Below are positions 1 through 64,000 of a stretch of DNA of 64,000 bases, piece by piece. This stretch comes from Saccharopolyspora ipomoeae (GTDB lineage: Bacteria; Actinomycetota; Actinomycetes; Mycobacteriales; Pseudonocardiaceae). The stretch is taken from assembly GCF_029952525.1 (NCBI RefSeq), contig NZ_JASAOF010000018.1:1-64000 (forward strand), written 5' to 3'. Both the position numbers and the translations under genes were made by a program. Under the pieces are notes generated by a model. The model did not search any database and was not told where the DNA came from. It worked only from the letters and a program-made list of their open reading frames with translations. Numbering within the stretch: position 1 is the stretch's first letter; each line of letters starts with the position of its first letter.

Positions 1-62
1 AAGCCCTCGACCGGCTCCCACAACTTCGGATCAAACAGCTCAGACACAACGGGATCCTGCAT
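1..62 (-). CDS. menB: 1,4-dihydroxy-2-naphthoyl-CoA synthase, 5' end only (MenB)
   Basis: Only the first 20 codons are in the window; the gene reads leftwards off the edge from an ATG at 62-60. The visible N-terminus begins MQDPVVSELFDPKLWEPVEG. The stretch SELFDPxxWEPVEG matches the N-terminus I know for actinobacterial MenB, the crotonase-fold enzyme that cyclises o-succinylbenzoyl-CoA to 1,4-dihydroxy-2-naphthoyl-CoA in menaquinone synthesis. The presence of menD and an isochorismate synthase gene 1.3-5.4 kb away supports the call. No catalytic residue is inside the window, so the assignment rests on a short match plus context. No clear Shine-Dalgarno sequence is seen. Confidence 0.7.
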   Translation of the reverse strand, partial: MQDPVVSELFDPKLWEPVEG

Positions 63-84
63 CGAGGCGAACCGTCCAATGTGG

Positions 85-693
85 TCAGATGAGGGAGACG
101 ACTTCCTCGTACTCCAAACGCGGGAGGCGGTCGAACCAGGGGTCCGGGCCGGGAGTGCCGACGTTGACGACCAGCACGACGTGCCGCCCGCCGTCGGGGA
201 AGAACTCGGCGTCCACGCCTGCCGGGTCGAAACCGAGCATCGGACCGGCCGCGAGACCGGCCGCGCGGACGGCCAGGATGGTGTAACCCGCTTGCAGGGT
301 GGCGTTGTAGTCGGCCGCCTGGGCGCGCGCCTGCGGGTCGGCGAACATCTCGCGCGCCTGCGGGGCGAACGGCAGCAGTCGGGGCATGTGCTCGTCGAAG
401 TTCCGGTCCGCGGACAGCAGCAGCGTCATCGGCGCGGATGCGGTCTTCGCGCGGTTCCCCTCGGCCATCAGCGGCAGCAACCGCGCCTTCGCCTCCGGAG
501 TCCGCACCGCCGTGATCCGCAGCGGCTGCGCGTTCGCCGACGTCGGAGCCCAGCGCATCAGGTCGTAGATGGCGCGCAGCTGCCCGTCGGTCACCGGCTC
601 ATCGCTGAAGGAGTTCGCCGTGCGCGCCTCGCGGAACAGCAGGTCCTGCGCCTCGGCCGACAGCACGAGATCGGTGTTCTCGCTGGTGGTCAT
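85..693 (-). CDS. RutE-like nitroreductase family protein (malonic semialdehyde reductase type)
   Basis: A 202-residue FMN-dependent nitroreductase-fold protein. The N-terminal region has the sequence FREARTANSFSDEPVTDGQL followed by IYDLMRWAPTSANAQPLR, the FMN-binding pattern of the RutE/HadB-like subgroup (about residues 20-60), and the C-terminal half has GFDPAGVDAEFFPDG, also typical of that subgroup. RutE reduces malonic semialdehyde to 3-hydroxypropionate in uracil breakdown, but isolated homologues often serve as general enone or quinone reductases. Here no other rut gene is visible; the neighbours are menaquinone genes, so the true substrate is uncertain. Length is normal for the family (about 195-200 residues). 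It lies downstream of the small secreted protein gene and upstream of menB on the same strand. Confidence 0.85.
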   Translation of the reverse strand: MTTSENTDLVLSAEAQDLLFREARTANSFSDEPVTDGQLRAIYDLMRWAPTSANAQPLRITAVRTPEAKARLLPLMAEGNRAKTASAPMTLLLSADRNFDEHMPRLLPFAPQAREMFADPQARAQAADYNATLQAGYTILAVRAAGLAAGPMLGFDPAGVDAEFFPDGGRHVVLVVNVGTPGPDPWFDRLPRLEYEEVVSLI

Positions 694-767
694 GGGATCT
701 CAACCTCCGTCCTGGGGAAGCGGGAGCGGTGCGGTGGCCCGGCAGGACCGGGCCACCGCACCCGTGT

Positions 768-1088
768 TCACGGCAGCAGGCCGATGACCGGGTCGATCGC
801 CTCGTTCACCATCGCGAGGTGGATCCGGAGGTTCTCCTGCGGGCTGGTGAGCAGGCTCTTGACCTCCCAGGTGGGATCCGAGAGGTGGTACTCATCGAGG
901 TGGTGCACGACGACTCCGACGGTCTGCTGAACAGCGCCCAGCGGTCCCCCTTCGGTGGGTTCGGGCGCGGACTCGTGGGCCGAGGCGGTGCCGGCACCCA
1001 GCAGTCCCAGCGCGGCTCCGCTCGCTGCCAGCACGACAGCCGCGCGGAGGGAGCGTCGACCGGTGTTCGCGACATCGTTAGTGCTCAA
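768..1088 (-). CDS. small exported protein of unknown function
   Basis: About 106 residues from a TTG start preceded by AGGGA/AGGA purine runs. Residues 10-31 form a Sec signal peptide: RRSLRAAV, then a hydrophobic alanine/leucine stretch, ending GTASA before HESAPEP, a good signal peptidase I site. The mature part of about 75 residues has no cysteine pair and no motif I recognise; its second half (SDPTWEVKSLL, NLRIHLAMVNEAIDPVIGLLP) looks amphipathic helical. The open frame extends further upstream without a stop, so the start is a judgement based on the signal peptide position. It faces away from menD. Unknown function; similar small exported proteins of this type are common in Pseudonocardiaceae. 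Confidence 0.6.
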   Translation of the reverse strand: MSTNDVANTGRRSLRAAVVLAASGAALGLLGAGTASAHESAPEPTEGGPLGAVQQTVGVVVHHLDEYHLSDPTWEVKSLLTSPQENLRIHLAMVNEAIDPVIGLLP

Positions 1089-1385
1089 GGATCCTATATC
1101 CCTTCCCTGGACGGAAATTCCTATCGGTCGACCGAAATCGCCGACCGAACGCCGTGCCACCACGCAGAACGTGAGACCGATCGGGAATCCTGAAACGAAT
1201 ACCCAACGGATGCGGGGCTTTTCCGACGCACAGGGCGCAGTCAACCAGCGCAACCGATGCGCGGTGGTGAATGCGGCGTTCCGCGGCTGGAAACTACTTC
1301 TCTTCACGTAACAACATCCGATGTGTGCACTCCGTAACCGCGCATTCACATCGGGAAACGGGATCCGGCCGTATGTTCAGCACCC

Positions 1386-3086
1386 ATGAACCCGTCTACG
1401 GACCAGGCCAACGCGATCGTGGACGAATTGATCCGATGCGGTGCGCGCGAGGCGGTGCTGTGCCCGGGATCGCGCAACGCGCCGCTCGCCTTCGCGCTCC
1501 ACAGAGCGGATTCCGAGCGGCGCCTGCGGCTGCACGTGCGAATCGACGAGCGCAGCGCGGGATTCCTCGCCACCGGCCTCGCGATGCGCGCGGGCGGTCC
1601 GGTCCCCGTGGTGTGCACGTCCGGAACGGCTGCCGCCAACCTGCACCCCGCCGTGCTGGAGGCCGACCACGCCGGTCTCCCGCTGGTCGCGATCACCGCG
1701 GATCGCCCGGTCGAGCTGCGAGGCACCGGCGCGGGCCAAACCATCGACCAGCACGGATTGTTCGGCAGCGCGCTCCGGTGCTTCGCCGAGATGCCCACCG
1801 CCGGTTCGTCCGGCTCCCGGCACTGGAGGACCACTGTGGACCGCGTCGTGTCCTGCGCGCTCGGTTCGCTGTCGCACGACCCCGGACCGGTCCAGCTCAA
1901 CGTCCCGCTGCGCGAACCGCTGGTACCGGATCATCTCGACGAACCCGCCGGTGGAGACACCGGCCGCGCCGCCGGGCTCGCCTGGAGCGCCGTCGTGCCC
2001 GGCGGCAGCTTCGCGGGCGCCCTGCCGCTGTCGCCGGGGGCTCCCACCCTGGTCATCGCGGGTCAGGGCGGGGCAGGTCCGGTCCCGCCCGAACTGCCGG
2101 TGCTCGCCGAGCCGGGCTCACCGCTGTGGCACCGGTCGCTGCGATCGGGACCGCTGCTGCTGGCGGAGGCGTTGTCCGGCCGTGCCGACCAGCTGCTCCC
2201 CGAGCAGGTTGTGGTGCTCGGCAGACCGACGATGCACCGGTCCGTCCAGCGGCTGCTGGCGGACGACCGGGTCGCGGTCTTCGCGGTACCGCACTCCTCC
2301 GGAGATCGGTTCCGTCCGGTGTGGACGGACGTTCCCGGGACGGTCCGCGCGGTGGGCGGCCTCCCCTCGGGCTGGGAACCGCCACCCGAGTTCGGCGATC
2401 GGTGGCGGTTCGCGGACAGGTCCGCGTGCGCCGCGATCGACCGGGTCGAGTCGCCCCGGACGACCGGACCGCAGGTGGCTCGTGCGCTGCTCGCAGGCGT
2501 GCCACCGGGGTCCCAGGTGTTCGCCGGACCGTCCAACGCCATCCGGGACATCGCTCTGGCCGCGGACCCCCGGCCGGACGTGGCGGTGCTGGCCAACCGG
2601 GGCGTGGCCGGGATCGACGGCGTCGTCTCCAGCGCCGTCGGAGCCGCTCTGACGCACGACGGGCCGAGCTACGCCCTGCTCGGCGACCTGACCTTCCTGC
2701 ACGACTCGAACGGATTGCTCATCGGCCCGGACGAGCCGGTACCGCAGCTGACGATCGTCGTCGCCAACGACGACGGCGGTAGCATCTTCACGGTGCTGGA
2801 ACAGGGTGCCGCCGCCTACGCCCCGGCTTTCGAGCGCATCTTCGGCACGCCGCAACGGGTGGACATCGCCGGTTTGTGCGCAGCGTGCGGGATCGAGCAC
2901 GTCCTCGCCGACGATCCCACCGACCTGGCAGCGGAGCTGGTCGGTGCAGCGGGGATCCGCGTGGTCGAGGTGCGCGTCGACCGGTCGCACCGCCGCGAAC
3001 TGCACGAACGACTGCGGGCGGCCGTCTCGAACGCGATCGCCGACGCGACGAGCGAACCGGTTCGCGTCGCGGCCGCCTCGCCCTGA
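1386..3086 (+). CDS. menD: SEPHCHC synthase MenD (menaquinone pathway)
   Basis: 566-residue thiamine-diphosphate enzyme that joins isochorismate and 2-oxoglutarate with loss of CO2 to give 2-succinyl-5-enolpyruvyl-6-hydroxy-3-cyclohexene-1-carboxylate. The N-terminal pyrimidine domain contains LCPGSRNAPLAFAL, the catalytic glutamate in RIDERSAGF (E55), and VPVVCTSGTAAANLHPAVLEA, all typical of MenD. The C-terminal PP domain has GDLTFLHDSNGLL followed by the cofactor/metal segment VVANDDGGSIF (usually NNNGG; here NDDGG). Length is normal. It heads a four-gene operon; the gap to the monooxygenase is 16 bp. No clear ribosome site precedes the ATG, so translation may be leaderless. With menB at the left edge this is probably the primary menaquinone MenD rather than a secondary-metabolism copy. 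Confidence 0.93.
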   Translation: MNPSTDQANAIVDELIRCGAREAVLCPGSRNAPLAFALHRADSERRLRLHVRIDERSAGFLATGLAMRAGGPVPVVCTSGTAAANLHPAVLEADHAGLPLVAITADRPVELRGTGAGQTIDQHGLFGSALRCFAEMPTAGSSGSRHWRTTVDRVVSCALGSLSHDPGPVQLNVPLREPLVPDHLDEPAGGDTGRAAGLAWSAVVPGGSFAGALPLSPGAPTLVIAGQGGAGPVPPELPVLAEPGSPLWHRSLRSGPLLLAEALSGRADQLLPEQVVVLGRPTMHRSVQRLLADDRVAVFAVPHSSGDRFRPVWTDVPGTVRAVGGLPSGWEPPPEFGDRWRFADRSACAAIDRVESPRTTGPQVARALLAGVPPGSQVFAGPSNAIRDIALAADPRPDVAVLANRGVAGIDGVVSSAVGAALTHDGPSYALLGDLTFLHDSNGLLIGPDEPVPQLTIVVANDDGGSIFTVLEQGAAAYAPAFERIFGTPQRVDIAGLCAACGIEHVLADDPTDLAAELVGAAGIRVVEVRVDRSHRRELHERLRAAVSNAIADATSEPVRVAAASP

Positions 3087-3102
3087 GCTTCGAGGAGACC
3101 AC

Positions 3103-4257
3103 GTGACCACGAACCCGGACCTCCCGCGCCTCGCCGCCGCGGCCCGCCCGGTGCTCGAACGCAACCGCGAGACCAACGACCACCAGCGCCGCCTCAGCGA
3201 TGAGACGGTCGCCTGCCTCACCGACACCGGTCTGCTGCGCGCGCTCGTCCCCGCGCGCTTCGGCGGCGGCGAGTGCCGACTGCGCACCGCCATCGACGCG
3301 ACGTGCGAGATCGCCAAGGCCGACCCCTCCGCCGGGTGGGTGGTGATGATCCTCGGTTCCGGCGCGTTCATCAGCGGTCTGTTCCCCGCACGCGCGCAGG
3401 AGGAGGTCTACGCCGACGGTCCGGACGCCAGCGTGTGCACCGTGCTGGCCCCGCGATCCACGGCGCGGCAGGTCGACGGCGGGTGGGTGCTGAGCGGGCG
3501 CTGGGCGCCGGCTTCCGGCTGCCTGCACGCGCAGTGGGCGATGCTCGGTTTTCCCGGCGGTGACGGCGGAGGGTCCTTGGCGCTGGTCCCGATGACCGAG
3601 CTGACGGTCGAGGACACCTGGTACACGGTCGGAATGCGGGCGACCGGGAGCAACCTGCTCGCGGGAACGGACCTGTTCGTGCCGGACCACCGGGTGCTCC
3701 CGCTGAGCTCGGCCGTGCACGGCCGCTTCCCCGCCGGGCTCCCGGAGCCCCGCTACCGCGCCGCGGTCATGCCCGCGCTGGCTTCCTACATGATCGCCCC
3801 GTACCTCGGGATGGCCACCGCCGTGCTCGACCACGTCGTCGCGGGCGCCGACACCAAGGGCATCGCCTTCAGCCACTACGAGCGGCAGCGCGATTCCACG
3901 GCGTTCCAGCTGGCCGTCGCCGAGGCGACGACGAAGATCGACGTCGCCCGGCTGATCGCGGAGAACTCGGCTGCCGTGGTCGACGGCCACGCCGATGCCG
4001 GAACCTTCCCGGACCAGCTCGCGCGAGCCCGGGTCCGCCTGCACACGGGCCACGCCGCGCAGCTGTGCCGGCAGGCCGTCGACGACCTCGTCACCGCCCA
4101 CGGCGCATCGGCGTTCGCCGAGTCCAACCCGCTGCAGGCCTACGTGCGCGACATCCACGCCGCGTCCCGGCACGCCGTGGCCAACCCGGCTTCCTGCTCG
4201 GAGATCTTCGGGCGCGCGCTGCTGGGAGTCGAACCGAACATCACCGACATGATCTGA
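3103..4257 (+). CDS. flavin-dependent monooxygenase, acyl-CoA dehydrogenase fold (HsaA/HpaB-like group D)
   Basis: 384 residues from a GTG preceded by GAGGAG (six-base spacing). The fold is that of acyl-CoA dehydrogenases: an N-terminal helical part with LPRLAAAARPVL and LVPARFGGGE, a beta domain with DPSAGWVVMI and ASGCLHAQWAML, and a C-terminal helical part with ERQRDSTAFQLAVAEATTKID and SCSEIFGRALLGVEPN. The combination DPSAGW plus a C-terminal Acyl-CoA_dh_2-like region is typical of two-component flavin monooxygenases that hydroxylate phenols or polyketides (HsaA, ActVA-ORF5 relatives), using FMNH2 or FADH2 from a separate reductase. No reductase gene is adjacent. Sitting between menD and the isochorismate synthase gene in one operon suggests it oxidises a chorismate- or naphthoquinone-derived molecule; this is inference. 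Confidence 0.8.
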   Translation: MTTNPDLPRLAAAARPVLERNRETNDHQRRLSDETVACLTDTGLLRALVPARFGGGECRLRTAIDATCEIAKADPSAGWVVMILGSGAFISGLFPARAQEEVYADGPDASVCTVLAPRSTARQVDGGWVLSGRWAPASGCLHAQWAMLGFPGGDGGGSLALVPMTELTVEDTWYTVGMRATGSNLLAGTDLFVPDHRVLPLSSAVHGRFPAGLPEPRYRAAVMPALASYMIAPYLGMATAVLDHVVAGADTKGIAFSHYERQRDSTAFQLAVAEATTKIDVARLIAENSAAVVDGHADAGTFPDQLARARVRLHTGHAAQLCRQAVDDLVTAHGASAFAESNPLQAYVRDIHAASRHAVANPASCSEIFGRALLGVEPNITDMI

Positions 4258-4271
4258 GGACAGGGGCCCGC

Positions 4272-5447
4272 ATGACGACCGCACTCCCGCAACGCAGATC
4301 GGTCCACGTCCGCGAGGTCGAGGACGACGCCGACCTCTGGGCGCTCCCGCCGAGCGGCGACGCCACGGTGTCGTGGATGCACGACGGCCGGGGGATGATC
4401 GGCTGGGGCGAGGCGGCCCGGTTCGAGATCACCGGTCCCGGCCAGTACGAGCAGGCCGCGCGGGCGTGGTCCGGCTTCGTCTCGCTGCTCGGTGGTGATG
4501 CGGCGAGCGCCGTCGCGTTCACCAGCTTCTCCTTCGACGACCGCGGGCGTTCGGTGCTGATCGTGCCGCAGGTCCTGGTCACCCGCTGGGAGAACCGCAA
4601 CTGGGTCACCACCATCGGTCCCGGGACTCCCTCGCGGCACACCCCGATCGCACGACCCGGCCGGGTGCGCTGGAGCGACGGCGCGCTGCCCCGCGACCGG
4701 TGGCGCGGGGCGGTCGCCGAGGCCGTGCGGCGGCTGCGCAGGGGCGAACTGGACAAGGTCGTGCTGGCCCGGGACCTGCTCGCCGAGACCGACCAGCCGC
4801 TCGACCCGCGCTTCCTGCTGCGGGAGTTGGCCCGCCGACACCCGCAGTGCTGGACCTTCGCCGTCGACGGCCTGATCGGTGCGACGCCGGAGATGTTGCT
4901 GCGGCGCCGGGGAGATCAGGTGACGTCGCAGGTGCTGGCCGGTTCGAGCTGGTCGGGGGACGGTGAACAGCTGCTGGCGTCGCAGCCCTACCGGGACGAG
5001 CACGACTTCGCGGTGGAGTCGCTGCTGACGGCCATCGCACCGCACTGCGCCGACGTGCGCGCCTCCGGGCCGAGCGTGCTGCGGCTGCGCAACATCGCGC
5101 ACCTCGCCACCGATGTGAGCGCCACGCTCACCACCGGTGTCGACCTGCTCGGCCTGGCCGCCGCCGTGCACCCGACCGCCGCCGTCGGGGGAACCCCGCG
5201 ACGCGCGGCGGCCGACCTGATCGCCGAGCTGGAAGACCTCGACCGGGGCCGTTATGCGGCGCCGGTGGGCTGGCTGGACGCGAACGGCGACGGCGAGCTG
5301 GGGCTCGCGCTGCGGTGCGCACAGCTCTCCGGCTCGCGGGCGCGGTTGTTCGCCGGGTGCGGGATCGTGGCCGAGTCCGATCCCGACGTGGAGGTCCGCG
5401 AGACCGATGCCAAGTTCGCCGCCGTGCGCGAAGCGCTCGGCGCCTGA
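4272..5447 (+). CDS. menF: isochorismate synthase (MenF/EntC/DhbC type)
   Basis: 391-residue chorismate-utilising enzyme converting chorismate to isochorismate, the MenD substrate. The C-terminal catalytic half contains RLRRGELDKVVLARDL, FAVDGLIGATPEMLLRRRGD, the segment AVHPTAAVGGTPR that marks isochorismate synthases, and the closing motifs GRYAAPVGWLDANGDGELG and RLFAGCGIVAESDPDVE with metal-binding acidic residues. The ATG start is 14 bp after the upstream stop with a GAGGACAGGGG run before it. Length fits MenF/EntC. The N-terminal half is divergent, as usual. In this operon it would feed MenD; it could equally serve a salicylate- or dihydroxybenzoate-type product, but no isochorismatase or pyruvate lyase gene is visible. 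Confidence 0.9.
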   Translation: MTTALPQRRSVHVREVEDDADLWALPPSGDATVSWMHDGRGMIGWGEAARFEITGPGQYEQAARAWSGFVSLLGGDAASAVAFTSFSFDDRGRSVLIVPQVLVTRWENRNWVTTIGPGTPSRHTPIARPGRVRWSDGALPRDRWRGAVAEAVRRLRRGELDKVVLARDLLAETDQPLDPRFLLRELARRHPQCWTFAVDGLIGATPEMLLRRRGDQVTSQVLAGSSWSGDGEQLLASQPYRDEHDFAVESLLTAIAPHCADVRASGPSVLRLRNIAHLATDVSATLTTGVDLLGLAAAVHPTAAVGGTPRRAAADLIAELEDLDRGRYAAPVGWLDANGDGELGLALRCAQLSGSRARLFAGCGIVAESDPDVEVRETDAKFAAVREALGA

Positions 5448-5465
5448 TCACCGACAGGAGACGCC

Positions 5466-6485
5466 GTGCGCACGCCGCAGATCGTGCTCGACACGATGCA
5501 CGCCACCTTCCTCGCCCGCGCCCTGTTCGTGGTCACCGACCTCGGCGTGCCCGACTTGCTCGCCGACGGGCCGATGTCGTGCGCGAGCCTCGCGGACCGC
5601 CTCGGCGTCGAACCGGTTCCGCTGCACCAGGTGCTGCGCGCCGTGGCGACCACCGGGTTGCTGCGCACCGAACCGGGCCCGGAAACCGGCGCGCACCAGC
5701 GCTTCTCGATCACGGAGCCCGGGCAGACCCTCCGAGAGGGTCATCCGTCCGGTACGAGGGACATGGTGCTGACCATGCAGGGCGAGCTGTTCTGGAACGC
5801 GCTGCGCGTGCTGCCGGAACGGGTCGGCGAGGGGCGGACCGGACCGGAGATCGCTTGCGGGAAGCCGTTCTTCGATCTGATGTCGGAACGCCCCGCCGAG
5901 GCGGCCCGGTTCAACCGGATGATGATCGCCACCAGCGGGGACGAGCCCGCTGCCGTGGCGCGCGCCTACGACTTCTCCGAGGTCGGCCGGTTCGTCGACG
6001 TGGGCGGCGGCATCGGCACCGTGCTGCTCGAGGTGCTCCGCCGGTTCCCGCACGTGCGCGGCGTGCTCGTCGACCTGCCCGGGGTGATCGAGCAGGCGCG
6101 CCGGAACGTCGCCGCGGCCGGGGTTTCCGACCGGTGCGAGATCATCGAGGGCGACTTCCTCGACTCGCTGCCCGCCGGGGCCGATGCCTACCTGCTCTCG
6201 CGCATCCTGCACGACTGGGACGACGAGACCTGCTCGCGCGTGCTGGGCTCCTGCGCCCGCGCCATGACCCGGGGCAGCCGCCTGCTCGTCGTCGAGAAGG
6301 TGCTGCCCGACGACGACGAACCCCACCTCGGCAAGCGACTCGATCTGATCATGGCCGCGCTGACCCACGGCCGCGAGCGCACCGCCGCCGAGTACGCCGA
6401 GTTGCTCGCCGCGGCCGGGCTGCGCGTCGTCCGGCAGGTGCCGACCGGAACCGCGGCCTGCGTCATCGAGGCTGAGCTCAGGTGA
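5466..6485 (+). CDS. SAM-dependent O-methyltransferase (plant-type, Methyltransf_2)
   Basis: 339 residues from GTG with GACAGGAG upstream. It has the two-part structure of small-molecule O-methyltransferases of secondary metabolism: an N-terminal dimerisation winged-helix domain (residues about 10-95, including LGVPDLLADGPMSCASLADRL) and a C-terminal Rossmann domain with SAM motif FVDVGGGIGTVLLEVL (about 177-192) and the catalytic-base segment LHDWDDE (about 243-249). Such enzymes methylate phenolic or quinone hydroxyls. It is the last gene of the menD operon, and its 3' end overlaps the convergent LarA gene by 8 bp. With the flavin monooxygenase two genes upstream it suggests hydroxylation followed by O-methylation of an aromatic, perhaps quinone-like, product. 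Confidence 0.88.
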   Translation: MRTPQIVLDTMHATFLARALFVVTDLGVPDLLADGPMSCASLADRLGVEPVPLHQVLRAVATTGLLRTEPGPETGAHQRFSITEPGQTLREGHPSGTRDMVLTMQGELFWNALRVLPERVGEGRTGPEIACGKPFFDLMSERPAEAARFNRMMIATSGDEPAAVARAYDFSEVGRFVDVGGGIGTVLLEVLRRFPHVRGVLVDLPGVIEQARRNVAAAGVSDRCEIIEGDFLDSLPAGADAYLLSRILHDWDDETCSRVLGSCARAMTRGSRLLVVEKVLPDDDEPHLGKRLDLIMAALTHGRERTAAEYAELLAAAGLRVVRQVPTGTAACVIEAELR

Positions 6486-7758
6486 CGTACGGGATCGTCT
6501 GCGGACCTTCGGGCAGGACGCAGACGCGGGCTTGCGGACCCCGGGCCGCGAGCTCCTCGGCGACGGCGGTGGCGATGTCGTCGACGCGGTAGAGGTGGGC
6601 GGTGCGGAGGTCGGCGTCGGTGACGTGGGTGGTGTGGACGCCGACGCGGGCCGTGGCCAGGACTCGCGCGAGGATCTGGACCTGCCACTGGTCGGGGACC
6701 GTCTCGGTCCTGCCGGAGATGGCGCGCAGCAGGGCTTCCGGGGTCGGTTCGGACGCCAGGACCTCGCGGAACGAGCCGTGGTCGGGGAAGCCGTCGCTGC
6801 ACTCGGCCGCGCAGATGATCAGTCCGCCCGGCTTCACCACGGTCGCCGCGGCCGTCATGCCCTTCACCGCCTGGTAGACGTTCTGGTCCAGCGGGAACCC
6901 CGAGTTCGTGGTCACCACGACGTCGTAGCGCTGCGGGACCGGCTGCATCGACAGCTCGCGCACGACCTCCCGCGCGGCCGCATGCATCGGCAGCAGGTCG
7001 CCGCCGAACGCCTCCACGACCTGCTGCTCGCGGTTGAGCACCACGTCGAAGGCGAAGTCCACGCCGGTGCCGTCGGCGATCGCGCGGACGTCGTCGTGCA
7101 CCGGGTTGCCCTCGCACACCGCCCACGTCGCGCGCGGGCTCGCGATGCGCGCGGCGTCGTGCAGCGTGAGCACCGTGTCCAGCCCCGCCAGGCCCGGGGC
7201 GACGAGCTTGGGGCCGCCGCTGAACCCGGCGAAGAAGTGCGGTTCGACGAAGCCGGTCGTGATCCGCACGTCGGCGTCCACCCAGTGCCGGTTCAGCGAC
7301 ACCGCCACGCCGTCGCCGAAAGTGCCCATCGGGCGCAGCATCTCGGGATCGCGGCAGTCGTGGTTGATGATGCGCATCGTGTCGACGAGCTCGTCGCCGA
7401 GCATCGCGCGCAACTCCGCGTCCGTGTTGCCGCGATGGGTTCCGGTGGCCACCAGCAGCGTGAAGTCCTCCGGCGTCGCGATGCCCTCCAGCTCGGTCAG
7501 CAGCGCGCGCACCATCGCTTCGCGGGGTTGCGGTCGCGTCGCGTCGCACAGCGACACGGCGATCCGCTGCCCCGGCCGCACCCGCTCGCGCAGCGGCGGC
7601 CCGGCGACCGGCTCGCGCAGCGCCCCGCGCAGCGCCACCTCGACGTCGGGCGCGGCCGGCGGGTGCGCGGGCGCCACCACGGTCGTGCGCTCGCCGGGCA
7701 GCTCCACGGTCAGTCCCGTCCTGCCGTAGGCCAGGTCAACGGACACCTTCTCCGACAT
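6478..7758 (-). CDS. larA: LarA-family nickel-pincer racemase/epimerase (DUF2088)
   Basis: 426 residues from the ATG at 7758, chosen because GGAG precedes it and the longer frame adds 32 atypical arginine-rich residues. The LarA core is clear: SLCDATRPQPR (substrate arginine), TLLVATGTHRGN (histidine), IINHDC, and TGFVEPHFFAGFSGGPKLVAPGLAG, which holds the histidine and the lysine that becomes attached to the nickel-pincer cofactor in lactate racemase. The family interconverts 2-hydroxyacid stereoisomers. No larB, larC or larE cofactor gene is visible here, so cofactor would have to be made from elsewhere. The gene converges on the O-methyltransferase gene with an 8-bp overlap; its substrate cannot be told from sequence. 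Confidence 0.85.
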   Translation of the reverse strand: MSEKVSVDLAYGRTGLTVELPGERTTVVAPAHPPAAPDVEVALRGALREPVAGPPLRERVRPGQRIAVSLCDATRPQPREAMVRALLTELEGIATPEDFTLLVATGTHRGNTDAELRAMLGDELVDTMRIINHDCRDPEMLRPMGTFGDGVAVSLNRHWVDADVRITTGFVEPHFFAGFSGGPKLVAPGLAGLDTVLTLHDAARIASPRATWAVCEGNPVHDDVRAIADGTGVDFAFDVVLNREQQVVEAFGGDLLPMHAAAREVVRELSMQPVPQRYDVVVTTNSGFPLDQNVYQAVKGMTAAATVVKPGGLIICAAECSDGFPDHGSFREVLASEPTPEALLRAISGRTETVPDQWQVQILARVLATARVGVHTTHVTDADLRTAHLYRVDDIATAVAEELAARGPQARVCVLPEGPQTIPYVT

Positions 7759-8035
7759 CCACCACTCCAGATCCGCTCGGTCCTGTCGGCGATCCTGCCT
7801 CCGCGAACACCGCGCCGGGACACCGGCACCCGGAGTGATCACCGCGTCGCTCATTCGGAGCCTTGAAATCCGAGCGACCGCCCGAATGCGGAAACGATTG
7901 TTCCAATTCCTCTCGACTATCCCGAGGAACCGCAGATCAACCCCGCTTCCGCAATTCGGTCAGACCATTCACGGCGGAAGGTGAGCACCCGCTTAGACCA
8001 CTCCGATGTGTGCTGGCTCTCGTAGATCAATCCTG

Positions 8036-8054
8036 TTAAGTTAGGCTTGCCTTT
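8036..8054 (+). promoter_or_regulatory. iron box (DmdR/IdeR-type operator) of the siderophore operon
   Basis: The 19-mer TTAAGTTAGGCTTGCCTTT lies 55 bp before the first siderophore gene. It matches the actinobacterial iron-box consensus TTAGGTTAGGCTNNCCTAA at nearly all of the left half and at the CCT of the right half. DtxR-family repressors (DmdR1, IdeR) bind such sites with Fe(II) and block siderophore operons when iron is sufficient. The position just upstream of a staphyloferrin-type operon fits exactly. Confidence 0.85.
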
Positions 8055-8108
8055 GTTAGCGTTTTCGCTCGTAGCTCCGCCCTTTCGGTTGTCGATCTGA
8101 GGAGAAAC

Positions 8109-9092
8109 GTGGCCGTCGACACCCAGACCGAATCCGCTGTCGAGTCGGTTCTCGAATGCGTGGGAAACACTCCTGCGGTCGTGCTGAACCGGCTTTTCCC
8201 CCAATCCGATGTCGAGGTGATCGCCAAACTCGAGCTGATGAACCCCGGCGGGAGCATGAAGGACCGGTCAGCGCGCCACATCGTCGAATCCGGATTGCGC
8301 AACGGGTCCATTCAGCGCGGCAGCCACCTGGTCGAGAGCAGCTCCGGGAACTTCGGGATCGCGCTGGCGATCGCCGCGCGCATCCACGGACTGCGCTTCA
8401 CCTGCGTGCTCGACCCCAAGGCCGTGCCCGCCAACGTCGCCATCCTGCGCCACCTGGGCGCCGAGGTGGAGGTGGTCGACCAGCCGGACGAGACCGGTGG
8501 CTACCTGCACACCCGCATCCGCCGGGTCCGCGAGATCGTGGCGAACTCGCCCGGGGCGATCTGGATCAACCAGTACGCCAACGACCGCAACTGGCAGGCC
8601 CACTACCACGGCACCGGTGACGAGCTGACCCGTCAGCTCGCCGAGCCGCCGTCGTACCTGTTCGGCGCGGTCAGCACCACCGGCAGCCTGCTGGGCTGCT
8701 CCCGCCGCCTGCGCGAGAACTTCCCGGACCTGCGGGTGATCGCCGTCGACGCCGTCGGATCGGTGATCTTCGGCGGACCGCCGGGGCAGCGCGACGTGCC
8801 GGGCATCGGTGCCAGCCGCGTGCCCGAGCTGTTCAGCCCCGCCGAGATCGACGACGTGGTGCACGTCAACGACTTCGAGGCCGCGGTGGGCTGCCGGGAA
8901 CTGCTGGCCACCGAAGGCATCTTCGCCGGCGGCTCCACCGGAGCCGTCGTCGCGGCGATGCAGCGCACCCTGCCGCGACTGCCCCGCCCCTGCCGGGTGG
9001 TGGCCGTCTTCCCCGATCGCGGGGACCGCTACCTCGACCTGGTCTACGACGACGACTGGTTCGACGCAGCCCGGCAGCGCTGCGAGAACTGA
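8109..9092 (+). CDS. sbnA: SbnA homologue: N-(2-amino-2-carboxyethyl)-L-glutamate synthase
   Basis: 327-residue PLP enzyme of the cysteine synthase fold, from a GTG with GAGGAG upstream. The PLP lysine is in NPGGSMKDRSA (K51) and the phosphate-binding loop is SSSGNFGIALA. The family signature ANVAILRHLGAEVEVV and the C-terminal region EGIFAGGSTGAVVAA agree with SbnA, which condenses O-phospho-L-serine with glutamate to make ACEGA, the precursor of L-2,3-diaminopropionate. It is first in an eight-gene operon directly under the iron box. A plain cysteine synthase is unlikely given the adjacent sbnB homologue. Confidence 0.93.
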   Translation: MAVDTQTESAVESVLECVGNTPAVVLNRLFPQSDVEVIAKLELMNPGGSMKDRSARHIVESGLRNGSIQRGSHLVESSSGNFGIALAIAARIHGLRFTCVLDPKAVPANVAILRHLGAEVEVVDQPDETGGYLHTRIRRVREIVANSPGAIWINQYANDRNWQAHYHGTGDELTRQLAEPPSYLFGAVSTTGSLLGCSRRLRENFPDLRVIAVDAVGSVIFGGPPGQRDVPGIGASRVPELFSPAEIDDVVHVNDFEAAVGCRELLATEGIFAGGSTGAVVAAMQRTLPRLPRPCRVVAVFPDRGDRYLDLVYDDDWFDAARQRCEN

Positions 9093-9121
9093 CGAGAAAT
9101 CCATCACACGAAGGAGAACAA

Positions 9122-10141
9122 GTGTCCTCTGAGGAATCGCCGCAGATGCTCTACCTGAGCCGCAGCGACATCGCCGCCGTCGGCGGGGACGAAGCCGAGC
9201 TCTACGTGGAGGCGCTCAACGCCGGGCTGATCGCCCATTCCGAGGGCAAGACCGTGCAGCCGCTCAAGCCGTACCTGCGGGTGGCGGGCAAGCAGGGCCA
9301 CATCGCCGACCGGATCATCGCGATGCCCGCGCACGTCGGCGACCCCGGGCTGTCCGGCATCAAGTGGATCGGCAGCAAGCACGACAACCCGGCCGAGCGC
9401 GGCCGGGAGCGCGCCAGCGCCGTCATCGTGCTCAACGACCCGGCCAGCAACTACCCGGTGGCCGTGCTCGAAGGCAGCCTGATCAGCGCCTGGCGGACCG
9501 CGGGCGTGACCTGCCTGGCCGCCCGCCACCTGGCGCGCGAGGGCTTCACCGACGTCGCGCTGGTGGGCTGCGGAGTCATCGGCAGCACCCAGATCACCGC
9601 GCTGCTCCAGCAGTTCGGCTCGATCGAGCGGGTCCACCTGCACGACCAGCGGCCGGAGGCCGCGCGGGCCCTGGCCGAGCGCATCGGCCGCGAGCACCCG
9701 TCGGTCGAGGCGCGCGTCGCCGAGACCGCCGAGGACGCCGTGCGGGCCGGTGACCTGGTGGTGCCGTGCACCGTCACCAGCGAGCCCTACATCGCCTTCG
9801 ACTGGCTCAAGCGCGGCGCGCTGCTGTGCAACGTGTCCATCATGGACGTGCACAAGGAGGTCTTCCTCAAGGCCGACAAGGTCGTCGTCGACGACTGGGA
9901 GCAGAGCAACCGCGAGAAGAAGATCATCAACCAGCTGGTGCTGGAGGGTTCCTTCTTCCGCGAGCAGCTGCACGCCGAGCTCGGCGAGATCCTCGCGGGG
10001 ACCCGGCCCGGCCGCACCGAGGACGACGAGATCATCGTGCTCAACCCGATGGGCATGGCCGTGGAGGACATCGCCTGCGCCGGCGCGGTCTACGAGCGCG
10101 CCCGCGAGCGGGGCGTCGGCACCTGGCTGGACCTGTACTGA
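9122..10141 (+). CDS. sbnB: SbnB homologue: N-(2-amino-2-carboxyethyl)-L-glutamate dehydrogenase
   Basis: 339-residue member of the ornithine cyclodeaminase/mu-crystallin family, GTG start with GAAGGAG upstream. It contains the substrate segment IKWIGSKHDNPAERGRERASAVIVLND and the NAD(H) Rossmann motif VALVGCGVIGS (about residues 147-157). SbnB oxidatively cleaves ACEGA to L-2,3-diaminopropionate and 2-oxoglutarate, supplying two building blocks of staphyloferrin B. The stop overlaps the next start (TGATG), showing tight coupling. An ornithine cyclodeaminase function is unlikely because of the sbnA neighbour. Confidence 0.93.
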   Translation: MSSEESPQMLYLSRSDIAAVGGDEAELYVEALNAGLIAHSEGKTVQPLKPYLRVAGKQGHIADRIIAMPAHVGDPGLSGIKWIGSKHDNPAERGRERASAVIVLNDPASNYPVAVLEGSLISAWRTAGVTCLAARHLAREGFTDVALVGCGVIGSTQITALLQQFGSIERVHLHDQRPEAARALAERIGREHPSVEARVAETAEDAVRAGDLVVPCTVTSEPYIAFDWLKRGALLCNVSIMDVHKEVFLKADKVVVDDWEQSNREKKIINQLVLEGSFFREQLHAELGEILAGTRPGRTEDDEIIVLNPMGMAVEDIACAGAVYERARERGVGTWLDLY

Positions 10142-11778
10142 TGGGGGCGGGATCGGCCGAGCTGGTCATGCGGGACCTCGTCGACGTGCTGCTGCAGGAG
10201 GAGCTGGTCGAGCTCACCGAAGAGGCGGGCCGGGCCACCCTCCGCACTCCCGGCGGCGCGGTGACCGTGCCCGTCCGGCCCGGCGGCGCGCTGCAGCGGT
10301 ACCGCTACGACACCGGTCCGGTCCTGCTCGACGGCGCTCGACCGCTGACCCCGGCCGAGCTCCTCGCCCTGGTGCGGGAGGACTCGGCCGCGGTCGGCGC
10401 GGACCTGCGGGCGGCGGTCGAGCACACCGAGGTGCTGCGCGAGCAGCGGTCGGCGCTCGACCTGACCCCGGGCAGCGGTGCGCTGGCCGGTGAGCGGCTC
10501 GCCGCGACCCGCAACCGCCCGTTCCACCCCACGGCGCGGGCGGCGGCGGGCTGGTCCGCGGAGGAGGTCGCGCGGTACGGGCCGATGCGGGCCGAGCCGC
10601 TGGGGCTGGACTGGGTCGCGGTGCGCCGCGACCGGCTCGCCCGCGGCAGCGACCCGCTGTCGCAGCACCTCGCCGAGCTGGTCCTCTCCCCCGCCGAACT
10701 GCGCTCCCTCGGCGCGGTCGGGGACGAGCACCAGGCGATCCCGGTGCACCCGTGGCAGTACGAGCACGTGCTGGGCGAGTGCTTCGCCGGCGAAATCGCC
10801 GACGGGTCGGTGGTGCCGCTGGCGCGCGGGATCGGCGGGTTCCACCCGACCTCGTCGCTGCGGACGCTGACCACCTCGCCGGAGAGCGACCGGCACGTCA
10901 AGCTCCCGATCGGGGTGGCCACGCTGGGAGCGACGCGGCTGCTGCCGCCGCGCTACCTCGCCAACGCCGAGCGGGCGCAGCGCTGCATGGCCGAGGTCCT
11001 GGACCGGGATCCGGTGCTGGGCAAACGGGTCGCGCTGTGCGAGGAGCAGGTGTGGGCCGGGTGGCACGACCCGGACGATCCCTTCGGCGACCGGCCCGGT
11101 CAGCTCGCCGCGCAGGTCCGGATCTACCCCGGGCTCGACGGGCTCGTGCTGCCGATGGCGGCGCTGGCCGCGCACGAGTGGGACGTGCTGGCACCGGCGA
11201 TCTCCGACCGGTTCGACCCGGTCGGGTTCTTCGGCGACCTGGCGCGCTCGTTCTGCGAGGTCGCGTTCGGCTTCCTGAGCCGGGGCGTGCTGCCGGAGCT
11301 GCACGGCCAGAACGTCGTGGTGCAGCTGCGCGCCGGTCAGGTGGAGCGGTTCGTGCTGCGCGACCACGACACGCTGCGGCTGTTCGACGAGTGGATGCGG
11401 CTCGCGGACACCCCCGATCCGGAGTACGTCATCAAACCCGGTGCGCCGCAGTCACTTCGGCTCGACTCGGCGGAGTCGCTGGTGGGTTACCTGCAGACGC
11501 TGGGGTTCCAGGTGAACCTGCACGGCATCGCCGACGCGCTGCGCCGCCACTTCGACCTGGACGAGCGGGTCCTGTGGGACCGGTTGCGGGAGGCCGTGAT
11601 CGAGCACCTGCCCGGCCAGCCGGAGCCGGTGCGCGAGGTGCTGCGCGACCGGTTGCTGCGGGCCGAGACGTGGCCGAGCCGCCGGGTGCTGGAGCCGCTG
11701 CTGCGGCAGGGCGCCTCCAGCGGGGTCAGCATGCCCGCCGGGACCGGGTCGGTGCCGAACCCGCTGGCGGTGATGTGA
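10141..11778 (+). CDS. sbnC: SbnC-position NIS siderophore synthetase (IucA/IucC family)
   Basis: 545-residue NRPS-independent siderophore synthetase. Conserved elements are NRPFHPTARAAAGWS, the ATP-site motifs IPVHPWQYEHVL and FHPTSSLRTLTT, HVKLPIGVATLGATR, and the C-terminal ELHGQNVVVQL followed by FVLRDHD. These enzymes adenylate a carboxylate of citrate or 2-oxoglutarate and form an amide with an amine. In staphyloferrin B synthesis SbnC adds the 2-oxoglutarate end in the last step; the position (third gene, just before the MFS exporter) is the same here, but assignment among SbnC/E/F is by order, not by biochemical data. It overlaps sbnB and the MFS gene by one base each. Confidence 0.9.
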   Translation: MGAGSAELVMRDLVDVLLQEELVELTEEAGRATLRTPGGAVTVPVRPGGALQRYRYDTGPVLLDGARPLTPAELLALVREDSAAVGADLRAAVEHTEVLREQRSALDLTPGSGALAGERLAATRNRPFHPTARAAAGWSAEEVARYGPMRAEPLGLDWVAVRRDRLARGSDPLSQHLAELVLSPAELRSLGAVGDEHQAIPVHPWQYEHVLGECFAGEIADGSVVPLARGIGGFHPTSSLRTLTTSPESDRHVKLPIGVATLGATRLLPPRYLANAERAQRCMAEVLDRDPVLGKRVALCEEQVWAGWHDPDDPFGDRPGQLAAQVRIYPGLDGLVLPMAALAAHEWDVLAPAISDRFDPVGFFGDLARSFCEVAFGFLSRGVLPELHGQNVVVQLRAGQVERFVLRDHDTLRLFDEWMRLADTPDPEYVIKPGAPQSLRLDSAESLVGYLQTLGFQVNLHGIADALRRHFDLDERVLWDRLREAVIEHLPGQPEPVREVLRDRLLRAETWPSRRVLEPLLRQGASSGVSMPAGTGSVPNPLAVM

Positions 11779-12998
11779 TGCGGGGCCGGACCTATCCGGT
11801 GCTGTGCCTGGGCCAGTTCGCCGCGACGGCGGGGCTGACGATCGTCGTGCCGCTGCTGCCGTTCTACCTGGCCGGGATCGGCACGCCGCGAGGCGAGATC
11901 CCCTGGTGGACGGCGGTGTCGGTGGCGGCCCCGGCGGTGGTGCAGCTGGTCAGCGGACCGCTGTGGGGCTGGGTCGGCGACCGGTTCGGGCACAAGGCGA
12001 TGGTGGTGCGCGCGCACGCCGGGCTCGGTCTGGCGATCGCGCTCATGGCGGTGGCCGACACGCCGGAGGAGTTCCTGGCCTGCCGGTTGTTGCAGGGCGC
12101 GTGCGGCGGGGTGGTCAGCGCGACCGCCTCGTACGCGAGCGCCGCCGCCTCCACCGACCGGCGGGGCCGGGCGCTCGGGATGCTCTTCGCCGCCACCGCG
12201 GCGGGATCGCTGCTGGGCCCGCTGGTGGGCGGTCTGCTGGCCACCCGGCTCGGGTTCGGGCCGCTGTTCGCGGCGGTCGCCGGGATGCTCGCGGTCTCCA
12301 GCGTGCTGGCCGCGGTGTCGCTGGCCGAGGCACCCGCGCAGGCGCGGGAACGGCATTCGCCGCGCGCGATCGCGGCGCTGCTGCTGCGTCGCCGGGAGAC
12401 CCGGCTGATGCTGCTGGCCGGGTTCGCCGCGCAGGCCGCGATCTACGCGCTGGTGGTGGTGTTCGCGCCGCAGGTCGAGCGGATCTCCGGCTCGGTCGCC
12501 GCCGCCACCACGTGGGTCGGGGTGCTGCAGGCCGTGACGTGGACCGCGTCGTGCGTCGGGAGCCCCTGGTGGGGGCGCCGAAACGACCGGGGGTCCGCGC
12601 AGCTCGGGTTCGCGGTGGCCGCCGCGTGCTGCGCCGTCGCGGTGGCGCTGCAGGGCGTCGTGCCGGTGGAGCTGCTGCTGCCGCTGCGGGTGGCGCAGGG
12701 CTTCTGCTTCGCGGCGCTGCTGCAGTCGGTGCTGCACGTCAGCTCCCGGCACGCCCCGGAGCGGGGCTCGGGCACTGCGTTCGGGTTCAGCACCGGAGTG
12801 CTCGACCTCGGCCAGGTCTTCGGCCCCCTCGCGGGCGCGTCCCTGGCGGTCCTGCTGCCGTCGGCGGCGGTGTTCCCCCTCATCGGCGCGATGCTCGGCG
12901 CGGCCGCCCTGCTGGCCGTCGCGGGCCGCGCCAAACCGGAGGTTTCCGCGGAAACCTCCCACGATCCGGTCGAAACTCACGAGAAGGTAATGCGGTGA
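11778..12998 (+). CDS. sbnD: SbnD-position MFS siderophore exporter
   Basis: 406-residue, 12-helix major facilitator transporter. Helix 1 includes GQFAATAGLTIVVPLLPFYLAG; the loop 2-3 motif is GPLWGWVGDRFGHKAMV; helix 5 contains GSLLGPLVGGLLA, the antiporter motif C pattern of drug and siderophore exporters. The second half repeats the pattern with WVGVLQAVTW and GSGTAFGFSTGVLDLGQVFGP. In the staphyloferrin B operon SbnD exports the siderophore and sits between two synthetase genes, as here. Start ATG overlaps the previous stop by one base (TGATG) and its own stop overlaps the next GTG by four bases. Confidence 0.88.
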   Translation: MRGRTYPVLCLGQFAATAGLTIVVPLLPFYLAGIGTPRGEIPWWTAVSVAAPAVVQLVSGPLWGWVGDRFGHKAMVVRAHAGLGLAIALMAVADTPEEFLACRLLQGACGGVVSATASYASAAASTDRRGRALGMLFAATAAGSLLGPLVGGLLATRLGFGPLFAAVAGMLAVSSVLAAVSLAEAPAQARERHSPRAIAALLLRRRETRLMLLAGFAAQAAIYALVVVFAPQVERISGSVAAATTWVGVLQAVTWTASCVGSPWWGRRNDRGSAQLGFAVAAACCAVAVALQGVVPVELLLPLRVAQGFCFAALLQSVLHVSSRHAPERGSGTAFGFSTGVLDLGQVFGPLAGASLAVLLPSAAVFPLIGAMLGAAALLAVAGRAKPEVSAETSHDPVETHEKVMR

Positions 12999-14782
12999 AC
13001 GAGGAAGCAGCACGCGCAGCAACCCGCCAACGGCTGCTCAACGCGCTCGACAGAGAGCTGGGAGGCGAGCACACCCCCACGTCCCTCCACATCCCCCTCC
13101 GATCCGAATGGAGGGAGGTTCTCATGAAAACTTCCCCACCCCAAGACACAGAACTGGGGAAAGTTTTCATGAGAACTGTACCCACACCAGAACCCGGACC
13201 AGGGGTAGTACCTGCGGAGACCGAGTCTCATGGGAGGGCAGAGGTCGGGGAAGTTTTCATGAAAACTTCGTCTCCCCTGGAGACGGAACCGGGGGAGGTT
13301 TTCATGAAAACTTCGGGTTCTTTGGAGGTGGGAGTTCGGCGTTGGTCTGATGCGGGGCATCACGTGTTCGAGGACGAGGTGAGCCTGGACGGGGTGGTGC
13401 TGGGGCACGAGGAGTTCGTGGCCGTGGTGGCCGCGGAGTTGGCCTCGCGGTGCGGCGAGGTGGACGAGGGGGTCGTGGAGCGGTTCCGGAGGCAGGTCGG
13501 GAACAGCGTGGCCCGGTCGGCTCGGTACCTGGACCGGGGGCCTCTTCCGGAACCGGCCACGCCCCAGGAGGTCACTCGGCGGGCTGAGCAGTCCTTGCTG
13601 CTGGGGCATCCGTTCCACCCGACTCCGAAGAGCGCGGAGGGCATCAGCGACGAGGACCTGGAGCGCTACGCGCCGGAGCTCGGGGCGTCGTTCCGGCTGC
13701 ACAACTGGGCGGTGGATCCGGGGCTGCTGCTGGAGGACCGGGTGTGCGACGGCCCGTGGCTGCCCGGCGAGCCGGAAGCGGTGCTGCCGGTGCACCCGTG
13801 GCAGGACCGCTACCTGCGGGAACACCCCCGGGTTCAGGAGCTGATCGCAGCCGGGCTGCTGAGCCCGCTGGGCGCGGTGGGCCCCGAGGTGTACGCGACG
13901 TCGTCGGTGCGGACGGTGTGCGACCCGGACTTCCCGACGTCGTGGAAGCTGCCGCTGCACGTGCGCATCACCAACTTCGTGCGCAACAACCCCTTCGAGC
14001 ACCTGCGCCGCGCCGCCGATGCCGGACGACTGGTCTCCGCGCTCGAGAAGAACTGGAATCACGATGGTTTCGAGGTGCTCGCCGAGTCCGGTTACCGCAC
14101 CCTCGACCCGGTGTCGGTCGGCGACCTCGCGTCGGACTTCGGCGTGCTGTTCCGCCGGAACCCGTTCGCGGGCACCGACCTCGCCCCGCGCGTGCTCGCC
14201 GCGCTGCTGGAGGAACGACCCGGCCGGCGCCCGGCGCTGATCGACCTCGTCGAGCAGGCCGGTCCGCTCACCGCCGAGCACGCGTCCGAGTGGCTGGAGC
14301 GCTACCTGCGGATCTCGCTGGGCCCGCTGCTGGCGATCTTCACCGAGGACGGCGTCGGGTTCGAGGCGCACGTGCAGAACAGCCTGCTGCACACGGACAA
14401 CGGCTGGCCGAGCCGGTTCTGCGTGCGCGACATGGAGGGCACCAGCGCCGACCGGGAGCGCGTCGCCGACGGCGTCCTGCCGCCGGGCAGCCCGGTGCTC
14501 TACGACGACGCCGAGGCGTGGCTGCGGTTGCGCTACCACCTGGTCACCAACCACCTCGGCCACCTGGTCGCGGTCCTCGGCCGGTGCACCCCGGCCGGTG
14601 AGCGGCGGCTGTGGTCGGTGGTGCGCGAGTTCCTGGGCGGCCTGCCCGGGCGCTACGCGGCCGAGCTGCGCGAGGCGCCGACGCTGCCCGCCAAGGCGAA
14701 CCTGCTCAGCCGCTTCGCCGAGCGCGGCGAGAGCCCGCTCTACGTCGACATCCCCAACCCGATCCGAGAGGTGACCCGATGA
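12995..14782 (+). CDS. sbnE: SbnE-position NIS siderophore synthetase with repeat-invaded N-terminus
   Basis: 595 residues from GTG with GAGAAGG upstream. Residues 1-35 and from about 110 onward resemble IucA/IucC synthetases: LLGHPFHPTPKSAEGI, VLPVHPWQDRYL, YATSSVRTVCDP, WKLPLHVRITN, and FEAHVQNSLLHTD. In staphyloferrin B synthesis SbnE performs the first condensation of citrate with diaminopropionate. Between about residues 38 and 110 lies a low-complexity insert of 15-residue units (MKTSPPQDTELGKVF, MKTSSPLETEPGEVF and relatives) encoded by palindromic 45-bp repeats. The frame is maintained through it and downstream motifs are intact, so the enzyme may still work. The insert's base use differs from the rest (AT-rich blocks). 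Ends overlap both neighbours by four bases. Confidence 0.88.
   Translation: MNEEAARAATRQRLLNALDRELGGEHTPTSLHIPLRSEWREVLMKTSPPQDTELGKVFMRTVPTPEPGPGVVPAETESHGRAEVGEVFMKTSSPLETEPGEVFMKTSGSLEVGVRRWSDAGHHVFEDEVSLDGVVLGHEEFVAVVAAELASRCGEVDEGVVERFRRQVGNSVARSARYLDRGPLPEPATPQEVTRRAEQSLLLGHPFHPTPKSAEGISDEDLERYAPELGASFRLHNWAVDPGLLLEDRVCDGPWLPGEPEAVLPVHPWQDRYLREHPRVQELIAAGLLSPLGAVGPEVYATSSVRTVCDPDFPTSWKLPLHVRITNFVRNNPFEHLRRAADAGRLVSALEKNWNHDGFEVLAESGYRTLDPVSVGDLASDFGVLFRRNPFAGTDLAPRVLAALLEERPGRRPALIDLVEQAGPLTAEHASEWLERYLRISLGPLLAIFTEDGVGFEAHVQNSLLHTDNGWPSRFCVRDMEGTSADRERVADGVLPPGSPVLYDDAEAWLRLRYHLVTNHLGHLVAVLGRCTPAGERRLWSVVREFLGGLPGRYAAELREAPTLPAKANLLSRFAERGESPLYVDIPNPIREVTR
13114..13316 (+). repeat. array of palindromic 45-bp-periodic repeats inside sbnE
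   Basis: Four copies of a near-perfect palindrome with core GAAGTTTTCATGAAAACTTC or GGAGGTTTTCATGAAAACTT occur with centres at 13124/13125, 13169/13170, 13259/13260 and 13304/13305. Spacings are 45, 90 and 45 bp, so the array is a 45-bp tandem unit with one eroded copy. Copies 3 and 4 are the best palindromes; copies 1 and 2 each have one substitution in an arm. Because 45 is a multiple of three, the reading frame is kept and each copy encodes VFMKTS or LMKTS. The arms are AT-rich in an otherwise about 70% GC gene. Confidence 0.95.
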
Positions 14783-16554
14783 CCGCCGAGCTCGTGCGGG
14801 CCGCGCTGACCGATCCCCGGTTCCCCGAGGTGCGGCGCCGCGTGTTCCGCCAGCTGCTCGAATCCCTGCTCTACGAAGGCGCCCTGACCACCGAGAACGC
14901 AGCCACCGAGAACGCAGCCACCGAGCGGGACGGCGACGAGCACGTCGTGACCGGGGAGGACCGCGACGGGAAGCCGGTGCGCTACTCCTTCCGGGCGGTG
15001 CGGCGGTTCGGGTTCGACCGGGTCGGGCTGACCTCGCCGGTGCTGCGCGAAGGCGTCGAGGCGGACTCGGTCACCCGGTTCCTCACCGAGGTCCGGGGCT
15101 CCCTCGACGCGGACCCGGACCACATCGTCGCGTTCGCGCGCGAGCTGGAGGAGACGCTGTTCAAAGACGCCCTGTCGGAACACCTCCGGGAAGATCCACC
15201 GTCCACTGCGGACCACGACGCGCTGGAGACGGCGATCACCGACGGGCATCGCTACCACCCCACGTACAAGTCGCGGGTGGGCTTCGACGTCGCCGACGAC
15301 CTCGCCTTCGGCCCTGAGTTCGCCAACCCGCTGCGGCCGCTGTGGCTGGCCGCGCACCGCGACATCACCGAGGTCAGCGCCTCGGGTTCGCTGGACCGGC
15401 AGTACCTGGCCGATCAGCTCGGCGGCGAGGCGACCCGCTTCCACCGGCTCATCGAGGACGTCGGCGAGCCCGACGAGTACGTGCTGGTGCCGGTGCACCC
15501 GTGGCAGTGGCGGGAACGCCTCGCCCGGGCCTTCTCCGAGCAGCTCGCGCGCGGCGAGCTGATCCCGCTGGGGCCCGACCCGCACGAGTTCCTCCCCCAG
15601 CAGTCCATCCGCACCCTGACCTGCCGAGACGTGCCCGAGCGGCCGTACCTGAAGCTGTCGCTGTCGATGGTGAACACCTCCACCTCCCGCGGCCTGGCCG
15701 CGCACACCGTGCGCAACGCGCCCCGCGTCACCGACTGGCTGCGCGAGGTCGTCGCGGGCGACGCCTACCTGTCCGGGGAGCTGCGGCCGATCCTGCTCGG
15801 CGAGGAGCTGGGCGTGGCGGTCACGCCGGAGTCGGGACTGCTGCGGCCCGACACCTACGGCGCGCTGGCCTGCATCTGGCGGGAGAGCCTGCACCCGCAC
15901 CTCGAACCCGGCGAGCGGGCGATGCCGTTCACCGGTCTGACCTCCTGCCTGCGGGACGGGACGCCGCTGATCGCCGAGTGGCTCCGCGAGCAGGGCGCCG
16001 AGAACTGGGTGCGCGGGCTCGTGCGCGTCGCCGCGATCCCGCTGGTGCACCTGCTGTGCGCGCACGGCATCGCGCTGGAGTCGCACGCCCAGAACATGGC
16101 GCTGGTGCACGTCGACGGGGTCCCGGAACGGGTGGTGCTCAAGGACTTCCACGACGGCGTGCGGTTCTCGCCGCAGCACCTCGCGGGCGAGGCGCCGGAG
16201 CTGGCCGCTCCCCCGGCGCACCACCAGAACCGCAACTCCTTCGTCGAGACCGACGAGCTGAGCCTGGTCACCGACTTCCTGCTGGACGCGTTCTTCTTCA
16301 TCAACCTCGGTGAGCTCGCGATCTTCCTGGACGACCGGGGAGAGCTGGCAGAGCGGGACTTCTGGCGGGTGGTGGCCGAGGAGATCCGCGCCCACCAGGA
16401 GCGATTCCCCGACCTGGCCGAGCGCTTCGCGCTGTTCGACCTGTTCACCCCGGCGATCGAGGTGGAGAAGCTGACCAGCCGCAGGCTGCACCCGGACACC
16501 GAGCTGCGGCTGCACGCCGTGCCCAACCCGCTCGCGGAGGTCGAGAAGTGCTGA
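14779..16554 (+). CDS. sbnF: SbnF-position NIS siderophore synthetase (IucA/IucC family)
   Basis: 591-residue synthetase overlapping the previous gene by four bases (ATGA). Family motifs: GHRYHPTYKSRVGF, LVPVHPWQWRERL, LPQQSIRTLTCRD, YLKLSLSMVNTSTSRGL, IALESHAQNMALVHVD and VLKDFHDGVRF. The long C-terminal FhuF-like domain is complete (SLVTDFLLDAFFFINLGELA). In staphyloferrin B synthesis SbnF joins a second diaminopropionate to citryl-diaminoethane. A short tandem ENAAT ENAAT repeat sits at residues about 39-48 in the non-conserved N-terminus. Assignment as SbnF rather than SbnC is by gene order. Confidence 0.9.
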   Translation: MTAELVRAALTDPRFPEVRRRVFRQLLESLLYEGALTTENAATENAATERDGDEHVVTGEDRDGKPVRYSFRAVRRFGFDRVGLTSPVLREGVEADSVTRFLTEVRGSLDADPDHIVAFARELEETLFKDALSEHLREDPPSTADHDALETAITDGHRYHPTYKSRVGFDVADDLAFGPEFANPLRPLWLAAHRDITEVSASGSLDRQYLADQLGGEATRFHRLIEDVGEPDEYVLVPVHPWQWRERLARAFSEQLARGELIPLGPDPHEFLPQQSIRTLTCRDVPERPYLKLSLSMVNTSTSRGLAAHTVRNAPRVTDWLREVVAGDAYLSGELRPILLGEELGVAVTPESGLLRPDTYGALACIWRESLHPHLEPGERAMPFTGLTSCLRDGTPLIAEWLREQGAENWVRGLVRVAAIPLVHLLCAHGIALESHAQNMALVHVDGVPERVVLKDFHDGVRFSPQHLAGEAPELAAPPAHHQNRNSFVETDELSLVTDFLLDAFFFINLGELAIFLDDRGELAERDFWRVVAEEIRAHQERFPDLAERFALFDLFTPAIEVEKLTSRRLHPDTELRLHAVPNPLAEVEKC

Positions 16555-17321
16555 GGACCAACACCGTCAAGCAGCGGCTGGCCGGGACCGGGGAGAGCCA
16601 CGGGCTGTTCTGCTCGATCCCGTCGCCCGCGCTGGTGGAGATGATCGGCTGCGCGGGCTACGACTTCGTCATCCTCGACAGCGAGCACGCGCTGGTCGAT
16701 CCGCAGCAGCTGGAGAACCTGATCCGGGCCGCGGAGGCCGTGGACCTCGTGCCGTTCGTGCGCGTTCCCGAAGCCGACCCGGGCGCGATCCTGCGGGCGC
16801 TGGACGCGGGAGCGCTGGGCGTGGTGGTGCCGCACGTGCGGTGCCGGGCCGACGTGGACGCGGCGATCCGCGCCGCCCGCTACGCGCCGGAGGGCATGCG
16901 CAGCCTCAACGGCGGCCGGGTGCCGGGTTTCGGGCGCATCGAGCTCACCGAGTACGTGCGGCGCGCCAACGCCGAGACGATGGTGATCGCGATGATCGAG
17001 GACGCCGAAGGCGTCGAGGACCTGCCGTCGATCCTGGCCGGTGGCGGCGTCGACCTGGTGCTGGAGGGCGCGGCGGACCTGTCGCAGTCCTACGGGGTGC
17101 CGTGGCAGACCCGGCACCCGCTGGTCCAGGACGCGCTGGCCCGCGTGCACGCCGAGTGCGAGGCGCGCGGCGTGCCGTTCTGCGCCATCCCCCGCACCCC
17201 CGAGGACCACCGCGAGTGGCGCGCGGCCGGGGTGCGCACGTTCGTGCTCGGCGAGGAGCGCGGCCTGGCCGCCCGCGCTCTGCGAGCCCACCTCGACCTG
17301 CACCGGGAGAACCATGAGTGA
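16548..17321 (+). CDS. sbnG: SbnG homologue: siderophore-dedicated citrate synthase (HpcH/HpaI fold)
   Basis: 257 residues, GTG start overlapping the previous gene by 7 bp. It is an HpcH/HpaI aldolase-fold protein: GLFCSIPSPALVEMIGCAGYDFVILDSEHA, VPFVRVPEADPGAILRALDAGALGVVVPHV and the Mg-site region IAMIEDAEGVEDL. In Staphylococcus SbnG is a citrate synthase unrelated to the TCA enzyme that makes citrate for staphyloferrin B from oxaloacetate and acetyl-CoA. Its presence in the same position shows the operon carries its own citrate supply. As a stand-alone gene it would be read as a 2-oxo-hydroxy acid aldolase; operon context decides. Confidence 0.9.
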   Translation: MLRTNTVKQRLAGTGESHGLFCSIPSPALVEMIGCAGYDFVILDSEHALVDPQQLENLIRAAEAVDLVPFVRVPEADPGAILRALDAGALGVVVPHVRCRADVDAAIRAARYAPEGMRSLNGGRVPGFGRIELTEYVRRANAETMVIAMIEDAEGVEDLPSILAGGGVDLVLEGAADLSQSYGVPWQTRHPLVQDALARVHAECEARGVPFCAIPRTPEDHREWRAAGVRTFVLGEERGLAARALRAHLDLHRENHE

Positions 17322-18492
17322 GCGACTGCACGACCTCGTCCGGCAGCGCGTCGGCGGCGATCCGGTGTGCCTGTTCGCCTACGACCTGGACCGGCTGACC
17401 GATCACGTCCGCGCCATCACCGCGACGCTGCCGCACCGGTGCCGGATGTTCTACGCGATGAAGGCCAACAGCGCCGAGCCGCTGCTGCGCGCGCTCGCGC
17501 CGCTGGTCGCGGGCTTCGAGGTGGCTTCCGGCGGTGAGCTGGACAAGGCGCGGGCCGTGAGCGCGGACGTGCCGGTGATCTTCGGCGGTCCGGCGAAGAC
17601 GCCGGCGGAGATCGAGCAGGCCCTCAAGCAGGGGGTGCTGCGGCTGCACGTGGAGAGCGCGCTGGAGCTGCACCGGGTGTCGGCCGCGGCGACCCGGCTG
17701 GGCGTGACCGCCGAGGTGCTGCTGCGGGTCAACCTGGCCGGGCCGTTCCCGGCCGCGACGCTGGCGATGGCGGGCAAGCCCACCCAGTTCGGCATCGCCG
17801 AGGACGACCTGCCGGGAGTCGTCGAGGCCGCTCGCGCGCTGCCGGGGGTGCGGCTGACCGGGTTCCACCTGCACTCGCTGTCGAACAACCTCTCCGCCGA
17901 GGCCCACCTGGAGCTGGTGGCGCACTACGGGCGGACGGTCTCGGCGTGGGAGCGGGAGTTCGGGCTGCGCTGCGAGGTGGTCAACGTCGGCGGTGGCATC
18001 GGTGTCGACTACGCGCGGCTGGACCGGCAGTTCGACTGGCCGCGCTTCGCCCGGGGACTGCCGGCGGTGCTGGCCGAGTTCCCCGCGCACGTGCGGGAGA
18101 TCGACTTCGAGTGCGGGCGCTACCTGGTCGCCGAGTGCGGCAGCTACGCGGTGGAGGTCCTCGACGTCAAGCGCAACCACGGCGTGCAGTACGCGCTGGT
18201 GCGCGGCGGCACGCACCAGTTCCGGCTGCCGTCGTCGTGGCAGCACAGCCACCCGTTCACCGTGCTGCCGGTGGACGAGTGGGACTCGACGGCGCCGCGC
18301 CCGCAGGCCGACGGTCCGATCACGGTGGTCGGCGAGCTGTGCACGCCGAAGGACGTGCTCGCCCGCGACGTGCCGGTGTCGCGGGTGCGGGCCGGTGACG
18401 TGCTGATCTTCAGCCACGCCGGGGCCTACGGCTGGGAGATCTCGCACCACGACTTCCTCAGCCACCCGCACCCGGAGATGGTGTTCCACTGA
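17314..18492 (+). CDS. sbnH: SbnH homologue: PLP-dependent citryl-diaminopropionate decarboxylase
   Basis: 392-residue fold-type III (alanine racemase-like) decarboxylase related to diaminopimelate and ornithine decarboxylases, start ATG overlapping sbnG by 8 bp. PLP lysine is in FYAMKANSAEPLL (K50); GFHLHSLSNN, NVGGGIGVDY and FECGRYLVAECG bind cofactor phosphate; the substrate-site cysteine is in GELCTPKDVLARD; and the C-terminal GAYGWEISHHDFL holds the tyrosine. SbnH decarboxylates the citryl-diaminopropionate intermediate to citryl-diaminoethane. It is the last operon gene; no sbnI (regulator/serine kinase) follows. Confidence 0.92.
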   Translation: MSERLHDLVRQRVGGDPVCLFAYDLDRLTDHVRAITATLPHRCRMFYAMKANSAEPLLRALAPLVAGFEVASGGELDKARAVSADVPVIFGGPAKTPAEIEQALKQGVLRLHVESALELHRVSAAATRLGVTAEVLLRVNLAGPFPAATLAMAGKPTQFGIAEDDLPGVVEAARALPGVRLTGFHLHSLSNNLSAEAHLELVAHYGRTVSAWEREFGLRCEVVNVGGGIGVDYARLDRQFDWPRFARGLPAVLAEFPAHVREIDFECGRYLVAECGSYAVEVLDVKRNHGVQYALVRGGTHQFRLPSSWQHSHPFTVLPVDEWDSTAPRPQADGPITVVGELCTPKDVLARDVPVSRVRAGDVLIFSHAGAYGWEISHHDFLSHPHPEMVFH

Positions 18493-18579
18493 CCAGGCCG
18501 ACCGCCTCGCGCGTGGGTAGTGTTGGGTCCGATTCCTCGCGGGGGGCTTGAAACCGGGTCGACGCGGAAGGCTTGGTAC

Positions 18580-19188
18580 ATGGGTAGGACACCGTGGAGC
18601 CGGGACGAGCCGACCCGCTCACCGTTCGCGCTGCCGAGCGGTGTCCCCGGTCGGCTCGCGGGGCACGTCATGTTGTGGTTGAACCGGCAGCAGGACGTGC
18701 TGGACCTCCTCGACGTCCCACCCGGTGCCGCCGTCCTGGAAGTCGGCTACGGACCTGGTGGGTTGATCCGCCTGCTGCGGCGGACGGGCGCGAGGCGGAT
18801 CTGCGGTGTCGACCCCTCGGTGCAGATGCGCGACCTCGCGAGCCGGCCGCACCGCGCGGAGATCATCGCGGGACGCATCGACCTGCGGCTGGGAACCGCT
18901 GCCGACACGGGCTTCGCGGAGGCGGAGTTCGACCGGGTGGTCGCGGTCAACAACGTGGCCATCTGGCCGGACCTCCGCGCCGGCCTCAGCGAACTGCACC
19001 GCGTGACCCGGTCCGGCGGTCGGGCGCTGATCGCCTGGCACGGCGGAACCCGACCGTCGCTGATCACGCGCAGCAACGCCCTCCCGGCGGAGAAGCTCGA
19101 CGAGATCGAGCGAGCGCTCCGCGACGTCTTCGGCACGGTCACGCGTCGCGAGCTGACGACCCTCACCTGCTTGATCGCCGTTCGCTGA
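18580..19188 (+). CDS. class I SAM-dependent methyltransferase
   Basis: 202 residues from an ATG with GGAAGG upstream (a longer GTG/ATG frame to 18520 exists but is less likely). Motif I AVLEVGYGPGGLIRLL (about residues 52-67), acidic loop VDPSVQMRDLA, and motif RVVAVNNVAIWPDLRAGLSELHRVTRSGGRALI typical of UbiE/Methyltransf_11 proteins. Substrate unknown. It begins 87 bp after the siderophore operon on the same strand, so it might be co-transcribed, but staphyloferrin B needs no methylation and the role in this context is not evident. Confidence 0.8.
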   Translation: MGRTPWSRDEPTRSPFALPSGVPGRLAGHVMLWLNRQQDVLDLLDVPPGAAVLEVGYGPGGLIRLLRRTGARRICGVDPSVQMRDLASRPHRAEIIAGRIDLRLGTAADTGFAEAEFDRVVAVNNVAIWPDLRAGLSELHRVTRSGGRALIAWHGGTRPSLITRSNALPAEKLDEIERALRDVFGTVTRRELTTLTCLIAVR

Positions 19189-19327
19189 CCGGTCATCCAC
19201 ACTGGACCGCCGAAGTCGGCGCGGCCGACCCGAGGCGGGTTTCCGACGCGGTCATGGACGCGGCCGCGTTCGCGGGTCATGCTTGCGCGTGCCCGCACGA
19301 CGCCGACCGGGCTGGAGGATGATCGTG

Positions 19328-20797
19328 ATGCCGCGTTCGCGGCTGGCCCTCTGCGTGATCGTCATCGGCCTGGTCCTGGCCGGGTGCTCCGCCGCTCCCC
19401 CGCCTGCGCCGACCGGCGACCGCCCGCCGAACATCGTGTTCGTGCTGGTCGACGACATGGACCAGGGGGTGTTGCGGTTCATGCCGCAGGTGCAGCGGAT
19501 GCAGCGGGAAGGCGTGACGTTCTCGAACTTCACGGTCACCGACTCGCTGTGCTGCCCGTCCCGGGCCTCGCTGCTGGCCGGGAAGTACCCGCACAACACC
19601 GGCGTGTTCACCAACGACCCGCCGGACGGCGGTTTCAAGGTGTTCCACCAGCGCGACGAGCGCGACACCATCGGCACCCAGCTGCAGCAGGCCGGGTACC
19701 GGACCGGGTTCATGGGCAAGTACCTCAACGGCTACCAGCCCGGGGAGGAGCTCGGCGGTGAGCGGCCGTTCGTGCCGCCGGGCTGGAACGAGTGGGTCGT
19801 GGCCGGCAACGGCTACCCGGAGTACGACTACAAGCTCAACGTCAACGGTCACGTGGAGCCGCACGGGCATCGGCCCGGCGACTACCTGACCGACGTGCTG
19901 GCCAAGCGCGGCAACGACTTCATCCGCACCAACGCCGCGCAGGGCAGGCCGTTCTTCCTGGAGGTGGCGCCGTTCGCGCCGCACGGCCCGTCGACCCCGG
20001 CGCCCCGGCACGCCGACGCGTTCCCCGGGCTGACCGCGCCGCGCGTGCCCTCGTTCGACGAGGCCGACCGCACCGACAAGCCGGAGTGGCTGCGCCGACT
20101 CCCGCCGCTGCCCGCGAACAAGATCGCGGCCGCGGACGTGAAGTTCCGCAAGCGAGCCCAGTCGCTGCAGGCCGTGGACGAGATGCTCGCCGGGTTCCAG
20201 CGCACTCTCCACGACACCGGGCAGGAGCAGCGCACGCACGTCATCTTCACCTCCGACAACGGGTTCCACCTGGGCGAGCACGCGCTGGCCGAGGGCAAGC
20301 AGACCGCCTTCGACCACGACGTGCGGGTCCCGCTGGTCGCCACCGGTCCTGGCGTTCCGGCCGGGAAGGAGGTCGCGGATTCGGTGCAGAACATCGACTT
20401 CCGGCCGACCTTCGCCGAGATCGCCGGGGCGCCACCACGTCCCGGCATCGACGGCGCGAGCTTCGCCGGGCTGCTGCGCGGTGGGCCGGGCACGGGCCGC
20501 GACGTCGCGCTCGTCGAGCACCACGAGCCGCGGGCGTCCCGGGAAGACCCGGACCACCAGGAGAAGCCCGACGGCGTGCCGCCGACCTACAACGCGATCC
20601 GGGTTCCAGGGGGAACCTACGTCGAGTACCTCGGCGGCGAGCGCGAGTACTACGACGACCGCGCCGACCCGTACCAGCTGAACAACGTCTACGACGCCCT
20701 GCCGCCGGAGCGCCGCGACGCGCTCCACCGCGCTCTCACGGCGATGACCGGCTGCCGCGGCACCGCCCAGTGCACCGAGGCGGCCACGACACCCTGA
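19328..20797 (+). CDS. lipoprotein sulfatase (alkaline phosphatase superfamily, FGly type)
   Basis: 489 residues from the ATG at 19328, placed eight bases after GGAGG; an earlier ATG at 19319 is too close to it. A lipobox LAGC (C20) ends the signal peptide, so the mature protein is probably membrane-anchored outside the cell. The metal site begins with IVFVLVDDMDQGV and the catalytic motif CCPSR (C75-x-P-S-R79) with SLLAGKYPHNTGV follows, meaning C75 must be oxidised to formylglycine. Other sulfatase marks are GKYLNGY, HVIFTSDNGFHLGEH and the C-terminal YVEYLGGEREYYDDRADPYQ. The closest type is N-sulfoglucosamine or arylsulfatase-like; substrate unknown. The likely maturase is at 41143-42027. 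Confidence 0.92.
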   Translation: MPRSRLALCVIVIGLVLAGCSAAPPPAPTGDRPPNIVFVLVDDMDQGVLRFMPQVQRMQREGVTFSNFTVTDSLCCPSRASLLAGKYPHNTGVFTNDPPDGGFKVFHQRDERDTIGTQLQQAGYRTGFMGKYLNGYQPGEELGGERPFVPPGWNEWVVAGNGYPEYDYKLNVNGHVEPHGHRPGDYLTDVLAKRGNDFIRTNAAQGRPFFLEVAPFAPHGPSTPAPRHADAFPGLTAPRVPSFDEADRTDKPEWLRRLPPLPANKIAAADVKFRKRAQSLQAVDEMLAGFQRTLHDTGQEQRTHVIFTSDNGFHLGEHALAEGKQTAFDHDVRVPLVATGPGVPAGKEVADSVQNIDFRPTFAEIAGAPPRPGIDGASFAGLLRGGPGTGRDVALVEHHEPRASREDPDHQEKPDGVPPTYNAIRVPGGTYVEYLGGEREYYDDRADPYQLNNVYDALPPERRDALHRALTAMTGCRGTAQCTEAATTP

Positions 20798-20867
20798 CCG
20801 CACCCGCCGGGCGCGCGGTTCCGGGAACACCCGCGTTCCACGCGGACGATCCGAGGAGGGCTTGCCG

Positions 20868-21647
20868 ATGCCGGAGATCGCGGTGGTCACCGGAGCAGGA
20901 AGCGGTCTCGGCCGCGCGATCGCGCGGCGGCTGGGCGCGGCCGGGTTCGCCGTCGTGGCGACCGACGTCGACCACGCGGCCGCACGCGAGACCGCCGGAT
21001 CGATACCGGGTTGCCGGTCCGCTGAGCACGACGTCCGCGACGCCGAGCAGCATCGTCGGATAGCGCGGGAGGCGACCGAACGCGGCAGGCTGCGGGTGTG
21101 GGTGAACAACGCCGGCGTGCTCGCCCTGGGCCCGGCGTGGACCCATCCCGACGCGGAGGTCAAACGGTGCGTCGAGACCAACGTGCTCGGCACCGTGCAC
21201 GGATCGCGCGCCGCGGTCGAGGTGATGCGCGATCAGCCCGGCGGTGGGGCGGTCCTCAACATCGCGTCCTTCGCGGCCTTCGGCGCGGTCCCCGACCTCG
21301 CCGTCTACAGCGGTACGAAGCACGCCGTGCTGGGCTTCACGAAGTCGCTGAACGCGGACCTCCGCAACGCCGGCTCGCGCATCCGGGCCACGGTGGCCTG
21401 CCTGGACGGCACCGATACACCGATGGTCCAGCGGCACGCCGGGGACCCGAAGGCCGGAGTGCTGCGGCACCGCGGGCGCCTGCTCGACCCCGACGAGGTG
21501 GCGCGCCACCTCGTCGACGCGCTGGGCTCCCGGCGCCAGGTGGTCTGCGTGCCCCCCGCGCGGGGCGTCGCGGCGCAACTGCTGGGTCTCGCACCTGCGC
21601 TTTCACTGCGACTCACCAACGCCGCCGCACGTCGCCACCGCACCTGA
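20868..21647 (+). CDS. short-chain dehydrogenase/reductase
   Basis: 259 residues; ATG at 20868 has GAGGAGGG seven bases upstream, so it is preferred over the in-frame TTG six bases earlier. Classical SDR: NAD(P)-binding VTGAGSGLGRAIA (residues about 6-18), ATDVDHAAA (acidic residue after beta-2 suggests NAD preference), VNNAGVLA, catalytic serine in LNIASFAAFGA, and YSGTK(H) with the catalytic tyrosine and lysine. The C-terminal part matches no special subfamily I can name. It follows the sulfatase gene by 70 bp on the same strand. Confidence 0.88.
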   Translation: MPEIAVVTGAGSGLGRAIARRLGAAGFAVVATDVDHAAARETAGSIPGCRSAEHDVRDAEQHRRIAREATERGRLRVWVNNAGVLALGPAWTHPDAEVKRCVETNVLGTVHGSRAAVEVMRDQPGGGAVLNIASFAAFGAVPDLAVYSGTKHAVLGFTKSLNADLRNAGSRIRATVACLDGTDTPMVQRHAGDPKAGVLRHRGRLLDPDEVARHLVDALGSRRQVVCVPPARGVAAQLLGLAPALSLRLTNAAARRHRT

Positions 21648-21937
21648 TCCCGAACCTGGACCGGAGTCAAGGCCGTCCGACGCGCTCGCTCCCTCCTCGC
21701 AGGTGAAGCGCTCTCCGCGCAAGCGGCTTCGGCGAAACCCGCGCCGAAGAGGTGACACGCGTCAAGATATCTTGCTCACAAGAAGATTCCGTGCGAGGTT
21801 GTTGTGCGCCGGACGGGACGCCCGGGTCGTCGGGAAGCGGATGAAGATCAGCCGATTCGCGGCGAATCCTGTTCCCCTCGAAGGGAATACCGTGCGGTAG
21901 CTTCGTGATCGTGGCCACCGAGCAAGCAGGAGCAGGC

Positions 21938-22795
21938 ATGTCCGAGACGCCTTCGAAGGCGCCGAGTTCCGCACCGGTCGGCGTGGACACGGCCACGGCC
22001 AGCATCGCCCGCGTCTACGACGCGGCGCTCAACGGCAAGGACAACTTCGAGGTCGACCGCCAGGTGCTGCACGAGGTCGCCCAAGCCGCGCCGGAGGTCA
22101 AGACCATGGCGTGGTCGAACCGCGGTTTCTTGAACAGGGCGTGCCAGTACCTCGCCGACGAGGCCGGCGTCCGGCAGTTCCTCGACTGCGGTTCGGGTCT
22201 GCCGACCGCGGAGAACACGCACCAGATCGTGCAGCGGGTGGACCCCGAGGCCGAGGTCGTCTACATCGACAACGACCCGGTGGTCATCGCGCACGGCAAG
22301 GCGCTGCTCGAGGAGAACGATCACACCCACTTCGCCTCCGCCGACATCTTCGACCCGGGCGAGGTGCTGGGCCACGAGACCGTCCGCCGGCACCTCGACT
22401 TCGACGAGCCGATCGCGCTGCTGCAGATCGGGACCCTGCACCACTACCTCGGCGACGACGGTCCCGAACTGATGCGGACCTACATCGACGCGCTCGCCCC
22501 GGGCAGCTACGTCGTCCTCGCACACTTCTTCGACCCGGAGACCCCGGAGCACAGCGACCTCGCCCGCAGGATGGAGGAGCTCTTCCTGCACAGCCCGATG
22601 GGTTCGGGCCTCTTCCGCACCCGCGACCAGATCCGCGCGCTGCTCCCCGGCCTGGACATCCTCCCGCCCGGGCCGGACTCCCCCGCCGACATCGAGCTCT
22701 GCGACCTCTGGTGGCCGAACGGCCCCAGGCAGCGCCCGCTGAACCAGGCCGAGAGCTGCATCGCCGGCGTGGTGGGCCGCAAGAACCAGCGCTAG
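21938..22795 (+). CDS. SAM-dependent methyltransferase, DUF574 / Methyltransf_19 family
   Basis: 285 residues from an ATG with AGGAG upstream (alternative GTG at 21911 region less likely). Signature of this actinobacterial family: ARVYDAALNGKDNFEVDRQVL, SNRGFLNRACQYLADEAGVRQFLDCGSGLPT, VVYIDNDPVVIAHGKALL, and ALLQIGTLHHYL. The family is abundant in actinomycetes and largely of unknown function. A second member is encoded at 24828-25634 on the opposite strand. Upstream (21648-21937) there is no gene; the sequence TCTTGCTCACAAGA at about 21772 forms a small inverted repeat that may be regulatory. Confidence 0.85.
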   Translation: MSETPSKAPSSAPVGVDTATASIARVYDAALNGKDNFEVDRQVLHEVAQAAPEVKTMAWSNRGFLNRACQYLADEAGVRQFLDCGSGLPTAENTHQIVQRVDPEAEVVYIDNDPVVIAHGKALLEENDHTHFASADIFDPGEVLGHETVRRHLDFDEPIALLQIGTLHHYLGDDGPELMRTYIDALAPGSYVVLAHFFDPETPEHSDLARRMEELFLHSPMGSGLFRTRDQIRALLPGLDILPPGPDSPADIELCDLWWPNGPRQRPLNQAESCIAGVVGRKNQR

Positions 22796-22847
22796 GAACT
22801 GCTCAGGAGTCGCGCTGCTCGGCGGCGCGGGTGGCAGAACCTGCGGC

Positions 22848-22869
22848 GGTGCGGGCTGAGCCCCGCACC
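22848..22869. terminator. possible bidirectional terminator hairpin
   Basis: GGTGCGGG and CCCGCACC form an 8-bp GC stem around a six-base loop between two convergent genes. No U-tract follows, as usual for actinomycetes. Confidence 0.4.
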
Positions 22870-22929
22870 TGACGCAGCGTCCGCCGCACTCCTCGACAGC
22901 TCCCGGTCCACATCGGATTGCCGAGCGCC

Positions 22930-23691
22930 TCAGCTCAAGGGCTGCAGCCGCGGTCGCTTCGCGGTCCGGCCGTCGCCGGACGATCGCCCAGTGATCCGCC
23001 GCCACAGCCACGGCGCCAAGAACACAGCGGCCCAGCGGATCTCGCCCGCGACCGCCTTCAGGAGCCCCGGTGCTCGCCGTTCCGGCAGCGGGCGGCTCCA
23101 CGCGTCGTCGCTTCCGGGCAGTTCCAACGCGTGCGCGAAACCGTTGGCCAGCAGGGCGTGGCCCGACGGGTTGAGGTGCAGGCGGTCGGTGCTCCAGATC
23201 CGCCGGTCGGCGCAGACCGGGTGGCGGTCGGCTTCGACGACGACGGCGCCGTGCTTCGCGGCGATCTCGCGCACGCGCGCGTTGAACTCGGTCAGCCGCG
23301 GCTGCCAGCGCCGCGCGATCGGCGCGATCTCCCCGATGTCCGGGTAGGTCACCGTCGCCACCCGCGCACCCGCGCCCGCCAGCGCGCCGATCATCTCGTC
23401 CAGCTCCGCGGCTACCGCGTCGCCGTCGTAGTGGCTGCGCAGCACGTCGTTGAGCCCGGCGACGACGGTGGCCAGGTCTGGAGCGAGCGCCAGCGCCGGT
23501 TCGAGCTGCTCCGCGCGCACCTCGCCGATGAGCTTGCCGCGCACCGCCAGGTTCGCGTACCGGAAGCCGGGGTCGAGCGCGGCCAGCTGCTCGGCGAGCC
23601 GGTCGGCCCAGCCGCGCAGGCCGCTCCGGTCGTCGCCGTCGCCGACGCCCTCGGTCTGGCTGTCCCCGATCGCCACGTACTTCGCGTACAT
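22930..23691 (-). CDS. SGNH/GDSL hydrolase
   Basis: 253 residues from the ATG at 23691 (GAAGG upstream); the longer frame adds 13 residues without a ribosome site. Block I YVAIGDSQTEGVGD carries the catalytic serine, block III VVAGLNDVL the asparagine (GxND), and block V STDRLHLNPSGHALLA the Asp-x-x-His pair. This is a complete catalytic set of SGNH esterases. No signal peptide, so probably cytoplasmic. The C-terminal 50 residues (WAAVFLAPWLWRRITG and a basic tail) are also common in actinobacterial members. Substrate unknown; faces the DUF574 gene. Confidence 0.88.
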   Translation of the reverse strand: MYAKYVAIGDSQTEGVGDGDDRSGLRGWADRLAEQLAALDPGFRYANLAVRGKLIGEVRAEQLEPALALAPDLATVVAGLNDVLRSHYDGDAVAAELDEMIGALAGAGARVATVTYPDIGEIAPIARRWQPRLTEFNARVREIAAKHGAVVVEADRHPVCADRRIWSTDRLHLNPSGHALLANGFAHALELPGSDDAWSRPLPERRAPGLLKAVAGEIRWAAVFLAPWLWRRITGRSSGDGRTAKRPRLQPLS

Positions 23692-23894
23692 GCCCCACCT
23701 TCGCGCTCCCGACGATGACTCCGCGAGCACAGCACATCACGGCGCGTCCGAAAGGGGGCGGGCAGTCCGTGTTTTCGTCGCCATTCGTCCGCTTTCAACC
23801 GCGCAGAGTCACGTTTCGCGACTGCGCGTAGTCGTCACCGGGTTTTTCTCAGGCGGCCAACCGGCGTAACCGCGGATGTGTCATCGTCGGACAC

Positions 23895-24812
23895 ATGGGG
23901 ACCGAGGTATGGCTGACGTGGATCCCGGCGATTCTGGCGCTCGTGGCGGTCGGAGTCGCCGGTTGGCTGCTGTGGTCGGCCCGCAAGGCGTCCGAGGAGA
24001 CCGCGCAGCGCGCCGAGGCCGTGCGCCGGATGGCCGGTGCCGTGGAGGCCAGCGCCGAGAAGACCGGTCGCGCCGCCACGACCGCCACCGAGCAGGCCGA
24101 GCGCGCCTGGGAGCAGGTCAAGCTCACCCGCAGCCAGCTCGACGACGCCCGCCAGGAGCGGCAGGCCAGCACCCAGGCCGAGCAGTGGGAGTGGGCCTAC
24201 GCGCTGACCACCGCCGCCCGCGAGCTGGTCAACAGCTGCCACGAGCTCATCCGCGTCTCGCTGGACACCCAGGTCGCCCCGCACTACCGGCAGTCCGCCG
24301 ACCGGCACTACCGACAGGCGGGTCAGCGCTGGCAGGACACCATGATCAAGGCGATCGCCCGCACCCAGCCGCCGTTGGAGATGCAGCAGCAGGTCGCCAC
24401 GTTCGCCGAGGTGCACCAGCGGCTGCACGGCCACATCGGCGTGCTGCTGCGCGCGGTGGAGACCAACACCCTCGGCGAGGGAGACACGCTCACCAAGCAG
24501 ATCCACGGCATGCGCCACGAGCTCAACAACGCGCACCGCAACCTGCAGCGCATCGTCAGCTCGAACCTCTCCACCCCGCAGCAGGCCCCCAACGGCCAGA
24601 ACGCCGGCCACCAGGTCCCCCAGGCCAACGGCACCGCCCAGACCCAGCTCACCCAGGCCCCGAACGCCCCGCAGCCCGACGCCGAGCAGACGCAGCTCAC
24701 CCCGGCGGTCCCGCCGAGCGCCGCTCAGACCGGCCGCACCCACCAGTCCGGCAAGCTCACACCGGCAGAACCCGCCACCCAACAACTGGCCAACCGCCCA
24801 GCCCGGACCTGA
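23895..24812 (+). CDS. membrane-anchored coiled-coil protein of unknown function
   Basis: 305 residues with one N-terminal transmembrane helix (TWIPAILALVAVGVAGWLLW, residues 8-27) and no cleavage site, followed by an alanine/glutamate-rich helical stretch (residues 30-95; ARKASEETAQRAEAVRRMAG and following) likely to form a coiled coil, a tryptophan-containing helical domain to about residue 220, and a disordered glutamine/proline/asparagine-rich tail of 80 residues. No enzymatic motif. The large number of glutamines and the anchored coiled coil suggest a scaffolding or cell-envelope role, but nothing in the context supports a specific one. It ends 16 bp before the convergent methyltransferase gene. 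Confidence 0.7.
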   Translation: MGTEVWLTWIPAILALVAVGVAGWLLWSARKASEETAQRAEAVRRMAGAVEASAEKTGRAATTATEQAERAWEQVKLTRSQLDDARQERQASTQAEQWEWAYALTTAARELVNSCHELIRVSLDTQVAPHYRQSADRHYRQAGQRWQDTMIKAIARTQPPLEMQQQVATFAEVHQRLHGHIGVLLRAVETNTLGEGDTLTKQIHGMRHELNNAHRNLQRIVSSNLSTPQQAPNGQNAGHQVPQANGTAQTQLTQAPNAPQPDAEQTQLTPAVPPSAAQTGRTHQSGKLTPAEPATQQLANRPART

Positions 24813-24827
24813 GTCGGGGCCCGAGCC

Positions 24828-25634
24828 TCAGGGTTTGCGGGCGATTGCTGCGTACATGGCGATGTCGGCTTCGGGGATCTTGAGGTGTTCGAGGTCGTCG
24901 GGGCGCCACTTGTGCATCTGGACGAGGCCGGGGTCGACGATGTCGAGGCCGTCGAAGAAGCGCAGCGCCTTGTCGTGGGTGCGGAACTTGAGGGTCTCGC
25001 CGTGCTCGCGGTACGCGCGGCGGACCTCGGCGAGGAGTTCGGGCGCGTAGTCGTCGGTGGCGATCGTGGCGGCCACGTAGCTTCCCGAGGGCAGCACGTC
25101 GACGATGCGGCGGACGACGTCCAGGGCCTCGTCGTCGTCCTCGATGAAGTGCACGACCGCGATGAGCATCAGACCGATCGGGCGCTTCGCGTCCAGCGTC
25201 TCGCGGAACTCCCGGGAGTTCAGGATCGTGTCCGGGTCGCGCAGGTCGGCGTCGACGTAGGCGGTCGCGCCCTGACCGCTGCGCGACATCAGCGCGCGGG
25301 CGTGGGCCAGCACGATCGGGTCGTTGTCGGTGTAGACGATGCGGGCGTCCGGCTCGACCGCCTGGACGACCTCGTGCAGGTTCGGCCGGGTCGGGATGCC
25401 GGTGCCGATGTCGAGGAACTGGTCGATGCCGCACTCGGTGGCCAGGTAGCGGCCGGCGCGGTGCATGAACTCGCGGTTGGCGCGCATGTGCACCGGCAGC
25501 GCCGGCCAGACCTGCTGGGACGCCTCCGCGGCCGCGCGGTCGACGGCGTAGTTGTCCTTGCCGCCCAGGATGTAGTCGTAGATCCGGGCGCCGTGCGCCA
25601 CGTCCGTGCGCAGGTCTTGCGTGCCATCGCTCAT
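24828..25634 (-). CDS. SAM-dependent methyltransferase, DUF574 / Methyltransf_19 family (second copy)
   Basis: 268 residues; ATG at 25634 chosen for GGAGG seven bases upstream. Family signature complete: HGARIYDYILGGKDNYAVDR, ANREFMHRAGRYLATECGIDQFLDIGTGIPT, IVYTDNDPIVLAHARALM, and GLMLIAVVHFIEDDDEA. It is similar in architecture to 21938-22795 but clearly divergent, so this is not a recent duplication. Function unknown; these proteins often sit beside XRE regulators or DUF397 genes, neither of which is next to this one. Confidence 0.87.
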   Translation of the reverse strand: MSDGTQDLRTDVAHGARIYDYILGGKDNYAVDRAAAEASQQVWPALPVHMRANREFMHRAGRYLATECGIDQFLDIGTGIPTRPNLHEVVQAVEPDARIVYTDNDPIVLAHARALMSRSGQGATAYVDADLRDPDTILNSREFRETLDAKRPIGLMLIAVVHFIEDDDEALDVVRRIVDVLPSGSYVAATIATDDYAPELLAEVRRAYREHGETLKFRTHDKALRFFDGLDIVDPGLVQMHKWRPDDLEHLKIPEADIAMYAAIARKP

Positions 25635-25738
25635 CGTTGCTCCTCCCACCGCTGGCGCCCGGATCCTTTCAATGATCAACATCCGGCGTCCACCGATCTT
25701 CGCACCGCGAACGTCACATCTGGGGCGGAACGAGCGCG

Positions 25739-25772
25739 GGGGCGGGAACCCGGGGGTCCGGGTCCCCGCCCC
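25739..25772 (-). terminator. terminator hairpin downstream of the small exported protein gene
   Basis: A 15-bp GC-rich stem (arms 25739-25753 and 25758-25772, one mismatch) with a four-base loop lies just after the minus-strand gene ending at 25807. Confidence 0.6.
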
Positions 25773-25782
25773 ACTCGTCAGG

Positions 25783-25811
25783 GCGAGATCAGGCCCTCAG
25801 GCGAGATCAGG
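25783..25811 (-). repeat. direct repeat spanning the stop codon of the small exported protein gene
   Basis: GCGAGATCAGG occurs at 25783-25793 and 25801-25811, an 18-bp direct duplication. The second copy contains the stop codon of the gene ending at 25807, so the duplication places a second in-frame copy of the gene's last bases and stop just after the real one. Confidence 0.75.
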
Positions 25812-26025
25812 CACCGAGGCCGAGGGCGTCCAGGGCCGCGCCCACCGACGACAGGGTGTCGGCGATGGTGGCGTCCAGGACCTCCGCGATCGGCGTGAGC
25901 TCGGCCGCGTTGGCCGGCAGGGCCAGGCCGATCATCAGCGCCGGGACGGCGAGGGCGCCGAAGGCGATGCGCTTGGCGCGCGAACCGGTCCGGGCCTCGG
26001 TGTGCTGCTCGACGGTGTTGCTCAT
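25807..26025 (-). CDS. small exported protein of unknown function
   Basis: 72 residues from an ATG with AGGAGA upstream. A basic N-terminus (GSRAKRIAFG) precedes a hydrophobic stretch ALAVPALMIGLALPANA, cleaved before AELTPIA, leaving a mature peptide of about 30 residues with the sequence ending SSVGAALDALGLGA. It has no cysteine and no repeat. Small exported peptides of this type are frequent in Saccharopolyspora-like genomes; no function is known to me. It is followed by a hairpin and preceded by about 400 bp without a gene. Confidence 0.65.
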   Translation of the reverse strand: MSNTVEQHTEARTGSRAKRIAFGALAVPALMIGLALPANAAELTPIAEVLDATIADTLSSVGAALDALGLGA

Positions 26026-26434
26026 GGTGGTTCTCCTGTTCTCGCTGTGTTGCGCAGGCAGCGAGAACGCTCCCGAACCGGGATCTTCCAGACAAGGGGA
26101 TTAACCGGCACTTAGCAGGCTCTGAACACCGGCCGCCCGGGCGTGGTCGGCGGCACAGACCTTCGCAGGTGGTGCACCGGTATTCCGTTTCCTCCGCGCA
26201 ACATCCCGAAACACTCCCCCGGCAGGGCCAATCGGAACTGGACCATCCGGGTGCTTCGCGGGCGGGAATTCCAGGTGTTCACCCCACGGGGAGATCTTTT
26301 CCTGAGATCGTGGGCGGACATGGGTTGATCACCAGCGCAGCCGACCGTCCGGCCAGGGGAACGCCGACGGCCTCCCTCGTCGCCGTGCCCTCGCGAGCGT
26401 TGCGCAACCCGAGCACACCAGGATGAGGGACCCC
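26026..26434. other. intergenic region between divergent genes, no gene seen
   Basis: About 400 bp between two divergently read exported-protein genes. Short frames here lack ribosome sites and coding bias, and part of the stretch is AT-richer than the flanks. It probably holds both promoters. Confidence 0.6.
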
Positions 26435-27040
26435 ATGGACTACGGAATCGACATCAGCCACCACAACGCCGTCGACGACTGGGCCGCGGTCCGCGGCAAC
26501 AACATCACCTTCGCGAGCATGAAGCTCACCGAGGGCCAGTCGTGGGTCGACGACGCGGCGGGAGCGCACACGGCCGGAGCGCGCGGAGCGGGCGTCGTCA
26601 CCGGCGGGTACCACTTCGCCCGTCCCGGGGCGATCGACCCGCAGGTCGGCCACTTCGCCTGGTGGCTGGGACAGCACGGGCTCAAGGAACCGGGCAACAT
26701 GTGGCCGATGCTCGACATGGAGGACCCGGAGATCCCGGACCCCAACGGGTTCATCGCCGAGTTCGTGCGGCTGCTGCGCATCGCCACCGGCGTCCGCGGC
26801 GTGCTGGTGTACTCCAGCCTGAACTGGTTCCAGAACGTCATCGACCCGAACCTGTGGGCGGGCGACGACGTCCTGCTGTGGATCGCCCGCTACAACGGCG
26901 ACCCGGGCAACCCCGGCTGGGGCCACCCGCGCCTGGCGCTGCACCAGCACAGCGACGCCGGTCAGGTGCCCGGGATCCCCGGCGGAGTCGACCGCAACGC
27001 CACCGTCGGCGCCTACGACCTGGCCTCCTTCACGCTCTGA
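26435..27040 (+). CDS. GH25 lysozyme-like muramidase
   Basis: 201 residues from the ATG at 26435 (GAGGGA upstream; an ATG four codons earlier lacks a spaced ribosome site). It is a single glycoside hydrolase 25 domain: YGIDISHHNAVDDW at the N-terminus with the first catalytic aspartate, GYHFARPG, the catalytic pair region WPMLDMEDPE, VLVYSSLNWFQ, and LWIARYNGDPG, then ALHQHSDAGQVPGI near the end. GH25 enzymes cleave the MurNAc-GlcNAc bond of peptidoglycan. There is no signal peptide and no cell-wall binding domain, so export would need another route or lysis; phage or bacteriocin-like use is possible. Confidence 0.88.
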   Translation: MDYGIDISHHNAVDDWAAVRGNNITFASMKLTEGQSWVDDAAGAHTAGARGAGVVTGGYHFARPGAIDPQVGHFAWWLGQHGLKEPGNMWPMLDMEDPEIPDPNGFIAEFVRLLRIATGVRGVLVYSSLNWFQNVIDPNLWAGDDVLLWIARYNGDPGNPGWGHPRLALHQHSDAGQVPGIPGGVDRNATVGAYDLASFTL

Positions 27041-27067
27041 GCGAGACCGCCCGAACCCCCGCGCGGT

Positions 27068-28138
27068 TCAGCCCTGGTGGATCGCGGTGAAGGGGTTCTC
27101 CTGCGACGGCTCCCCGGTGGAGCCGATGACCACCAGGCGTCCGTCGCCGGTCTCGGCTCCGGCGGTCAGCGGGCCCTCCGCCGGGCCGGCGACGGCCTGC
27201 CAGTGGGTCCCCTCGTAGCGCAGCACGCCGTGGGCGGCGACGTTCCACAGCGCGCCCTCGGCGCGGACGAACTCGCCCGGCTCGCCCGGCGAGTTGGTGG
27301 CGCCCGCCTCGCTCCACGCGGCGCCGTCCCAGTGCATGAGCACGGGCCGGACCTCCGGCCGGTCGTAGATCTGAACACCACCGGAGAACCACACGTCGTT
27401 CGGCGCGTTGGCGGCGACGTCGTTCACCGACAGGTACGCACCGTCGGGAACCTGGATCGCGGGAACCGGGACCTCGGCCCACGCGGTGCCGTCCCAGTGC
27501 ATCGAGACGGCGGCGTTGTCGCGGACGCCCGCCAGCCACAGATCGTCCGGTGCACCGCCGATCGTGGAGAAGGTGGCCGCGTGGGCCGACTCCGGGACCG
27601 GCACGTTCTGCCAGGCCGCGCCGTCCCAGCGCTGGACGAAGGTGCGCTGCCGGGAATCAGGTCCATCGGTGTAGGCCTTGCCGACCAGCCAGACCTCTCC
27701 CCCGACGGCGTGCACGTCGTCGGGGCGGGTCCGGGCGGCGCCCGGGACCTGCACCGGGATCTCGGTCCAGGCCGCGCCGTCCCAGTGGTGCAGGGTGCCC
27801 CCGGTGTGCTTGTAGTCCCAGCCGATCGTCCACGCGTCGGACGGGCCGACGACCGCTCCGGACACCAGCTGCCCACCGGCTGGAGCGGGCATCTCGGTCC
27901 AGCTCCCCGCTGCTCCGCGCCGGTAGACCTGCGACGTCGTCGAGGTTCCGCCCGCCTGACCGAAGCTGCCGAAGGCCCACACCTCGCCGCCCGCAGCGGT
28001 GGCGGTGGCGATCGATGACAGCAGTCCCGGCCGCTGCGGGAACGGCTCGGCCGTCCAGGTCTCCTGAGCGGTCGCGACGCCGCCCACCAGCGCCGTCGTC
28101 GCGACGAGCGCGGTGATGATCCCGGTTCTCCTGAGCAC
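27068..28138 (-). CDS. exported beta-propeller-like protein
   Basis: 356 residues from a GTG with a strong GGAGGAGG six bases upstream. The signal peptide is VLRRTGIITALVATTALVGG ending VATAQ. The mature protein is made of five to six repeats of about 50 residues with the pattern HWDGAAWTEIPVPxP followed by DVWxxG, seen at LHHWDGAAWTEIPVQV, VQRWDGAAWQNVPVPE, MHWDGTAWAEVPVPA and LMHWDGAAWSEAG. This is the tryptophan-rich propeller-blade pattern of secreted actinobacterial proteins of unknown function. No catalytic residues are evident; a binding role at the cell surface is likely. It converges with the GH25 gene. Confidence 0.78.
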   Translation of the reverse strand: MLRRTGIITALVATTALVGGVATAQETWTAEPFPQRPGLLSSIATATAAGGEVWAFGSFGQAGGTSTTSQVYRRGAAGSWTEMPAPAGGQLVSGAVVGPSDAWTIGWDYKHTGGTLHHWDGAAWTEIPVQVPGAARTRPDDVHAVGGEVWLVGKAYTDGPDSRQRTFVQRWDGAAWQNVPVPESAHAATFSTIGGAPDDLWLAGVRDNAAVSMHWDGTAWAEVPVPAIQVPDGAYLSVNDVAANAPNDVWFSGGVQIYDRPEVRPVLMHWDGAAWSEAGATNSPGEPGEFVRAEGALWNVAAHGVLRYEGTHWQAVAGPAEGPLTAGAETGDGRLVVIGSTGEPSQENPFTAIHQG

Positions 28139-28219
28139 GGTCGTCCTCCTCCGAGTGATCGAGACACCCGTCAGACGCCCGACACCGCTTCGAGGTTGTC
28201 GGGACCACTCCGCGAACAC

Positions 28220-28259
28220 GACTGCGGCGGTCCCCCGGGGGGTGGGGACCGCCGCAGTC
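28220..28259 (-). terminator. strong terminator hairpin after the C39-like peptidase gene
   Basis: Perfect 16-bp inverted repeat, GACTGCGGCGGTCCCC at 28220-28235 with its complement at 28244-28259 and an eight-base loop. It lies downstream of the minus-strand gene ending at 28300. Confidence 0.8.
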
Positions 28260-28299
28260 GGTGCGCGCAGCCGGTGCGCGCAGTGGTCGTGCTGGAGCG

Positions 28300-29136
28300 T
28301 CAGGCGACGTAGCCGCGGGGCTGGACCAGGGAGGTCAGCTGGTCGAGGCTGAGCCAGTACTCCTTGTTGCCGCCGAAGTTCGCCGGGTCGGCGATCTGGA
28401 CGTTGTTCTTCTCCGCGTCGTAGCCGACGATCGAGACGTAGTGGTAGATCGTCTGGCTCGACGGGTAGCCGGGCGGCTGGTTGCCGGGCGGCGCGACGAT
28501 GTTGGCGACCATCGCCTTGCCGCCGTCGATGTTGCGGACCGTGTCGTCCCAGAGCTCCTTCTTCATCTCCGGGGACACCTGACGGCTGCTGAGGTCCTTG
28601 GCCACGTACTGCGTGCCGGTCGGGCCGAGCAGCTTGTTCAGGCCGTCGGCGACCTGGCCGACGTGGTCCGTGCCGTTCTCGGTGGTGCCGAGCAGGCCGG
28701 CCAGCTCGGTCTGGGAGGGCAGCTCGCCGGTCTTGCTCGACATCGCGATGCGCGTCGCGGCGGGACCGCACCAGTAGCCGGTCACCTGGGCCTCGTAGTT
28801 GACGGGGAGGGACTTGGTGACGGCCTGCGGGACGACCTCGGCCGGCTTGCTCTCGGCCTTCTTCTCGGCCTCCTCGGGCTTCTTCTCCGCCTTCTCGTCG
28901 GCCTGGGGGGCGGCCGGTGCTGCGGGGACGGCGGCGGGGGCCGAGGGGGCCAGCGCGATGGGCGCGCGGGTTTCGGGGGCTGCGGGGGTCAGGGCGGGGG
29001 AGGGGCTCTGCACACCGACCGGTTGCGTAGCGGCGTCAACGCTGTGCGGGGTCGATGTTTCGGCGCTTGCCAATGCACCGAGGCCCAGGGCTGCGGCCAA
29101 TCCGATCGGGGCTACCGCAACTGCGAGCCGGGGCAT
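28300..29136 (-). CDS. exported C39-like cysteine peptidase
   Basis: 278 residues. The N-terminus has a signal peptide (RLAVAVAPIGLAAALGLGAL then ASAE). Residues about 45-105 are a proline/alanine/lysine/glutamate-rich linker typical of cell-wall spanning segments. The catalytic domain starts with YEAQVTGYWCGPAATRIAMS, where the cysteine is the nucleophile, and continues with TIYHYVSIVGYDAEKN, containing the catalytic histidine, and VQIADPANFGG, with the aspartate; this is the Peptidase_C39_2 pattern. Such proteins often act on envelope peptides, but substrates are mostly unknown. Confidence 0.85.
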   Translation of the reverse strand: MPRLAVAVAPIGLAAALGLGALASAETSTPHSVDAATQPVGVQSPSPALTPAAPETRAPIALAPSAPAAVPAAPAAPQADEKAEKKPEEAEKKAESKPAEVVPQAVTKSLPVNYEAQVTGYWCGPAATRIAMSSKTGELPSQTELAGLLGTTENGTDHVGQVADGLNKLLGPTGTQYVAKDLSSRQVSPEMKKELWDDTVRNIDGGKAMVANIVAPPGNQPPGYPSSQTIYHYVSIVGYDAEKNNVQIADPANFGGNKEYWLSLDQLTSLVQPRGYVA

Positions 29137-29946
29137 CTAAGTCTCCGTTTCGGGGCGGGAACATTACAACTTCATATCCTTACGCCAAGCGACGATCCTT
29201 TAATGGGCCGAATGGAGCAATCCATCGAGACCCGCGCCACCTTCTCACTCGCTGTCACGTGATCGTTTCCCCAGGTCATAGGCACAGGCAAGGATCACAG
29301 CGACGCGATCGACTTCCCCGAACAAGAACTGTCGGTGAACAGGCGAACACGATCCGCGATAATTGCGATGCAGTGCGCGAACCCGCAATTGACGGAGCGT
29401 GGCCCCGGCTGAGAACTCTTCTGTAATCAGCCGACCACACATTGTCGAACCAGTAATCAGCGTCACATTCCGAACCCACTCGGCGAGCACAAGAGGATCA
29501 CTCTGCGATCCGTCGATCAAGACATTCGCGGTCACTCCGCGCGAACACTCCGCAACCGGGCGCCCACCGGCCGAGCCCGAATTGATCCGCATTGAGCGCG
29601 ATCGCGCCATTCCTCCTTTTCGATCTCCGGGCGCACGGGGCGAGAATTTCCCATTTGATGGATCTCCGATGACGACGAACGCCGACGCGCCGGGCAGCTG
29701 TACGGCCTAGCAGGCCCCGGCCCCGCACTCCCCCGGACGTCCGCCACCAGCGAGGACGAGACGCAGGACACACCAGCAGGATTCTGGGAAGAACCGATGT
29801 GAACCACGCGAATCCGACTCGTGCGCAACACGAACGCAAAAAGCAGATGACTAGTATCGCCCCGCCGGATGACCTAGCACCGGCACGGAAACGCCTGGAC
29901 GTCGCATTTTTCCGACATGTCCTGGTCACGAAAGGACTTGATTTTC
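29137..29946. other. long intergenic region with no convincing gene
   Basis: About 810 bp of lower-GC sequence between divergent genes. Open frames exist on both strands (for example 29245-29610 on the minus strand) but they lack the third-position GC bias seen in neighbours, lack ribosome sites and encode nothing recognisable. It must hold the promoters for the peptidase (minus) and permease (plus); the rest may be decayed sequence. Confidence 0.6.
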
Positions 29947-31362
29947 GTGGATTCATCGCTGCGGTCGGGGCCGGATGCTGCGCCCACGACCGACGCCGAG
30001 GGCTACTCGAAGTCGCTCGGCAACCGCCAGGTGCAGATGATCGCCATCGGTGGAGCGATCGGCGTCGGGCTCTTCCTGGGTGCGGGAGGCAAGCTCGCCG
30101 CGGTCGGCCCCTCGCTGGTGGTCGCCTACGCGCTGTGCGGTCTGGCCGCGTTCTTCGTCATGCGCGCGCTCGGCGAACTGGTGCTGTACCGGCCGGTCGC
30201 GGGCAGCTTCGTGGAGTACGCCCGCGAGTTCATCGGCCCCTGGGCCGGTTTCGCCTCGGGCTGGATGTACTGGCTGAACTGGGCCATGACCGGCATCGCG
30301 GAGATCACCGCGGTCGCCATCTACGTGCACCGGTGGCTCCCCGACCTGCCGCAGTGGATCACGGCGCTGATCGCGCTGGGCGTGCTGCTGGCCGTCAACC
30401 TGGTGTCGGTGAAGCTGTTCGGCGAGCTGGAGTTCTGGTTCTCGCTGGTCAAGGTCGTGGCGATCCTGGTGTTCCTGGTCGTGGGCCTGGGCCTGGTGTT
30501 CACCGCGACCGACATCGGCGGATCGCCGGCAGGCCCCGCCAACCTGACCGGGCACGGCGGCTTCTTCCCCAGCGGCTTCGGCGTCACCCTGATGGCGATG
30601 CAGTCGGTGGTCTTCGCCTACTCGGCCATCGAGATGGTCGGCATCGCCGCCGGTGAGGCCAAGGACGCGCGCAAGGTGCTGCCCAAGGCCATCAACGGCG
30701 TGGTGTGGCGGATCGCCATCTTCTACGTCGGTTCCGTGCTGCTGCTGGCGATGCTGCTGCCGTGGACCGTGTTCAACGCCGACGAGAGCCCGTTCGTCAC
30801 CGTGTTCTCCCGCCTGGGCATCCCCGGCGTCGGCGACCTGATGAACGCCGTGGTGCTCACCGCCGCCCTGTCGTCGTGCAACTCCGGGCTGTACTCGACC
30901 GGCCGGATCCTGCGGGCGCTGGCCAACGACGGCGAGGCCCCGAAGTTCGCCGCGCGGATGAACCGCAACAACATCCCCTTCGGCGGAGTGCTGTTCACCG
31001 CGGTCGCTCTCGTGCTGGGCGTCGTCCTCAACGGTGTCGTGCCGGAGCAGGCGTTCGAGATCGCCACGGCCATCGCCTCGCTCGGCGTGGTCGCGACCTG
31101 GGCGACGCTGGTGATCTGCCAGATGCGGTTGCGCACCAAGGCGCTTCGCGGCGAGATCGAGCGGCCGACCTACCGGATGCCGGGCGCGCCGTACACGAAC
31201 TGGCTGACGCTGGCCTTCCTGGCGCTGGTGGTGCTCCTGATGGGCTTCTCCGACGGCGCCGAGCAGATCGCGTTCTACTCGATCCCGGCGATCGTCCTGG
31301 TGATCGCGCTCGGCTGGTGGGCGATCTCGCGCAACCGCGCTAAGCAGTCCCTCGGTTCCTGA
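29947..31362 (+). CDS. amino acid permease, APC family (asparagine/aromatic type)
   Basis: 471 residues from a GTG with AAAGGA upstream; in-frame ATG at 29917 lacks a ribosome site. Twelve-helix amino acid/polyamine/organocation transporter: cytoplasmic start YSKSLGNRQVQMIAIGGAIG then GVGLFLGAGGKL, the helix 1 substrate-binding glycine loop; ALGELVLYRPVAGSFVEYA in helix 3; YSAIEMVGIAAGEAKDARK before helix 7; and SSCNSGLYSTGRILRALANDGEAP after helix 8. The pattern resembles AnsP, CycA and GabP-type proton symporters. Substrate cannot be fixed. A 23-bp hairpin follows the stop. Confidence 0.88.
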   Translation: MDSSLRSGPDAAPTTDAEGYSKSLGNRQVQMIAIGGAIGVGLFLGAGGKLAAVGPSLVVAYALCGLAAFFVMRALGELVLYRPVAGSFVEYAREFIGPWAGFASGWMYWLNWAMTGIAEITAVAIYVHRWLPDLPQWITALIALGVLLAVNLVSVKLFGELEFWFSLVKVVAILVFLVVGLGLVFTATDIGGSPAGPANLTGHGGFFPSGFGVTLMAMQSVVFAYSAIEMVGIAAGEAKDARKVLPKAINGVVWRIAIFYVGSVLLLAMLLPWTVFNADESPFVTVFSRLGIPGVGDLMNAVVLTAALSSCNSGLYSTGRILRALANDGEAPKFAARMNRNNIPFGGVLFTAVALVLGVVLNGVVPEQAFEIATAIASLGVVATWATLVICQMRLRTKALRGEIERPTYRMPGAPYTNWLTLAFLALVVLLMGFSDGAEQIAFYSIPAIVLVIALGWWAISRNRAKQSLGS

Positions 31363-31365
31363 CCG

Positions 31366-31417
31366 CTGAACGAAGAACGGCTTCCGGGCGCGGACCCGGA
31401 AGCCGTTCTTCGTTCAG
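31366..31417. terminator. bidirectional terminator between convergent genes
   Basis: Perfect 23-bp inverted repeat (31366-31388 and 31395-31417) with a six-base loop, directly after the permease stop and before the end of the convergent oxidoreductase gene. Confidence 0.88.
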
Positions 31418-31428
31418 CTGCGGGAAGA

Positions 31429-31863
31429 TCAGGCGGGTTCGAGCAGGACGACGGGGATCGTCCGGTCGGTCTTGGTCTGGTACTCGGCGTAGTTCGGGAA
31501 GGCCGCGACCGCGCGGTCCCACCACAGCTCCCGCTCGTCACCGGAGAGCTCGCGCGCCGCGTAGTCCTTGCGCACCGGCCCGTCCTGCAGTTCGACGGTC
31601 GGGTTCGCCCGAATGTTGTGGTACCACACGGGATGCTGCGGGGCGCCGCCCAACGAGGCGACGACGGCGTAGCGGCCGTCGTGCTCGACGCGCATCAGCG
31701 GAGTCTTGCGGATCTTGCCGGACTTCGCGCCCTTGGTCGTCAGCACGACCACCGGGTACCCGTGCATCGTCGCGCCCTCGGTACCGCCCGAGCTCTCGTA
31801 CTTCTCCACCTGGTCGCGCACGAACTCGGTCGGGCTCGGCTCGTACTCGCCCGTCAACGGCAT
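31429..31863 (-). CDS. deazaflavin (F420)-dependent nitroreductase family protein, Ddn type
   Basis: 144 residues, ATG with GGAGG seven bases upstream. The split-barrel family is recognised by [58 protein letters not shown] and the ending [20 protein letters not shown] with IPVVLLEP. This is the actinobacterial Ddn/Rv3547-like group that uses F420H2 to reduce quinones, nitroimidazoles or enones. It is a single gene between a permease and the LysR-ligand protein. Physiological substrate unknown; a protective quinone reductase role is known for mycobacterial relatives. Confidence 0.9.
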
Positions 31864-31951
31864 CGTCGTACCTCCATCACGAGAACTGGATGTGACCACG
31901 ACAACATCACGGGCCCGCCGCGCATTCCACGCGGCTCACCCGATCGAGACC

Positions 31952-32689
31952 TCAGCGGCGGCGCGGTTTGCGGCCCTTCGCCGGGGCCGGGCCCCGCCGG
32001 TTCCCGGGCTTGCGCGGCTGGAGCTTGGCCGGTTGCGCCTTGGCCGGCGCCTTCTTGGCCTTCCGCTCGGGTTCGGCCTGCTGCTTGCCCCGGGTGCTGT
32101 TGACCGTGCGGCCGCGGACGATCCCGATGAACTGCTCCATCAGGTCGGGCGTCTCGTCGGTGACGAGCCAGCTCAGCGCGACGGTGGATTCCGGCACGTC
32201 GCCGATCGGCCGGTAGGTGAGGTCCTTGCGGTGGTGCAGCCGGGCCAGGGACTGCGGCACGACCAGCAGCCCCACCCCGGCGGCGACGAGCACGATCGCG
32301 TCGGCGGTGGTGGCCGGGCGCTCGATCGCGGGCAGGCCCGGCGGGCGCTCCCAGTCCAGGGCGTCGTCGAGCGGGTGCAGCACCACGTCCTCGGCCAAGT
32401 CCTCGGGGGTGACCTCGTCGGCGGCGGCGATGAGGTGGTCCTTGGGCACCACGACCACGGTCTGCTCGGTGTAGAGCGGGATGGCGTGCAGGCCCGTGCG
32501 ATCGATCGGCAGCCGCAGCAGCGCCGCGTCGACCTCTCCCCCGCGGATCAGCCCGGTCGCCTCGGCGGGCGGGGTCTGGTGCAGGTGCAGCGGAACCCGG
32601 GGCTCGCGCTCCTGCCACTTGCGCGCCCACTTGTCGGGCGTGACGCCGGGGACGTAGGCGAGGTCGAAGGAGTCGGCCGAGTCTGTCAC
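31952..32689 (-). CDS. LysR-type ligand-binding domain protein without DNA-binding domain, basic tail
   Basis: 245 residues. From the start the sequence is a LysR effector-binding domain: LAYVPGVTPDKWARKWQER, PAEATGLIRGGEVDAALLRL, LYTEQTVVVVPKDH and AAGVGLLVVPQSLARLHHR are the usual strands of that type II periplasmic-binding fold. The N-terminal winged helix of LysR regulators is absent and the upstream sequence cannot encode it. After about residue 197 comes a tail of about 45 residues rich in lysine, arginine, alanine and proline (KAKKAPAKAQPAKLQPRKPG and following), like actinobacterial histone-like tails, which may bind nucleic acid non-specifically. Divergent from the DUF5997 gene with 42 bp between starts, suggesting shared control. 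Confidence 0.8.
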   Translation of the reverse strand: MTDSADSFDLAYVPGVTPDKWARKWQEREPRVPLHLHQTPPAEATGLIRGGEVDAALLRLPIDRTGLHAIPLYTEQTVVVVPKDHLIAAADEVTPEDLAEDVVLHPLDDALDWERPPGLPAIERPATTADAIVLVAAGVGLLVVPQSLARLHHRKDLTYRPIGDVPESTVALSWLVTDETPDLMEQFIGIVRGRTVNSTRGKQQAEPERKAKKAPAKAQPAKLQPRKPGNRRGPAPAKGRKPRRR

Positions 32690-32731
32690 CTGGCCAGACT
32701 ACCTACCGGAGTCACCGGATACGCTGGTCGG

Positions 32732-33142
32732 ATGACGTCGCGCAAATCCGTCCAGACGATGAAGCCCGCCACGGCGGCCAAGAAGCTCGGTGTGCTGCTG
32801 GAGGCCACCCCCGCCGAGTTCCAGGAGGGCGTGGTCTCGCGCGACGAGCTCAACGCGCTGCAGGCCGACCCGCCGGAGTGGCTGCGCGATCTGCGCCGCA
32901 ACGGCCCGCACCCGCGCCCGGTCGTCGCGGCCAAGCTCGGGGTGTCGATCAGCGGCCTGGCGCGCCACGGTTACGCCGACCCGCTGACCACCGAGCAGAT
33001 CAACGCCCTCCGCGACGAGGACCCGGAGTGGCTCCAGCAGGAGCGCACCACCCGCGTCGAGGCGCGCCGCGAGGAGGAGCGGGCCCGCGCCCGCAAGGCC
33101 GACAAGGCCGCGAAAGCCGCCAAGGCGCGCGAGAACTCCTGA
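32732..33142 (+). CDS. DUF5997 family protein
   Basis: 136 residues from ATG 32732. The sequence MKPATAAKKLGVLLEATPAEF, followed by PPEWLRDLRRNGPHPRPVVAAKLGVS and ISGLARHGYADPLTTEQIN, is the conserved actinobacterial DUF5997 block; repeated PPEWL/DPEWL segments bracket it. The last 35 residues are a highly charged, probably helical tail (RVEARREEERARARKADKAA). From memory this family is commonly encoded beside a LysR-ligand-domain protein, as here. Small size, basic character and a helix-turn-helix-like centre suggest a nucleic-acid-associated function, but none is established to my knowledge. Confidence 0.75.
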   Translation: MTSRKSVQTMKPATAAKKLGVLLEATPAEFQEGVVSRDELNALQADPPEWLRDLRRNGPHPRPVVAAKLGVSISGLARHGYADPLTTEQINALRDEDPEWLQQERTTRVEARREEERARARKADKAAKAAKARENS

Positions 33143-33345
33143 TCAGGACCGCAGGTTTGCGCGCAAGCGGCGCCGGCCGCGAGGCGTGACCACCACTCCC
33201 GCAACCGGCACCGCCGCGGGTTCTCGGACGTCGTCCGGCGAGCACGCCACGACGCCGTGCATCGGCGAGTGGCGCACGGACTCCGGGCGGCGTCTGAGGT
33301 TCCGCTACCCGCACCGCTGATCAGACGGTGTTCTGCATCAGGAAA

Positions 33346-33398
33346 ATATGGGTTACAGTCGTGTTCCTGTTACTTCCAGTACAGCGTAGTGCGGAGGT
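33346..33398 (+). promoter_or_regulatory. conserved promoter/5' leader of the first AurF-like gene
   Basis: TATGGGTTACAGTC, then TGTTCCTGTTACTTC, AGTAC and GCGGAGGTG appear here and, almost unchanged, before the second AurF-like gene at 35032-35083. TACAGT may be a -10 element. The rest would be 5' leader or operator, plausibly bound by the TetR protein encoded between them. Confidence 0.6.
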
Positions 33399-33406
33399 GT
33401 GTGGAC

Positions 33407-34297
33407 ATGACTTCTGTCCATCACGTGGAACCGGACTTCTCCACGCGATTGCTCGAATCGTCGGAGATGTTGTCCTACGACCCGATGACCGAGATCGACT
33501 GGGACGCTCCGTTGCCGGCGAACCAGTACGGGCTGAGCCCCGAGTGGAGCACGCTCTACGGGACCAAGCTGTGGGATGAGCTCACCGAACAGCAGCGGAT
33601 CACGCTGACCAGGCACGAAGTCTGCTCGATCATGAGCACCGGCATCTGGTTCGAGATGATCCTGCAGCAGATGATCCTCCGGGACCAGTACGTCAAGAAC
33701 CCGGCGAACTCCGAGTTCCAGTTCGCCCTCACGGAGATCGCCGACGAGTGCCGGCACTCGATCATGTTCGCCCGTGCCTGCCAGAAGCTCGAAGTCCCCG
33801 CCTACTTCCCGCACAAGGTGGTCATCGAACTGGCGCGGGTCTTCAAGAGCGTCGCCGGTGGGGAGGTCGCCTACGCGGGCACGCTCGTCGCCGAGGAAGT
33901 GCTCGACGTGATGCAGCGCGACTTCATGCGCGATGACCGCGTGCTCGACGTCGTCCGCACCGGCTCCAAGATCCACGTGGTCGAGGAGTCCCGGCACATG
34001 AAGTTCGCCCGGGAGGAGACCAAGGCCCACGTGCAGGGCATCGGAACCCTGCAGCGCCAGGCCAGCGCGCTGCTGATCTCCGGCGTCGCCTACGCGATCA
34101 TCACCAGCCTGGTCAGCCCGCAGGTCTACAAGGCGGTCGGCATCCGGCCCCGCGACGGGGTGGCCGCCGCCGCGGCCAACGAGCACCGGAAGTCCATGCT
34201 GCGCAACGCTTGCGCTGGCCTGATGGACTTCCTCGACGAAGCGGGCCTGCTCACCCCACCCGCGGTGGCGGTCTACCGGCAGGCGCACATGCTCTGA
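33407..34297 (+). CDS. AurF-like diiron oxygenase (paralogue 1)
   Basis: 296 residues from ATG 33407 (GGAGG nine bases upstream). Ferritin-like four-helix protein of the p-aminobenzoate N-oxygenase (AurF) family. Metal ligands are in RHEVCSIMSTGIWFEM, IADECRHSIMFARA, LVAEEVLDVMQRD and VVEESRHMKFAREE, giving the paired ExxH and DExRH-type motifs of a non-haem diiron centre. AurF oxidises arylamines; homologues oxidise other substrates, and mycobacterial relatives next to fprB are uncharacterised. A nearly identical central segment is present in the paralogue at 35089. The TetR gene between them reads the other way. Confidence 0.88.
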   Translation: MTSVHHVEPDFSTRLLESSEMLSYDPMTEIDWDAPLPANQYGLSPEWSTLYGTKLWDELTEQQRITLTRHEVCSIMSTGIWFEMILQQMILRDQYVKNPANSEFQFALTEIADECRHSIMFARACQKLEVPAYFPHKVVIELARVFKSVAGGEVAYAGTLVAEEVLDVMQRDFMRDDRVLDVVRTGSKIHVVEESRHMKFAREETKAHVQGIGTLQRQASALLISGVAYAIITSLVSPQVYKAVGIRPRDGVAAAAANEHRKSMLRNACAGLMDFLDEAGLLTPPAVAVYRQAHML

Positions 34298-34298
34298 G

Positions 34299-34985
34299 TC
34301 AGTCGGCTGGATCCGCTTCTGCCAGGGGCAGATTCGGATCCAGCTCGATTCCGTAGACCTGGAGCGACTGGTCGAGCAGGTGCCAGGTCCAATCGCAGAG
34401 CCAGTCGGTGAGCTCGTCGAGGGTGAGCCCGCCCGGGTCCTCCAGCCAGCTGTTCGCGCCGGACTCGACGAGACCGACGATCCCGAAGGCCAGCGGCTGC
34501 ACGACCGGGACCTGGACGCCGAACTGGTCCAGGAAGAACTGGAACAGCCCGGTGACCTGGCGGGCGATCACCGTCTTGACGTCGGTGACGACGTTCTGCC
34601 CGGCCCCACCGGTCGCCGAGTTCATGCTCAGGTAGCGGTAGAGGTTGCCGTGCTCGGCCAGCCAGTTGGTGTGCGCGCCGATCGCGGCGCGGATCATCTC
34701 GTGCGGCGTGCCGCGCGGGTTGAACATCGGCGCGAGCTCTTCGGTGACCATCTCGGCGACGCGCTCGGCGATCGCCGCGCCCAGGTCGGCGGTGTCGTTG
34801 AAGTACTTGTACAGCCGGGGCCGGGCCACCCCGGCCTCTTCGGCCATCAGCTCGACCGACACCTCGGGCCCGTGCTTGGCGATGGCTCTCAGCGCCGCAT
34901 CGACCAGCTCTTTCCGCCGCTTCTCGCGATACCCCGCCCACCGGGCGCTGCGGCCGTCCACCTGCCGTGTCGTTGATGCGGTCAC
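34299..34985 (-). CDS. TetR-family transcriptional regulator
   Basis: 228 residues from GTG 34985 (in-frame TTG two codons earlier). N-terminal helix-turn-helix: YREKRRKELVDAALRAIAKH, VSVELMAEEAGVARPRLYKYF (recognition helix ARPRLYKYFND). The C-terminal ligand domain (EMIRAAIGAHTNWLAEHGNL and onward) is of the type found in regulators of oxidative enzymes. It lies between two AurF-like genes, tail-to-tail with the first and divergent from the second; 103 bp separate its start from that of the second oxygenase gene, so it very likely controls that promoter and itself, and, through the duplicated promoter sequence, the first oxygenase gene. Confidence 0.88.
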   Translation of the reverse strand: MTASTTRQVDGRSARWAGYREKRRKELVDAALRAIAKHGPEVSVELMAEEAGVARPRLYKYFNDTADLGAAIAERVAEMVTEELAPMFNPRGTPHEMIRAAIGAHTNWLAEHGNLYRYLSMNSATGGAGQNVVTDVKTVIARQVTGLFQFFLDQFGVQVPVVQPLAFGIVGLVESGANSWLEDPGGLTLDELTDWLCDWTWHLLDQSLQVYGIELDPNLPLAEADPAD

Positions 34986-35031
34986 CCGCAAAGTCTAGCC
35001 GCCGGGAAAAAGGGACTCCGCAACCGCGGAT

Positions 35032-35083
35032 TTATGGGGTACAGTCTGTTCCTGTTACTTCGAGTACGACGAACTGCGGAGGT
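35032..35083 (+). promoter_or_regulatory. conserved promoter/5' leader of the second AurF-like gene
   Basis: Copy of the sequence at 33346-33398: TATGGGGTACAGTC, TGTTCCTGTTACTTCGAGTA and TGCGGAGGTG, with one base deleted between blocks. It also overlaps the divergent TetR promoter region. Confidence 0.6.
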
Positions 35084-35088
35084 GCGCA

Positions 35089-35991
35089 ATGACCGCCGTC
35101 GGTGTTGCCGGCCAGAGCGCCGAGCAGGACTTCTCCAGCCGCCTGCTGGAGTCCTCGCAGACGCTCTCCTACGACCCCAGCACGGAAATCGATTGGGAGA
35201 GCCCGCTGCCCGAGGACCAGTACGGCCTCAACCCCGAGTGGAGCACGCTCTACGGGACCAAGCTGTGGGATGAGCTCACCGAACAGCAGCGGATCGCGCT
35301 GACCAGGCACGAAGTCTGCTCGATCATGAGCACCGGCATCTGGTTCGAGATGATCCTGCAGCAGATGATCCTCCGGGACCAGTACGTCAAGGACCCCGCG
35401 AACTCCGAGTTCCAGTTCGCCCTCACCGAGGTCGCCGACGAGTGCCGGCACTCGATCATGTTCGCCCGCATCTGCCAGAAGCTCGAAGTCCCCGCCTACT
35501 TCCCCAGCCGCGGCGTCATCGAGCTCGCGCGGGGGTTGAAGAGCCTCGCCACCGGTGAGGTCGCCTACGGCGCCGGACTGGTCGCCGAGGAAGTGCTCGA
35601 CGTGATGCAGCGCGACTGGATGCGCGGCGACAACGTCCTCGACATCGTGCGCACCAGCTCCAAGATCCACGTGGTCGAGGAGTCCCGGCACATGAAGTTC
35701 GCCCGGGAGGAGATCAAGGAGCACATGCAGAGCATCGGGCGGGTCAAGCGCCACATCAGCGCCGCGATCATCAGCATCGCCGCCTACGTCATCGTGAACG
35801 CCCTGGTCAGCCCGAAGGTCTACGCCTCTGTCGGGATCGACACCAAGCGCGCGCTGGCGGAGGTCAAGTCCAACGAGCACCGCAAGTCGCTGATGCGCAA
35901 CGCCAGCGCCGGGCTCATCGAGTTCCTCGACGAAGCCGGCCTGCTCACCCGCACCTCGATCGCGTTCTACAAGCGCGTCCACATGATCTGA
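35089..35991 (+). CDS. AurF-like diiron oxygenase (paralogue 2)
   Basis: 300 residues, ATG with GCGGAGG upstream. Same family and metal motifs as 33407-34297: RHEVCSIMSTGIWFEM, VADECRHSIMFARI, LVAEEVLDVMQRDW and VVEESRHMKFAREE. Between about residues 49 and 140 the two proteins differ at only a few positions, and the underlying DNA is nearly identical there, whereas N-terminal and C-terminal parts differ considerably. It is 10 bp upstream of the ferredoxin reductase gene and clearly in the same operon, so that protein is its probable electron source. Confidence 0.9.
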   Translation: MTAVGVAGQSAEQDFSSRLLESSQTLSYDPSTEIDWESPLPEDQYGLNPEWSTLYGTKLWDELTEQQRIALTRHEVCSIMSTGIWFEMILQQMILRDQYVKDPANSEFQFALTEVADECRHSIMFARICQKLEVPAYFPSRGVIELARGLKSLATGEVAYGAGLVAEEVLDVMQRDWMRGDNVLDIVRTSSKIHVVEESRHMKFAREEIKEHMQSIGRVKRHISAAIISIAAYVIVNALVSPKVYASVGIDTKRALAEVKSNEHRKSLMRNASAGLIEFLDEAGLLTRTSIAFYKRVHMI

Positions 35992-36001
35992 GCACACGGC
36001 C

Positions 36002-37471
36002 ATGACCTACGCGATCACGCAATCCTGTTGCGCCGACGCATCGTGCATCTCGGTGTGCCCGGTCAACTGCATCCACCCCACCCCGGACGAGCCCGACTTC
36101 GGGACCACCGACCGGCTCTACATCGACCCGCGCGCCTGCATCGGGTGCGGCGCCTGCGCCGATGCGTGCCCGGTGGACGCGGTGTTCCCGATCGACAAGC
36201 TCACCGGTGAGCTGTCCGTGCACGCCGAGATCAACCGGGAGCGGTTCTCCGAGATCCCGGCCTCCTACCCCTGGGGTCAGCCGCAGTTCCCACGATCGCT
36301 GCCGACGCACGCCGCTGCGCCGAGCGTGGCGGTCGTGGGAACCGGGCCTGCCGCCGGCTACGCGGTGCAGTCGCTGCTGCGCTCCACCGACGCCGAGATC
36401 ACGCTGATCGACCGGATGACCACGCCGGGCGGGCTGATCAAGTTCGGCGTCGCGCCGGACCACCCCAGCACCAAGCAGATCGAGCACACCTTCGCCACCA
36501 GCTACAAGCACCCGCGGGTGCGGATGCACCTGGGCGTGGAGGTGGGCCGCACCGTCAGCCACACCGAGCTGACCGAGCACCACAACGCGGTGATCTACGC
36601 CGTGGGCGCGCCCGGTCACCGCACGCTCGGGCTGCCCGGCGAGGACCTGCCCGGCACGCTCGCCGCGCGCGAGTTCGTCGCCTGGTGCAACGGGCACCCG
36701 GACCTGGCGGCCGACGCGGTGGAGCTGTCGGCGGAGCGGGTCGTGATCGTGGGCAACGGCAACGTCGCGCTGGACGCGGCGCGGCTGCTGCTCAGCGATC
36801 CCGACGAGCTGGTCGGCACCCCGATCGCCGAGCACGCGCTCGCGGCGCTGCGCAAGAGCAAGGTCCGCGAGGTCGTGCTGCTGGCGCGGCGCGGGCCCGA
36901 GCACGCGGCGTTCACGCGCTCGGAGTGGGTCGGCATCCAGCAGCGGCTGGCGGGCCGCATCGTGGTCGACGGCCACGGCGGTTCGGGCGAGGTCATCGCC
37001 TCGGCGGCCGAGGGCTCGACCGCCGGGCTGCTGCGCGACCTGCCGGTCGAGGACGTCGACTGGGACCGGGCTCCGGCCGGGGACCGCCGCCTGGTGCTGC
37101 GGTTCTCGTCGGCTCCGACCGAGGTCGTCGGGGACGCGCAGGTCCGCGCACTGCGGGTCGGCGACGGTTCCGACAGCCGCGACGTGGAGACCGGGATGGT
37201 GCTGTGGTCGGTGGGCAGCCGCGGGGTGCGGATCCCGCAGCTGCCGTTCGACGAGGCCAGCGGGGTCATCCCGAACACCGCGGGCCGGGTTCAGCCGGGC
37301 ACCTACGTGGTGGGCTGGGCCAAGCGCGGCGCCGCGGGCGGCATCGGTGCGAACCGCGCGTGCGCGGCGGAGACCGTCGACGCCCTGATCGACGACGCGG
37401 CGGCGGGCCGCCTCCACGCGGCCCCGAAGAACGCCAAGTCCTTCAACAAGCTCCTCCGCTCCCGGAAGTAG
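36002..37471 (+). CDS. ferredoxin-NADP reductase with N-terminal ferredoxin domain (FprB-like)
   Basis: 489 residues. Residues 1-60 are a bacterial 7Fe/8Fe-type ferredoxin: CCADASCISVCPVNCIHP and CIGCGACADACPVDAV supply the cysteines of two clusters. From about residue 105 comes an adrenodoxin-reductase-like domain: VAVVGTGPAAGYAVQSLL (FAD), GGLIKFGVAPDHPSTKQ, VIVGNGNVALDAARLLL (NADP), and the C-terminal GTYVVGWAKRGAAGGIGANR. This is the architecture of mycobacterial FprB. Encoded directly after an AurF-like oxygenase, it probably passes electrons from NADPH to the diiron enzyme. I recall that in Mycobacterium tuberculosis fprB also neighbours an AurF-like gene. Confidence 0.92.
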   Translation: MTYAITQSCCADASCISVCPVNCIHPTPDEPDFGTTDRLYIDPRACIGCGACADACPVDAVFPIDKLTGELSVHAEINRERFSEIPASYPWGQPQFPRSLPTHAAAPSVAVVGTGPAAGYAVQSLLRSTDAEITLIDRMTTPGGLIKFGVAPDHPSTKQIEHTFATSYKHPRVRMHLGVEVGRTVSHTELTEHHNAVIYAVGAPGHRTLGLPGEDLPGTLAAREFVAWCNGHPDLAADAVELSAERVVIVGNGNVALDAARLLLSDPDELVGTPIAEHALAALRKSKVREVVLLARRGPEHAAFTRSEWVGIQQRLAGRIVVDGHGGSGEVIASAAEGSTAGLLRDLPVEDVDWDRAPAGDRRLVLRFSSAPTEVVGDAQVRALRVGDGSDSRDVETGMVLWSVGSRGVRIPQLPFDEASGVIPNTAGRVQPGTYVVGWAKRGAAGGIGANRACAAETVDALIDDAAAGRLHAAPKNAKSFNKLLRSRK

Positions 37472-37484
37472 GGGTCCTGGAGTC

Positions 37485-37554
37485 GGACAGTTTTAGCCAT
37501 AATTGTCCGGACAAAAGGGACATTGATCACGGGTGATTATGGCTAAAACTGTCC
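37485..37554. repeat. inverted-repeat element with perfect 19-bp arms
   Basis: GGACAGTTTTAGCCATAAT at 37485-37503 is exactly inverted at 37536-37554, separated by 32 bases. The inner part begins with the 12-bp palindrome TTGTCCGGACAA (37503-37514). The element is AT-richer than its surroundings, lies between two convergent genes and is too structured to be a plain terminator, so it is probably a REP/BIME-like repeat or miniature element; it carries no coding sequence. Confidence 0.8.
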
Positions 37555-37609
37555 ACTGGTGAGGAACGCACCGAACTGAACACCAGCAGAAGAGGCCGGG
37601 GGGCGCCAG

Positions 37610-37654
37610 AAAGAGGCCGGGGGCACGTGGGTTTCACGTGCCCCCGGCCTCTTT
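37610..37654. terminator. strong hairpin terminator
   Basis: Perfect 20-bp stem AAAGAGGCCGGGGGCACGTG with its complement at 37635-37654 and a five-base loop, just after the MFS gene's end. A partial copy of the left arm (AGAGGCCGGGGG) at 37591-37602 precedes it. Confidence 0.88.
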
Positions 37655-37665
37655 CGACGGTTCGG

Positions 37666-39117
37666 TCAGTGCACGGCCGCTGCTGCCGAGGCGCCTTGGC
37701 CGTCGGTCTTGCGGATGAACAGGGCGGTGGCGAAGGCCAGCAGGCCGATGCCACCGGCGACGATGAACGCCGTGCGCAGGCCCGCCGCGTCGGGGGTGCC
37801 CGCCGGGTTGGTCGAGCTCAGCGACGAGACCGTCACGAACACCGCCGTGCCGAACGCGCCCGCGACCTGCTGCAGCGTGCCCAGGATCGCGCTGCCGTGC
37901 GAGTACAGGTGATCCGGCAGCGAGCTCAGCGTCGAGGTCATCAGCGGCGTCATCATCAGGCTCAGGCCCAGCATCAGCAGCAGGTGGAAGCCGATCACCG
38001 CGCCCAGCGGGGACTCCGGCGAGAGCGTGGCGAACAGCCACAGCGCCGCCGCCATCGCCGCCGCACCCGGGATGACCAGCGGGCGCGGCCCGACCCGGTC
38101 GAACAGCCTGCCGACCGGCCGACCCATCAGGCCCATCAGCAGACCACCGGGCAGCACCGCCAGACCGCTGACGAACGTGCTGGTCTTGAGCACCGTCTGC
38201 AGGTACAGCGGCAGCAGGATCGCCGCCGCGCCCAGCAGGCACATGAACAGCAGCGCGGCCAGCACCAGCGGCACCACGAACGAGCGGTTGCGGAACGGCC
38301 GCAGGTCCAGCAGCGCCTTGTCGTCGCGCTGCAGCCGCAGCTGACGGCTCACGAACAGCACCAGCGCCACGGCGCCCACCACGAGCGGCACCCACGGCGG
38401 GATCGCGTGCGCACCACCGGACTCACCGATCGCCGACAGGCCGTAGAGCAGGCCGCCGAAGCCGATCGCCGACAGCAGCACCGACAGCACGTCCAGCGGG
38501 ACCGACCGGGTCTCGCTGTCCAGTCGCATCCACACCGCACCGATCGCCAGGGCGAGCACCGCCAGCGGCAGCACGATCCAGAACATCCAGCGCCAGCCCA
38601 GCGAGGACAGCACCGCACCACCGATGGTCGGGCCCACGGCGGGGGCGACCGCGATGACGATCGAGATGGTGCCCATCGTGGCCCCGCGCTTGTTCGGCGG
38701 GACCAGCCGCATCGCCGAGGTCATCAGCAGCGGCAGCATCACCGCCGTGCCCGCGGCCTGCACGATGCGGCCGAACAGCAGCATCCCGAAGCCGGGCGCC
38801 AGCCCGCTCAGCAGCGTGCCGAGGCTGAACAGGGTCATCGCGGTGAGGAACACCTGGCGGGGTGTGAAGCGCTCCAGCAGGAACCCGGTGATCGGGATGA
38901 CCACCGCCATCGTCAGCAGGAATCCGCTGGTCAGCCACTGCACGGTCGTGGTGGACACGTTGAGGTCGACGGTGAGGTCGCGCAGCGCGACGCTCAGGAT
39001 CGTCTCGTTGAGGATCATCACGAACGCCGAGGCGACCAGCACGCCGAGCAGCACGGTGGCGGCTTTCGGCGGGGTGGTCTGCCGGTCAGGCTCCGCGATC
39101 TCGGCCGTCTCGGTCAT
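37666..39117 (-). CDS. DHA2-family MFS multidrug efflux transporter
   Basis: 483 residues from ATG 39117 (a GTG five codons upstream is also possible). Fourteen predicted helices as in EmrB/QacA: helix 1 with ASAFVMILNETILSVAL, helix 2 TVQWLTSGFLLTMAVVIPIT, motif A-like GFLLERFTPRQVFL, motif C in GPTIGGAVLSSLGWRWMFW, and later PLYLQTVLKTSTFVSGLAV and GSAILGTLQQVAGAFGTAVF. Proton-coupled export of drugs or small hydrophobic molecules is the known family function. The gene stands alone between the inverted-repeat element and a 460-bp space that must contain its promoter; no adjacent regulator is visible. Confidence 0.9.
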   Translation of the reverse strand: MTETAEIAEPDRQTTPPKAATVLLGVLVASAFVMILNETILSVALRDLTVDLNVSTTTVQWLTSGFLLTMAVVIPITGFLLERFTPRQVFLTAMTLFSLGTLLSGLAPGFGMLLFGRIVQAAGTAVMLPLLMTSAMRLVPPNKRGATMGTISIVIAVAPAVGPTIGGAVLSSLGWRWMFWIVLPLAVLALAIGAVWMRLDSETRSVPLDVLSVLLSAIGFGGLLYGLSAIGESGGAHAIPPWVPLVVGAVALVLFVSRQLRLQRDDKALLDLRPFRNRSFVVPLVLAALLFMCLLGAAAILLPLYLQTVLKTSTFVSGLAVLPGGLLMGLMGRPVGRLFDRVGPRPLVIPGAAAMAAALWLFATLSPESPLGAVIGFHLLLMLGLSLMMTPLMTSTLSSLPDHLYSHGSAILGTLQQVAGAFGTAVFVTVSSLSSTNPAGTPDAAGLRTAFIVAGGIGLLAFATALFIRKTDGQGASAAAAVH

Positions 39118-39578
39118 GGGGTTGTCGTGCACCTCGCTCGTGTGGGGCCTGGTCGCGGCCGGTGTTCCTCCCGGCCGGTCTGCCGGTCGGGCTCGCCGCG
39201 TCGCTGACGGCGATTCGGTGGAGTTCTGCGCTCTCAGGCGGGCGCGTCAGGTCCGCTCGCGCGGCGGATCGCCCCACACGGCGGTGGGGTCCGCGACGGC
39301 GTCGGGCGGCCGGATCTCGGCCGGCGGATCAGCGGGTCCAGTGCCGGGGCGGCACGTGAACCTTCTCCTTCACGAGCGTGCTCGTCCCCCAAGAGCTCCG
39401 ATTCAGCTTAACGCTCGGCGCGAACGAAAATTCCCGTCGCGACGAAGCATCGCGAAACCGACACGTTCACCGGCGTGCGCGACGTCTTCCATCATCCGGG
39501 CTGGTCAAGCGAATTTCCCGGCCGGTCGAGCTGCCCGGGCCCGGAGTTCCTCCCGCGAAGCGGATGATGAACGTCACG
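39118..39578. other. intergenic region upstream of the MFS gene, no gene seen
   Basis: About 460 bp between two minus-strand genes. Frames crossing it have no ribosome site or known similarity. CACGTGAACC and nearby CTTCACGAGCGTG at about 39354-39383 form an imperfect palindrome that could be an operator for the efflux gene. Confidence 0.5.
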
Positions 39579-40982
39579 TCAGGAACGAGCCGCCCGCCAG
39601 CGCCCCAGGGCGGTGTCGAGGACCAGGAACGCCAGCAACGAGATCCCCAGCAGCGGCAGGAAGAACGCCACCACCAGCGTCACCGCGCCCAGCGGAAGCA
39701 GCACCCGCAGCGGGACCTGGCGCCAGGCGCCGCGGGCCACCGGGGCGCCGAAGCTGCCTGCCGGGCGGCGAGTCCACCACATCCGGTAGCCGAGCGCGAT
39801 CGCGGTCAGCAGGGCCACCACCAGTCCGGCCAGCACGATCTGGTTGACCAGGCCGAACAGCAGGCCCATGTGCGCGTCGACGCCCCAGCGCGCGAGCTTG
39901 GCCATCAGCGGCCAGTCGGCGAAGCGCACGGTCTCGACGACCTGGCCGGTGGCCGGGTCGACGGCGGCGGAGTCCTGCTGGGTGGGCCAGTGCCGCTGGA
40001 TCTGCTGCACCACGTAGGCGCCGCCGTGGGACGGCGGGGTGATCTCCACCGGCCCGGTCAGGCCCTGGGCCTCGGCGGCCCGCAGCACCCGCTCCGGCCC
40101 GACGCCGACGCCGGTGTGCGCGCCGTGCCCGCCGTGGCCGTGATGGCCCTGGTGCTCCGGCGCGACGGCCGATGCGGAGACGGTCGGGGTCTCCCAGGAC
40201 AGCGCCCCGCGCAGCGCGGTGACGTTGGCGCCCGCGTAGTTCGACCAGGTCAGGCCGGTCGCCGACAGGAACAGCAGGCCCAGCGCGATCCAGGTCCCGA
40301 GCGCACCGTGCCAGGACAGCAGCCGCTTGCGCCCGGTGGCCGCGGGCGCGGGGACGACGAGGGACCTGCGGGTGGCGCGACGGCGCCGGAACCACAGCAG
40401 CAGACCGCCGAGCACCACCACCCACAGCCAGCTCGCCGCGAGCTCGCTGTAGAGCCTGCCGAAGTCGCCCAGGTGCAGGCCGCGGTGCAGGTTGTCGATC
40501 CACGCGCGCAGCGGCAGCGCCTGGCCGCTGCCGTAGGTGTCGAGCACGCCGCGCACCTCGGCGGTGTGCGGGTCGATGAACGCGGTGCGCTGGAAGCTCT
40601 CCGGCAGGTCCGGGGCGGCGAACAGGACCTGCGTGGTGTCGGTCGGCGTGGGCGCGGGTCGGATCGACATCACCGAGGCTCCGGGCAGCGCCTCGCGGGC
40701 GGCCGCGAGCTGGTCGTCGACGGGCACGTGGTGCGGGCTCGCGGGCACGTGCAGCTCGCGGTCGTAGACCAGCTGCTCCAGCTGCGGGCTGAACACGTAC
40801 AGCAGTCCGGTGGTGGCGGCCACGACCAGGAACGGGGCGATGAGCAGTCCGGCGTAGAAGTGCAGCCGCAGCACCAGCGGGCGCAGCGCCGCCCACGTTC
40901 CGGCGGTGGGCGTGGTCTTCCCGGCGGCGGCCCTCTCGGCAGCTGGGGTCGTCTCGTCAGCCGGGGTCGCCTCGGTGCTCAT
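39579..40982 (-). CDS. PepSY-associated TM-helix membrane protein with His-rich loop
   Basis: 467 residues. Family features: N-terminal helix LRLHFYAGLLIAPFLVVAATTGL, where the histidine and glycine pattern is typical of PepSY_TM (PiuB-like) proteins; a periplasmic PepSY domain; helices near 185-205, 225-245, 365-390 and 415-450; the conserved LLSWHGALGTWIALGLLFLS and WGVDAHMGLLFGLVNQIV. Between helices is a histidine-rich run EHQGHHGHGGHGAH (about residues 278-291), suggesting metal binding. Relatives are linked to siderophore-iron reduction or copper handling. It is divergent from the formylglycine-generating enzyme gene with 160 bp between starts. Confidence 0.85.
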   Translation of the reverse strand: MSTEATPADETTPAAERAAAGKTTPTAGTWAALRPLVLRLHFYAGLLIAPFLVVAATTGLLYVFSPQLEQLVYDRELHVPASPHHVPVDDQLAAAREALPGASVMSIRPAPTPTDTTQVLFAAPDLPESFQRTAFIDPHTAEVRGVLDTYGSGQALPLRAWIDNLHRGLHLGDFGRLYSELAASWLWVVVLGGLLLWFRRRRATRRSLVVPAPAATGRKRLLSWHGALGTWIALGLLFLSATGLTWSNYAGANVTALRGALSWETPTVSASAVAPEHQGHHGHGGHGAHTGVGVGPERVLRAAEAQGLTGPVEITPPSHGGAYVVQQIQRHWPTQQDSAAVDPATGQVVETVRFADWPLMAKLARWGVDAHMGLLFGLVNQIVLAGLVVALLTAIALGYRMWWTRRPAGSFGAPVARGAWRQVPLRVLLPLGAVTLVVAFFLPLLGISLLAFLVLDTALGRWRAARS

Positions 40983-41142
40983 CTCGTCTCCGTTCGCGCG
41001 TCGTGCGTCCGTTCGAGATGTCGGTGCCGGGTCCGTCCTGGTTCCCGGGAGTTGCCGCCGTCACATCGGAAGCCGTCCTCCCGCGCGGGACGCGCGCGGG
41101 TAACGTCGTCGCGCAGCGCAAGACGAGTGCGGGAGGTGCCGA

Positions 41143-42027
41143 GTGGCGAGCTGTTGTCCCCCGTCGCGTTCCGGTTCCGCGAGCGGGCCGGAGCAGCCGA
41201 TCACGCCGGGCGGTCTCGATCGGGACGGGATGGTGGTGCTGCCGGGCGGCGTGTTCCGGATGGGCACCGAGGACGCCGACGGGTTCCCCGACGACGCCGA
41301 GGGCCCGATCCGGGAGGTCCGGGTGGACTCGTTCGCCATCGACCGCCACGCGGTGTCCAACGCGCGCTTCGCCGAGTTCGTCGAGGCCACCGGGTTCGTC
41401 ACCGAGGCCGAGCGGTTCGGCTGGACCTACGTGTTCGCCAAGTTCCTGCCGGGACACCTGCGCAAGGAGTCGCCGCGCCCGGAGCAGACTCCGTGGTGGT
41501 GCGGCGTGAGCGGCGCGAGCTGGAGCCGTCCCGAGGGCCCCGGAAGCGATCTCGACGGCCGCTGGGACCACCCGGTCGTGCACGTCTCGTGGAACGACGC
41601 CGTCGCCTACTGCACGTGGGCCGGCAAGCGGCTGCCGACCGAGGCGGAGTGGGAGTACGCGGCGCGCGGCGGCCTGGACCAGGCCCGCTACCCGTGGGGC
41701 GACGAGCTCACGCCGGGCGGAGAGCACCGCTGCAACATCTGGCAGGGGCGGTTCCCGGTCCGCAACACCGCCGAGGACGGCCACGTGGGCACGGCGCCGG
41801 TGGATTCCTTCGAGCCCAACGGTTTCGGGCTGCACAACGTCTCGGGCAACGTGTGGGAGTGGTGCGCCGACCGCTTCGCGGAGGGAATCGAGAACCGCTC
41901 GATGCGCGGCGGGTCCTACCTGTGCCACGACTCCTACTGCAACCGCTATCGGGTCGCGGCGAGGACGTCGAACACCCCGGACAGTTCGAGCGGGAATCTC
42001 GGTTTCCGCTGCGTCGCCGACGTCTGA
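41143..42027 (+). CDS. formylglycine-generating enzyme (sulfatase maturase)
   Basis: 294 residues from GTG with GGGAGG upstream. FGE_sulfatase domain: GMVVLPGGVFRMGTED, HPVVHVSWNDAVAYCTWAGK, RLPTEAEWEYAARGG, CNIWQGRFP, GNVWEWCAD and the copper-site/active region RGGSYLCHDSYCNRYRVAAR, with C261 and C266 as the catalytic pair known from Streptomyces coelicolor FGE. It oxidises the sulfatase motif cysteine to formylglycine using O2 and copper; its client here is probably the sulfatase at 19328-20797. Its own N-terminus contains C4-C5-P-P-S-R9, which itself fits the C-x-P-S-R substrate motif. Confidence 0.94.
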   Translation: MASCCPPSRSGSASGPEQPITPGGLDRDGMVVLPGGVFRMGTEDADGFPDDAEGPIREVRVDSFAIDRHAVSNARFAEFVEATGFVTEAERFGWTYVFAKFLPGHLRKESPRPEQTPWWCGVSGASWSRPEGPGSDLDGRWDHPVVHVSWNDAVAYCTWAGKRLPTEAEWEYAARGGLDQARYPWGDELTPGGEHRCNIWQGRFPVRNTAEDGHVGTAPVDSFEPNGFGLHNVSGNVWEWCADRFAEGIENRSMRGGSYLCHDSYCNRYRVAARTSNTPDSSSGNLGFRCVADV

Positions 42028-42100
42028 GGGAATTCTTCCGGGCGCACCCCGGCACCGAATCGGAATGAATTGTTCCGATTCGGTGCCGGGAATCCGGGAC

Positions 42101-43117
42101 TCACATTCCCGTGACGATGACGTCCGACGGGACCTCGGTGTCGTTGGCGAGCGCCCCGAAAAGCGTTTCCGCCTTTTCCCCGTCCCATTTCACGACGGAG
42201 GCGCCTTCGCTGGTCTCGCCGAACCCGGACATCGGGACCGTGGTGGTCACGCCCTGCCCGGAGGCGATGCCGTTCATCGCGAACGCGAGCCCGGCGAGGT
42301 GCCAGACGTGGTCGTCGGTGTTGACGATGAACGCGCCCGAGGTGTCCAGGATGAGCGGGAAGATCCGCAGCGGGTTGAGGAAAACCTCTGGGGAGGAGGC
42401 CTTCTCGGTGAGCGCGGCCAGGAATTCGCGCTGCCGCTGCACCCGGTCCAGGTCGCCGCGCGCCGACGCGCGGGTGCGCACGTAGCCCAGCGCCTGCGGG
42501 CCGCTGAGCTCCTGGCAGCCCGCTTGCAGGTCGAGGTTGGCCTTCGGGTCCTGCATCGGCTCCTTGACGCAGAGGTCCACGCCGCCGATCGCGTCGGTCA
42601 TGTCGGCGAAGCCGCCCAGGCCGATCTCGGCGTAGTGGTCGACCCGCACGCCCGTGGACGCTTCGACGGTCCGGGCCAGCAGCTGCGGACCGCCGTAGGC
42701 GAAGGCCGAGTTGAGCTTGTCCTTGCCACGCCCCGGAATCGAGACGTAGGAGTCGCGCGGGAGGCTCACCATCGTGGGCTTGCCGCCGGCCTGCGGGATG
42801 TGCACCAGCATGACCGTGTCGGTGCGGCGGCCCGCGGTATCACCGGTTCCCAGCTCGGCCTGGCGGTCGGCGTCGAGCCCTTCGCGGCTGTCGGAGCCCA
42901 CGAGCAGCCAGTTGGTGCCCGGCCCGTCGGCGGGCCGCTCGCCGTCGGTCGGCAGCGCCGCCTCCCGCTTGAGCGAGTAGTCCACGTAGATCAGGAAACC
43001 GGCCAGCGCCAGCACCAGGACCAGCAGCACGACGAGGATCTTCCTGCCCGTGCGACGGCGTTTCGGCCGATGGTTCGGTGGCCGTCCGTGTACCATCTGT
43101 TGCTGAGCGTAGTTCAT
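42101..43117 (-). CDS. LytR-CpsA-Psr (LCP) family cell-envelope ligase
   Basis: 338 residues from ATG 43117. A short cytoplasmic basic segment (RPKRRRTGRK) and one transmembrane helix (ILVVLLVLVLALAGFLIYV) precede the extracellular LCP domain: NWLLVGSDSREGLD, RRTDTVMLVHIPQ, MVSLPRDSYVSIPG, KLNSAFAYGGPQLLARTVE, IGGVDLCVKEPMQDP and ALGYVRTRASARGDLDRVQRQREFL carry the conserved arginines and aspartates that bind polyprenyl-pyrophosphate. LCP proteins attach arabinogalactan, teichoic-acid-like or other glycopolymers to peptidoglycan. A second LCP gene is at 60596-61549. No glycopolymer gene is adjacent. Confidence 0.92.
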   Translation of the reverse strand: MNYAQQQMVHGRPPNHRPKRRRTGRKILVVLLVLVLALAGFLIYVDYSLKREAALPTDGERPADGPGTNWLLVGSDSREGLDADRQAELGTGDTAGRRTDTVMLVHIPQAGGKPTMVSLPRDSYVSIPGRGKDKLNSAFAYGGPQLLARTVEASTGVRVDHYAEIGLGGFADMTDAIGGVDLCVKEPMQDPKANLDLQAGCQELSGPQALGYVRTRASARGDLDRVQRQREFLAALTEKASSPEVFLNPLRIFPLILDTSGAFIVNTDDHVWHLAGLAFAMNGIASGQGVTTTVPMSGFGETSEGASVVKWDGEKAETLFGALANDTEVPSDVIVTGM

Positions 43118-43447
43118 CTGCCATCCGAGAAGTCGTGTTCGGGCAAGGTTTTTCGCGCTCCCCGACCTACCGCGCGGCGGGCGAGCATGCCAGATGATCA
43201 TGCATCCGGAATAGGAGTGATCCCACAGCCCGGAACAACGATGCGGACTCGCCGGAATTACGCGAGAACAACGTTCGCTCACCCCCGCCAAACTGTTCAC
43301 GCAGGGCGACTTCTCGATTTCCCAGGTCTTCGCCGCTTGCGGAATTCCTCTTCTCATTTCGAGGGGTTGTTCGTGGCTTTCCTCTCCACTCTCCGCAATC
43401 GCCGCGGGGTTGTTCCGAGCGCTTCCCGCTGACCACAATCCGGCCCC
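43118..43447. other. intergenic region between divergent genes, no gene seen
   Basis: About 330 bp separating the LCP gene and a small membrane protein gene. It is AT-richer than the flanks and should contain both promoters. The in-frame extension of the LCP gene into it lacks coding bias. Confidence 0.5.
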
Positions 43448-43858
43448 ATGAATTACCCGCAGCCTCCGGGCCACGGCCCCTACCCGCCGCACCAGGGCGG
43501 CCCGTACCCGCCGCAGGGTTACGGCTATCCCCCGCAGGGACGGCCTCCGCAGGACGACTACTACGAGGAGCGGCGGCGCCGCGACGAGAGCTCTGCCCGC
43601 GTCGCGCACGTCGTCCGCGTCGTGCTCGGCATCGTGCTCACGATCTTCCTGCTGCACGTGCTGTTCGTCGTCTTCGACGCCAACCAGGGAAACGAGTTCG
43701 TCTCGGTCATCTACGTCCTGGCCAAGACCCTGGTGCTGGGCCTCGGTGACGTGTTCACCCCCGACGACGCGCTGCTGGGCGTCGTCCTCAACTACGGCCT
43801 GGCCGCGCTGGTCTACGTCGTCATCGGTCAGCTGATCATCAAGGCGCTGCGCCGCTGA
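43448..43858 (+). CDS. small membrane protein with Pro/Tyr/Gly-rich N-terminus
   Basis: 136 residues. Residues 1-40 are low-complexity proline/glycine/tyrosine/glutamine (HGPYPPHQGGPYPPQGYGYP) likely disordered and cytoplasmic; a charged block ERRRRDESSARV follows; then helices VVRVVLGIVLTIFLLHVLFVVF (about 56-77), SVIYVLAKTLVLGLGDVF and ALLGVVLNYGLAALVYVVIGQL. This three-helix layout with a Pro-rich head is common in actinomycetes; function unknown. A strong hairpin follows the stop. Confidence 0.75.
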   Translation: MNYPQPPGHGPYPPHQGGPYPPQGYGYPPQGRPPQDDYYEERRRRDESSARVAHVVRVVLGIVLTIFLLHVLFVVFDANQGNEFVSVIYVLAKTLVLGLGDVFTPDDALLGVVLNYGLAALVYVVIGQLIIKALRR

Positions 43859-43861
43859 ACC

Positions 43862-43901
43862 GCGAACGACCCGGACGAGAGCGCTCGTCCGGGTCGTTCG
43901 C
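43862..43901. terminator. bidirectional terminator hairpin
   Basis: Perfect 18-bp stem GCGAACGACCCGGACGAG at 43862-43879 with complement at 43884-43901 and a four-base loop, four bases after the small membrane protein stop and just before the end of the convergent monooxygenase gene. Confidence 0.88.
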
Positions 43902-43908
43902 GTTCGGC

Positions 43909-45072
43909 TCAGGAAGCCGGAGTGGGCGCTCCGGCGAAGGGGATGCTCGCCGGGGCCGGTTCGGCCTCCGCTCGGGCCGGGTGCCGCCAGAGGCCCTTGC
44001 GCTCCAGGATCGGCAGCACGCCCTCGCCGAACCAGTACGCCTCCTCCAGGTGCGGGTGACCGGAGAGCACGAACTCGTCGATGCCCAGCGCGTGGTACTC
44101 CTCGATGCGCTCGGCGACCTCGGCGTGGCTGCCCACCAGCGCCGTGCCCGCTCCCCCGCGCACCAGGCCGACGCCCGCCCACAGGTTCGGGTAGATCTCC
44201 AGCTCCGAGGTGGAGCCGCGGTGCAGCTCCAGCATCCGCTTCTGCCCCTCGGACTCGCTGCGCCCCAGGCCCGCCTGGACCTGCTCGATGACCGACGGGT
44301 CGAGGGCGTCGAGCAGCCGCTGCGCCTCGGCCCACGCCTGCTCGGCAGTGTCGCGGCTGATCACGTGCAGCCGGATGCCGAAGCGCGGCGAGCGGCCCTG
44401 CGCGGCGGCCAGGCCGCGGATCCACTCGATCTTCTCGGCGACCTTGGCGGGCGGTTCGCCCCAGGTCAGGTACACGTCGGAGTGCTTGGCGGCGACGTCG
44501 CCCGCAGCCGGTGACGAGCCGCCGAAGTACACCTGCGGCACCGGGTCGGGCACGCGGGTGAGCTCGGCGCCCTCGACGCGGACGTGCTCGCCGTGGAAGT
44601 CGACCCGCTCGCCGCGCCACAGGCCGCGCACGACCTCCAGGAACTCGTCGCAGCGGGCGTAGCGGGCGTCCTTGTCCAGGAAGTCGCCGTAGGCGCGCTG
44701 CTCGTGGCTCTCGCCGCCGGTGACGACGTTGAGCAGCAGCCGCTGCCCGGAGTGCCGCTGGAAGGTCGCGGCCATCTGCGCGCCGAGGGTCGGCGAGAGC
44801 AGGCCGGGCCGGAAGGCGACCAGGAACTTCAGCCGCTCGGTGACCTCGGCGAGCATCGCGGTCGACAGCCACGCGTCCTCGCACCACGCACCGGTCGGCG
44901 TCAGCGCGCCTTCGAACCCGAGCTGCTCGGCGCTGCGCGCGATCTGCCCGAGGTAGCCCAGCGTGGCCGGGCGGGCGCCACCGGCGGTGTGCGTGGGCGT
45001 GCCGTGCCCGCCGCCGACGAGGTAGCGGCTGTCGCCGTAGGTGGGCAGGAACCAGTGGAAGGTGAGGGGCAT
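43909..45072 (-). CDS. ssuD: FMNH2-dependent alkanesulfonate monooxygenase (SsuD type)
   Basis: 387 residues from the ATG at 45072 (GGAGA upstream). Luciferase-like TIM barrel: LTFHWFLPTYGDSRYLVGG at the start is the SsuD pattern; LGFEGALTPTGAWCEDAWL holds the active-site cysteine; FLVAFRPGLLSPTLGAQMA, LLLNVVTGGESHEQRAYGD and VYFGGSSPAAGDVAAKHSDVYL follow. SsuD uses FMNH2 from a partner reductase to release sulfite from alkanesulfonates during sulfur starvation. No ssuE or ssuABC gene is next to it, but the divergent MHS transporter may provide uptake. A 25-codon leader peptide is encoded 57 bp upstream. Confidence 0.92.
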   Translation of the reverse strand: MPLTFHWFLPTYGDSRYLVGGGHGTPTHTAGGARPATLGYLGQIARSAEQLGFEGALTPTGAWCEDAWLSTAMLAEVTERLKFLVAFRPGLLSPTLGAQMAATFQRHSGQRLLLNVVTGGESHEQRAYGDFLDKDARYARCDEFLEVVRGLWRGERVDFHGEHVRVEGAELTRVPDPVPQVYFGGSSPAAGDVAAKHSDVYLTWGEPPAKVAEKIEWIRGLAAAQGRSPRFGIRLHVISRDTAEQAWAEAQRLLDALDPSVIEQVQAGLGRSESEGQKRMLELHRGSTSELEIYPNLWAGVGLVRGGAGTALVGSHAEVAERIEEYHALGIDEFVLSGHPHLEEAYWFGEGVLPILERKGLWRHPARAEAEPAPASIPFAGAPTPAS

Positions 45073-45128
45073 CTGCTTCTCCAAAAGTCCGACGTGGACT
45101 GCCTGTCCGATCTGCGCGGGAGGGGAAG

Positions 45129-45206
45129 TCAGCTGCGACAGGCCTGCGCGACCACGCGGAGCAGGTCCACGTGGCGGCGGCGGGTCAGGGGTTCCACGCG
45201 CTTCAT
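45129..45206 (-). CDS. sulfur-gene leader peptide upstream of ssuD
   Basis: 25 codons with sequence MKRVEPLTRRRHVDLLRVVA then QACRS, ending 56 bp before the ssuD start. The core LTRRRHVDLLRV...AC matches the short peptides annotated as putative leader peptides upstream of sulfate, cysteine and sulfonate genes in actinobacteria. The cysteine codon near the end would let ribosomes sense cysteine supply and control the downstream gene by attenuation or translational coupling; that mechanism is inferred. No clear ribosome site precedes the ATG. Confidence 0.7.
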   Translation of the reverse strand: MKRVEPLTRRRHVDLLRVVAQACRS

Positions 45207-45314
45207 CGTTCGGCAGCGGGCGGAGCGAAGTCAACGAACGCGCGACGCATCCCACAACGTGGAAAATTGCTCCCACTCTTGACCGGGTCGGAGTCCGGCG
45301 GCGAAGCTCGGCCC

Positions 45315-45395
45315 GTGCTCCGCCCCGCACTGCTGACCTCCCGCCACCACGTCGACCTGCTCCGCGTGGCCTCCGCGGCGTGTCCGGGTACCTGA
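45315..45395 (+). CDS. sulfur-gene leader peptide upstream of the MHS transporter
   Basis: 26 codons from a GTG, sequence VLRPALLTSRHHVDLLRVAS then AACPGT, stopping 49 bp before the transporter start. The core TSRHHVDLLRVASAAC is closely related to the leader at 45129-45206 on the other strand, including the cysteine six to eight residues from the end. GGCCGG and CCGGCC follow it and can pair as a hairpin before the transporter ribosome site. Other in-frame starts are possible. Confidence 0.65.
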   Translation: MLRPALLTSRHHVDLLRVASAACPGT

Positions 45396-45444
45396 TCCCG
45401 ACACCCGTTCTTAACCGGCCGGACCCCCGGCCTTGGAGGCAGTG

Positions 45445-46773
45445 ATGACCGCGGGCCTGCAGCCTGCTCCGGACGTGCGCGAGGTCTCGCGCCGGGACGT
45501 GCGCACCGTGATCGTGTCGAGCCTGATGGGCACCACGGTCGAGTGGTACGACTTCTTCCTGTACAGCACCGCGGCCGGGCTGGTGTTCGACAAGCTCTTC
45601 TTCCCCACCGACGACCCCGCCGTGTCGACGATGCTGGCGTTCGTCACGTTCTTCGTCGGGTTCGTCGCCCGCCCGCTCGGCGGAATCCTGTTCGGACACA
45701 TCGGCGACCGCATCGGCCGCAAGCGCACGCTGGTGACCACCATGCTGCTGATGGGCCTGTCCACGGCGGCGATGGGCGCGCTGCCCACCTACGAGCAGGT
45801 CGGGCTGCTCGCGCCGCTGCTGCTGGTGCTGCTGCGCGTGGTGCAGGGGCTGGCGATCGGCGGCGAGTGGGCCGGCGCCGTGCTCATGGCCGTCGAGTAC
45901 GCCCCGCCCGGCAAGCGCGCCTGGTACGGCGCGTGGCCGCAGGTCGGCCTCGCGCTCGGCCTCGGTCTGGGCACCGGGCTGTTCGCGCTGCTCGGCAACG
46001 TCCTCGACGACGCGCAGTTCCTCGGCTACGGCTGGCGGATCGCGTTCGGCGTGAGCATCCTGCTGGTCCTCATCGGCCTGGTGATCCGGCTGCGGGTGGC
46101 CGAAACCCCGGCGTTCGAGCGGATGCGGGAGACCCAGGGCGCCGCGAAGGCCCCGCTGGTCGAGCTGTTCCGCGACCGCACCACCCGCCGCAACACCGTG
46201 CTGGGACTGCTCTCGCGGTGGGCCGAGGGCGCGGCGTTCAACACCTGGGCGGTGTTCTTCCTGTCGTACGCCACCTCGACGCTGCACCTGCCGCGCAACG
46301 GCGTGCTGATCTCGGTGATGCTGGCCTCGGCCGTGTTGGCGGTGCTGCTGCCGGTGTTCGGACGCGTCAGCGACCGCATCACGCCCCGCCGCGCCTACGC
46401 GCTGGGCGCCGGGCTGTTCGCGCTGTCGGTCTACCCCGCGTTCGTGGCGTTCCAGACCCGGGACCTGCTGTTGTCCGGGATCATCATCGTGCTGGTTCTG
46501 GGCGTGGTGCACGCGCTGCTCTACGCGCCCCAGGGCACCCTCTACGCCCAGCTGGCCCCGGTGCGCTCGCGCTACACCGGGATGTCGTTCGTCTACCAGT
46601 TCTCCGGAATCTACGCCTCGGGCCTGACCCCGCTCATCGTCACCGCGCTCATCGCGGTCGGCGGCGGGTCGCCGTGGTGGGCGTGCGGCTACCTGGTGCT
46701 CACCGGCCTCATCGGCCTCACCGCCACCCTCGCGCTGCGGCCCGCCGACCTGCACGCGGCGGAAACCCGTTGA
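45445..46773 (+). CDS. MHS-family MFS metabolite:proton symporter
   Basis: 442 residues from ATG with GGAGG five bases upstream. Metabolite:H+ symporter pattern: SSLMGTTVEWYDFFLYSTAA at helix 1, LAFVTFFVGFVARPLGGILF then GHIGDRIGRKRTLV (motif A), GLAIGGEWAGAVLMAVEYAP in helix 4-5, and VAETPAFERMRE in the central loop. Relatives carry shikimate, proline/betaine, citrate or dicarboxylates. Because it is divergent from ssuD and has the same type of leader peptide, a sulfonate or other sulfur-containing organic acid is a reasonable substrate guess. Confidence 0.88.
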   Translation: MTAGLQPAPDVREVSRRDVRTVIVSSLMGTTVEWYDFFLYSTAAGLVFDKLFFPTDDPAVSTMLAFVTFFVGFVARPLGGILFGHIGDRIGRKRTLVTTMLLMGLSTAAMGALPTYEQVGLLAPLLLVLLRVVQGLAIGGEWAGAVLMAVEYAPPGKRAWYGAWPQVGLALGLGLGTGLFALLGNVLDDAQFLGYGWRIAFGVSILLVLIGLVIRLRVAETPAFERMRETQGAAKAPLVELFRDRTTRRNTVLGLLSRWAEGAAFNTWAVFFLSYATSTLHLPRNGVLISVMLASAVLAVLLPVFGRVSDRITPRRAYALGAGLFALSVYPAFVAFQTRDLLLSGIIIVLVLGVVHALLYAPQGTLYAQLAPVRSRYTGMSFVYQFSGIYASGLTPLIVTALIAVGGGSPWWACGYLVLTGLIGLTATLALRPADLHAAETR

Positions 46774-46787
46774 TCGAGCGGACGAGC

Positions 46788-46832
46788 GCGGGCGTCGACC
46801 GGGAGAGCTTCGAACCCCCGGTCGACGCCCGC
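46788..46832. terminator. terminator hairpin between convergent genes
   Basis: Perfect 16-bp stem GCGGGCGTCGACCGGG (46788-46803) with complement at 46817-46832, 15 bases after the transporter stop and eight bases before the end of the convergent FHA gene. Confidence 0.85.
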
Positions 46833-46839
46833 GTCGCGC

Positions 46840-47250
46840 TCACAGCCCCGTGCGGTAGGTGAACCGGGCCTTGCCGATCCAGATCTCGTCGCCCTCGTGC
46901 AGCTCCGCGGTGTCCACCGGCAGCCTGTTGAGGTACGTGCCGTTGAGCGAGCCGCCGTCGACGAGCACGTGGGCCTCGCCCCGGCGCCGGATCTCGGCGT
47001 GCTCCTTGGAGACGGTGATGTCATCGACGACGATGTCGCATATGGCGTCCCGCCCTATCGTGGTGCGCTCCGCCTGGAGCACGAAACCACTGCCCACAGC
47101 GTTGCCGCGGGTGATCATCAGGCGGGGCTTGCCGCTGAGCTCGTCGGCGGAGCGAGGCGCCGGAAGTTCATGAGGAGCGGACGCCCTGGCAGTCTCGGAT
47201 TGCTTCTCGACTGCGTGCGATGCGGACGCGCCGATCCTGGTCTGTTCCAT
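46840..47250 (-). CDS. FHA-domain protein (GarA-like)
   Basis: 136 residues from ATG 47250, with GGGAGA upstream. After a 40-residue flexible start comes one FHA domain: LMITRGNAVGSGFVLQ, TTIGRDAICDIVVDDITVSKEHAEIRR, VLVDGGSLNGTYLN and GDEIWIGKARFTYR. The GR, SxxH and NG residues that bind phosphothreonine are all present. GarA/OdhI homologues regulate 2-oxoglutarate dehydrogenase and glutamate metabolism and are phosphorylated at an N-terminal ETTS motif; ETT occurs in the frame only upstream of the chosen start, so this is more likely a paralogue than GarA itself. Confidence 0.85.
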   Translation of the reverse strand: MEQTRIGASASHAVEKQSETARASAPHELPAPRSADELSGKPRLMITRGNAVGSGFVLQAERTTIGRDAICDIVVDDITVSKEHAEIRRRGEAHVLVDGGSLNGTYLNRLPVDTAELHEGDEIWIGKARFTYRTGL

Positions 47251-47500
47251 GGTCGTCTCCCTAGCCAACAAGCGTGAAACCTCCGAAGGCACCTGCCCGT
47301 AACCGAGCGGCTACACACAGCATGCCGAAGGAACGACCGCACTCGCTAGGACCAACGTCCTCAATTCACCGAACCTGACGTGGAGTGTGAGCCAGGTCTC
47401 GGTGAATTCGGGGAGACTTTTCCGGGTGGGGCCGCCGGAAACGCGCGATATCTCCGACGGCCCCGGTCCGGATTACTTCACCGGCGTCCTCTCTTCGGGG

Positions 47501-47545
47501 CGCCTCACTTGACGGTGCCTCACTTGACGGCGCCTCACTTGACGG
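47501..47545 (-). repeat. three tandem 15-bp copies over a stop codon
   Basis: The 15-mer CGCCTCACTTGACGG (one copy with T first) occurs three times end to end. On the minus strand each unit encodes the permease's closing codons and stop, so the permease gene ends GAVK-stop and the same end is repeated in frame twice more. Upstream (47251-47500) no gene is seen. Confidence 0.9.
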
Positions 47546-48356
47546 CGCCCATCGACAGACCCCGCACCAAGTGGTTCTGCGCGATCCAGCCGATGACCAT
47601 CACCGGCAGCGAGGCCATCAGGGCCGCCGCCGACAGCTGGGCCCAGTACAGGCCCTCGCTGGTGATGAAGCCGACCAGGAAGACCGGCACGGTGCCGGCC
47701 TGGGCGGCGGTGAGGTTGACCGCGTAGAAGAACTCCGTCCAGGAGAAGATCACGCAGATCAGCGCCGTCGCCGCGATGCCCGGTGCGACGACCGGCAGGA
47801 TCACCCGGAACAGCAGCACCGGCAGCGGTGCGCCGTCGACCCGGGCGGCCTCGACCATCTCCTTGGGCACCTCCAGGAAGAACGACCGCATCATCCACAC
47901 CGCCAGCGGCAGGTTCATCGCCGTGTAGAGGATGACCAGCGCCCAGACGTTGTCCAGCAGACCGATGTTCTGCGAGATGACGTACAGCGGGATGATCGCC
48001 GCCACGATCGGAAGCATCTTGGTGGACAAGAAGAATCCGAGCACGCCCTGGGTCCCGGGCACCGCCGAGATGGACAGCGCGTAGGCCGCCGGGACCGCCA
48101 GCAGCAGCACCAGCAGCGTCGACACGATCGTCACGAACGCCGAGTTGCCCAGGTACGGCAGGAAGCCGCGTTCCATGATCCCGGCGAACTGGCTCAGCGT
48201 CGGGGTGAACAGCAGCCGCGGCGGATCGGTGTAGGCGTCGGCCTCCTCCTTGAAGGAGGTCAGCACCATCCACAGCAGCGGGAAGACGAACAGGATCGCC
48301 ACGACCCAGGTGAACGCCGTGAGCGCCCACCGGCCGATCGGGTTCGAGGTATGCAT
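47535..48356 (-). CDS. ABC transporter permease, carbohydrate/polyol type (MalG-like)
   Basis: 273 residues, six predicted helices. N-terminal helix WALTAFTWVVAILFVFPLLW; the EAA loop EVPKEMVEAARVDGAPLPVLLFRVILPV (with the conserved glycine) contacts the ATPase; the C-terminus ends IAQNHLVRGLSMGAVK, typical of the MalG/LacG group. It forms the channel with the permease upstream. Start ATG overlaps the upstream stop by one base. No ATPase gene is in this operon, so a shared MsiK-type ATPase is probable. Confidence 0.92.
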   Translation of the reverse strand: MHTSNPIGRWALTAFTWVVAILFVFPLLWMVLTSFKEEADAYTDPPRLLFTPTLSQFAGIMERGFLPYLGNSAFVTIVSTLLVLLLAVPAAYALSISAVPGTQGVLGFFLSTKMLPIVAAIIPLYVISQNIGLLDNVWALVILYTAMNLPLAVWMMRSFFLEVPKEMVEAARVDGAPLPVLLFRVILPVVAPGIAATALICVIFSWTEFFYAVNLTAAQAGTVPVFLVGFITSEGLYWAQLSAAALMASLPVMVIGWIAQNHLVRGLSMGAVK

Positions 48357-49279
48357 CAGCGCGCCTCGCTCAGGCCGAAGGTGCGGAACATCAAGCGCAG
48401 CGCGAAGTTCGCGACGATCAGGGTCAGGATGACCACGACGACGCCCATCGCCGAGGACTGGCCGATGTCGAAGCCCTCGAACGCGCGCTGGTAGATGTAG
48501 TACGGCAGGTTGGTGCTGGCCGTGCCCGGACCGCCCTGCGTCATCAGGAAGATCGCGTCGAAGCTGTTGACGATGTAGATCGCCCCCAGCAGACCCGCCA
48601 GCTGCAGGTACCGCGACAGCTGCGGCAGCGTGATCGACGCGAACGTCCGCCACCGCCCGGCGCCGTCGACCGCGGCGGCCTCCAGCACCTCCTTGGACTG
48701 GCCCTGCAGGCCCGCCAGGATCAGCAGCATCATGAACGGCGTCCACTGCCAGATGACCTGCGTCATCACCGACGCCAGCGGGAACTCCGCGAGCCAGTCG
48801 GTGTCGCCGCCGAAGACGAAGTTCAGCAGCCCGTAGGTCGGGTCGAACATCGTGGTCTTCCACAGCAGCGCACCGGCCGCGGGCAGGATCAGGAACGGCG
48901 TGATCAGCAGGGTGCGGACCACGCCGCGCCCCAGGAACTTCCGGTCCAGCAGGATCGCCAGGCCCAGGCCCAGCAGCATCGAGATGAACACGCACACCAC
49001 GGTCAGCACCACGGTGTTGAGCAGCGCCCCGCGGAACTGGCTGTCGGCGAAGACGTCGACGTAGTTGCGCAGACCCACGAAGTGGCGCGAACCGGGCCGC
49101 ACCAGGTTCCAGGACTGGAACGAGTAGACCACCGTCATCAGGAACGGGATCTGCGTGACCAGAACCGTGAACAGCAGCGCGGGCAGCAGCGGCGCCCGCC
49201 GCAGCCAGGCACCGGACTTCGCGGTCTCGTTCTTGCGCACCGCGGGCGCCTGGACTTCTTCGACCACCGTTTGGCTCAT
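48356..49279 (-). CDS. ABC transporter permease, carbohydrate/polyol type (MalF-like)
   Basis: 307 residues with six helices after a short cytoplasmic start. Characteristic parts are LLPALLFTVLVTQIPFLMTV, YSFQSWNLVRPGSRHFVGLRNY, LLITPFLILPAAGALLWKTTMF, and the EAA loop GQSKEVLEAAAVDGAGRWRTFASITLP. IFLMTQGGPGTASTNLPYYIY is typical of sorbitol/mannitol and related permeases (SmoF, MtlF). It is translated just after the binding-protein gene, overlapping by four bases. Confidence 0.92.
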   Translation of the reverse strand: MSQTVVEEVQAPAVRKNETAKSGAWLRRAPLLPALLFTVLVTQIPFLMTVVYSFQSWNLVRPGSRHFVGLRNYVDVFADSQFRGALLNTVVLTVVCVFISMLLGLGLAILLDRKFLGRGVVRTLLITPFLILPAAGALLWKTTMFDPTYGLLNFVFGGDTDWLAEFPLASVMTQVIWQWTPFMMLLILAGLQGQSKEVLEAAAVDGAGRWRTFASITLPQLSRYLQLAGLLGAIYIVNSFDAIFLMTQGGPGTASTNLPYYIYQRAFEGFDIGQSSAMGVVVVILTLIVANFALRLMFRTFGLSEAR

Positions 49280-50634
49280 CGCGTCTCCCGGTAGGACTCG
49301 CCGACGGACTCGGCGTACTCCTGGGACTGCTCCAGGGCCTCGTCGACGGTGATCCGTCCGGCGATGGCCGCCGACAACTGCTGACTGATCCGGGTGCCCA
49401 GGTCCTGGAACTCCGGGATGCCGACGAACTGGATCCCCGGGTACGGAACGGGGTTCGCCATCGTGTTGGACTGCTTCGCCTTGTCGATGCCGTAGAGCGT
49501 CGGCTGCGCGTAGGCCGCGGCGGCCTGCTGGTACTCCGGGATCTCGTAGGTCGACTTGCGCACGCCCGGCGGAACCCGGTTCCAGCCGAAGGTCGTGCCG
49601 ACCTGCTTGACGAACCGCTTGGAGGTCATCCAGCTCATGAACTGCCAGGCGGCGTCCTTGTCCTTGGCGACCTTGGGCATCGCCAGCGACCAGGTGTAGA
49701 GCCAACCGGCCTCGGGGGTGCGCTCGACCGGGGCGGCGACGTAGCCGTTCTTGCCGACGACCTTGCTCTCGGCCGGGTCCTCGTTGGTGCCGGCCATGAC
49801 CGTCGCGTCGTACCACATCGCGGCCTGGCCCTGCGCGTAGTGCGTGCCGCACTCGGAGAACCCGGCGCTGGAGGCACCGATCTCACCGTGCTCGCGCACC
49901 AGGTTCACGTAGAAGTTGGCCGCCGCCTTGAACTCCGGCGAGGTGATCTGGGCGTTCCAGTTCTCGTCGAAGTAGCGGGCCCCGAAGGTGTTGGCGACCG
50001 TGGAGAACGGCGCCAGGCTCTCGCCCCAGCCGGGCTTGCCGCGCAGGCAGATGCCCGACATGCCGGTGGCCGGGTTGTCGAGCTTGGCCGCGAAATCGGC
50101 GATCTGCTGCCAGGTCGGGTGCTCGGGCATGACCAGACCGGCCTGCTCGAAGAGGTCCTTGCGGTAGGTCAGGAACGACGACTCGCCGTAGAACGGCACC
50201 GCGTACATCGACCCGTCGTGCGACAGCGAGTCCCGGATGGTCGGGATGAAGTCGTCGGCGTCGTAGCCGGGGGTCTTGTCGATGTAGGGCTGGAGGTTCT
50301 CCAGCCAGCCGTTGGCCGCCCACTGCGGGGTCTCGTAGTTGCTGATCATCGCCACGTCGAACTCGCCGCCCTGGGTGGCGGTGGAGGCGGTGATCTTCGC
50401 GCGTGCCTGGTTCTCCGGCAGCTGCACGAACTTCAGGTTGATCCCCGGGTTCTCCTTCTCGAACTCGCCCTTGAGCGCGACCGCGTCCTCCATCTGCGGG
50501 TTGGACACGATCGCGATCACCAGGGTTCGTCCGCCGGAGCCCAGCGCCCCGGCTCCGGCGCAGCTGGTCAGCAGCAGGCCGACCATCGCCAGCAGCGCGA
50601 GCCGTATCCGGCCGCGCCGTAACGACTTAGGCAT
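49276..50634 (-). CDS. extracellular solute-binding lipoprotein for sugars or polyols
   Basis: 452 residues from ATG 50634 (GGGAGG upstream). Lipobox LLLTSC marks attachment to the outer face of the membrane. Family 1 binding protein: VAMISNYETPQWAANGWLENL, PFYGESSFLTYRKDLFEQAG, WQQIADFAAKLDNP, GQAAMWYDATVMAG and KDAAWQFMSWMTS. This arrangement resembles mannitol/sorbitol binding proteins (SmoE, MtlE). It overlaps the upstream dehydrogenase gene by 8 bp, so uptake and oxidation are co-regulated. Confidence 0.92.
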   Translation of the reverse strand: MPKSLRRGRIRLALLAMVGLLLTSCAGAGALGSGGRTLVIAIVSNPQMEDAVALKGEFEKENPGINLKFVQLPENQARAKITASTATQGGEFDVAMISNYETPQWAANGWLENLQPYIDKTPGYDADDFIPTIRDSLSHDGSMYAVPFYGESSFLTYRKDLFEQAGLVMPEHPTWQQIADFAAKLDNPATGMSGICLRGKPGWGESLAPFSTVANTFGARYFDENWNAQITSPEFKAAANFYVNLVREHGEIGASSAGFSECGTHYAQGQAAMWYDATVMAGTNEDPAESKVVGKNGYVAAPVERTPEAGWLYTWSLAMPKVAKDKDAAWQFMSWMTSKRFVKQVGTTFGWNRVPPGVRKSTYEIPEYQQAAAAYAQPTLYGIDKAKQSNTMANPVPYPGIQFVGIPEFQDLGTRISQQLSAAIAGRITVDEALEQSQEYAESVGESYRETR

Positions 50635-51628
50635 CGGCACCTCCCGGCAGCACCTGGACCTTGAGCCCGGCGCCGCTGCGCATGAGCTCCAGGGCCTTGC
50701 CGAACTCCTCCAGCGGCAGCGCGTCGGTGAGCAGCTCGTCGCCGTCGATGGCGCCCATCGCCATCAGGTCGAGCGCGGGACCGAAGCTGTGCAGCACCGC
50801 CATCGAGCCGACGATCTTGATCTCGTCGTTGTAGATGCGGAACGGCGACAACGAGATCCGCGCCTCGGCCGGGGCGACGCCGAAGACCAGCAGTCGTCCG
50901 CCGCGGCGCAGCTTGTCGAAGGCGGTCTCGATGGCCGGGGCGGCACCGGTGCAGTCGACGGCGGCGTCGAAGCCGCCCTCCAGCTCGGAGGCGTCCTCGG
51001 TGGTGGCGACCGCGCCCAGCCGCTCGGCGCGCGGCAGCCGCGCGGCGTTGCGGTCGGCGACGGTGACCTGCGCGCCCGCGCGCTGGAGCAGCTGCTGCAT
51101 CAGCAGGCCCATCGTGCCCGCGCCGATGATCAGGAACTTCTCGCCGGCTTCGACGCCGATCTGACGGACGCCGTGCACGGCGCAGGAGACCGGTTCCACG
51201 AGAGCGCCCTGCTGCCAGGTCAGCTCGTCGGGCATCCGGTAGCAGTTGGCCGAGGGAACGGCGACGTACTCGGCGAACGCGCCGTCGACGGTGTCACCCG
51301 TGGCGCCCCAGTTCGCGCAGAGGTTGCCGTGCCCGTTGCGGCAGGGCGTGCAGTACCCGCAGAACAACGACGGGTCGACCGCGACCCGGTCGCCCACCTT
51401 CCAGTCGCCCGGCACGTCCGGGCCCACCTCGACGACCTCGCCTGCGAACTCGTGGCCCGGCACGATCGGGTAAGGCGTGGGCGGGAAGTGCCCGTCGGCG
51501 ATGTGCACATCGGTGCCGCAGATGCCGGTGGCGCCGACCTTCACCACCAGTTGCCGCTCCCGAGGTACCGGATCCGGTACGTCGCCAACCCGGATGGAAC
51601 CGGGTTCGTCAATGATCGCGGCCCGCAT
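50627..51628 (-). CDS. zinc-dependent alcohol/polyol dehydrogenase (MDR family)
   Basis: 333 residues, ATG with GGAGG four bases upstream. GroES-like domain with catalytic zinc ligands in GICGTDVHIADGHF (Cys) and VPGHEFAGEV (His-Glu), structural zinc cysteines in FCGYCTPCRNGHGNLC, then the Rossmann domain with FLIIGAGTMGLLMQQLL and the coenzyme loop VADRNAARLPRAERLG. The pattern matches sorbitol, threonine or arabitol dehydrogenases; the adjacent polyol-type ABC system favours a polyol substrate. First gene of the minus-strand operon, divergent from SorC. Confidence 0.92.
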   Translation of the reverse strand: MRAAIIDEPGSIRVGDVPDPVPRERQLVVKVGATGICGTDVHIADGHFPPTPYPIVPGHEFAGEVVEVGPDVPGDWKVGDRVAVDPSLFCGYCTPCRNGHGNLCANWGATGDTVDGAFAEYVAVPSANCYRMPDELTWQQGALVEPVSCAVHGVRQIGVEAGEKFLIIGAGTMGLLMQQLLQRAGAQVTVADRNAARLPRAERLGAVATTEDASELEGGFDAAVDCTGAAPAIETAFDKLRRGGRLLVFGVAPAEARISLSPFRIYNDEIKIVGSMAVLHSFGPALDLMAMGAIDGDELLTDALPLEEFGKALELMRSGAGLKVQVLPGGADA

Positions 51629-51647
51629 CACACCTCCGACTCCAGAG

Positions 51648-51661
51648 CGCTCATCTGAGCG
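51648..51661. promoter_or_regulatory. SorC operator half of a pair (dehydrogenase side)
   Basis: Palindrome CGCTCATCTGAGCG (6-bp arms around TC), 20 bp before the dehydrogenase start. Same core as the site at 51752-51765. Confidence 0.6.
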
Positions 51662-51751
51662 AACTGCGCTGTACTCTGCCCTGAACTTGCCACGCATTGA
51701 AGAGGTTCACTGTTGATGACGTCAACCTTTCGTTCAGATTTCACGTTATAG

Positions 51752-51765
51752 TGCTCATATGAGCA
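51752..51765. promoter_or_regulatory. SorC operator half of a pair (regulator side, over its own start codon)
   Basis: Perfect palindrome TGCTCATATGAGCA; the ATG of the SorC gene is inside it. Its centre is 104 bp from the centre of the other copy, about ten helical turns. A further inverted repeat, GTTGATGACGTCAAC, lies at 51713-51727 between them. Confidence 0.65.
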
Positions 51766-52742
51766 CATCCCGGCCACGTAGCGGGCTCATCGACACCATG
51801 ACGGCGGCGTCCATCGCGCACCGGTTCTTCGTCGCCGGGCGCTCGAAGCTGGAGATCGCCGAGGAGTTCGGCATCAGCCGCTTCAAGGTCGCCCGGATCC
51901 TGACATCGGCGCAGGAGAGCGGCCTGATCAAGATCTCGTTCGAGCTGCCTTTCCCGGTCGACGTGGAGCAGTCCGAACGACTTCGCACGGCCTACGGCCT
52001 GCGGCGCGCGCTGGTGCTCAGCCGAGCGCACTCCAAGGCCGAGCGACCCGACCTGCGCCGCCGGGTCGGTGCGCTGGCCGCGCAGCTCCTCTCCGAGATC
52101 ACCGTGCCGGGCGACGTCATCGGCCTGTCCTGGGCGCGTTCGGTCAACGCGATGGCGGAGGCCGTCCGCAGCCTGCCCAAGTGCCCGATCGTGCAGCTCT
52201 GCGGCGTGCAGGCCGGGATGGACATGCGGGACCGCTCGGTGGAGACGGTGGGCCGGGTGGCCGCGGTCGCCGGCGGCGAGTCCTACCCCATCTACGGTCC
52301 GCTGGTGCTGCCGGACCGCCGGACCACCGAGATCCTGCGCAACCAGCCCGGCATCGCCGAGACCTTCGAGCAGTTCCACCACCTCACCAAGGCGGTGGTG
52401 AGCATCGGGGCCTGGCAGGAGAACGAGTCGACCGTCTACGACTCGCTGAGCCCGGCCGAGCGGGAGTCGATCCGCGAGCGCGGCGCCACCGCCGAGATCG
52501 CCGCCCGCCTCTTCGACGCCGACGGCAACGAGCTGTCCACCGGACTCGCCCACCACGTCCTGGCCATCCCGCACGAGCAGCTGCGCGCGGTCCCCGAGGT
52601 CATCGCCGTCGGCTACACCACGCCCAAGGCCCGCGCCATCGACGCGGTGCTGCGCTCGGGCATCGTCACCAGCCTCATCACCGACTTCGACGTCTCCGAG
52701 CTCCTCCTCCAACTCATCTCCCACCGCCCCCTGCGAACGTGA
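51759..52742 (+). CDS. SorC/DeoR-family transcriptional regulator of polyol genes
   Basis: 327 residues. N-terminal winged helix-turn-helix: AASIAHRFFVAGRSKLEIAE, EFGISRFKVARILTSAQESG, then a sugar-binding domain with GDVIGLSWARSVNAMAEAV, VETVGRVAAVAGGESYPIYG, VVSIGAWQENESTVYDSL and VIAVGYTTPKARAIDAVLRS. SorC regulators sense phosphorylated sugars or polyols. It is divergent from the polyol dehydrogenase-ABC operon, and matching palindromes lie before each gene, so it probably regulates both. The start has no good ribosome site and lies within its own operator. Confidence 0.92.
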   Translation: MSTSRPRSGLIDTMTAASIAHRFFVAGRSKLEIAEEFGISRFKVARILTSAQESGLIKISFELPFPVDVEQSERLRTAYGLRRALVLSRAHSKAERPDLRRRVGALAAQLLSEITVPGDVIGLSWARSVNAMAEAVRSLPKCPIVQLCGVQAGMDMRDRSVETVGRVAAVAGGESYPIYGPLVLPDRRTTEILRNQPGIAETFEQFHHLTKAVVSIGAWQENESTVYDSLSPAERESIRERGATAEIAARLFDADGNELSTGLAHHVLAIPHEQLRAVPEVIAVGYTTPKARAIDAVLRSGIVTSLITDFDVSELLLQLISHRPLRT

Positions 52743-52743
52743 A

Positions 52744-52778
52744 GGAGCGGAGCGAGACCCCCAGCCTCGCTCCGCTCC
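52744..52778 (+). terminator. terminator hairpin after the SorC gene
   Basis: Perfect 13-bp stem GGAGCGGAGCGAG / CTCGCTCCGCTCC with a nine-base loop immediately after the stop codon. Confidence 0.8.
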
Positions 52779-52782
52779 CCCC

Positions 52783-52822
52783 GTTCCCGTTTCCCGTTCA
52801 CGACCGAACGGGAAACGGGAAA
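52783..52822. repeat. inverted repeat with core CGGGAAACGGG (left copy)
   Basis: GTTCCCGTTTCCCGTTC and its near-exact complement GAACGGGAAACGGGAA form a 16-bp stem with a six-base loop. The core 11-mer recurs as an inverted pair at 53210-53244. It could end the minus-strand gene at 52843. Confidence 0.75.
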
Positions 52823-52842
52823 CCGTTGGTGAACCGCCGCTC

Positions 52843-53124
52843 TCAGTTCCGATCTCCGCCAGAATCCGTCGGTGTGCGCAGCGCTGCTGACGCAAACCAG
52901 CGAATTTCCATCCAGGCTTCGACGGTGACGAGGAATGCGGCGGCCATGACGACGACGAGCGCCACCAGAACGGGCCCGGACGCGTGCAACGAGGCCAACT
53001 CGAAGAACGCCCACACCTGGACGGCGGTGAATCCCAGCGTCGTCGCCACGCGACCGAGCAGGCGCGCAGGTGAAGCGCTGCGCTGTTCGGGTGTCACTTC
53101 GCGGGAGAGGTCGTCGGTCAACAT
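52843..53124 (-). CDS. small two-helix membrane protein of unknown function
   Basis: 93 residues, ATG with AGGAGA upstream. Hydrophilic N-terminus (TDDLSREVTPEQRSASPARL), then two predicted helices, VATTLGFTAVQVWAFFELASL and VLVALVVVMAAAFLVTVEAW, and a polar end (RTPTDSGGDRN). No motif recognised. It is divergent from the XRE regulator gene and is bracketed by two inverted repeats with the same 11-bp core. Confidence 0.65.
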   Translation of the reverse strand: MLTDDLSREVTPEQRSASPARLLGRVATTLGFTAVQVWAFFELASLHASGPVLVALVVVMAAAFLVTVEAWMEIRWFASAALRTPTDSGGDRN

Positions 53125-53209
53125 CACTTCTCCTAGGGTCAGGCGGAGTTCCAGCTTCAGGACTGGACCCGCTGAACCCACCATGTGCGCTGGCAGGAGT
53201 GCCCGACCA

Positions 53210-53244
53210 CCCGTTTCCCGGCGCCGGGGTGAACGGGAAACGGG
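53210..53244. repeat. inverted repeat with core CGGGAAACGGG (right copy), upstream of the XRE gene
   Basis: CCCGTTTCCCG at 53210-53220 and CGGGAAACGGG at 53234-53244, 13 bases apart, 18 bp before the likely TTG start of the XRE gene. The same 11-mer pair occurs at 52786-52819. Confidence 0.7.
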
Positions 53245-53261
53245 CAACCCGGGGGGGCGAG

Positions 53262-54542
53262 TTGACCGAGCGGCCCACACTGTTCGGGGCAGAGCTTCGA
53301 CGATTGCGGAACGAGGCCGGACTGTCGCTCTCCCGGCTCGCGGCAGTCCTGCATTACAGCAAGGGTTATCTCAGCAAAATCGAAACCGGCGGCAAACCAC
53401 CGACTCCCGATCTGGCGCGCCGAGCCGATGTCGCGCTGAATTCCGGGGGAACGCTGTCCGACCTCGTCGCCGAGCATTCGTCGAAAGCACCTCTGCCATC
53501 CGAGATCCCGACCGACGGTGATGAGGTGTGGGTGTTGCGACTCGATTCCGACGGAAGCAGTTCGTTCCAACCGGTGGACCGCAGGAGCGTCCTGACGGCC
53601 GGTGCCGCCTCCGCGGTGGCCTTCGGCGTGGGCGGTTCGCGCGCGCTCGCCGCGACCGGTGCCACCGAACCCTTCCAGGCGATGTTCGCCCAGTTGCGCG
53701 CGCTCGGGCAGACCGCAGGCCCCTCGCTTGTGCTGCCGAGCCTGATCGCCCAGGCGCACTCGCTGCGCGACATGGCCCGCAACGCGAATCCCGCGCAGGC
53801 GGCGGAGATCCTGGCGCTGACGGCCCGCTACGCCGAGTTCGCGGGCTGGATGACCCAGGAGGCCGGGGACGACCGCACCGCGCTGTGGTGGACCGACAAG
53901 TCGGTGCGGCTGGCCGAGGCCGGCGGCGACCGGAGCCTGGGCGCCCACGCGCTGGTGCGCCGCGCGCTGGTCACCCTCTACCGCCACGACGCGCGGGAGA
54001 CCATCGACATCGCACGGCGGGCCCGGCGCGACGCGCTCACCGACCGCATCCGGGGCTGGGCCGCGCTGCACGAGGCCCAGGGGCACGCGCTGGCGGGCGA
54101 CTACGACCGCTGCATGCGCACGCTCGACCTCGCCCGAGCGCACCTCGACTCGGCGCAACCGGAGGCCGGTCCGGTGCTGGGCGCGTCGAACCTGAGCGAC
54201 CCGGTCTCGATGATCACCGGCTGGTGCCTGCACGACCTGGGCCGCACCGACCAGGCAACCGAAGTCCTCGACCGCGAGGTCGCCGGACTGCCCGAGCAGG
54301 CGCTGCGGAATCGCGCGCGCTACGGCCTCCGCCGCGCCCTCGCCCACGCCGCGGCGGGCCAGATCGAGCACGCCTGCGCGCTCACCGCCGACGTGCTTCC
54401 GGTCGTCGACGCGGTCTCCTCCGCCACCGTCCTCACGGACCTGCGCAAGCTCAGCCAGCTGCTGGCCCGGCACCACCGCGTCCCCGCGGTCCAGGCCCTC
54501 CAACCGGCCCTGATCACCTCCCTGCACCACCACAACGGCTGA
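53262..54542 (+). CDS. XRE-family regulator with TPR-like C-terminus
   Basis: 426 residues from TTG 53262 (GGGGGGGCGAG upstream; GTG at 53229 also possible). N-terminal lambda-repressor-type HTH: LRRLRNEAGLSLSRLAAVLH, YSKGYLSKIETGGKPPTPDLARRADVAL. A linker with a hydrophobic stretch (RRSVLTAGAASAVAFGVGGS) resembles a Tat signal but lies inside the protein after the HTH. The rest is helical repeats typical of actinobacterial XRE-TPR proteins (AAEILALTARYAEFAGWMTQ, LRRALAHAAAGQIEHACAL). Such proteins often neighbour and regulate toxin, conflict or peptide-signalling genes; here a TIR gene starts 29 bp downstream. Confidence 0.88.
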   Translation: MTERPTLFGAELRRLRNEAGLSLSRLAAVLHYSKGYLSKIETGGKPPTPDLARRADVALNSGGTLSDLVAEHSSKAPLPSEIPTDGDEVWVLRLDSDGSSSFQPVDRRSVLTAGAASAVAFGVGGSRALAATGATEPFQAMFAQLRALGQTAGPSLVLPSLIAQAHSLRDMARNANPAQAAEILALTARYAEFAGWMTQEAGDDRTALWWTDKSVRLAEAGGDRSLGAHALVRRALVTLYRHDARETIDIARRARRDALTDRIRGWAALHEAQGHALAGDYDRCMRTLDLARAHLDSAQPEAGPVLGASNLSDPVSMITGWCLHDLGRTDQATEVLDREVAGLPEQALRNRARYGLRRALAHAAAGQIEHACALTADVLPVVDAVSSATVLTDLRKLSQLLARHHRVPAVQALQPALITSLHHHNG

Positions 54543-54571
54543 ATCACCCTGCGACTGAATGGAGTTCTTCG

Positions 54572-55231
54572 ATGCCGGACATCTTCGTCAACTACCGCAC
54601 CGGGTACGGGGAACAGGCCGCTGCCCACCTCCAGGACCACTTGTCCGGTCACTTCGGGATCGAGCGCGTGTTCCGCGACTCCACGTCGATCCCGCCGGGC
54701 GACAACTTCGAGCGGCGGTTGCAAACCGCCTCCAGGGATGCGCGCGTGCTACTCGCCGTGATGGGTGAGGGATGGGCCCAGGCCAGGAAGAACGGTCGCC
54801 TCGCGCTCGAGGACCCGACCGACTGGGTCCGGCGGGAGATCCTCAACGCCCGCGAAGCCGGAGTGCGGATCGTCCCCGTTCTGTGCGGGCACAACATGGA
54901 ACCGCCGAGCGCCTCGGAGCTCCCGCCCGAGCTCGCGTTCCTCCCGGACAACCAGGCGCTGCGCCTCGACCACCGCAACACCCGGAGCGACCTCGATCAG
55001 ATCGCCGATCGGTTGGCGGATCTCCTCCCCGGGCGAAGCAAGACGGAGACTCCCAACGTCCAGAACATCAACCACGGCCAGGCCCAAAACCTGATTCAGA
55101 CACACCAGATGGGAAATCTGCACATCGGCGACTCCCACGCGACGTCACATTTCCACGGCAACGTCACGGGTCCGCTGCACACCGGTACGGGTTCCCTCTA
55201 CGCCGATCGCACCCGCGAGGAGGACCAGTGA
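54572..55231 (+). CDS. TIR-domain protein with C-terminal adaptor-like motif
   Basis: 219 residues, ATG about 8 bp after TGGAG. Residues 1-150 are a bacterial TIR domain: PDIFVNYRTGYGEQAAAHLQ (beta-A), ERVFRDSTSIPPGDNF (BB loop), VLLAVMGEGWAQARK (beta-C), DWVRREILNAREAGVRIVPV with E89 in the position of the catalytic NADase glutamate. Residues about 160-188 (VQNINHGQAQNLIQTHQMGN then LHIG) are low-complexity and resemble RHIM-like amyloid signalling motifs of bacterial NLR systems. Residues 192-209 (SHFHGNVTGPLHTGTGSL) match residues 20-37 of the next protein. Its stop overlaps the next start by four bases. A NAD-cleaving effector or adaptor is likely by family; activity is not shown. Confidence 0.85.
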   Translation: MPDIFVNYRTGYGEQAAAHLQDHLSGHFGIERVFRDSTSIPPGDNFERRLQTASRDARVLLAVMGEGWAQARKNGRLALEDPTDWVRREILNAREAGVRIVPVLCGHNMEPPSASELPPELAFLPDNQALRLDHRNTRSDLDQIADRLADLLPGRSKTETPNVQNINHGQAQNLIQTHQMGNLHIGDSHATSHFHGNVTGPLHTGTGSLYADRTREEDQ

Positions 55232-57243
55232 CCACTGAGACCGACGAAGCGGCGCCTCAGCAGGCTTCCACCTGGACCACGCACTCCCACTTCGAGGGCG
55301 ACCAGCACGGTCCCACGCACGCCGGAACCGGCGATCTGAACGTCTACTACACCACCCACGAGAGCGTTCGAGCCCACGCCCGGAGCCCACGTCTGACCCT
55401 CCGCGACGACCTCCGCTGGCTGCGCGTGCGGTTCGTGGAACCGCAGCACCTGTCCTACGCACGAGAACAACTGGCCAAGTCCGGCACCGTCCTGCTCACT
55501 GGCCCGACCGGAAGCGGCCGCACGACGGCGGCGAAGATGCTCGTGGACGAAACCGCCGACGAGAACACCCCTTTCAGCATCCTTCCGGAGGAAGCGCTCG
55601 ATCCGCGGGAGACCTTGTCCAGCGTGAAGGTCTACCCCGATCACCGCTTCGTGCTCGACCTCTCCGACAGCGATCAGGCGGTCTTCCTCGCTCGAATGCG
55701 CGAGCTCCCCGCGTTCCGCACGACTCTGGTCGAACAACACGGCTTCCTCGTAGTTGTGGTTCCCGACGAGTTGGCTCACCACTTGGACCCGGAGCTCAAG
55801 CAGTTCGTCGAGCGGATCAACCGCCCGCGAGGCGACCTCGTGCTCCGCAGGCACCTGCAGGCCGCCGATCTGAACCCCACCGGTGATCAGCTCGACCAGT
55901 CCGAGGTCGCGCAGTGCCTGAAGGCGCCGATGCAGGAGATCGCGGGCGTGGCGGAGCGGGTCACCGAAGCACGCGACAGCCTTCCCGGCGAAGACCTCGC
56001 CCGTTGGCTCAAGGAAGCTGCCGGCGCCAAGGCCCAACGCCGCGAGGAAGTGGCCGAGAAGCTCGCCGCCCACCCCAGCGGCCGGGAACGAGCACTGCTG
56101 CTCGCCTCCGCGATGTGCCGAGGAGCCTCCACGGACGCGGTGTTCTTCGCCGCCGACGACCTGGTTCGGATGATGGAGCTCGACAAGGCTGAGCGGCCAC
56201 GTCTGGAACAGGACGGGTATCGCGCACAGCTCCAACGGCTGAACGTGGAGATCTCACCGCACGACAGCGTCGAGTTCAGCAAGCTGTCCTACGACGAAGC
56301 CGTGCTGGAGCACTTCTGGGACAACTTCCCCGATCTGCGCCCCCAGTTCCGACGCTGGGTTGAACGCGTGATCGAGTTGAGAGCTCTGACCGGCGAGAAC
56401 CGGCTGCGGTTGGTGGACCGCTTCACCGAGCAGGCGCTGCGGACCGGAAGCCCCGAACAGGTCGGTCTCGTCGTCGAGCGGTGGATCTTCCCGAGCAACG
56501 GCAAGTCGAGCCCGCTGCAGGACTTCGGAGTCCGAGCACTGGTCACGGGCTTGAAGGACGCCCGCCACGGCACTCATTTCCGGCGCATGGTCTACCTGTG
56601 GTCACGAGCGCAAGACCTGCCCGAGTGGGTCGGTCAGATCGTCGTCGAAGTGACCGTCGAGGTCATCGCACCGAACTTCCCGGAGCAGGCGGTCGTTCGG
56701 CTGCATCACCGAGCGCGACGCGAATCAGGAGAACTCGCACGCAAAGCGCTGGTCGACCTCGTGCGGCGCGATCTCCCCCAGTACCGGCTCCTGCTGGAGC
56801 GGCTGAGCGACGATCTGACGAAAACTCAGCAGTGGAACGCGGACTTCCTGCTGTTCCTCGACATCGCCGACCCGTTCCTGCTGACCGATACCTCCCAACG
56901 ATCCCGGCCGCTGGGTGCCGACCGGCAGCTGCGGGCCCAGCTGGTCACGTGCTGGCGGACGCTCATGCAAGAGCGCCGCGACCTGGTCGCACAACGGCTT
57001 TACCAGTGGCTCGCGGCCGCAGCCCGCATACCGGATCCGGATGTGCTGCTGGGGATTCTGGTGGATGCCGCGGGAGAGTCGATCTCTTTCCTGGGAGCGC
57101 TCTACGTCGCCGCCAAGGACTGGGCCGACGCAGCGGAAGGACATCCCGAGGTCGCGATCCGGTTGGCGCAGTTGATCGATCGTGCTCAGGGCGTGCAGAA
57201 CCAGGACTACGCGTACCCACGACCGGAGGAGTTCGTGCTGTGA
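55228..57243 (+). CDS. P-loop NTPase, STAND-like, with N-terminal motif shared with the TIR protein
   Basis: 671 residues from GTG (GAGGAGGA upstream), overlapping the TIR gene by four bases. Residues 20-37 (SHFEGDQHGPTHAGTGDL) align with the TIR C-terminus at 11 of 18 positions. Residues about 55-80 (RLTLRDDLRWLRVRFVEPQH) form a linker I recall from other uncharacterised actinobacterial NTPases. The Walker A is GPTGSGRT (residues 92-99); VLDLSD and FLVVVVPDE are Walker B candidates. After an ATPase core to about residue 260 comes a long helical region without recognisable WD or TPR repeats (residues 300-671), presumably the sensor. The design is that of a signal-transducing NTPase coupled to an effector. 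Function not established. Confidence 0.8.
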   Translation: MTTETDEAAPQQASTWTTHSHFEGDQHGPTHAGTGDLNVYYTTHESVRAHARSPRLTLRDDLRWLRVRFVEPQHLSYAREQLAKSGTVLLTGPTGSGRTTAAKMLVDETADENTPFSILPEEALDPRETLSSVKVYPDHRFVLDLSDSDQAVFLARMRELPAFRTTLVEQHGFLVVVVPDELAHHLDPELKQFVERINRPRGDLVLRRHLQAADLNPTGDQLDQSEVAQCLKAPMQEIAGVAERVTEARDSLPGEDLARWLKEAAGAKAQRREEVAEKLAAHPSGRERALLLASAMCRGASTDAVFFAADDLVRMMELDKAERPRLEQDGYRAQLQRLNVEISPHDSVEFSKLSYDEAVLEHFWDNFPDLRPQFRRWVERVIELRALTGENRLRLVDRFTEQALRTGSPEQVGLVVERWIFPSNGKSSPLQDFGVRALVTGLKDARHGTHFRRMVYLWSRAQDLPEWVGQIVVEVTVEVIAPNFPEQAVVRLHHRARRESGELARKALVDLVRRDLPQYRLLLERLSDDLTKTQQWNADFLLFLDIADPFLLTDTSQRSRPLGADRQLRAQLVTCWRTLMQERRDLVAQRLYQWLAAAARIPDPDVLLGILVDAAGESISFLGALYVAAKDWADAAEGHPEVAIRLAQLIDRAQGVQNQDYAYPRPEEFVL

Positions 57244-57566
57244 GCAAGGAGAACCGGATCCTCTACATCGGACTCGGGATCGCCGTGCTGATCCCGCTGG
57301 TGTTCGGGCTCGTGCTGGAATGGCCTGCGTGGGTGGTGGTTCCGCTGCTGGCGGGCGTCGGGTGGGGTGTGTTCAAGAAGCTGACCGGTGGGGCGCGCAC
57401 GCCGTCGGATCACGTCGGTATGCTGCTCGACCAGCTCGGGTTGCACGGCGAGCGCAACCCGGTGCGCAGGCTGACCGCGCACCGGTTCGCGAAGCTCATC
57501 GAGGCGGCCGGACACCCGCAGGTCGCCGAGGACGTCCGCCGCCGGTTCGACTCGCCGGATGCGTGA
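57240..57566 (+). CDS. small two-helix membrane protein of the TIR-NTPase operon
   Basis: 108 residues from a GTG overlapping the NTPase stop by four bases (GTGA), which ties it to the operon. Two close predicted helices, ILYIGLGIAVLIPLVFGLVL and WVVVPLLAGVGWGVF, near the N-terminus are followed by a basic soluble tail of about 65 residues (RTPSDHVGMLLDQLGLHGER and onward). Small two-helix proteins accompany several immune operons as membrane effectors, but this one could equally be an anchor. No known family recognised. Confidence 0.7.
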   Translation: MSKENRILYIGLGIAVLIPLVFGLVLEWPAWVVVPLLAGVGWGVFKKLTGGARTPSDHVGMLLDQLGLHGERNPVRRLTAHRFAKLIEAAGHPQVAEDVRRRFDSPDA

Positions 57567-57674
57567 AACGGACGGCGGATCGGGCACTTCAGCCGCTTGA
57601 CTCGATCGTGATCTTGTTCCGGGGCCGATCCGTTGACCCGTTCAACGTTCAACGTTACAGTTCCGCTGTTCGAA

Positions 57675-57703
57675 TGGCCTGGGAAACGTTTTTTCCCAGG
57701 CCA
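57675..57703 (+). terminator. intrinsic terminator after the TIR-NTPase operon
   Basis: TGGCCTGGGAAA and TTTCCCAGGCCA form a perfect 12-bp stem with a five-base loop, containing a run of six T; 108 bp after the membrane protein stop. Confidence 0.8.
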
Positions 57704-57758
57704 CGCCCATTATTCCGGCTGCCGGGCACGCAGGCGCGTCCGGCGGAGGGGGAGCGAG

Positions 57759-60095
57759 ATGACGACCGCGGACCGAACCTCACCGCCACCGTCGGAGCCG
57801 GCCGAAGCCCCGTCCCACGCCGTCGGGCGTCGCGGTTTCCTCGGTTACGTGCTGGCCGCGCCGACGCTGGTCGCCGCGGCCGATCTGAACCTGACCGCCC
57901 CCGCGGCGCGAGCCGAAGGGCTGCCTCCGGTCCCCTCCCCCGCACTCGCCGAGGTCGCCGATCTCAGCGACCTGCTGGAGTTCTCCGCCGCGCCCACCGC
58001 GAACCTCATCACCGTCACCGTCAACACCGACGGGACCGTGTCGTTCGAGCTGCCGCGCGCCGAGGTCGGCCAGGGCATCACCACCTCCACCGCGATGCTC
58101 ATCGCCGAGGAGATGGACGTGCCGCTGGAGAACGTCCACGTCTCGCTCGCCGACGCCCGCCCGGAGCTGGTGTTCAACCAGATCACCGGCGGTTCCGGCA
58201 CCACGCTGTCGACCTACACCCCGATCCGCGTCGCCGCCGCCGTCGCGCGCGGCCGCCTGCTGCAGGCCGCCGCCGTCGAGCTGGGCCAGGCCGTGGCGAC
58301 GCTGCGCCTCAAGCAGGGCGTGATCACCGACCTGCTGGGCCACACCCTCGGCATCGGCGAGCTGGCCAAGAAGGCCGCCGGCCAGCGCACCGAGGAGGTC
58401 CCGGTGCAGCTCAAGGCCGACGAGGAGTTCTCGGTCATCGGCACCCCGCGCAACCGCGTGGACGCGCTCGCGGCGGTGACCGGGTCGAAGAAGTTCGCGA
58501 TGGACCTCAAGATCCCGGGCGCGCTGCCGACGATGGTGTGCCGCCCGCCGACGCTCAACGGCAAGCCCGGCACCGTGCGCAACCTCGACGAGGTCGCCAC
58601 GATGCCCGGCGTCACCGACGTCGTGGCGGTCTCCACCGGTGTCGCGGTGCGCGCGGAGACCTTCGGCCAGTGCATCGACGCAGTGCGGGCGCTGGACGTG
58701 GACTGGAAGCCCGGCACGATCGAGGGCAAGTCCGACGAATCGGTCCTCGACGAGCTGCGCGCGGCCGAGGTCCCGCTGGTGGCGCCGAAGGGCGACGACA
58801 GCGTCGAGGGCGACTTCACCTTCTTCTTCCGCAGCAACAGCGCGCTGGAGACCAACTGCGCGATCGCCGACGTGCGCGGCGACCGGGCGGAGATCTGGTC
58901 GGCGCAGAAGAACCCGATCGTCACCAAGGAGAGCATCGCCGCCCAGTACGGGCTCCCGCTCAGCGCGGTGAAGGTGCACGTCACCGAGGGCGGCGGGTCG
59001 TTCGGCCGCAAGCTGTTCAACGACGGCGCGATGGAGGCCGCCGAGATCTCCCGCGAGATCGGCAAGCCGGTCAAGCTGATGTGGCACCGCGCCGACGACT
59101 CGCGGCAGGGCCGCACCCACCCGATGGCGACCTCGCGGGTGCGGGTCGGCGTCGCCGGGAACGACGTGCTCAGCTACGAGCAGCGGCACACCAGCGTGTT
59201 CACCGACTTCAGCCACGGTTTCGGTGAGATCCTCACCGCCAGCGCGGCGAAGCTGCCGATCGCCGACGCGACGTTCTCGCAGACCATCTTCCACTACACC
59301 CAGACGATGCCCTACGGCTTCGGGGCGACGACGATGCTGCTCAACGAGACCGACCGCGGTTTCAACACCGGCAGCATGCGCAACATCTACTCCCCCGACG
59401 TCGTCACGGCGCGGGAGCTGATCATCGATCAGCTGGCCGCGAGGATGGGTGAGGACGCCTACGAGTTCCGGAAGCGGTTCCTGCAGGAGGAGCGGCTCAA
59501 GGCGGTGCTGGACGAGGTCGTGAAGACCGGCGGGTGGGGCCGGTCGATGCCGGCCGGTCACGCCCAGGGCATCGCGCTGCACAACGAGTACCGAGCGGCG
59601 ATCGCGACGCTGGTCGAGATCGACTGCTCACCGGAGACGGTCAACCGCCGCGTCCGCGACGCCGTGACCGGCCCGCGCGTCACCAAAGCGGTCTGCGCGG
59701 TCGACATCGGCCTGGCGGTCAACCCGCGCGGCCTGGAGGCCCAGATCATGGGCGGCATCAACGACGGCATCGCCAACGCGCTGACCTCCAGCCTGCACCT
59801 GACCGACGGCTACTTCCTGGAAGCCAGCTGGGACAACTACTTCTACACCCGGCAGTGGAACTCGCCGCCGGAGCTGGAGATCATCATCATGCCGCCGACG
59901 ACCGGCAAGCCCGGTGGTGCCGGTGAGCTCGGCGTCGCCTCCGCCCAGGCGGCGGTGGCCTGCGCCTACGCCCGCGCGACCGGCTCGGTGCCGACGAGCT
60001 TCCCGATCAACCACGGCACGCTGTCGTTCGAACCCAAGCCGAACGTGCCTCCGATGCCGGAATCGCCCACCGACGGCCTGCGCCACGCGCAGTGA
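57759..60095 (+). CDS. Tat-exported molybdenum hydroxylase large subunit (IorB/xanthine dehydrogenase family)
   Basis: 778 residues, ATG after GGAGGGGG. The N-terminus has a twin-arginine signal (GRRGFLGYVLAAPTLVAAAD ending APAARA). The rest is an aldehyde oxidase/xanthine dehydrogenase molybdopterin subunit of the isoquinoline 1-oxidoreductase group: PRAEVGQGITTSTAMLIAEE, NQITGGSGTTLSTYTPIRVA, VTEGGGSFGRKLFNDGAMEA, GFNTGSMRNIYSPD and GKPGGAGELGVASAQAAVA, the last holding the catalytic glutamate. These enzymes hydroxylate N-heterocycles or oxidise aldehydes. The small iron-sulfur subunit gene follows by 18 bp; maturation and electron-acceptor (cytochrome) genes are not in the window. Confidence 0.9.
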   Translation: MTTADRTSPPPSEPAEAPSHAVGRRGFLGYVLAAPTLVAAADLNLTAPAARAEGLPPVPSPALAEVADLSDLLEFSAAPTANLITVTVNTDGTVSFELPRAEVGQGITTSTAMLIAEEMDVPLENVHVSLADARPELVFNQITGGSGTTLSTYTPIRVAAAVARGRLLQAAAVELGQAVATLRLKQGVITDLLGHTLGIGELAKKAAGQRTEEVPVQLKADEEFSVIGTPRNRVDALAAVTGSKKFAMDLKIPGALPTMVCRPPTLNGKPGTVRNLDEVATMPGVTDVVAVSTGVAVRAETFGQCIDAVRALDVDWKPGTIEGKSDESVLDELRAAEVPLVAPKGDDSVEGDFTFFFRSNSALETNCAIADVRGDRAEIWSAQKNPIVTKESIAAQYGLPLSAVKVHVTEGGGSFGRKLFNDGAMEAAEISREIGKPVKLMWHRADDSRQGRTHPMATSRVRVGVAGNDVLSYEQRHTSVFTDFSHGFGEILTASAAKLPIADATFSQTIFHYTQTMPYGFGATTMLLNETDRGFNTGSMRNIYSPDVVTARELIIDQLAARMGEDAYEFRKRFLQEERLKAVLDEVVKTGGWGRSMPAGHAQGIALHNEYRAAIATLVEIDCSPETVNRRVRDAVTGPRVTKAVCAVDIGLAVNPRGLEAQIMGGINDGIANALTSSLHLTDGYFLEASWDNYFYTRQWNSPPELEIIIMPPTTGKPGGAGELGVASAQAAVACAYARATGSVPTSFPINHGTLSFEPKPNVPPMPESPTDGLRHAQ

Positions 60096-60113
60096 GGACC
60101 TGGAGGAATTCCC

Positions 60114-60590
60114 GTGCCTGAGCACACTTTTCGACTCAACGGCGAGCAGGTCACCGTCGACGTCGCCGACGACGTGCGGGTGCTGTGGGTGCTGCGCGAC
60201 CTGCTGGGCGTGACCGGGCCGAAGTACGGCTGCGGGATCAACGTCTGCAAGGCGTGCACCAGCCACATCAACGGCAAGGCGTTCAACCCGTGCTCGGTGA
60301 AGGTCGGTGACATCTCCGCCGAGGACGAGATCACCACCATCGAGGGCCTTCCCGCCACCGCGGACGCCGAGCTGCACCCGATGCAGGAGGCGTGGCTGGA
60401 GCAGGACGTCGCGCAGTGCGGCTACTGCCAGCCGGGCCAGATCATGGCGGCGGTGGCGCTGGTGCGCCGCGCGTCGGACGAGGGCCGCCAGATCACCGAG
60501 AAGGACCTGGACTCGATCCGCAACATCTGCCGCTGCGGCACCTACTTCCGCATCCGCGAGGCCATCAAGGCGGGCGCCGCGAAGATGTGA
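60114..60590 (+). CDS. 2Fe-2S small subunit of the molybdenum hydroxylase (IorA type)
   Basis: 158 residues, GTG start with GGAGGAA upstream. A plant-type ferredoxin domain with KYGCGINVCKACTSHINGKA and a terminal cysteine in FNPCSVKV, then the helical [2Fe-2S] domain with QDVAQCGYCQPGQIMAAVAL and SIRNICRCGTYFRIREAI. This is the regular CoxS/IorA pattern with all eight cysteines present. It has no signal peptide; in related systems the subunit is carried out with the Tat-bearing partner after folding. It transfers electrons from the Mo centre. Confidence 0.92.
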   Translation: MPEHTFRLNGEQVTVDVADDVRVLWVLRDLLGVTGPKYGCGINVCKACTSHINGKAFNPCSVKVGDISAEDEITTIEGLPATADAELHPMQEAWLEQDVAQCGYCQPGQIMAAVALVRRASDEGRQITEKDLDSIRNICRCGTYFRIREAIKAGAAKM

Positions 60591-60595
60591 CCCCC

Positions 60596-61549
60596 TCACG
60601 GCAGCGGCCGGTCGTGCCGCAGCGCGTCGAACAGCGCTGCGGCACGCGGTTCGTCCCAGCGCAGGGCCGAGCCGACACCGGGGATCTCCTCGGTGCCGCC
60701 GACCGGCACCGTCTCGGTGGTCAGCCCCGTCCCGGCCAGGCTCGCCTGGTAGCCGAGCCTGCCGAGGTCGTCGAGGTGGTCGGGGTCGCCGATGGTGATC
60801 GTGTCGGCCAGCCGCCACGTCATCGGCACCGTGCGCAGCGGGTTGAGCAGCACCTCCCGGCTGGTGGCCTTGTCGATCAGCGCGGTGAGGAACTGGCGCT
60901 GGTGCTCGGCGCGCTGCAGGTCGCCACCCGCGAAGTTCCGGGTGCGCACGAAACCCAGCGCTTGCGCCCCGGTCAGGTCCTGGCACCCGGCGGGCAGCGA
61001 CAGCGAGATCTTGGGGTCCTCGATCGGTTGCGGCAGGCAGATCCGCACGCCGTCGATGGCGTCGACGACCCCGGCGAACCCGCCGAGACCGATCTCCAGG
61101 TAGTGGTCGACGTGGAGCCCGGTGCGCTCCTCCACCGTGCGCGACAGCAGCGCCGGTCCCCCGGTGGCGTAGGCGGCGTTGAGCTTGTCCGGACCACGTC
61201 CGCGGATGTCGACCAGCGAGTCTCGCGGCAGGCTGACCAGCGTCGGAGCCCCTGATCCGGCCGGGATGTGCAGCAGCATGATCGTGTCGGTGCGCGCGCC
61301 CTCGGCGTCGGCGGTGCCGCCGGTGACCAGGTCCTGCTCCTGCTCCTGGGTGAGCCCTTCCCGGCTGTCGGAGCCGACGAGCAGCCAGTTGGTGCCCCGG
61401 ACGGGCGCGGTGCGCCCGGCGTAGTCGGTGGCCGCCGGAACCCGGGTCAGCACGTGGTCGACGTAGCCGGTGATGCCGAACCCGGCCATCGCGAGCACGA
61501 CCAGCACCAGCGCGAGCGACCTGATCGCGCGCCGCAAGAACTTCCTCAC
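60596..61549 (-). CDS. LytR-CpsA-Psr (LCP) family cell-envelope ligase (second copy)
   Basis: 317 residues from a GTG. One N-terminal helix (SLALVLVVLAMAGFGITGYV), then the LCP domain: NWLLVGSDSREGLTQEQEQD, RTDTIMLLHIPAG, LVSLPRDSLVDIRG, KLNAAYATGGPALLSRTVEE, VDAIDGVRICLPQPIEDP, ALGFVRTRNFAGGDLQRAEHQRQF. Closely parallels 42101-43117 in motif order and spacing but the two are clearly diverged. It ends five bases after the convergent small-subunit gene, with no terminator between them. Confidence 0.92.
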   Translation of the reverse strand: MRKFLRRAIRSLALVLVVLAMAGFGITGYVDHVLTRVPAATDYAGRTAPVRGTNWLLVGSDSREGLTQEQEQDLVTGGTADAEGARTDTIMLLHIPAGSGAPTLVSLPRDSLVDIRGRGPDKLNAAYATGGPALLSRTVEERTGLHVDHYLEIGLGGFAGVVDAIDGVRICLPQPIEDPKISLSLPAGCQDLTGAQALGFVRTRNFAGGDLQRAEHQRQFLTALIDKATSREVLLNPLRTVPMTWRLADTITIGDPDHLDDLGRLGYQASLAGTGLTTETVPVGGTEEIPGVGSALRWDEPRAAALFDALRHDRPLP

Positions 61550-61693
61550 CGCGTGTGTTCACTCCTGTTGTCGGGAGTCCTCGCGCACCACCCCGACAAC
61601 CAGCGCGCCTTGGATCAACGTGACCTTAGCGTTATCGTACCGAGCCTAGATCACCATAACGAGTGAATGACACCCCCTACATTCGGAGTATCG

Positions 61694-62038
61694 ATGCCCT
61701 CCCGAGGCCACCCCGCGCCCCGGCAAGGATCACCGGCCCGGCACCGGCACCGTCGCCGTCCGGGCTCGGTCCTGGTGCGCACCGAGCGCACCGACCCGGC
61801 CACCTACCGCGGTGCCGAGACCGTCGGCCTGACCCCCGACCGGCGGCTCCAGCGCCACTACCACCCGGCGGACCCGGTCTTCGTCGACGGCAGCGGCCGG
61901 CGACGCCGCGCGGTGCGGCGCTTCGTGCTGCTGGTCAGCCTCGTGCTGACCGGGCTCGTACTGCTGCTGGCCGCCGCGATGCTCGACTCCCCCACCCCGG
62001 CTCCCCCGCTGCCGAACACCCCCGAAGCCACCCGCTGA
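61694..62038 (+). CDS. small basic single-helix membrane protein
   Basis: 114 residues from ATG 61694 (GGAG six bases upstream; another ATG at 61667 lacks one). The first 65 residues are rich in arginine, histidine and proline; after GRRRRAVRR comes a single helix FVLLVSLVLTGLVLLLAAAM, and a short proline-rich tail. Type II orientation with a long basic cytoplasmic part is predicted. It is 12 bp before the glycosyltransferase fusion gene and likely co-transcribed, so it may be an accessory subunit of polysaccharide synthesis. Not recognised. Confidence 0.65.
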   Translation: MPSRGHPAPRQGSPARHRHRRRPGSVLVRTERTDPATYRGAETVGLTPDRRLQRHYHPADPVFVDGSGRRRRAVRRFVLLVSLVLTGLVLLLAAAMLDSPTPAPPLPNTPEATR

Positions 62039-62050
62039 TTCGGAAACCCC

Positions 62051-64000
62051 TTGCCCCGAAACCGAAAACCCCGAACCCCCCGATCCCACTGGCTGCTGCT
62101 GGGCCTGGTGCTGCTCGTGATCTCCGGCCTGCTCGGGCTCGACGTGCTGCTCAGCCGCGTCGGCACCGACGGCACGCCCAGCGGCACCCGCCAGTTCGTG
62201 CCCCCGACCGCCTTCGACGGCGGGTCGGTGATCGACCCGCGCGAACCCACCGTGCGCCCGGTGCCGCCGCGCACCGTGGCGCTGACCTTCGCCGAAGGAC
62301 CCGATCCGCAGTGGACACCGCGGGTCCTGGACGTGCTGGCGCGCAACGACGTGCGCGCGACGTTCTTCGTCACCGGCGCGCAGGCCGCGCGCAACCCCGG
62401 TCTGATCCGGGAGATCGTCGACGCCGGGCACGAGATCGGCAACCGCACGCTGACCCGCACCGACCTGCGCGAGGTCGGCGCCCGGCGCGTGCAGCTGGAG
62501 CTGAAGTCCACCGACCTCGCGCTGGCCGGAGCCGCCGGGATCACCACGACCCTGGCCCAACCCGCGCACCTGACCACCGGTTCGCTCGACCAGGCCGCGT
62601 GGAACTCGTTGCTGCGCATCGGCAATCACGGTCACCAGGTGGTGGTGCCGGACCGGGACTCGGAGGACTGGCGCGGCCGGGGACCCGATGCCGTGCTGGC
62701 CGCCTCCACCCCGCACGACGATCGCGGCACGGTCCTGCTCATGCACGACGCGGCCGGTCCGGACACGGTCGCCGCGCTCGAACGGCTGCTGCCCCAGCTC
62801 AGAAGCACCGGCTGGCAGGTGGATTCGGTCGGCGCCGCGTTCGGCCTGCGCACCACCACCGTGCCCGCCGGGCTGCTCGACCGGGTCGCCGGATCGCTGT
62901 TCGTGGGCGTGGTGGTCGCCTCGGCCTGGCTCGCCGACGCCTTGCGCGCCCTGCTGTGGGCGGCGGCCGCGCTGGGCATCCTGCGGATGGTGTTCGTGCT
63001 GGTCCTGGCCCCGGTCCAGCGGTGGCGCTCGCGCCGCTGGGTGCCGCCGTGGCAGATCAGCCAACGCGTCGGCGTCATCGTCCCGGCCTACAACGAGCAG
63101 GCCGGCATCGCCGCGACGGTGCGCACGATCCTGGCCTCCGACCACCCGGTGGAGGTCATCGTCGTCGACGACGGTTCCACCGACCGCACCGCCGAGATCG
63201 TCGAGCAGCAGTTCGGGCGGCACCAGCACGTCCGGCTGATCCAGCAGCGCAACGCGGGCAAGGCCGCCGCGCTCAACACCGGGCTCGCCGCGGCGCGCTC
63301 GGAGCTGGTGGTGGTCGTCGACGGGGACACGATCCTCGAACCGGACGCGGTGTCGCGGCTCGTCGACCACTTCACCGACCCGTCGGTCGGGGCGGTGTCC
63401 GGCAACGTCAAGGTCGGCAACCGGCGCACGATGCTGGGCCGCTGGCAGCACATCGAGTACGTGATCGGGTTCAACCTGGACCGCCGGGTCTACGAGATGC
63501 TCGGTTGCACGCCGACGATCCCCGGTGCCCTGGGCGCGTTCCGGCGCTCGGCGGTGCTCGCGGTCGGTGGCGTCAGCGACGACACGCTGGCCGAGGACAC
63601 CGACCTGACGATGGCGTTGGAACGCGACGGCTGGCGGATGGCCTACGAGGAGAACGCGATCTCCTGGACCGAGGCGCCCGCGACCGCCGGTCAGCTGTGG
63701 AAGCAGCGCTACCGCTGGTGCTACGGCACGTTGCAGGCCGCCTGGAAGCACCGGCGCTCGGTGCTGGAACGCGGCCCTGGCGGCAGGCTCGGCCGCCTCG
63801 GCCTGCCCTACCTGCTGGTGTTCCAGGTGCTGCTGCAGGTCATCGCCCCGGTGGTGGACGTGGCTGCGTTCTTCGCGCTGCTGAGCGCCGACGGGCGCAC
63901 CTTCGCGCTGACCTGGCTGGCGTTCCTGGCGATGCAGCTGCTGCCGGGCATCATCGCGTTCCGGATGGACGGCGAGCGGCTGCGCCCCCTGTGGGCGCTG
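62051..64000 (+). CDS. NodB-like domain fused to family 2 glycosyltransferase, 3' end beyond window
   Basis: 650 codons are present, open at the right edge. TTG start follows a GGAAA run. Layout: basic start, helix HWLLLGLVLLVISGLLGLDV, extracellular NodB (polysaccharide deacetylase) domain about residues 75-275, helix near 295-325, then a GT2 domain from about 340 with GVIVPAYNEQAGIAATV, VIVVDDGSTDRT, VVVVDGDTILEPD, TLAEDTDLTM and KQRYRWCYG (QxxRW), and further helices at the end. The GT2 motifs are those of a processive synthase such as hyaluronan, chitin or PNAG type. The NodB domain has lost the metal and catalytic residues: TFDDGP is TFAEGP (A81, E82) and the His-x-x-x-His pair is R132 and R136. 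Intact relatives are bifunctional. Confidence 0.9.
   Translation, partial: MPRNRKPRTPRSHWLLLGLVLLVISGLLGLDVLLSRVGTDGTPSGTRQFVPPTAFDGGSVIDPREPTVRPVPPRTVALTFAEGPDPQWTPRVLDVLARNDVRATFFVTGAQAARNPGLIREIVDAGHEIGNRTLTRTDLREVGARRVQLELKSTDLALAGAAGITTTLAQPAHLTTGSLDQAAWNSLLRIGNHGHQVVVPDRDSEDWRGRGPDAVLAASTPHDDRGTVLLMHDAAGPDTVAALERLLPQLRSTGWQVDSVGAAFGLRTTTVPAGLLDRVAGSLFVGVVVASAWLADALRALLWAAAALGILRMVFVLVLAPVQRWRSRRWVPPWQISQRVGVIVPAYNEQAGIAATVRTILASDHPVEVIVVDDGSTDRTAEIVEQQFGRHQHVRLIQQRNAGKAAALNTGLAAARSELVVVVDGDTILEPDAVSRLVDHFTDPSVGAVSGNVKVGNRRTMLGRWQHIEYVIGFNLDRRVYEMLGCTPTIPGALGAFRRSAVLAVGGVSDDTLAEDTDLTMALERDGWRMAYEENAISWTEAPATAGQLWKQRYRWCYGTLQAAWKHRRSVLERGPGGRLGRLGLPYLLVFQVLLQVIAPVVDVAAFFALLSADGRTFALTWLAFLAMQLLPGIIAFRMDGERLRPLWAL

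Follow-up and report, generated by a model that had tools for sequence, protein, structure and literature searches.

A candidate receptor-effector operon of Saccharopolyspora ipomoeae with a short motif common to a TIR protein and an Avs-like STAND protein

The window, i.e. the whole 64,000-nucleotide stretch analysed here, comes from the soil bacterium Saccharopolyspora ipomoeae. It codes for an XRE-TPR regulator, a TIR protein, a STAND-like protein and a membrane protein in a row, with a further small membrane protein specified divergently upstream. The coordinates bear out the four-gene arrangement proposed in the first-pass annotation: the regulator and TIR genes are about 30 bp apart, and 4-bp overlaps occur at both the TIR/NTPase and the NTPase/membrane junctions. 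The features are as follows:

52846..53121, minus strand: small divergent two-helix membrane protein of about 92 aa, belonging to the Saccharopolyspora cassette
53262..54542, plus strand: XRE helix-turn-helix and TPR-like regulator, NsdA family; TTG start
54572..55231, plus strand: TIR effector, 219 aa, with presumed catalytic Glu E89 (Pfam, PDB match)
55058..55129, plus strand: first TIR tail motif VQNINHGQAQNLIQTHQMGNLHIG, BASS/RHIM-like, TIR aa 163-186 (profile match)
55145..55198, plus strand: second TIR tail motif SHFHGNVTGPLHTGTGSL, TIR aa 192-209, common to the NTPase head (11/18 identical)
55228..57243, plus strand: predicted STAND-type receptor (nSTAND3), 671 aa; GTG start (Pfam, AF2, Foldseek)
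55285..55338, plus strand: NTPase head motif SHFEGDQHGPTHAGTGDL, NTPase aa 20-37, inside the segment aa 1-40 with pLDDT<50
55501..55524, plus strand: degenerate P-loop GPTGSGRT, NTPase aa 92-99, with Arg replacing the Walker A Lys
57240..57566, plus strand: 108-aa membrane protein of the short form (the family also has a long form, SPFH-like in appearance); GTG start

No known defence genes were noticed among the neighboring frames of the window, which were read by eye only.

The TIR protein is recognized by Pfam TIR_2 (38.6 bits against a cut-off of 28), and its closest PDB match is the SARM1 TIR (4e-9), with E89 in register with the Glu of the SARM1 stretch DWVHKEI. This presumed catalytic Glu is kept in 37 of 39 TIR relatives, the other two having gaps; judged by its sequence, the window protein has the presumed catalytic residue of a SARM1-like NADase TIR. 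The first of its tail motifs is matched at 1.8e-4 by a profile of which its own row was part. The segment GQAQNLIQTHQMGNLHIG is identical at 10 of 18 positions to the tail of a small protein specified elsewhere in the same genome and also matches NLR-like heads within the genus; neither it nor the first tail motif matches the NTPase head. The RHIM core is [IV]Q[IVLC]G, and the window protein reads LIQTHQMG, in which, compared by eye, Q-M-G alone fits; the RHIM-like label that the first-pass annotation gave to GQAQNLIQTHQMGNLHIG is therefore tentative.

The product of the third gene had been called a STAND-like NTPase. The first half of this label holds, and the second needs qualification, as the Walker A Lys is missing. 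The protein matches Pfam nSTAND3 (28.7 bits against a cut-off of 27.2), which was found in all 28 family NTPases scanned; these 28 matched ten families at E<=0.01, and neither NACHT nor NB-ARC was one of them. The AF2 model (pLDDT 87.2) comprises a disordered head, a P-loop domain, a winged-helix-like part and helical repeats, and its top two Foldseek matches are Avs4 and Avs5, at the level of domains (whole-model TM about 0.2). No fused N-terminal effector was found, about 40 low-confidence residues preceding the core in the model. Sequence and model together identify it as a STAND protein of the nSTAND3/Avs type. Across 98 sequences, the position of the Walker A Lys is occupied by Arg in 91, Leu in three, Thr in two and Met in one, with one sequence not matching the pattern and none having Lys; in alignment A6, Arg is found in 39 of 40. 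Since the P-loop is devoid of its Lys, it is doubtful that the protein switches in the classical STAND manner.

The 11 identities previously pointed out between the TIR tail and the NTPase head are confirmed; the placement at the very C-terminus is not, as 10 residues come after the motif. The segments are short and Gly-rich and share only these 11 of 18 positions, which could suggest chance or low-complexity sequence. We find that explanation hardly credible: it is contradicted by an ORF-tail scan, a whole-genome profile search, the motif matches across the genus and the shuffled-pair scores given below. Among 4417 ORF tails from the window and 60 relative loci, a score of 64 was reached by the TIR frame alone, the next best being 47. 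A whole-genome search with a motif profile of 34 rows, the two window rows included, recovered the NTPase head (5.8e-8) and the TIR tail (3.0e-7), followed by matches at 0.154, antisense to a frame read as rimP, and 9.12. With the window rows held out, the TIR tail was still recovered (1.35e-3), and the NTPase head was not recovered in the genome at E<=0.01. The motif is thus no widespread feature of its own genome, where it has only two significant places. In 22 Saccharopolyspora genomes, all 21 matches at E<=0.01 lie inside such loci, including one lacking the NTPase (that of G350), many rows of these matches having been in the search profile. By these comparisons the match is beyond chance.

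The same correspondence extends to the relative loci. Over 58 of them, the head scored 60.9 against its neighboring tail and 33.3 in shuffled pairs (0/2000 shuffles). The values were 49.8 versus 33.4 for 39 TIR loci, 82.5 versus 38.2 for 18 cyclase loci and 53.9 versus 42.4 for 20 named loci outside the family (0/5000 each). The match is weak (score <45) in 19 of the 58 loci, a reversed-tail null having its 99th percentile at 43 and its maximum at 61. No common motif was seen by eye in seven TIR loci scoring 27 or less (L058, L060, L067, L070, L075, L078 and L082). Against a given head, its own tail did better than that of the nearest relative in 23 loci, worse in 30 and equally well in five, and it took the top rank over all other tails in just 16 of the 58. 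Hence, the motif is no fine lock-and-key; the scores place its specificity at the level of the clade and not of the pair.

The partners of the NTPase in 58 loci are 39 TIR proteins, 18 class III cyclase-like proteins and one unassigned protein. NTPases without a paired effector would have spoken against the first-pass reading, and the loci do not show this: 57 of the 61 loci read have a TIR or cyclase-like partner, three gave no credible upstream frame and one a fragment. As that reading anticipated, adjacent effectors with the same tail motif recur, in a conserved TIR/STAND/membrane operon that is also found with a second effector type; receptors of one family thus go with a TIR in some loci and with a cyclase-like enzyme in others. 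Of the 58 loci, 55 have a downstream gene with a membrane helix predicted by simple hydropathy; in 46 it is placed at exactly -4, and in 35 its product takes a long form. The one long form modelled has an SPFH-like appearance. One alternative is that the TIR and cyclase-like enzymes make nucleotide signals, with the constant membrane/SPFH-like protein as the true, responding effector. Two types of nucleotide-using enzyme do swap while the NTPase and membrane genes stay, and Kaur et al. proposed that in related systems the signals are made by TIRs and cNMP cyclases (PMC7159879). Against this, Pfam recognized no ligand-binding family in 23 long membrane proteins, giving a few weak, chance-like matches, and the Saccharopolyspora form is devoid of the SPFH-like part; we regard this alternative as possible but rather doubtful.

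The regulator matches Pfam HTH_31 (2.5e-14) and NCBIfam NF053720 (184.5 bits against a cut-off of 75). Of 60 relative loci, 32 have a homolog of it, which in a few cases is partial. NsdA acts in Streptomyces differentiation, and an NsdA-family regulator precedes the TIR gene on the same strand in 31 relative loci, both of which would suit a developmental or stress operon that governs a switch of cell fate during filamentous growth rather than immunity. The distribution and divergence of the genes make this unlikely. Within Saccharopolyspora, the locus behaves as a presence/absence cassette: seven of 22 genomes yielded none of its genes except for one partial match to the membrane gene, and G360 carries an empty site. 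The divergent small membrane protein follows suit, with homologs (36-83% identity) in 13 of 13 compared cassette loci, L034 being left out of the comparison, and none found in the empty site L202 or in L203-L206. Moreover, the TIR-NTPase pair is strongly diverged, with 45-54% identity to close relatives as against 78-92% for the XRE and membrane proteins. In G350, the NTPase is missing and the XRE gene and the TIR with its tail motif are retained, in keeping with activation of the TIR by the receptor. A toxin-inhibitor pair, with the NTPase head keeping the TIR inactive, would accord with the overlapping genes and the binding-type motif; yet the freed toxin should then have been lost or broken in G350, and we consider this very improbable.

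Since a short motif is common to both proteins, a receptor-like protein may switch on a likely NAD-destroying TIR, by analogy with cell-death immunity in fungi and animals. We consider it reasonably probable that the four genes, one of them for the XRE-TPR regulator, make up a receptor-effector operon in which a head-templated TIR acts in a membrane-anchored complex. The STAND receptor would sense a trigger through its helical repeats, upon which its flexible 40-residue head would gather into an ordered, probably amyloid-like assembly and template the matching TIR tail. The clustered TIR domains, like those of the SARM1 type, might then cleave NAD+, either stopping the cell or making a signal. 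The membrane protein, whose long form is probably a scaffold of the SPFH type, would anchor the complex at the membrane. The operon, the common motif, its recurrence over multiple loci, the TIR/cyclase exchange and the cassette-like presence/absence are established at the sequence level. Our best reading is that the cassette works like BASS, the bacterial amyloid NLR signalosomes reportedly described by Dyrka et al. 2020, with another receptor class; amyloid formation, cleavage of NAD and a role against phages are inferences.

More tentatively, this might be a distinct receptor-effector immunity of Actinomycetes. Here, an Avs-like STAND protein lacking the P-loop Lys would act by assembly, not ATP hydrolysis, and template TIR or cyclase effectors via amyloid-type tails on an SPFH-type platform. 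An additional motif in the TIR would also admit it to amyloid signalosomes other than this one, namely a BELL-like protein in the same cell and NACHT/NB-ARC-like receptors within the genus. If so, amyloid-type signalling would not be confined to NACHT/NB-ARC receptors but would also take in the Avs branch among the STAND proteins of bacterial immunity, and it would be tied to TIR and cyclase chemistry on such a platform. The natural effector exchanges and receptor loss would offer a means to examine how signalling gains its specificity from short motifs.

Consistent with the combination not having been recognized as a named defence system, PADLOC gave weak matches only: HTH_VI for the regulator (1e-7), mad8 for the NTPase (6.8e-6) and ThsB, for which it gives no cut-off, for the TIR (0.0044). 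The TIR is also far below the cut-off of Thoeris type III ThcB4 (24.3 against 220 bits). No nSTAND3-TIR system with a common motif was found in the titles and abstract openings covered, most subscription journals lying outside that coverage. The receptor resembles Avs5 (AVAST type 5; PDB 9jap, 9nc9) in its nSTAND3 domain, and both Avs5 and Avs4 (PDB 8dgf), the top Foldseek matches, in combining an NTPase with C-terminal helical repeats. Avs5 has a fused Sir2 effector and depends on the Lys of its P-loop (PMC12931631); the cassette codes for a free-standing effector, and Arg takes the place of the Lys. The motif resembles by eye the fungal sigma and GDQN amyloid motifs (e.g. GxGDQN; PMC12261475). 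Two of 58 partner proteins gave weak matches to Pfam NACHT_sigma (best 9.1e-4), with no match on rescanning nine proteins, P0002 and P0003 included, at E<=10. The effector-associated domains (EADs; PMC7159879, PMC8195603) are homotypic adaptors joining a core NTPase to exchangeable TIR or cyclase effectors, much as in the cassette family; 9 of 12 EADs are helical domains, whereas the receptor segment here is Gly-rich and predicted to be disordered. The layout itself is of an already known kind: BASS systems of Actinobacteria (PMC7889193) have adjacent or overlapping genes with a motif at the receptor N-terminus and the effector C-terminus, and TIR effectors are mentioned. The same motif is found at the receptor N-terminus and toward the C-terminus of the neighboring effector here, weakly in 19 of 58 loci. 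Unlike BASS, whose receptors are NACHT or NB-ARC proteins, the cassette family has an nSTAND3/Avs-like receptor with a degenerate P-loop, a recurrent membrane partner and a cyclase-like alternative effector.

Re-reading of the window bears out the gene row described in the first-pass annotation, an XRE-TPR regulator, a TIR protein, an NTPase and a membrane protein, and the receptor-effector operon that these form is real and widely recurring:

52846..53121, minus strand: small two-helix membrane gene, divergent; goes with the cassette in Saccharopolyspora
53262..54542, plus strand: XRE-TPR regulator
54572..55231, plus strand: TIR protein
55228..57243, plus strand: NTPase
57240..57566, plus strand: membrane protein

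NCBIfam assigns the XRE-TPR protein to the NsdA family of regulators (184.5 bits against a cut-off of 75); an NsdA-like regulator is also seen beside the TIR-type locus L072, in inverted orientation. The TIR protein passes the Pfam TIR_2 threshold (38.6 bits), and its nearest solved structure is the SARM1 TIR domain (4e-9), with E89 aligned to the Glu of SARM1 DWVHKEI, which we take to be the catalytic residue. One TIR_2 protein is found in the genome at E<=0.01. The NTPase barely crosses the nSTAND3 threshold (Pfam, 28.7 versus 27.2 bits), and there is no Pfam match for the membrane protein (108 aa). A search of the defence-system collection PADLOC, proposed earlier for the NTPase, was run with all four proteins and returned weak matches only, for the regulator (HTH_VI, 1e-7; capH, 2.3e-5), the NTPase (mad8, 6.8e-6) and the TIR (ThsB, 0.0044), and none for the membrane protein.

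Relatives of the NTPase occur in 118 of 390 genomes and 28 of 46 genera of the host family (E<=1e-10, window genome counted), and a class-wide profile search recovers it in 27 of 394 genomes and 14 of 138 genera (E<=1e-30). The 60 family loci compared are the better-scoring part of the NTPase places in the family search (61 with the window); exclusion of L074, L077 and L085, in which no credible frame turned up on the upstream side, leaves 58 loci including the window. By profiles built here, their upstream partners comprise 39 TIR and 18 cyclase-like proteins and one unassigned short frame (L061); Pfam TIR_2 by itself identifies 36 of the 58 as TIR. Forty named loci from Saccharopolyspora, Actinopolyspora, Amycolatopsis, Streptomyces, Frankia, Actinomadura, Kribbella and others, about half overlapping with the 58, have 37 TIR partners, two cyclase-like and one fragment, and 28 class-wide loci, some again overlapping, have 17 TIR, nine cyclase-like and two unassigned partners. 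The cyclase-like partners share the conserved stretches VVDVKDFSG, TTGDGY and RMRVSVNVGP, in register with their counterparts in class III cyclases (hhalign, probability 78.6, E 1.7e-5). Hence, a single receptor family is coupled to two effector types.

In 55 of the 58 loci, a gene on the downstream side encodes a protein predicted to have a membrane helix; its offset is exactly -4 in 46, and further comparisons show that L040, one of the three initial misses, does carry this gene. The product is short (104-124 aa) in 20 loci and long (330-703 aa) in 35. One long version, from Umezawaea, was modelled (pLDDT 79.4, pTM 0.47); its best PDB matches are the major vault protein (1.8e-4), HflK/C (3.8e-4), another SPFH-family structure (9.1e-4) and erlin (1.2e-3), with stomatin at 0.049 and low whole-model TM-scores. 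The window protein is without the middle domain of the long form and by eye resembles its end at the C-terminus.

The motif shared by the NTPase head (aa 20-37) and the TIR tail (aa 192-209) recurs across these loci. Heads score on average 60.9 against their own neighbour's tail versus 33.3 (sd 1.5) for shuffled pairs (0/2000; 58 loci), and 67.0 versus 34.5 in 21 representatives (0/5000); the excess persists in TIR loci alone, cyclase loci alone and 20 named loci outside the family (0/5000 each). The neighbour's tail outscores those of all other frames of the same locus in 43 of 57 relative loci, and 39 of 58 loci score at least 45, with a reversed-tail null of 43 at the 99th percentile and 61 at maximum; in seven TIR loci the score is no higher than 27. 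In some pairs the shared sequence is clearly different, as for GSVRGNRNIAITDPRGAV with GSVWGNRNISITDPRAAV in L062 and VQGDVHQSRDHI with VEGDVHQSRDHI in L080. A head's own tail ranks first among all tails in only 16 of 58 loci, and against the nearest relative's tail it is better in 23, worse in 30 and tied in 5; the nearest relative's tail thus matches equally well, which places the specificity of the motif at the level of the clade. Many relatives (e.g., L031, L043 and L048) also have a third segment conserved in the tail, of the type GDGxNYVAGxNxGGIxQxFG, which is absent from the window TIR. The cyclase-type tails of L197, L198 and L199 end in a segment (VVQAGTVNGGV and similar) like the BASS motifs of bacterial amyloid NLR signalosomes, in place of the GPVHTGSG motif.

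Within the whole genome (6.63 Mb), the motif profile matches significantly at two places, one in the head of the NTPase and one in the tail of the TIR protein; the next-best match (0.154) is antisense to a frame read as rimP. With the window rows held out, 22 Saccharopolyspora genomes yield 21 matches at E<=0.01, all in cassette-type loci, including the NTPase-less locus of G350 and a second locus of G351 (L061); the profile contained many of these rows, and the informative part is that no places occur elsewhere.

Among the same 22 genomes, the regulator gene upstream of the cassette is present in 21, and the XRE gene, the TIR at the cassette site and the membrane gene in 15 each, the last with one further partial copy at another place; 13 besides the window have the NTPase at 49-56% identity. 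In G360 the site is empty, its two flanking genes 101 bp apart. The close relative G350 retains the XRE, TIR and membrane genes and has lost the NTPase gene from between the latter two, bar its first codons (L150, G350:C12:504000-514000, around 5248-5300); the start of the membrane gene is affected as well. Retention of the TIR without the NTPase speaks against the NTPase being an inhibitor of the TIR, provided that the G350 TIR is expressed. The window XRE is 92% identical to that of G350 and 78-79% to those of three close species, and the membrane protein 82-89% to close relatives, versus 45-49% for the TIR domain and 52-54% for the NTPase (the latter against the three close species only). 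We read this as a TIR-NTPase pair that has probably been replaced, or is diverging fast, between stable flanks; identity-matrix correlations do not single the pair out.

The first TIR tail motif (aa 163-186) is not found in the NTPase head. It is identical at 10 of 18 positions to the tail VVNINKGQVTNLVQTREI of a 124-aa protein of the same genome (L171:4709-5080), which has no Pfam name and resembles the BELL description in the available part of PMC7889193. Seven other profile matches read in the genus were labelled by eye: four are N-terminal in NACHT- or NB-ARC-like proteins, and the other three are C-terminal in that small protein; frames of 135-139 aa with a match occur in seven of the 22 genomes. 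As BELL-like tails and NACHT/NB-ARC-like heads have this motif in common, other signalosomes may be able to reach the window TIR through it.

Set against the literature on related systems, as far as the available portions go (PMC7889193, PMC12261475, PMC9815663, PMC7159879, PMC8195603, PMC8086366, PMC12931631), the window receptor falls outside the receptor definition of the bacterial amyloid NLR (BASS) family, and it differs from Avs5 in both its P-loop and its architecture. In its manner of working, the operon is most likely similar to a bacterial amyloid NLR signalosome.
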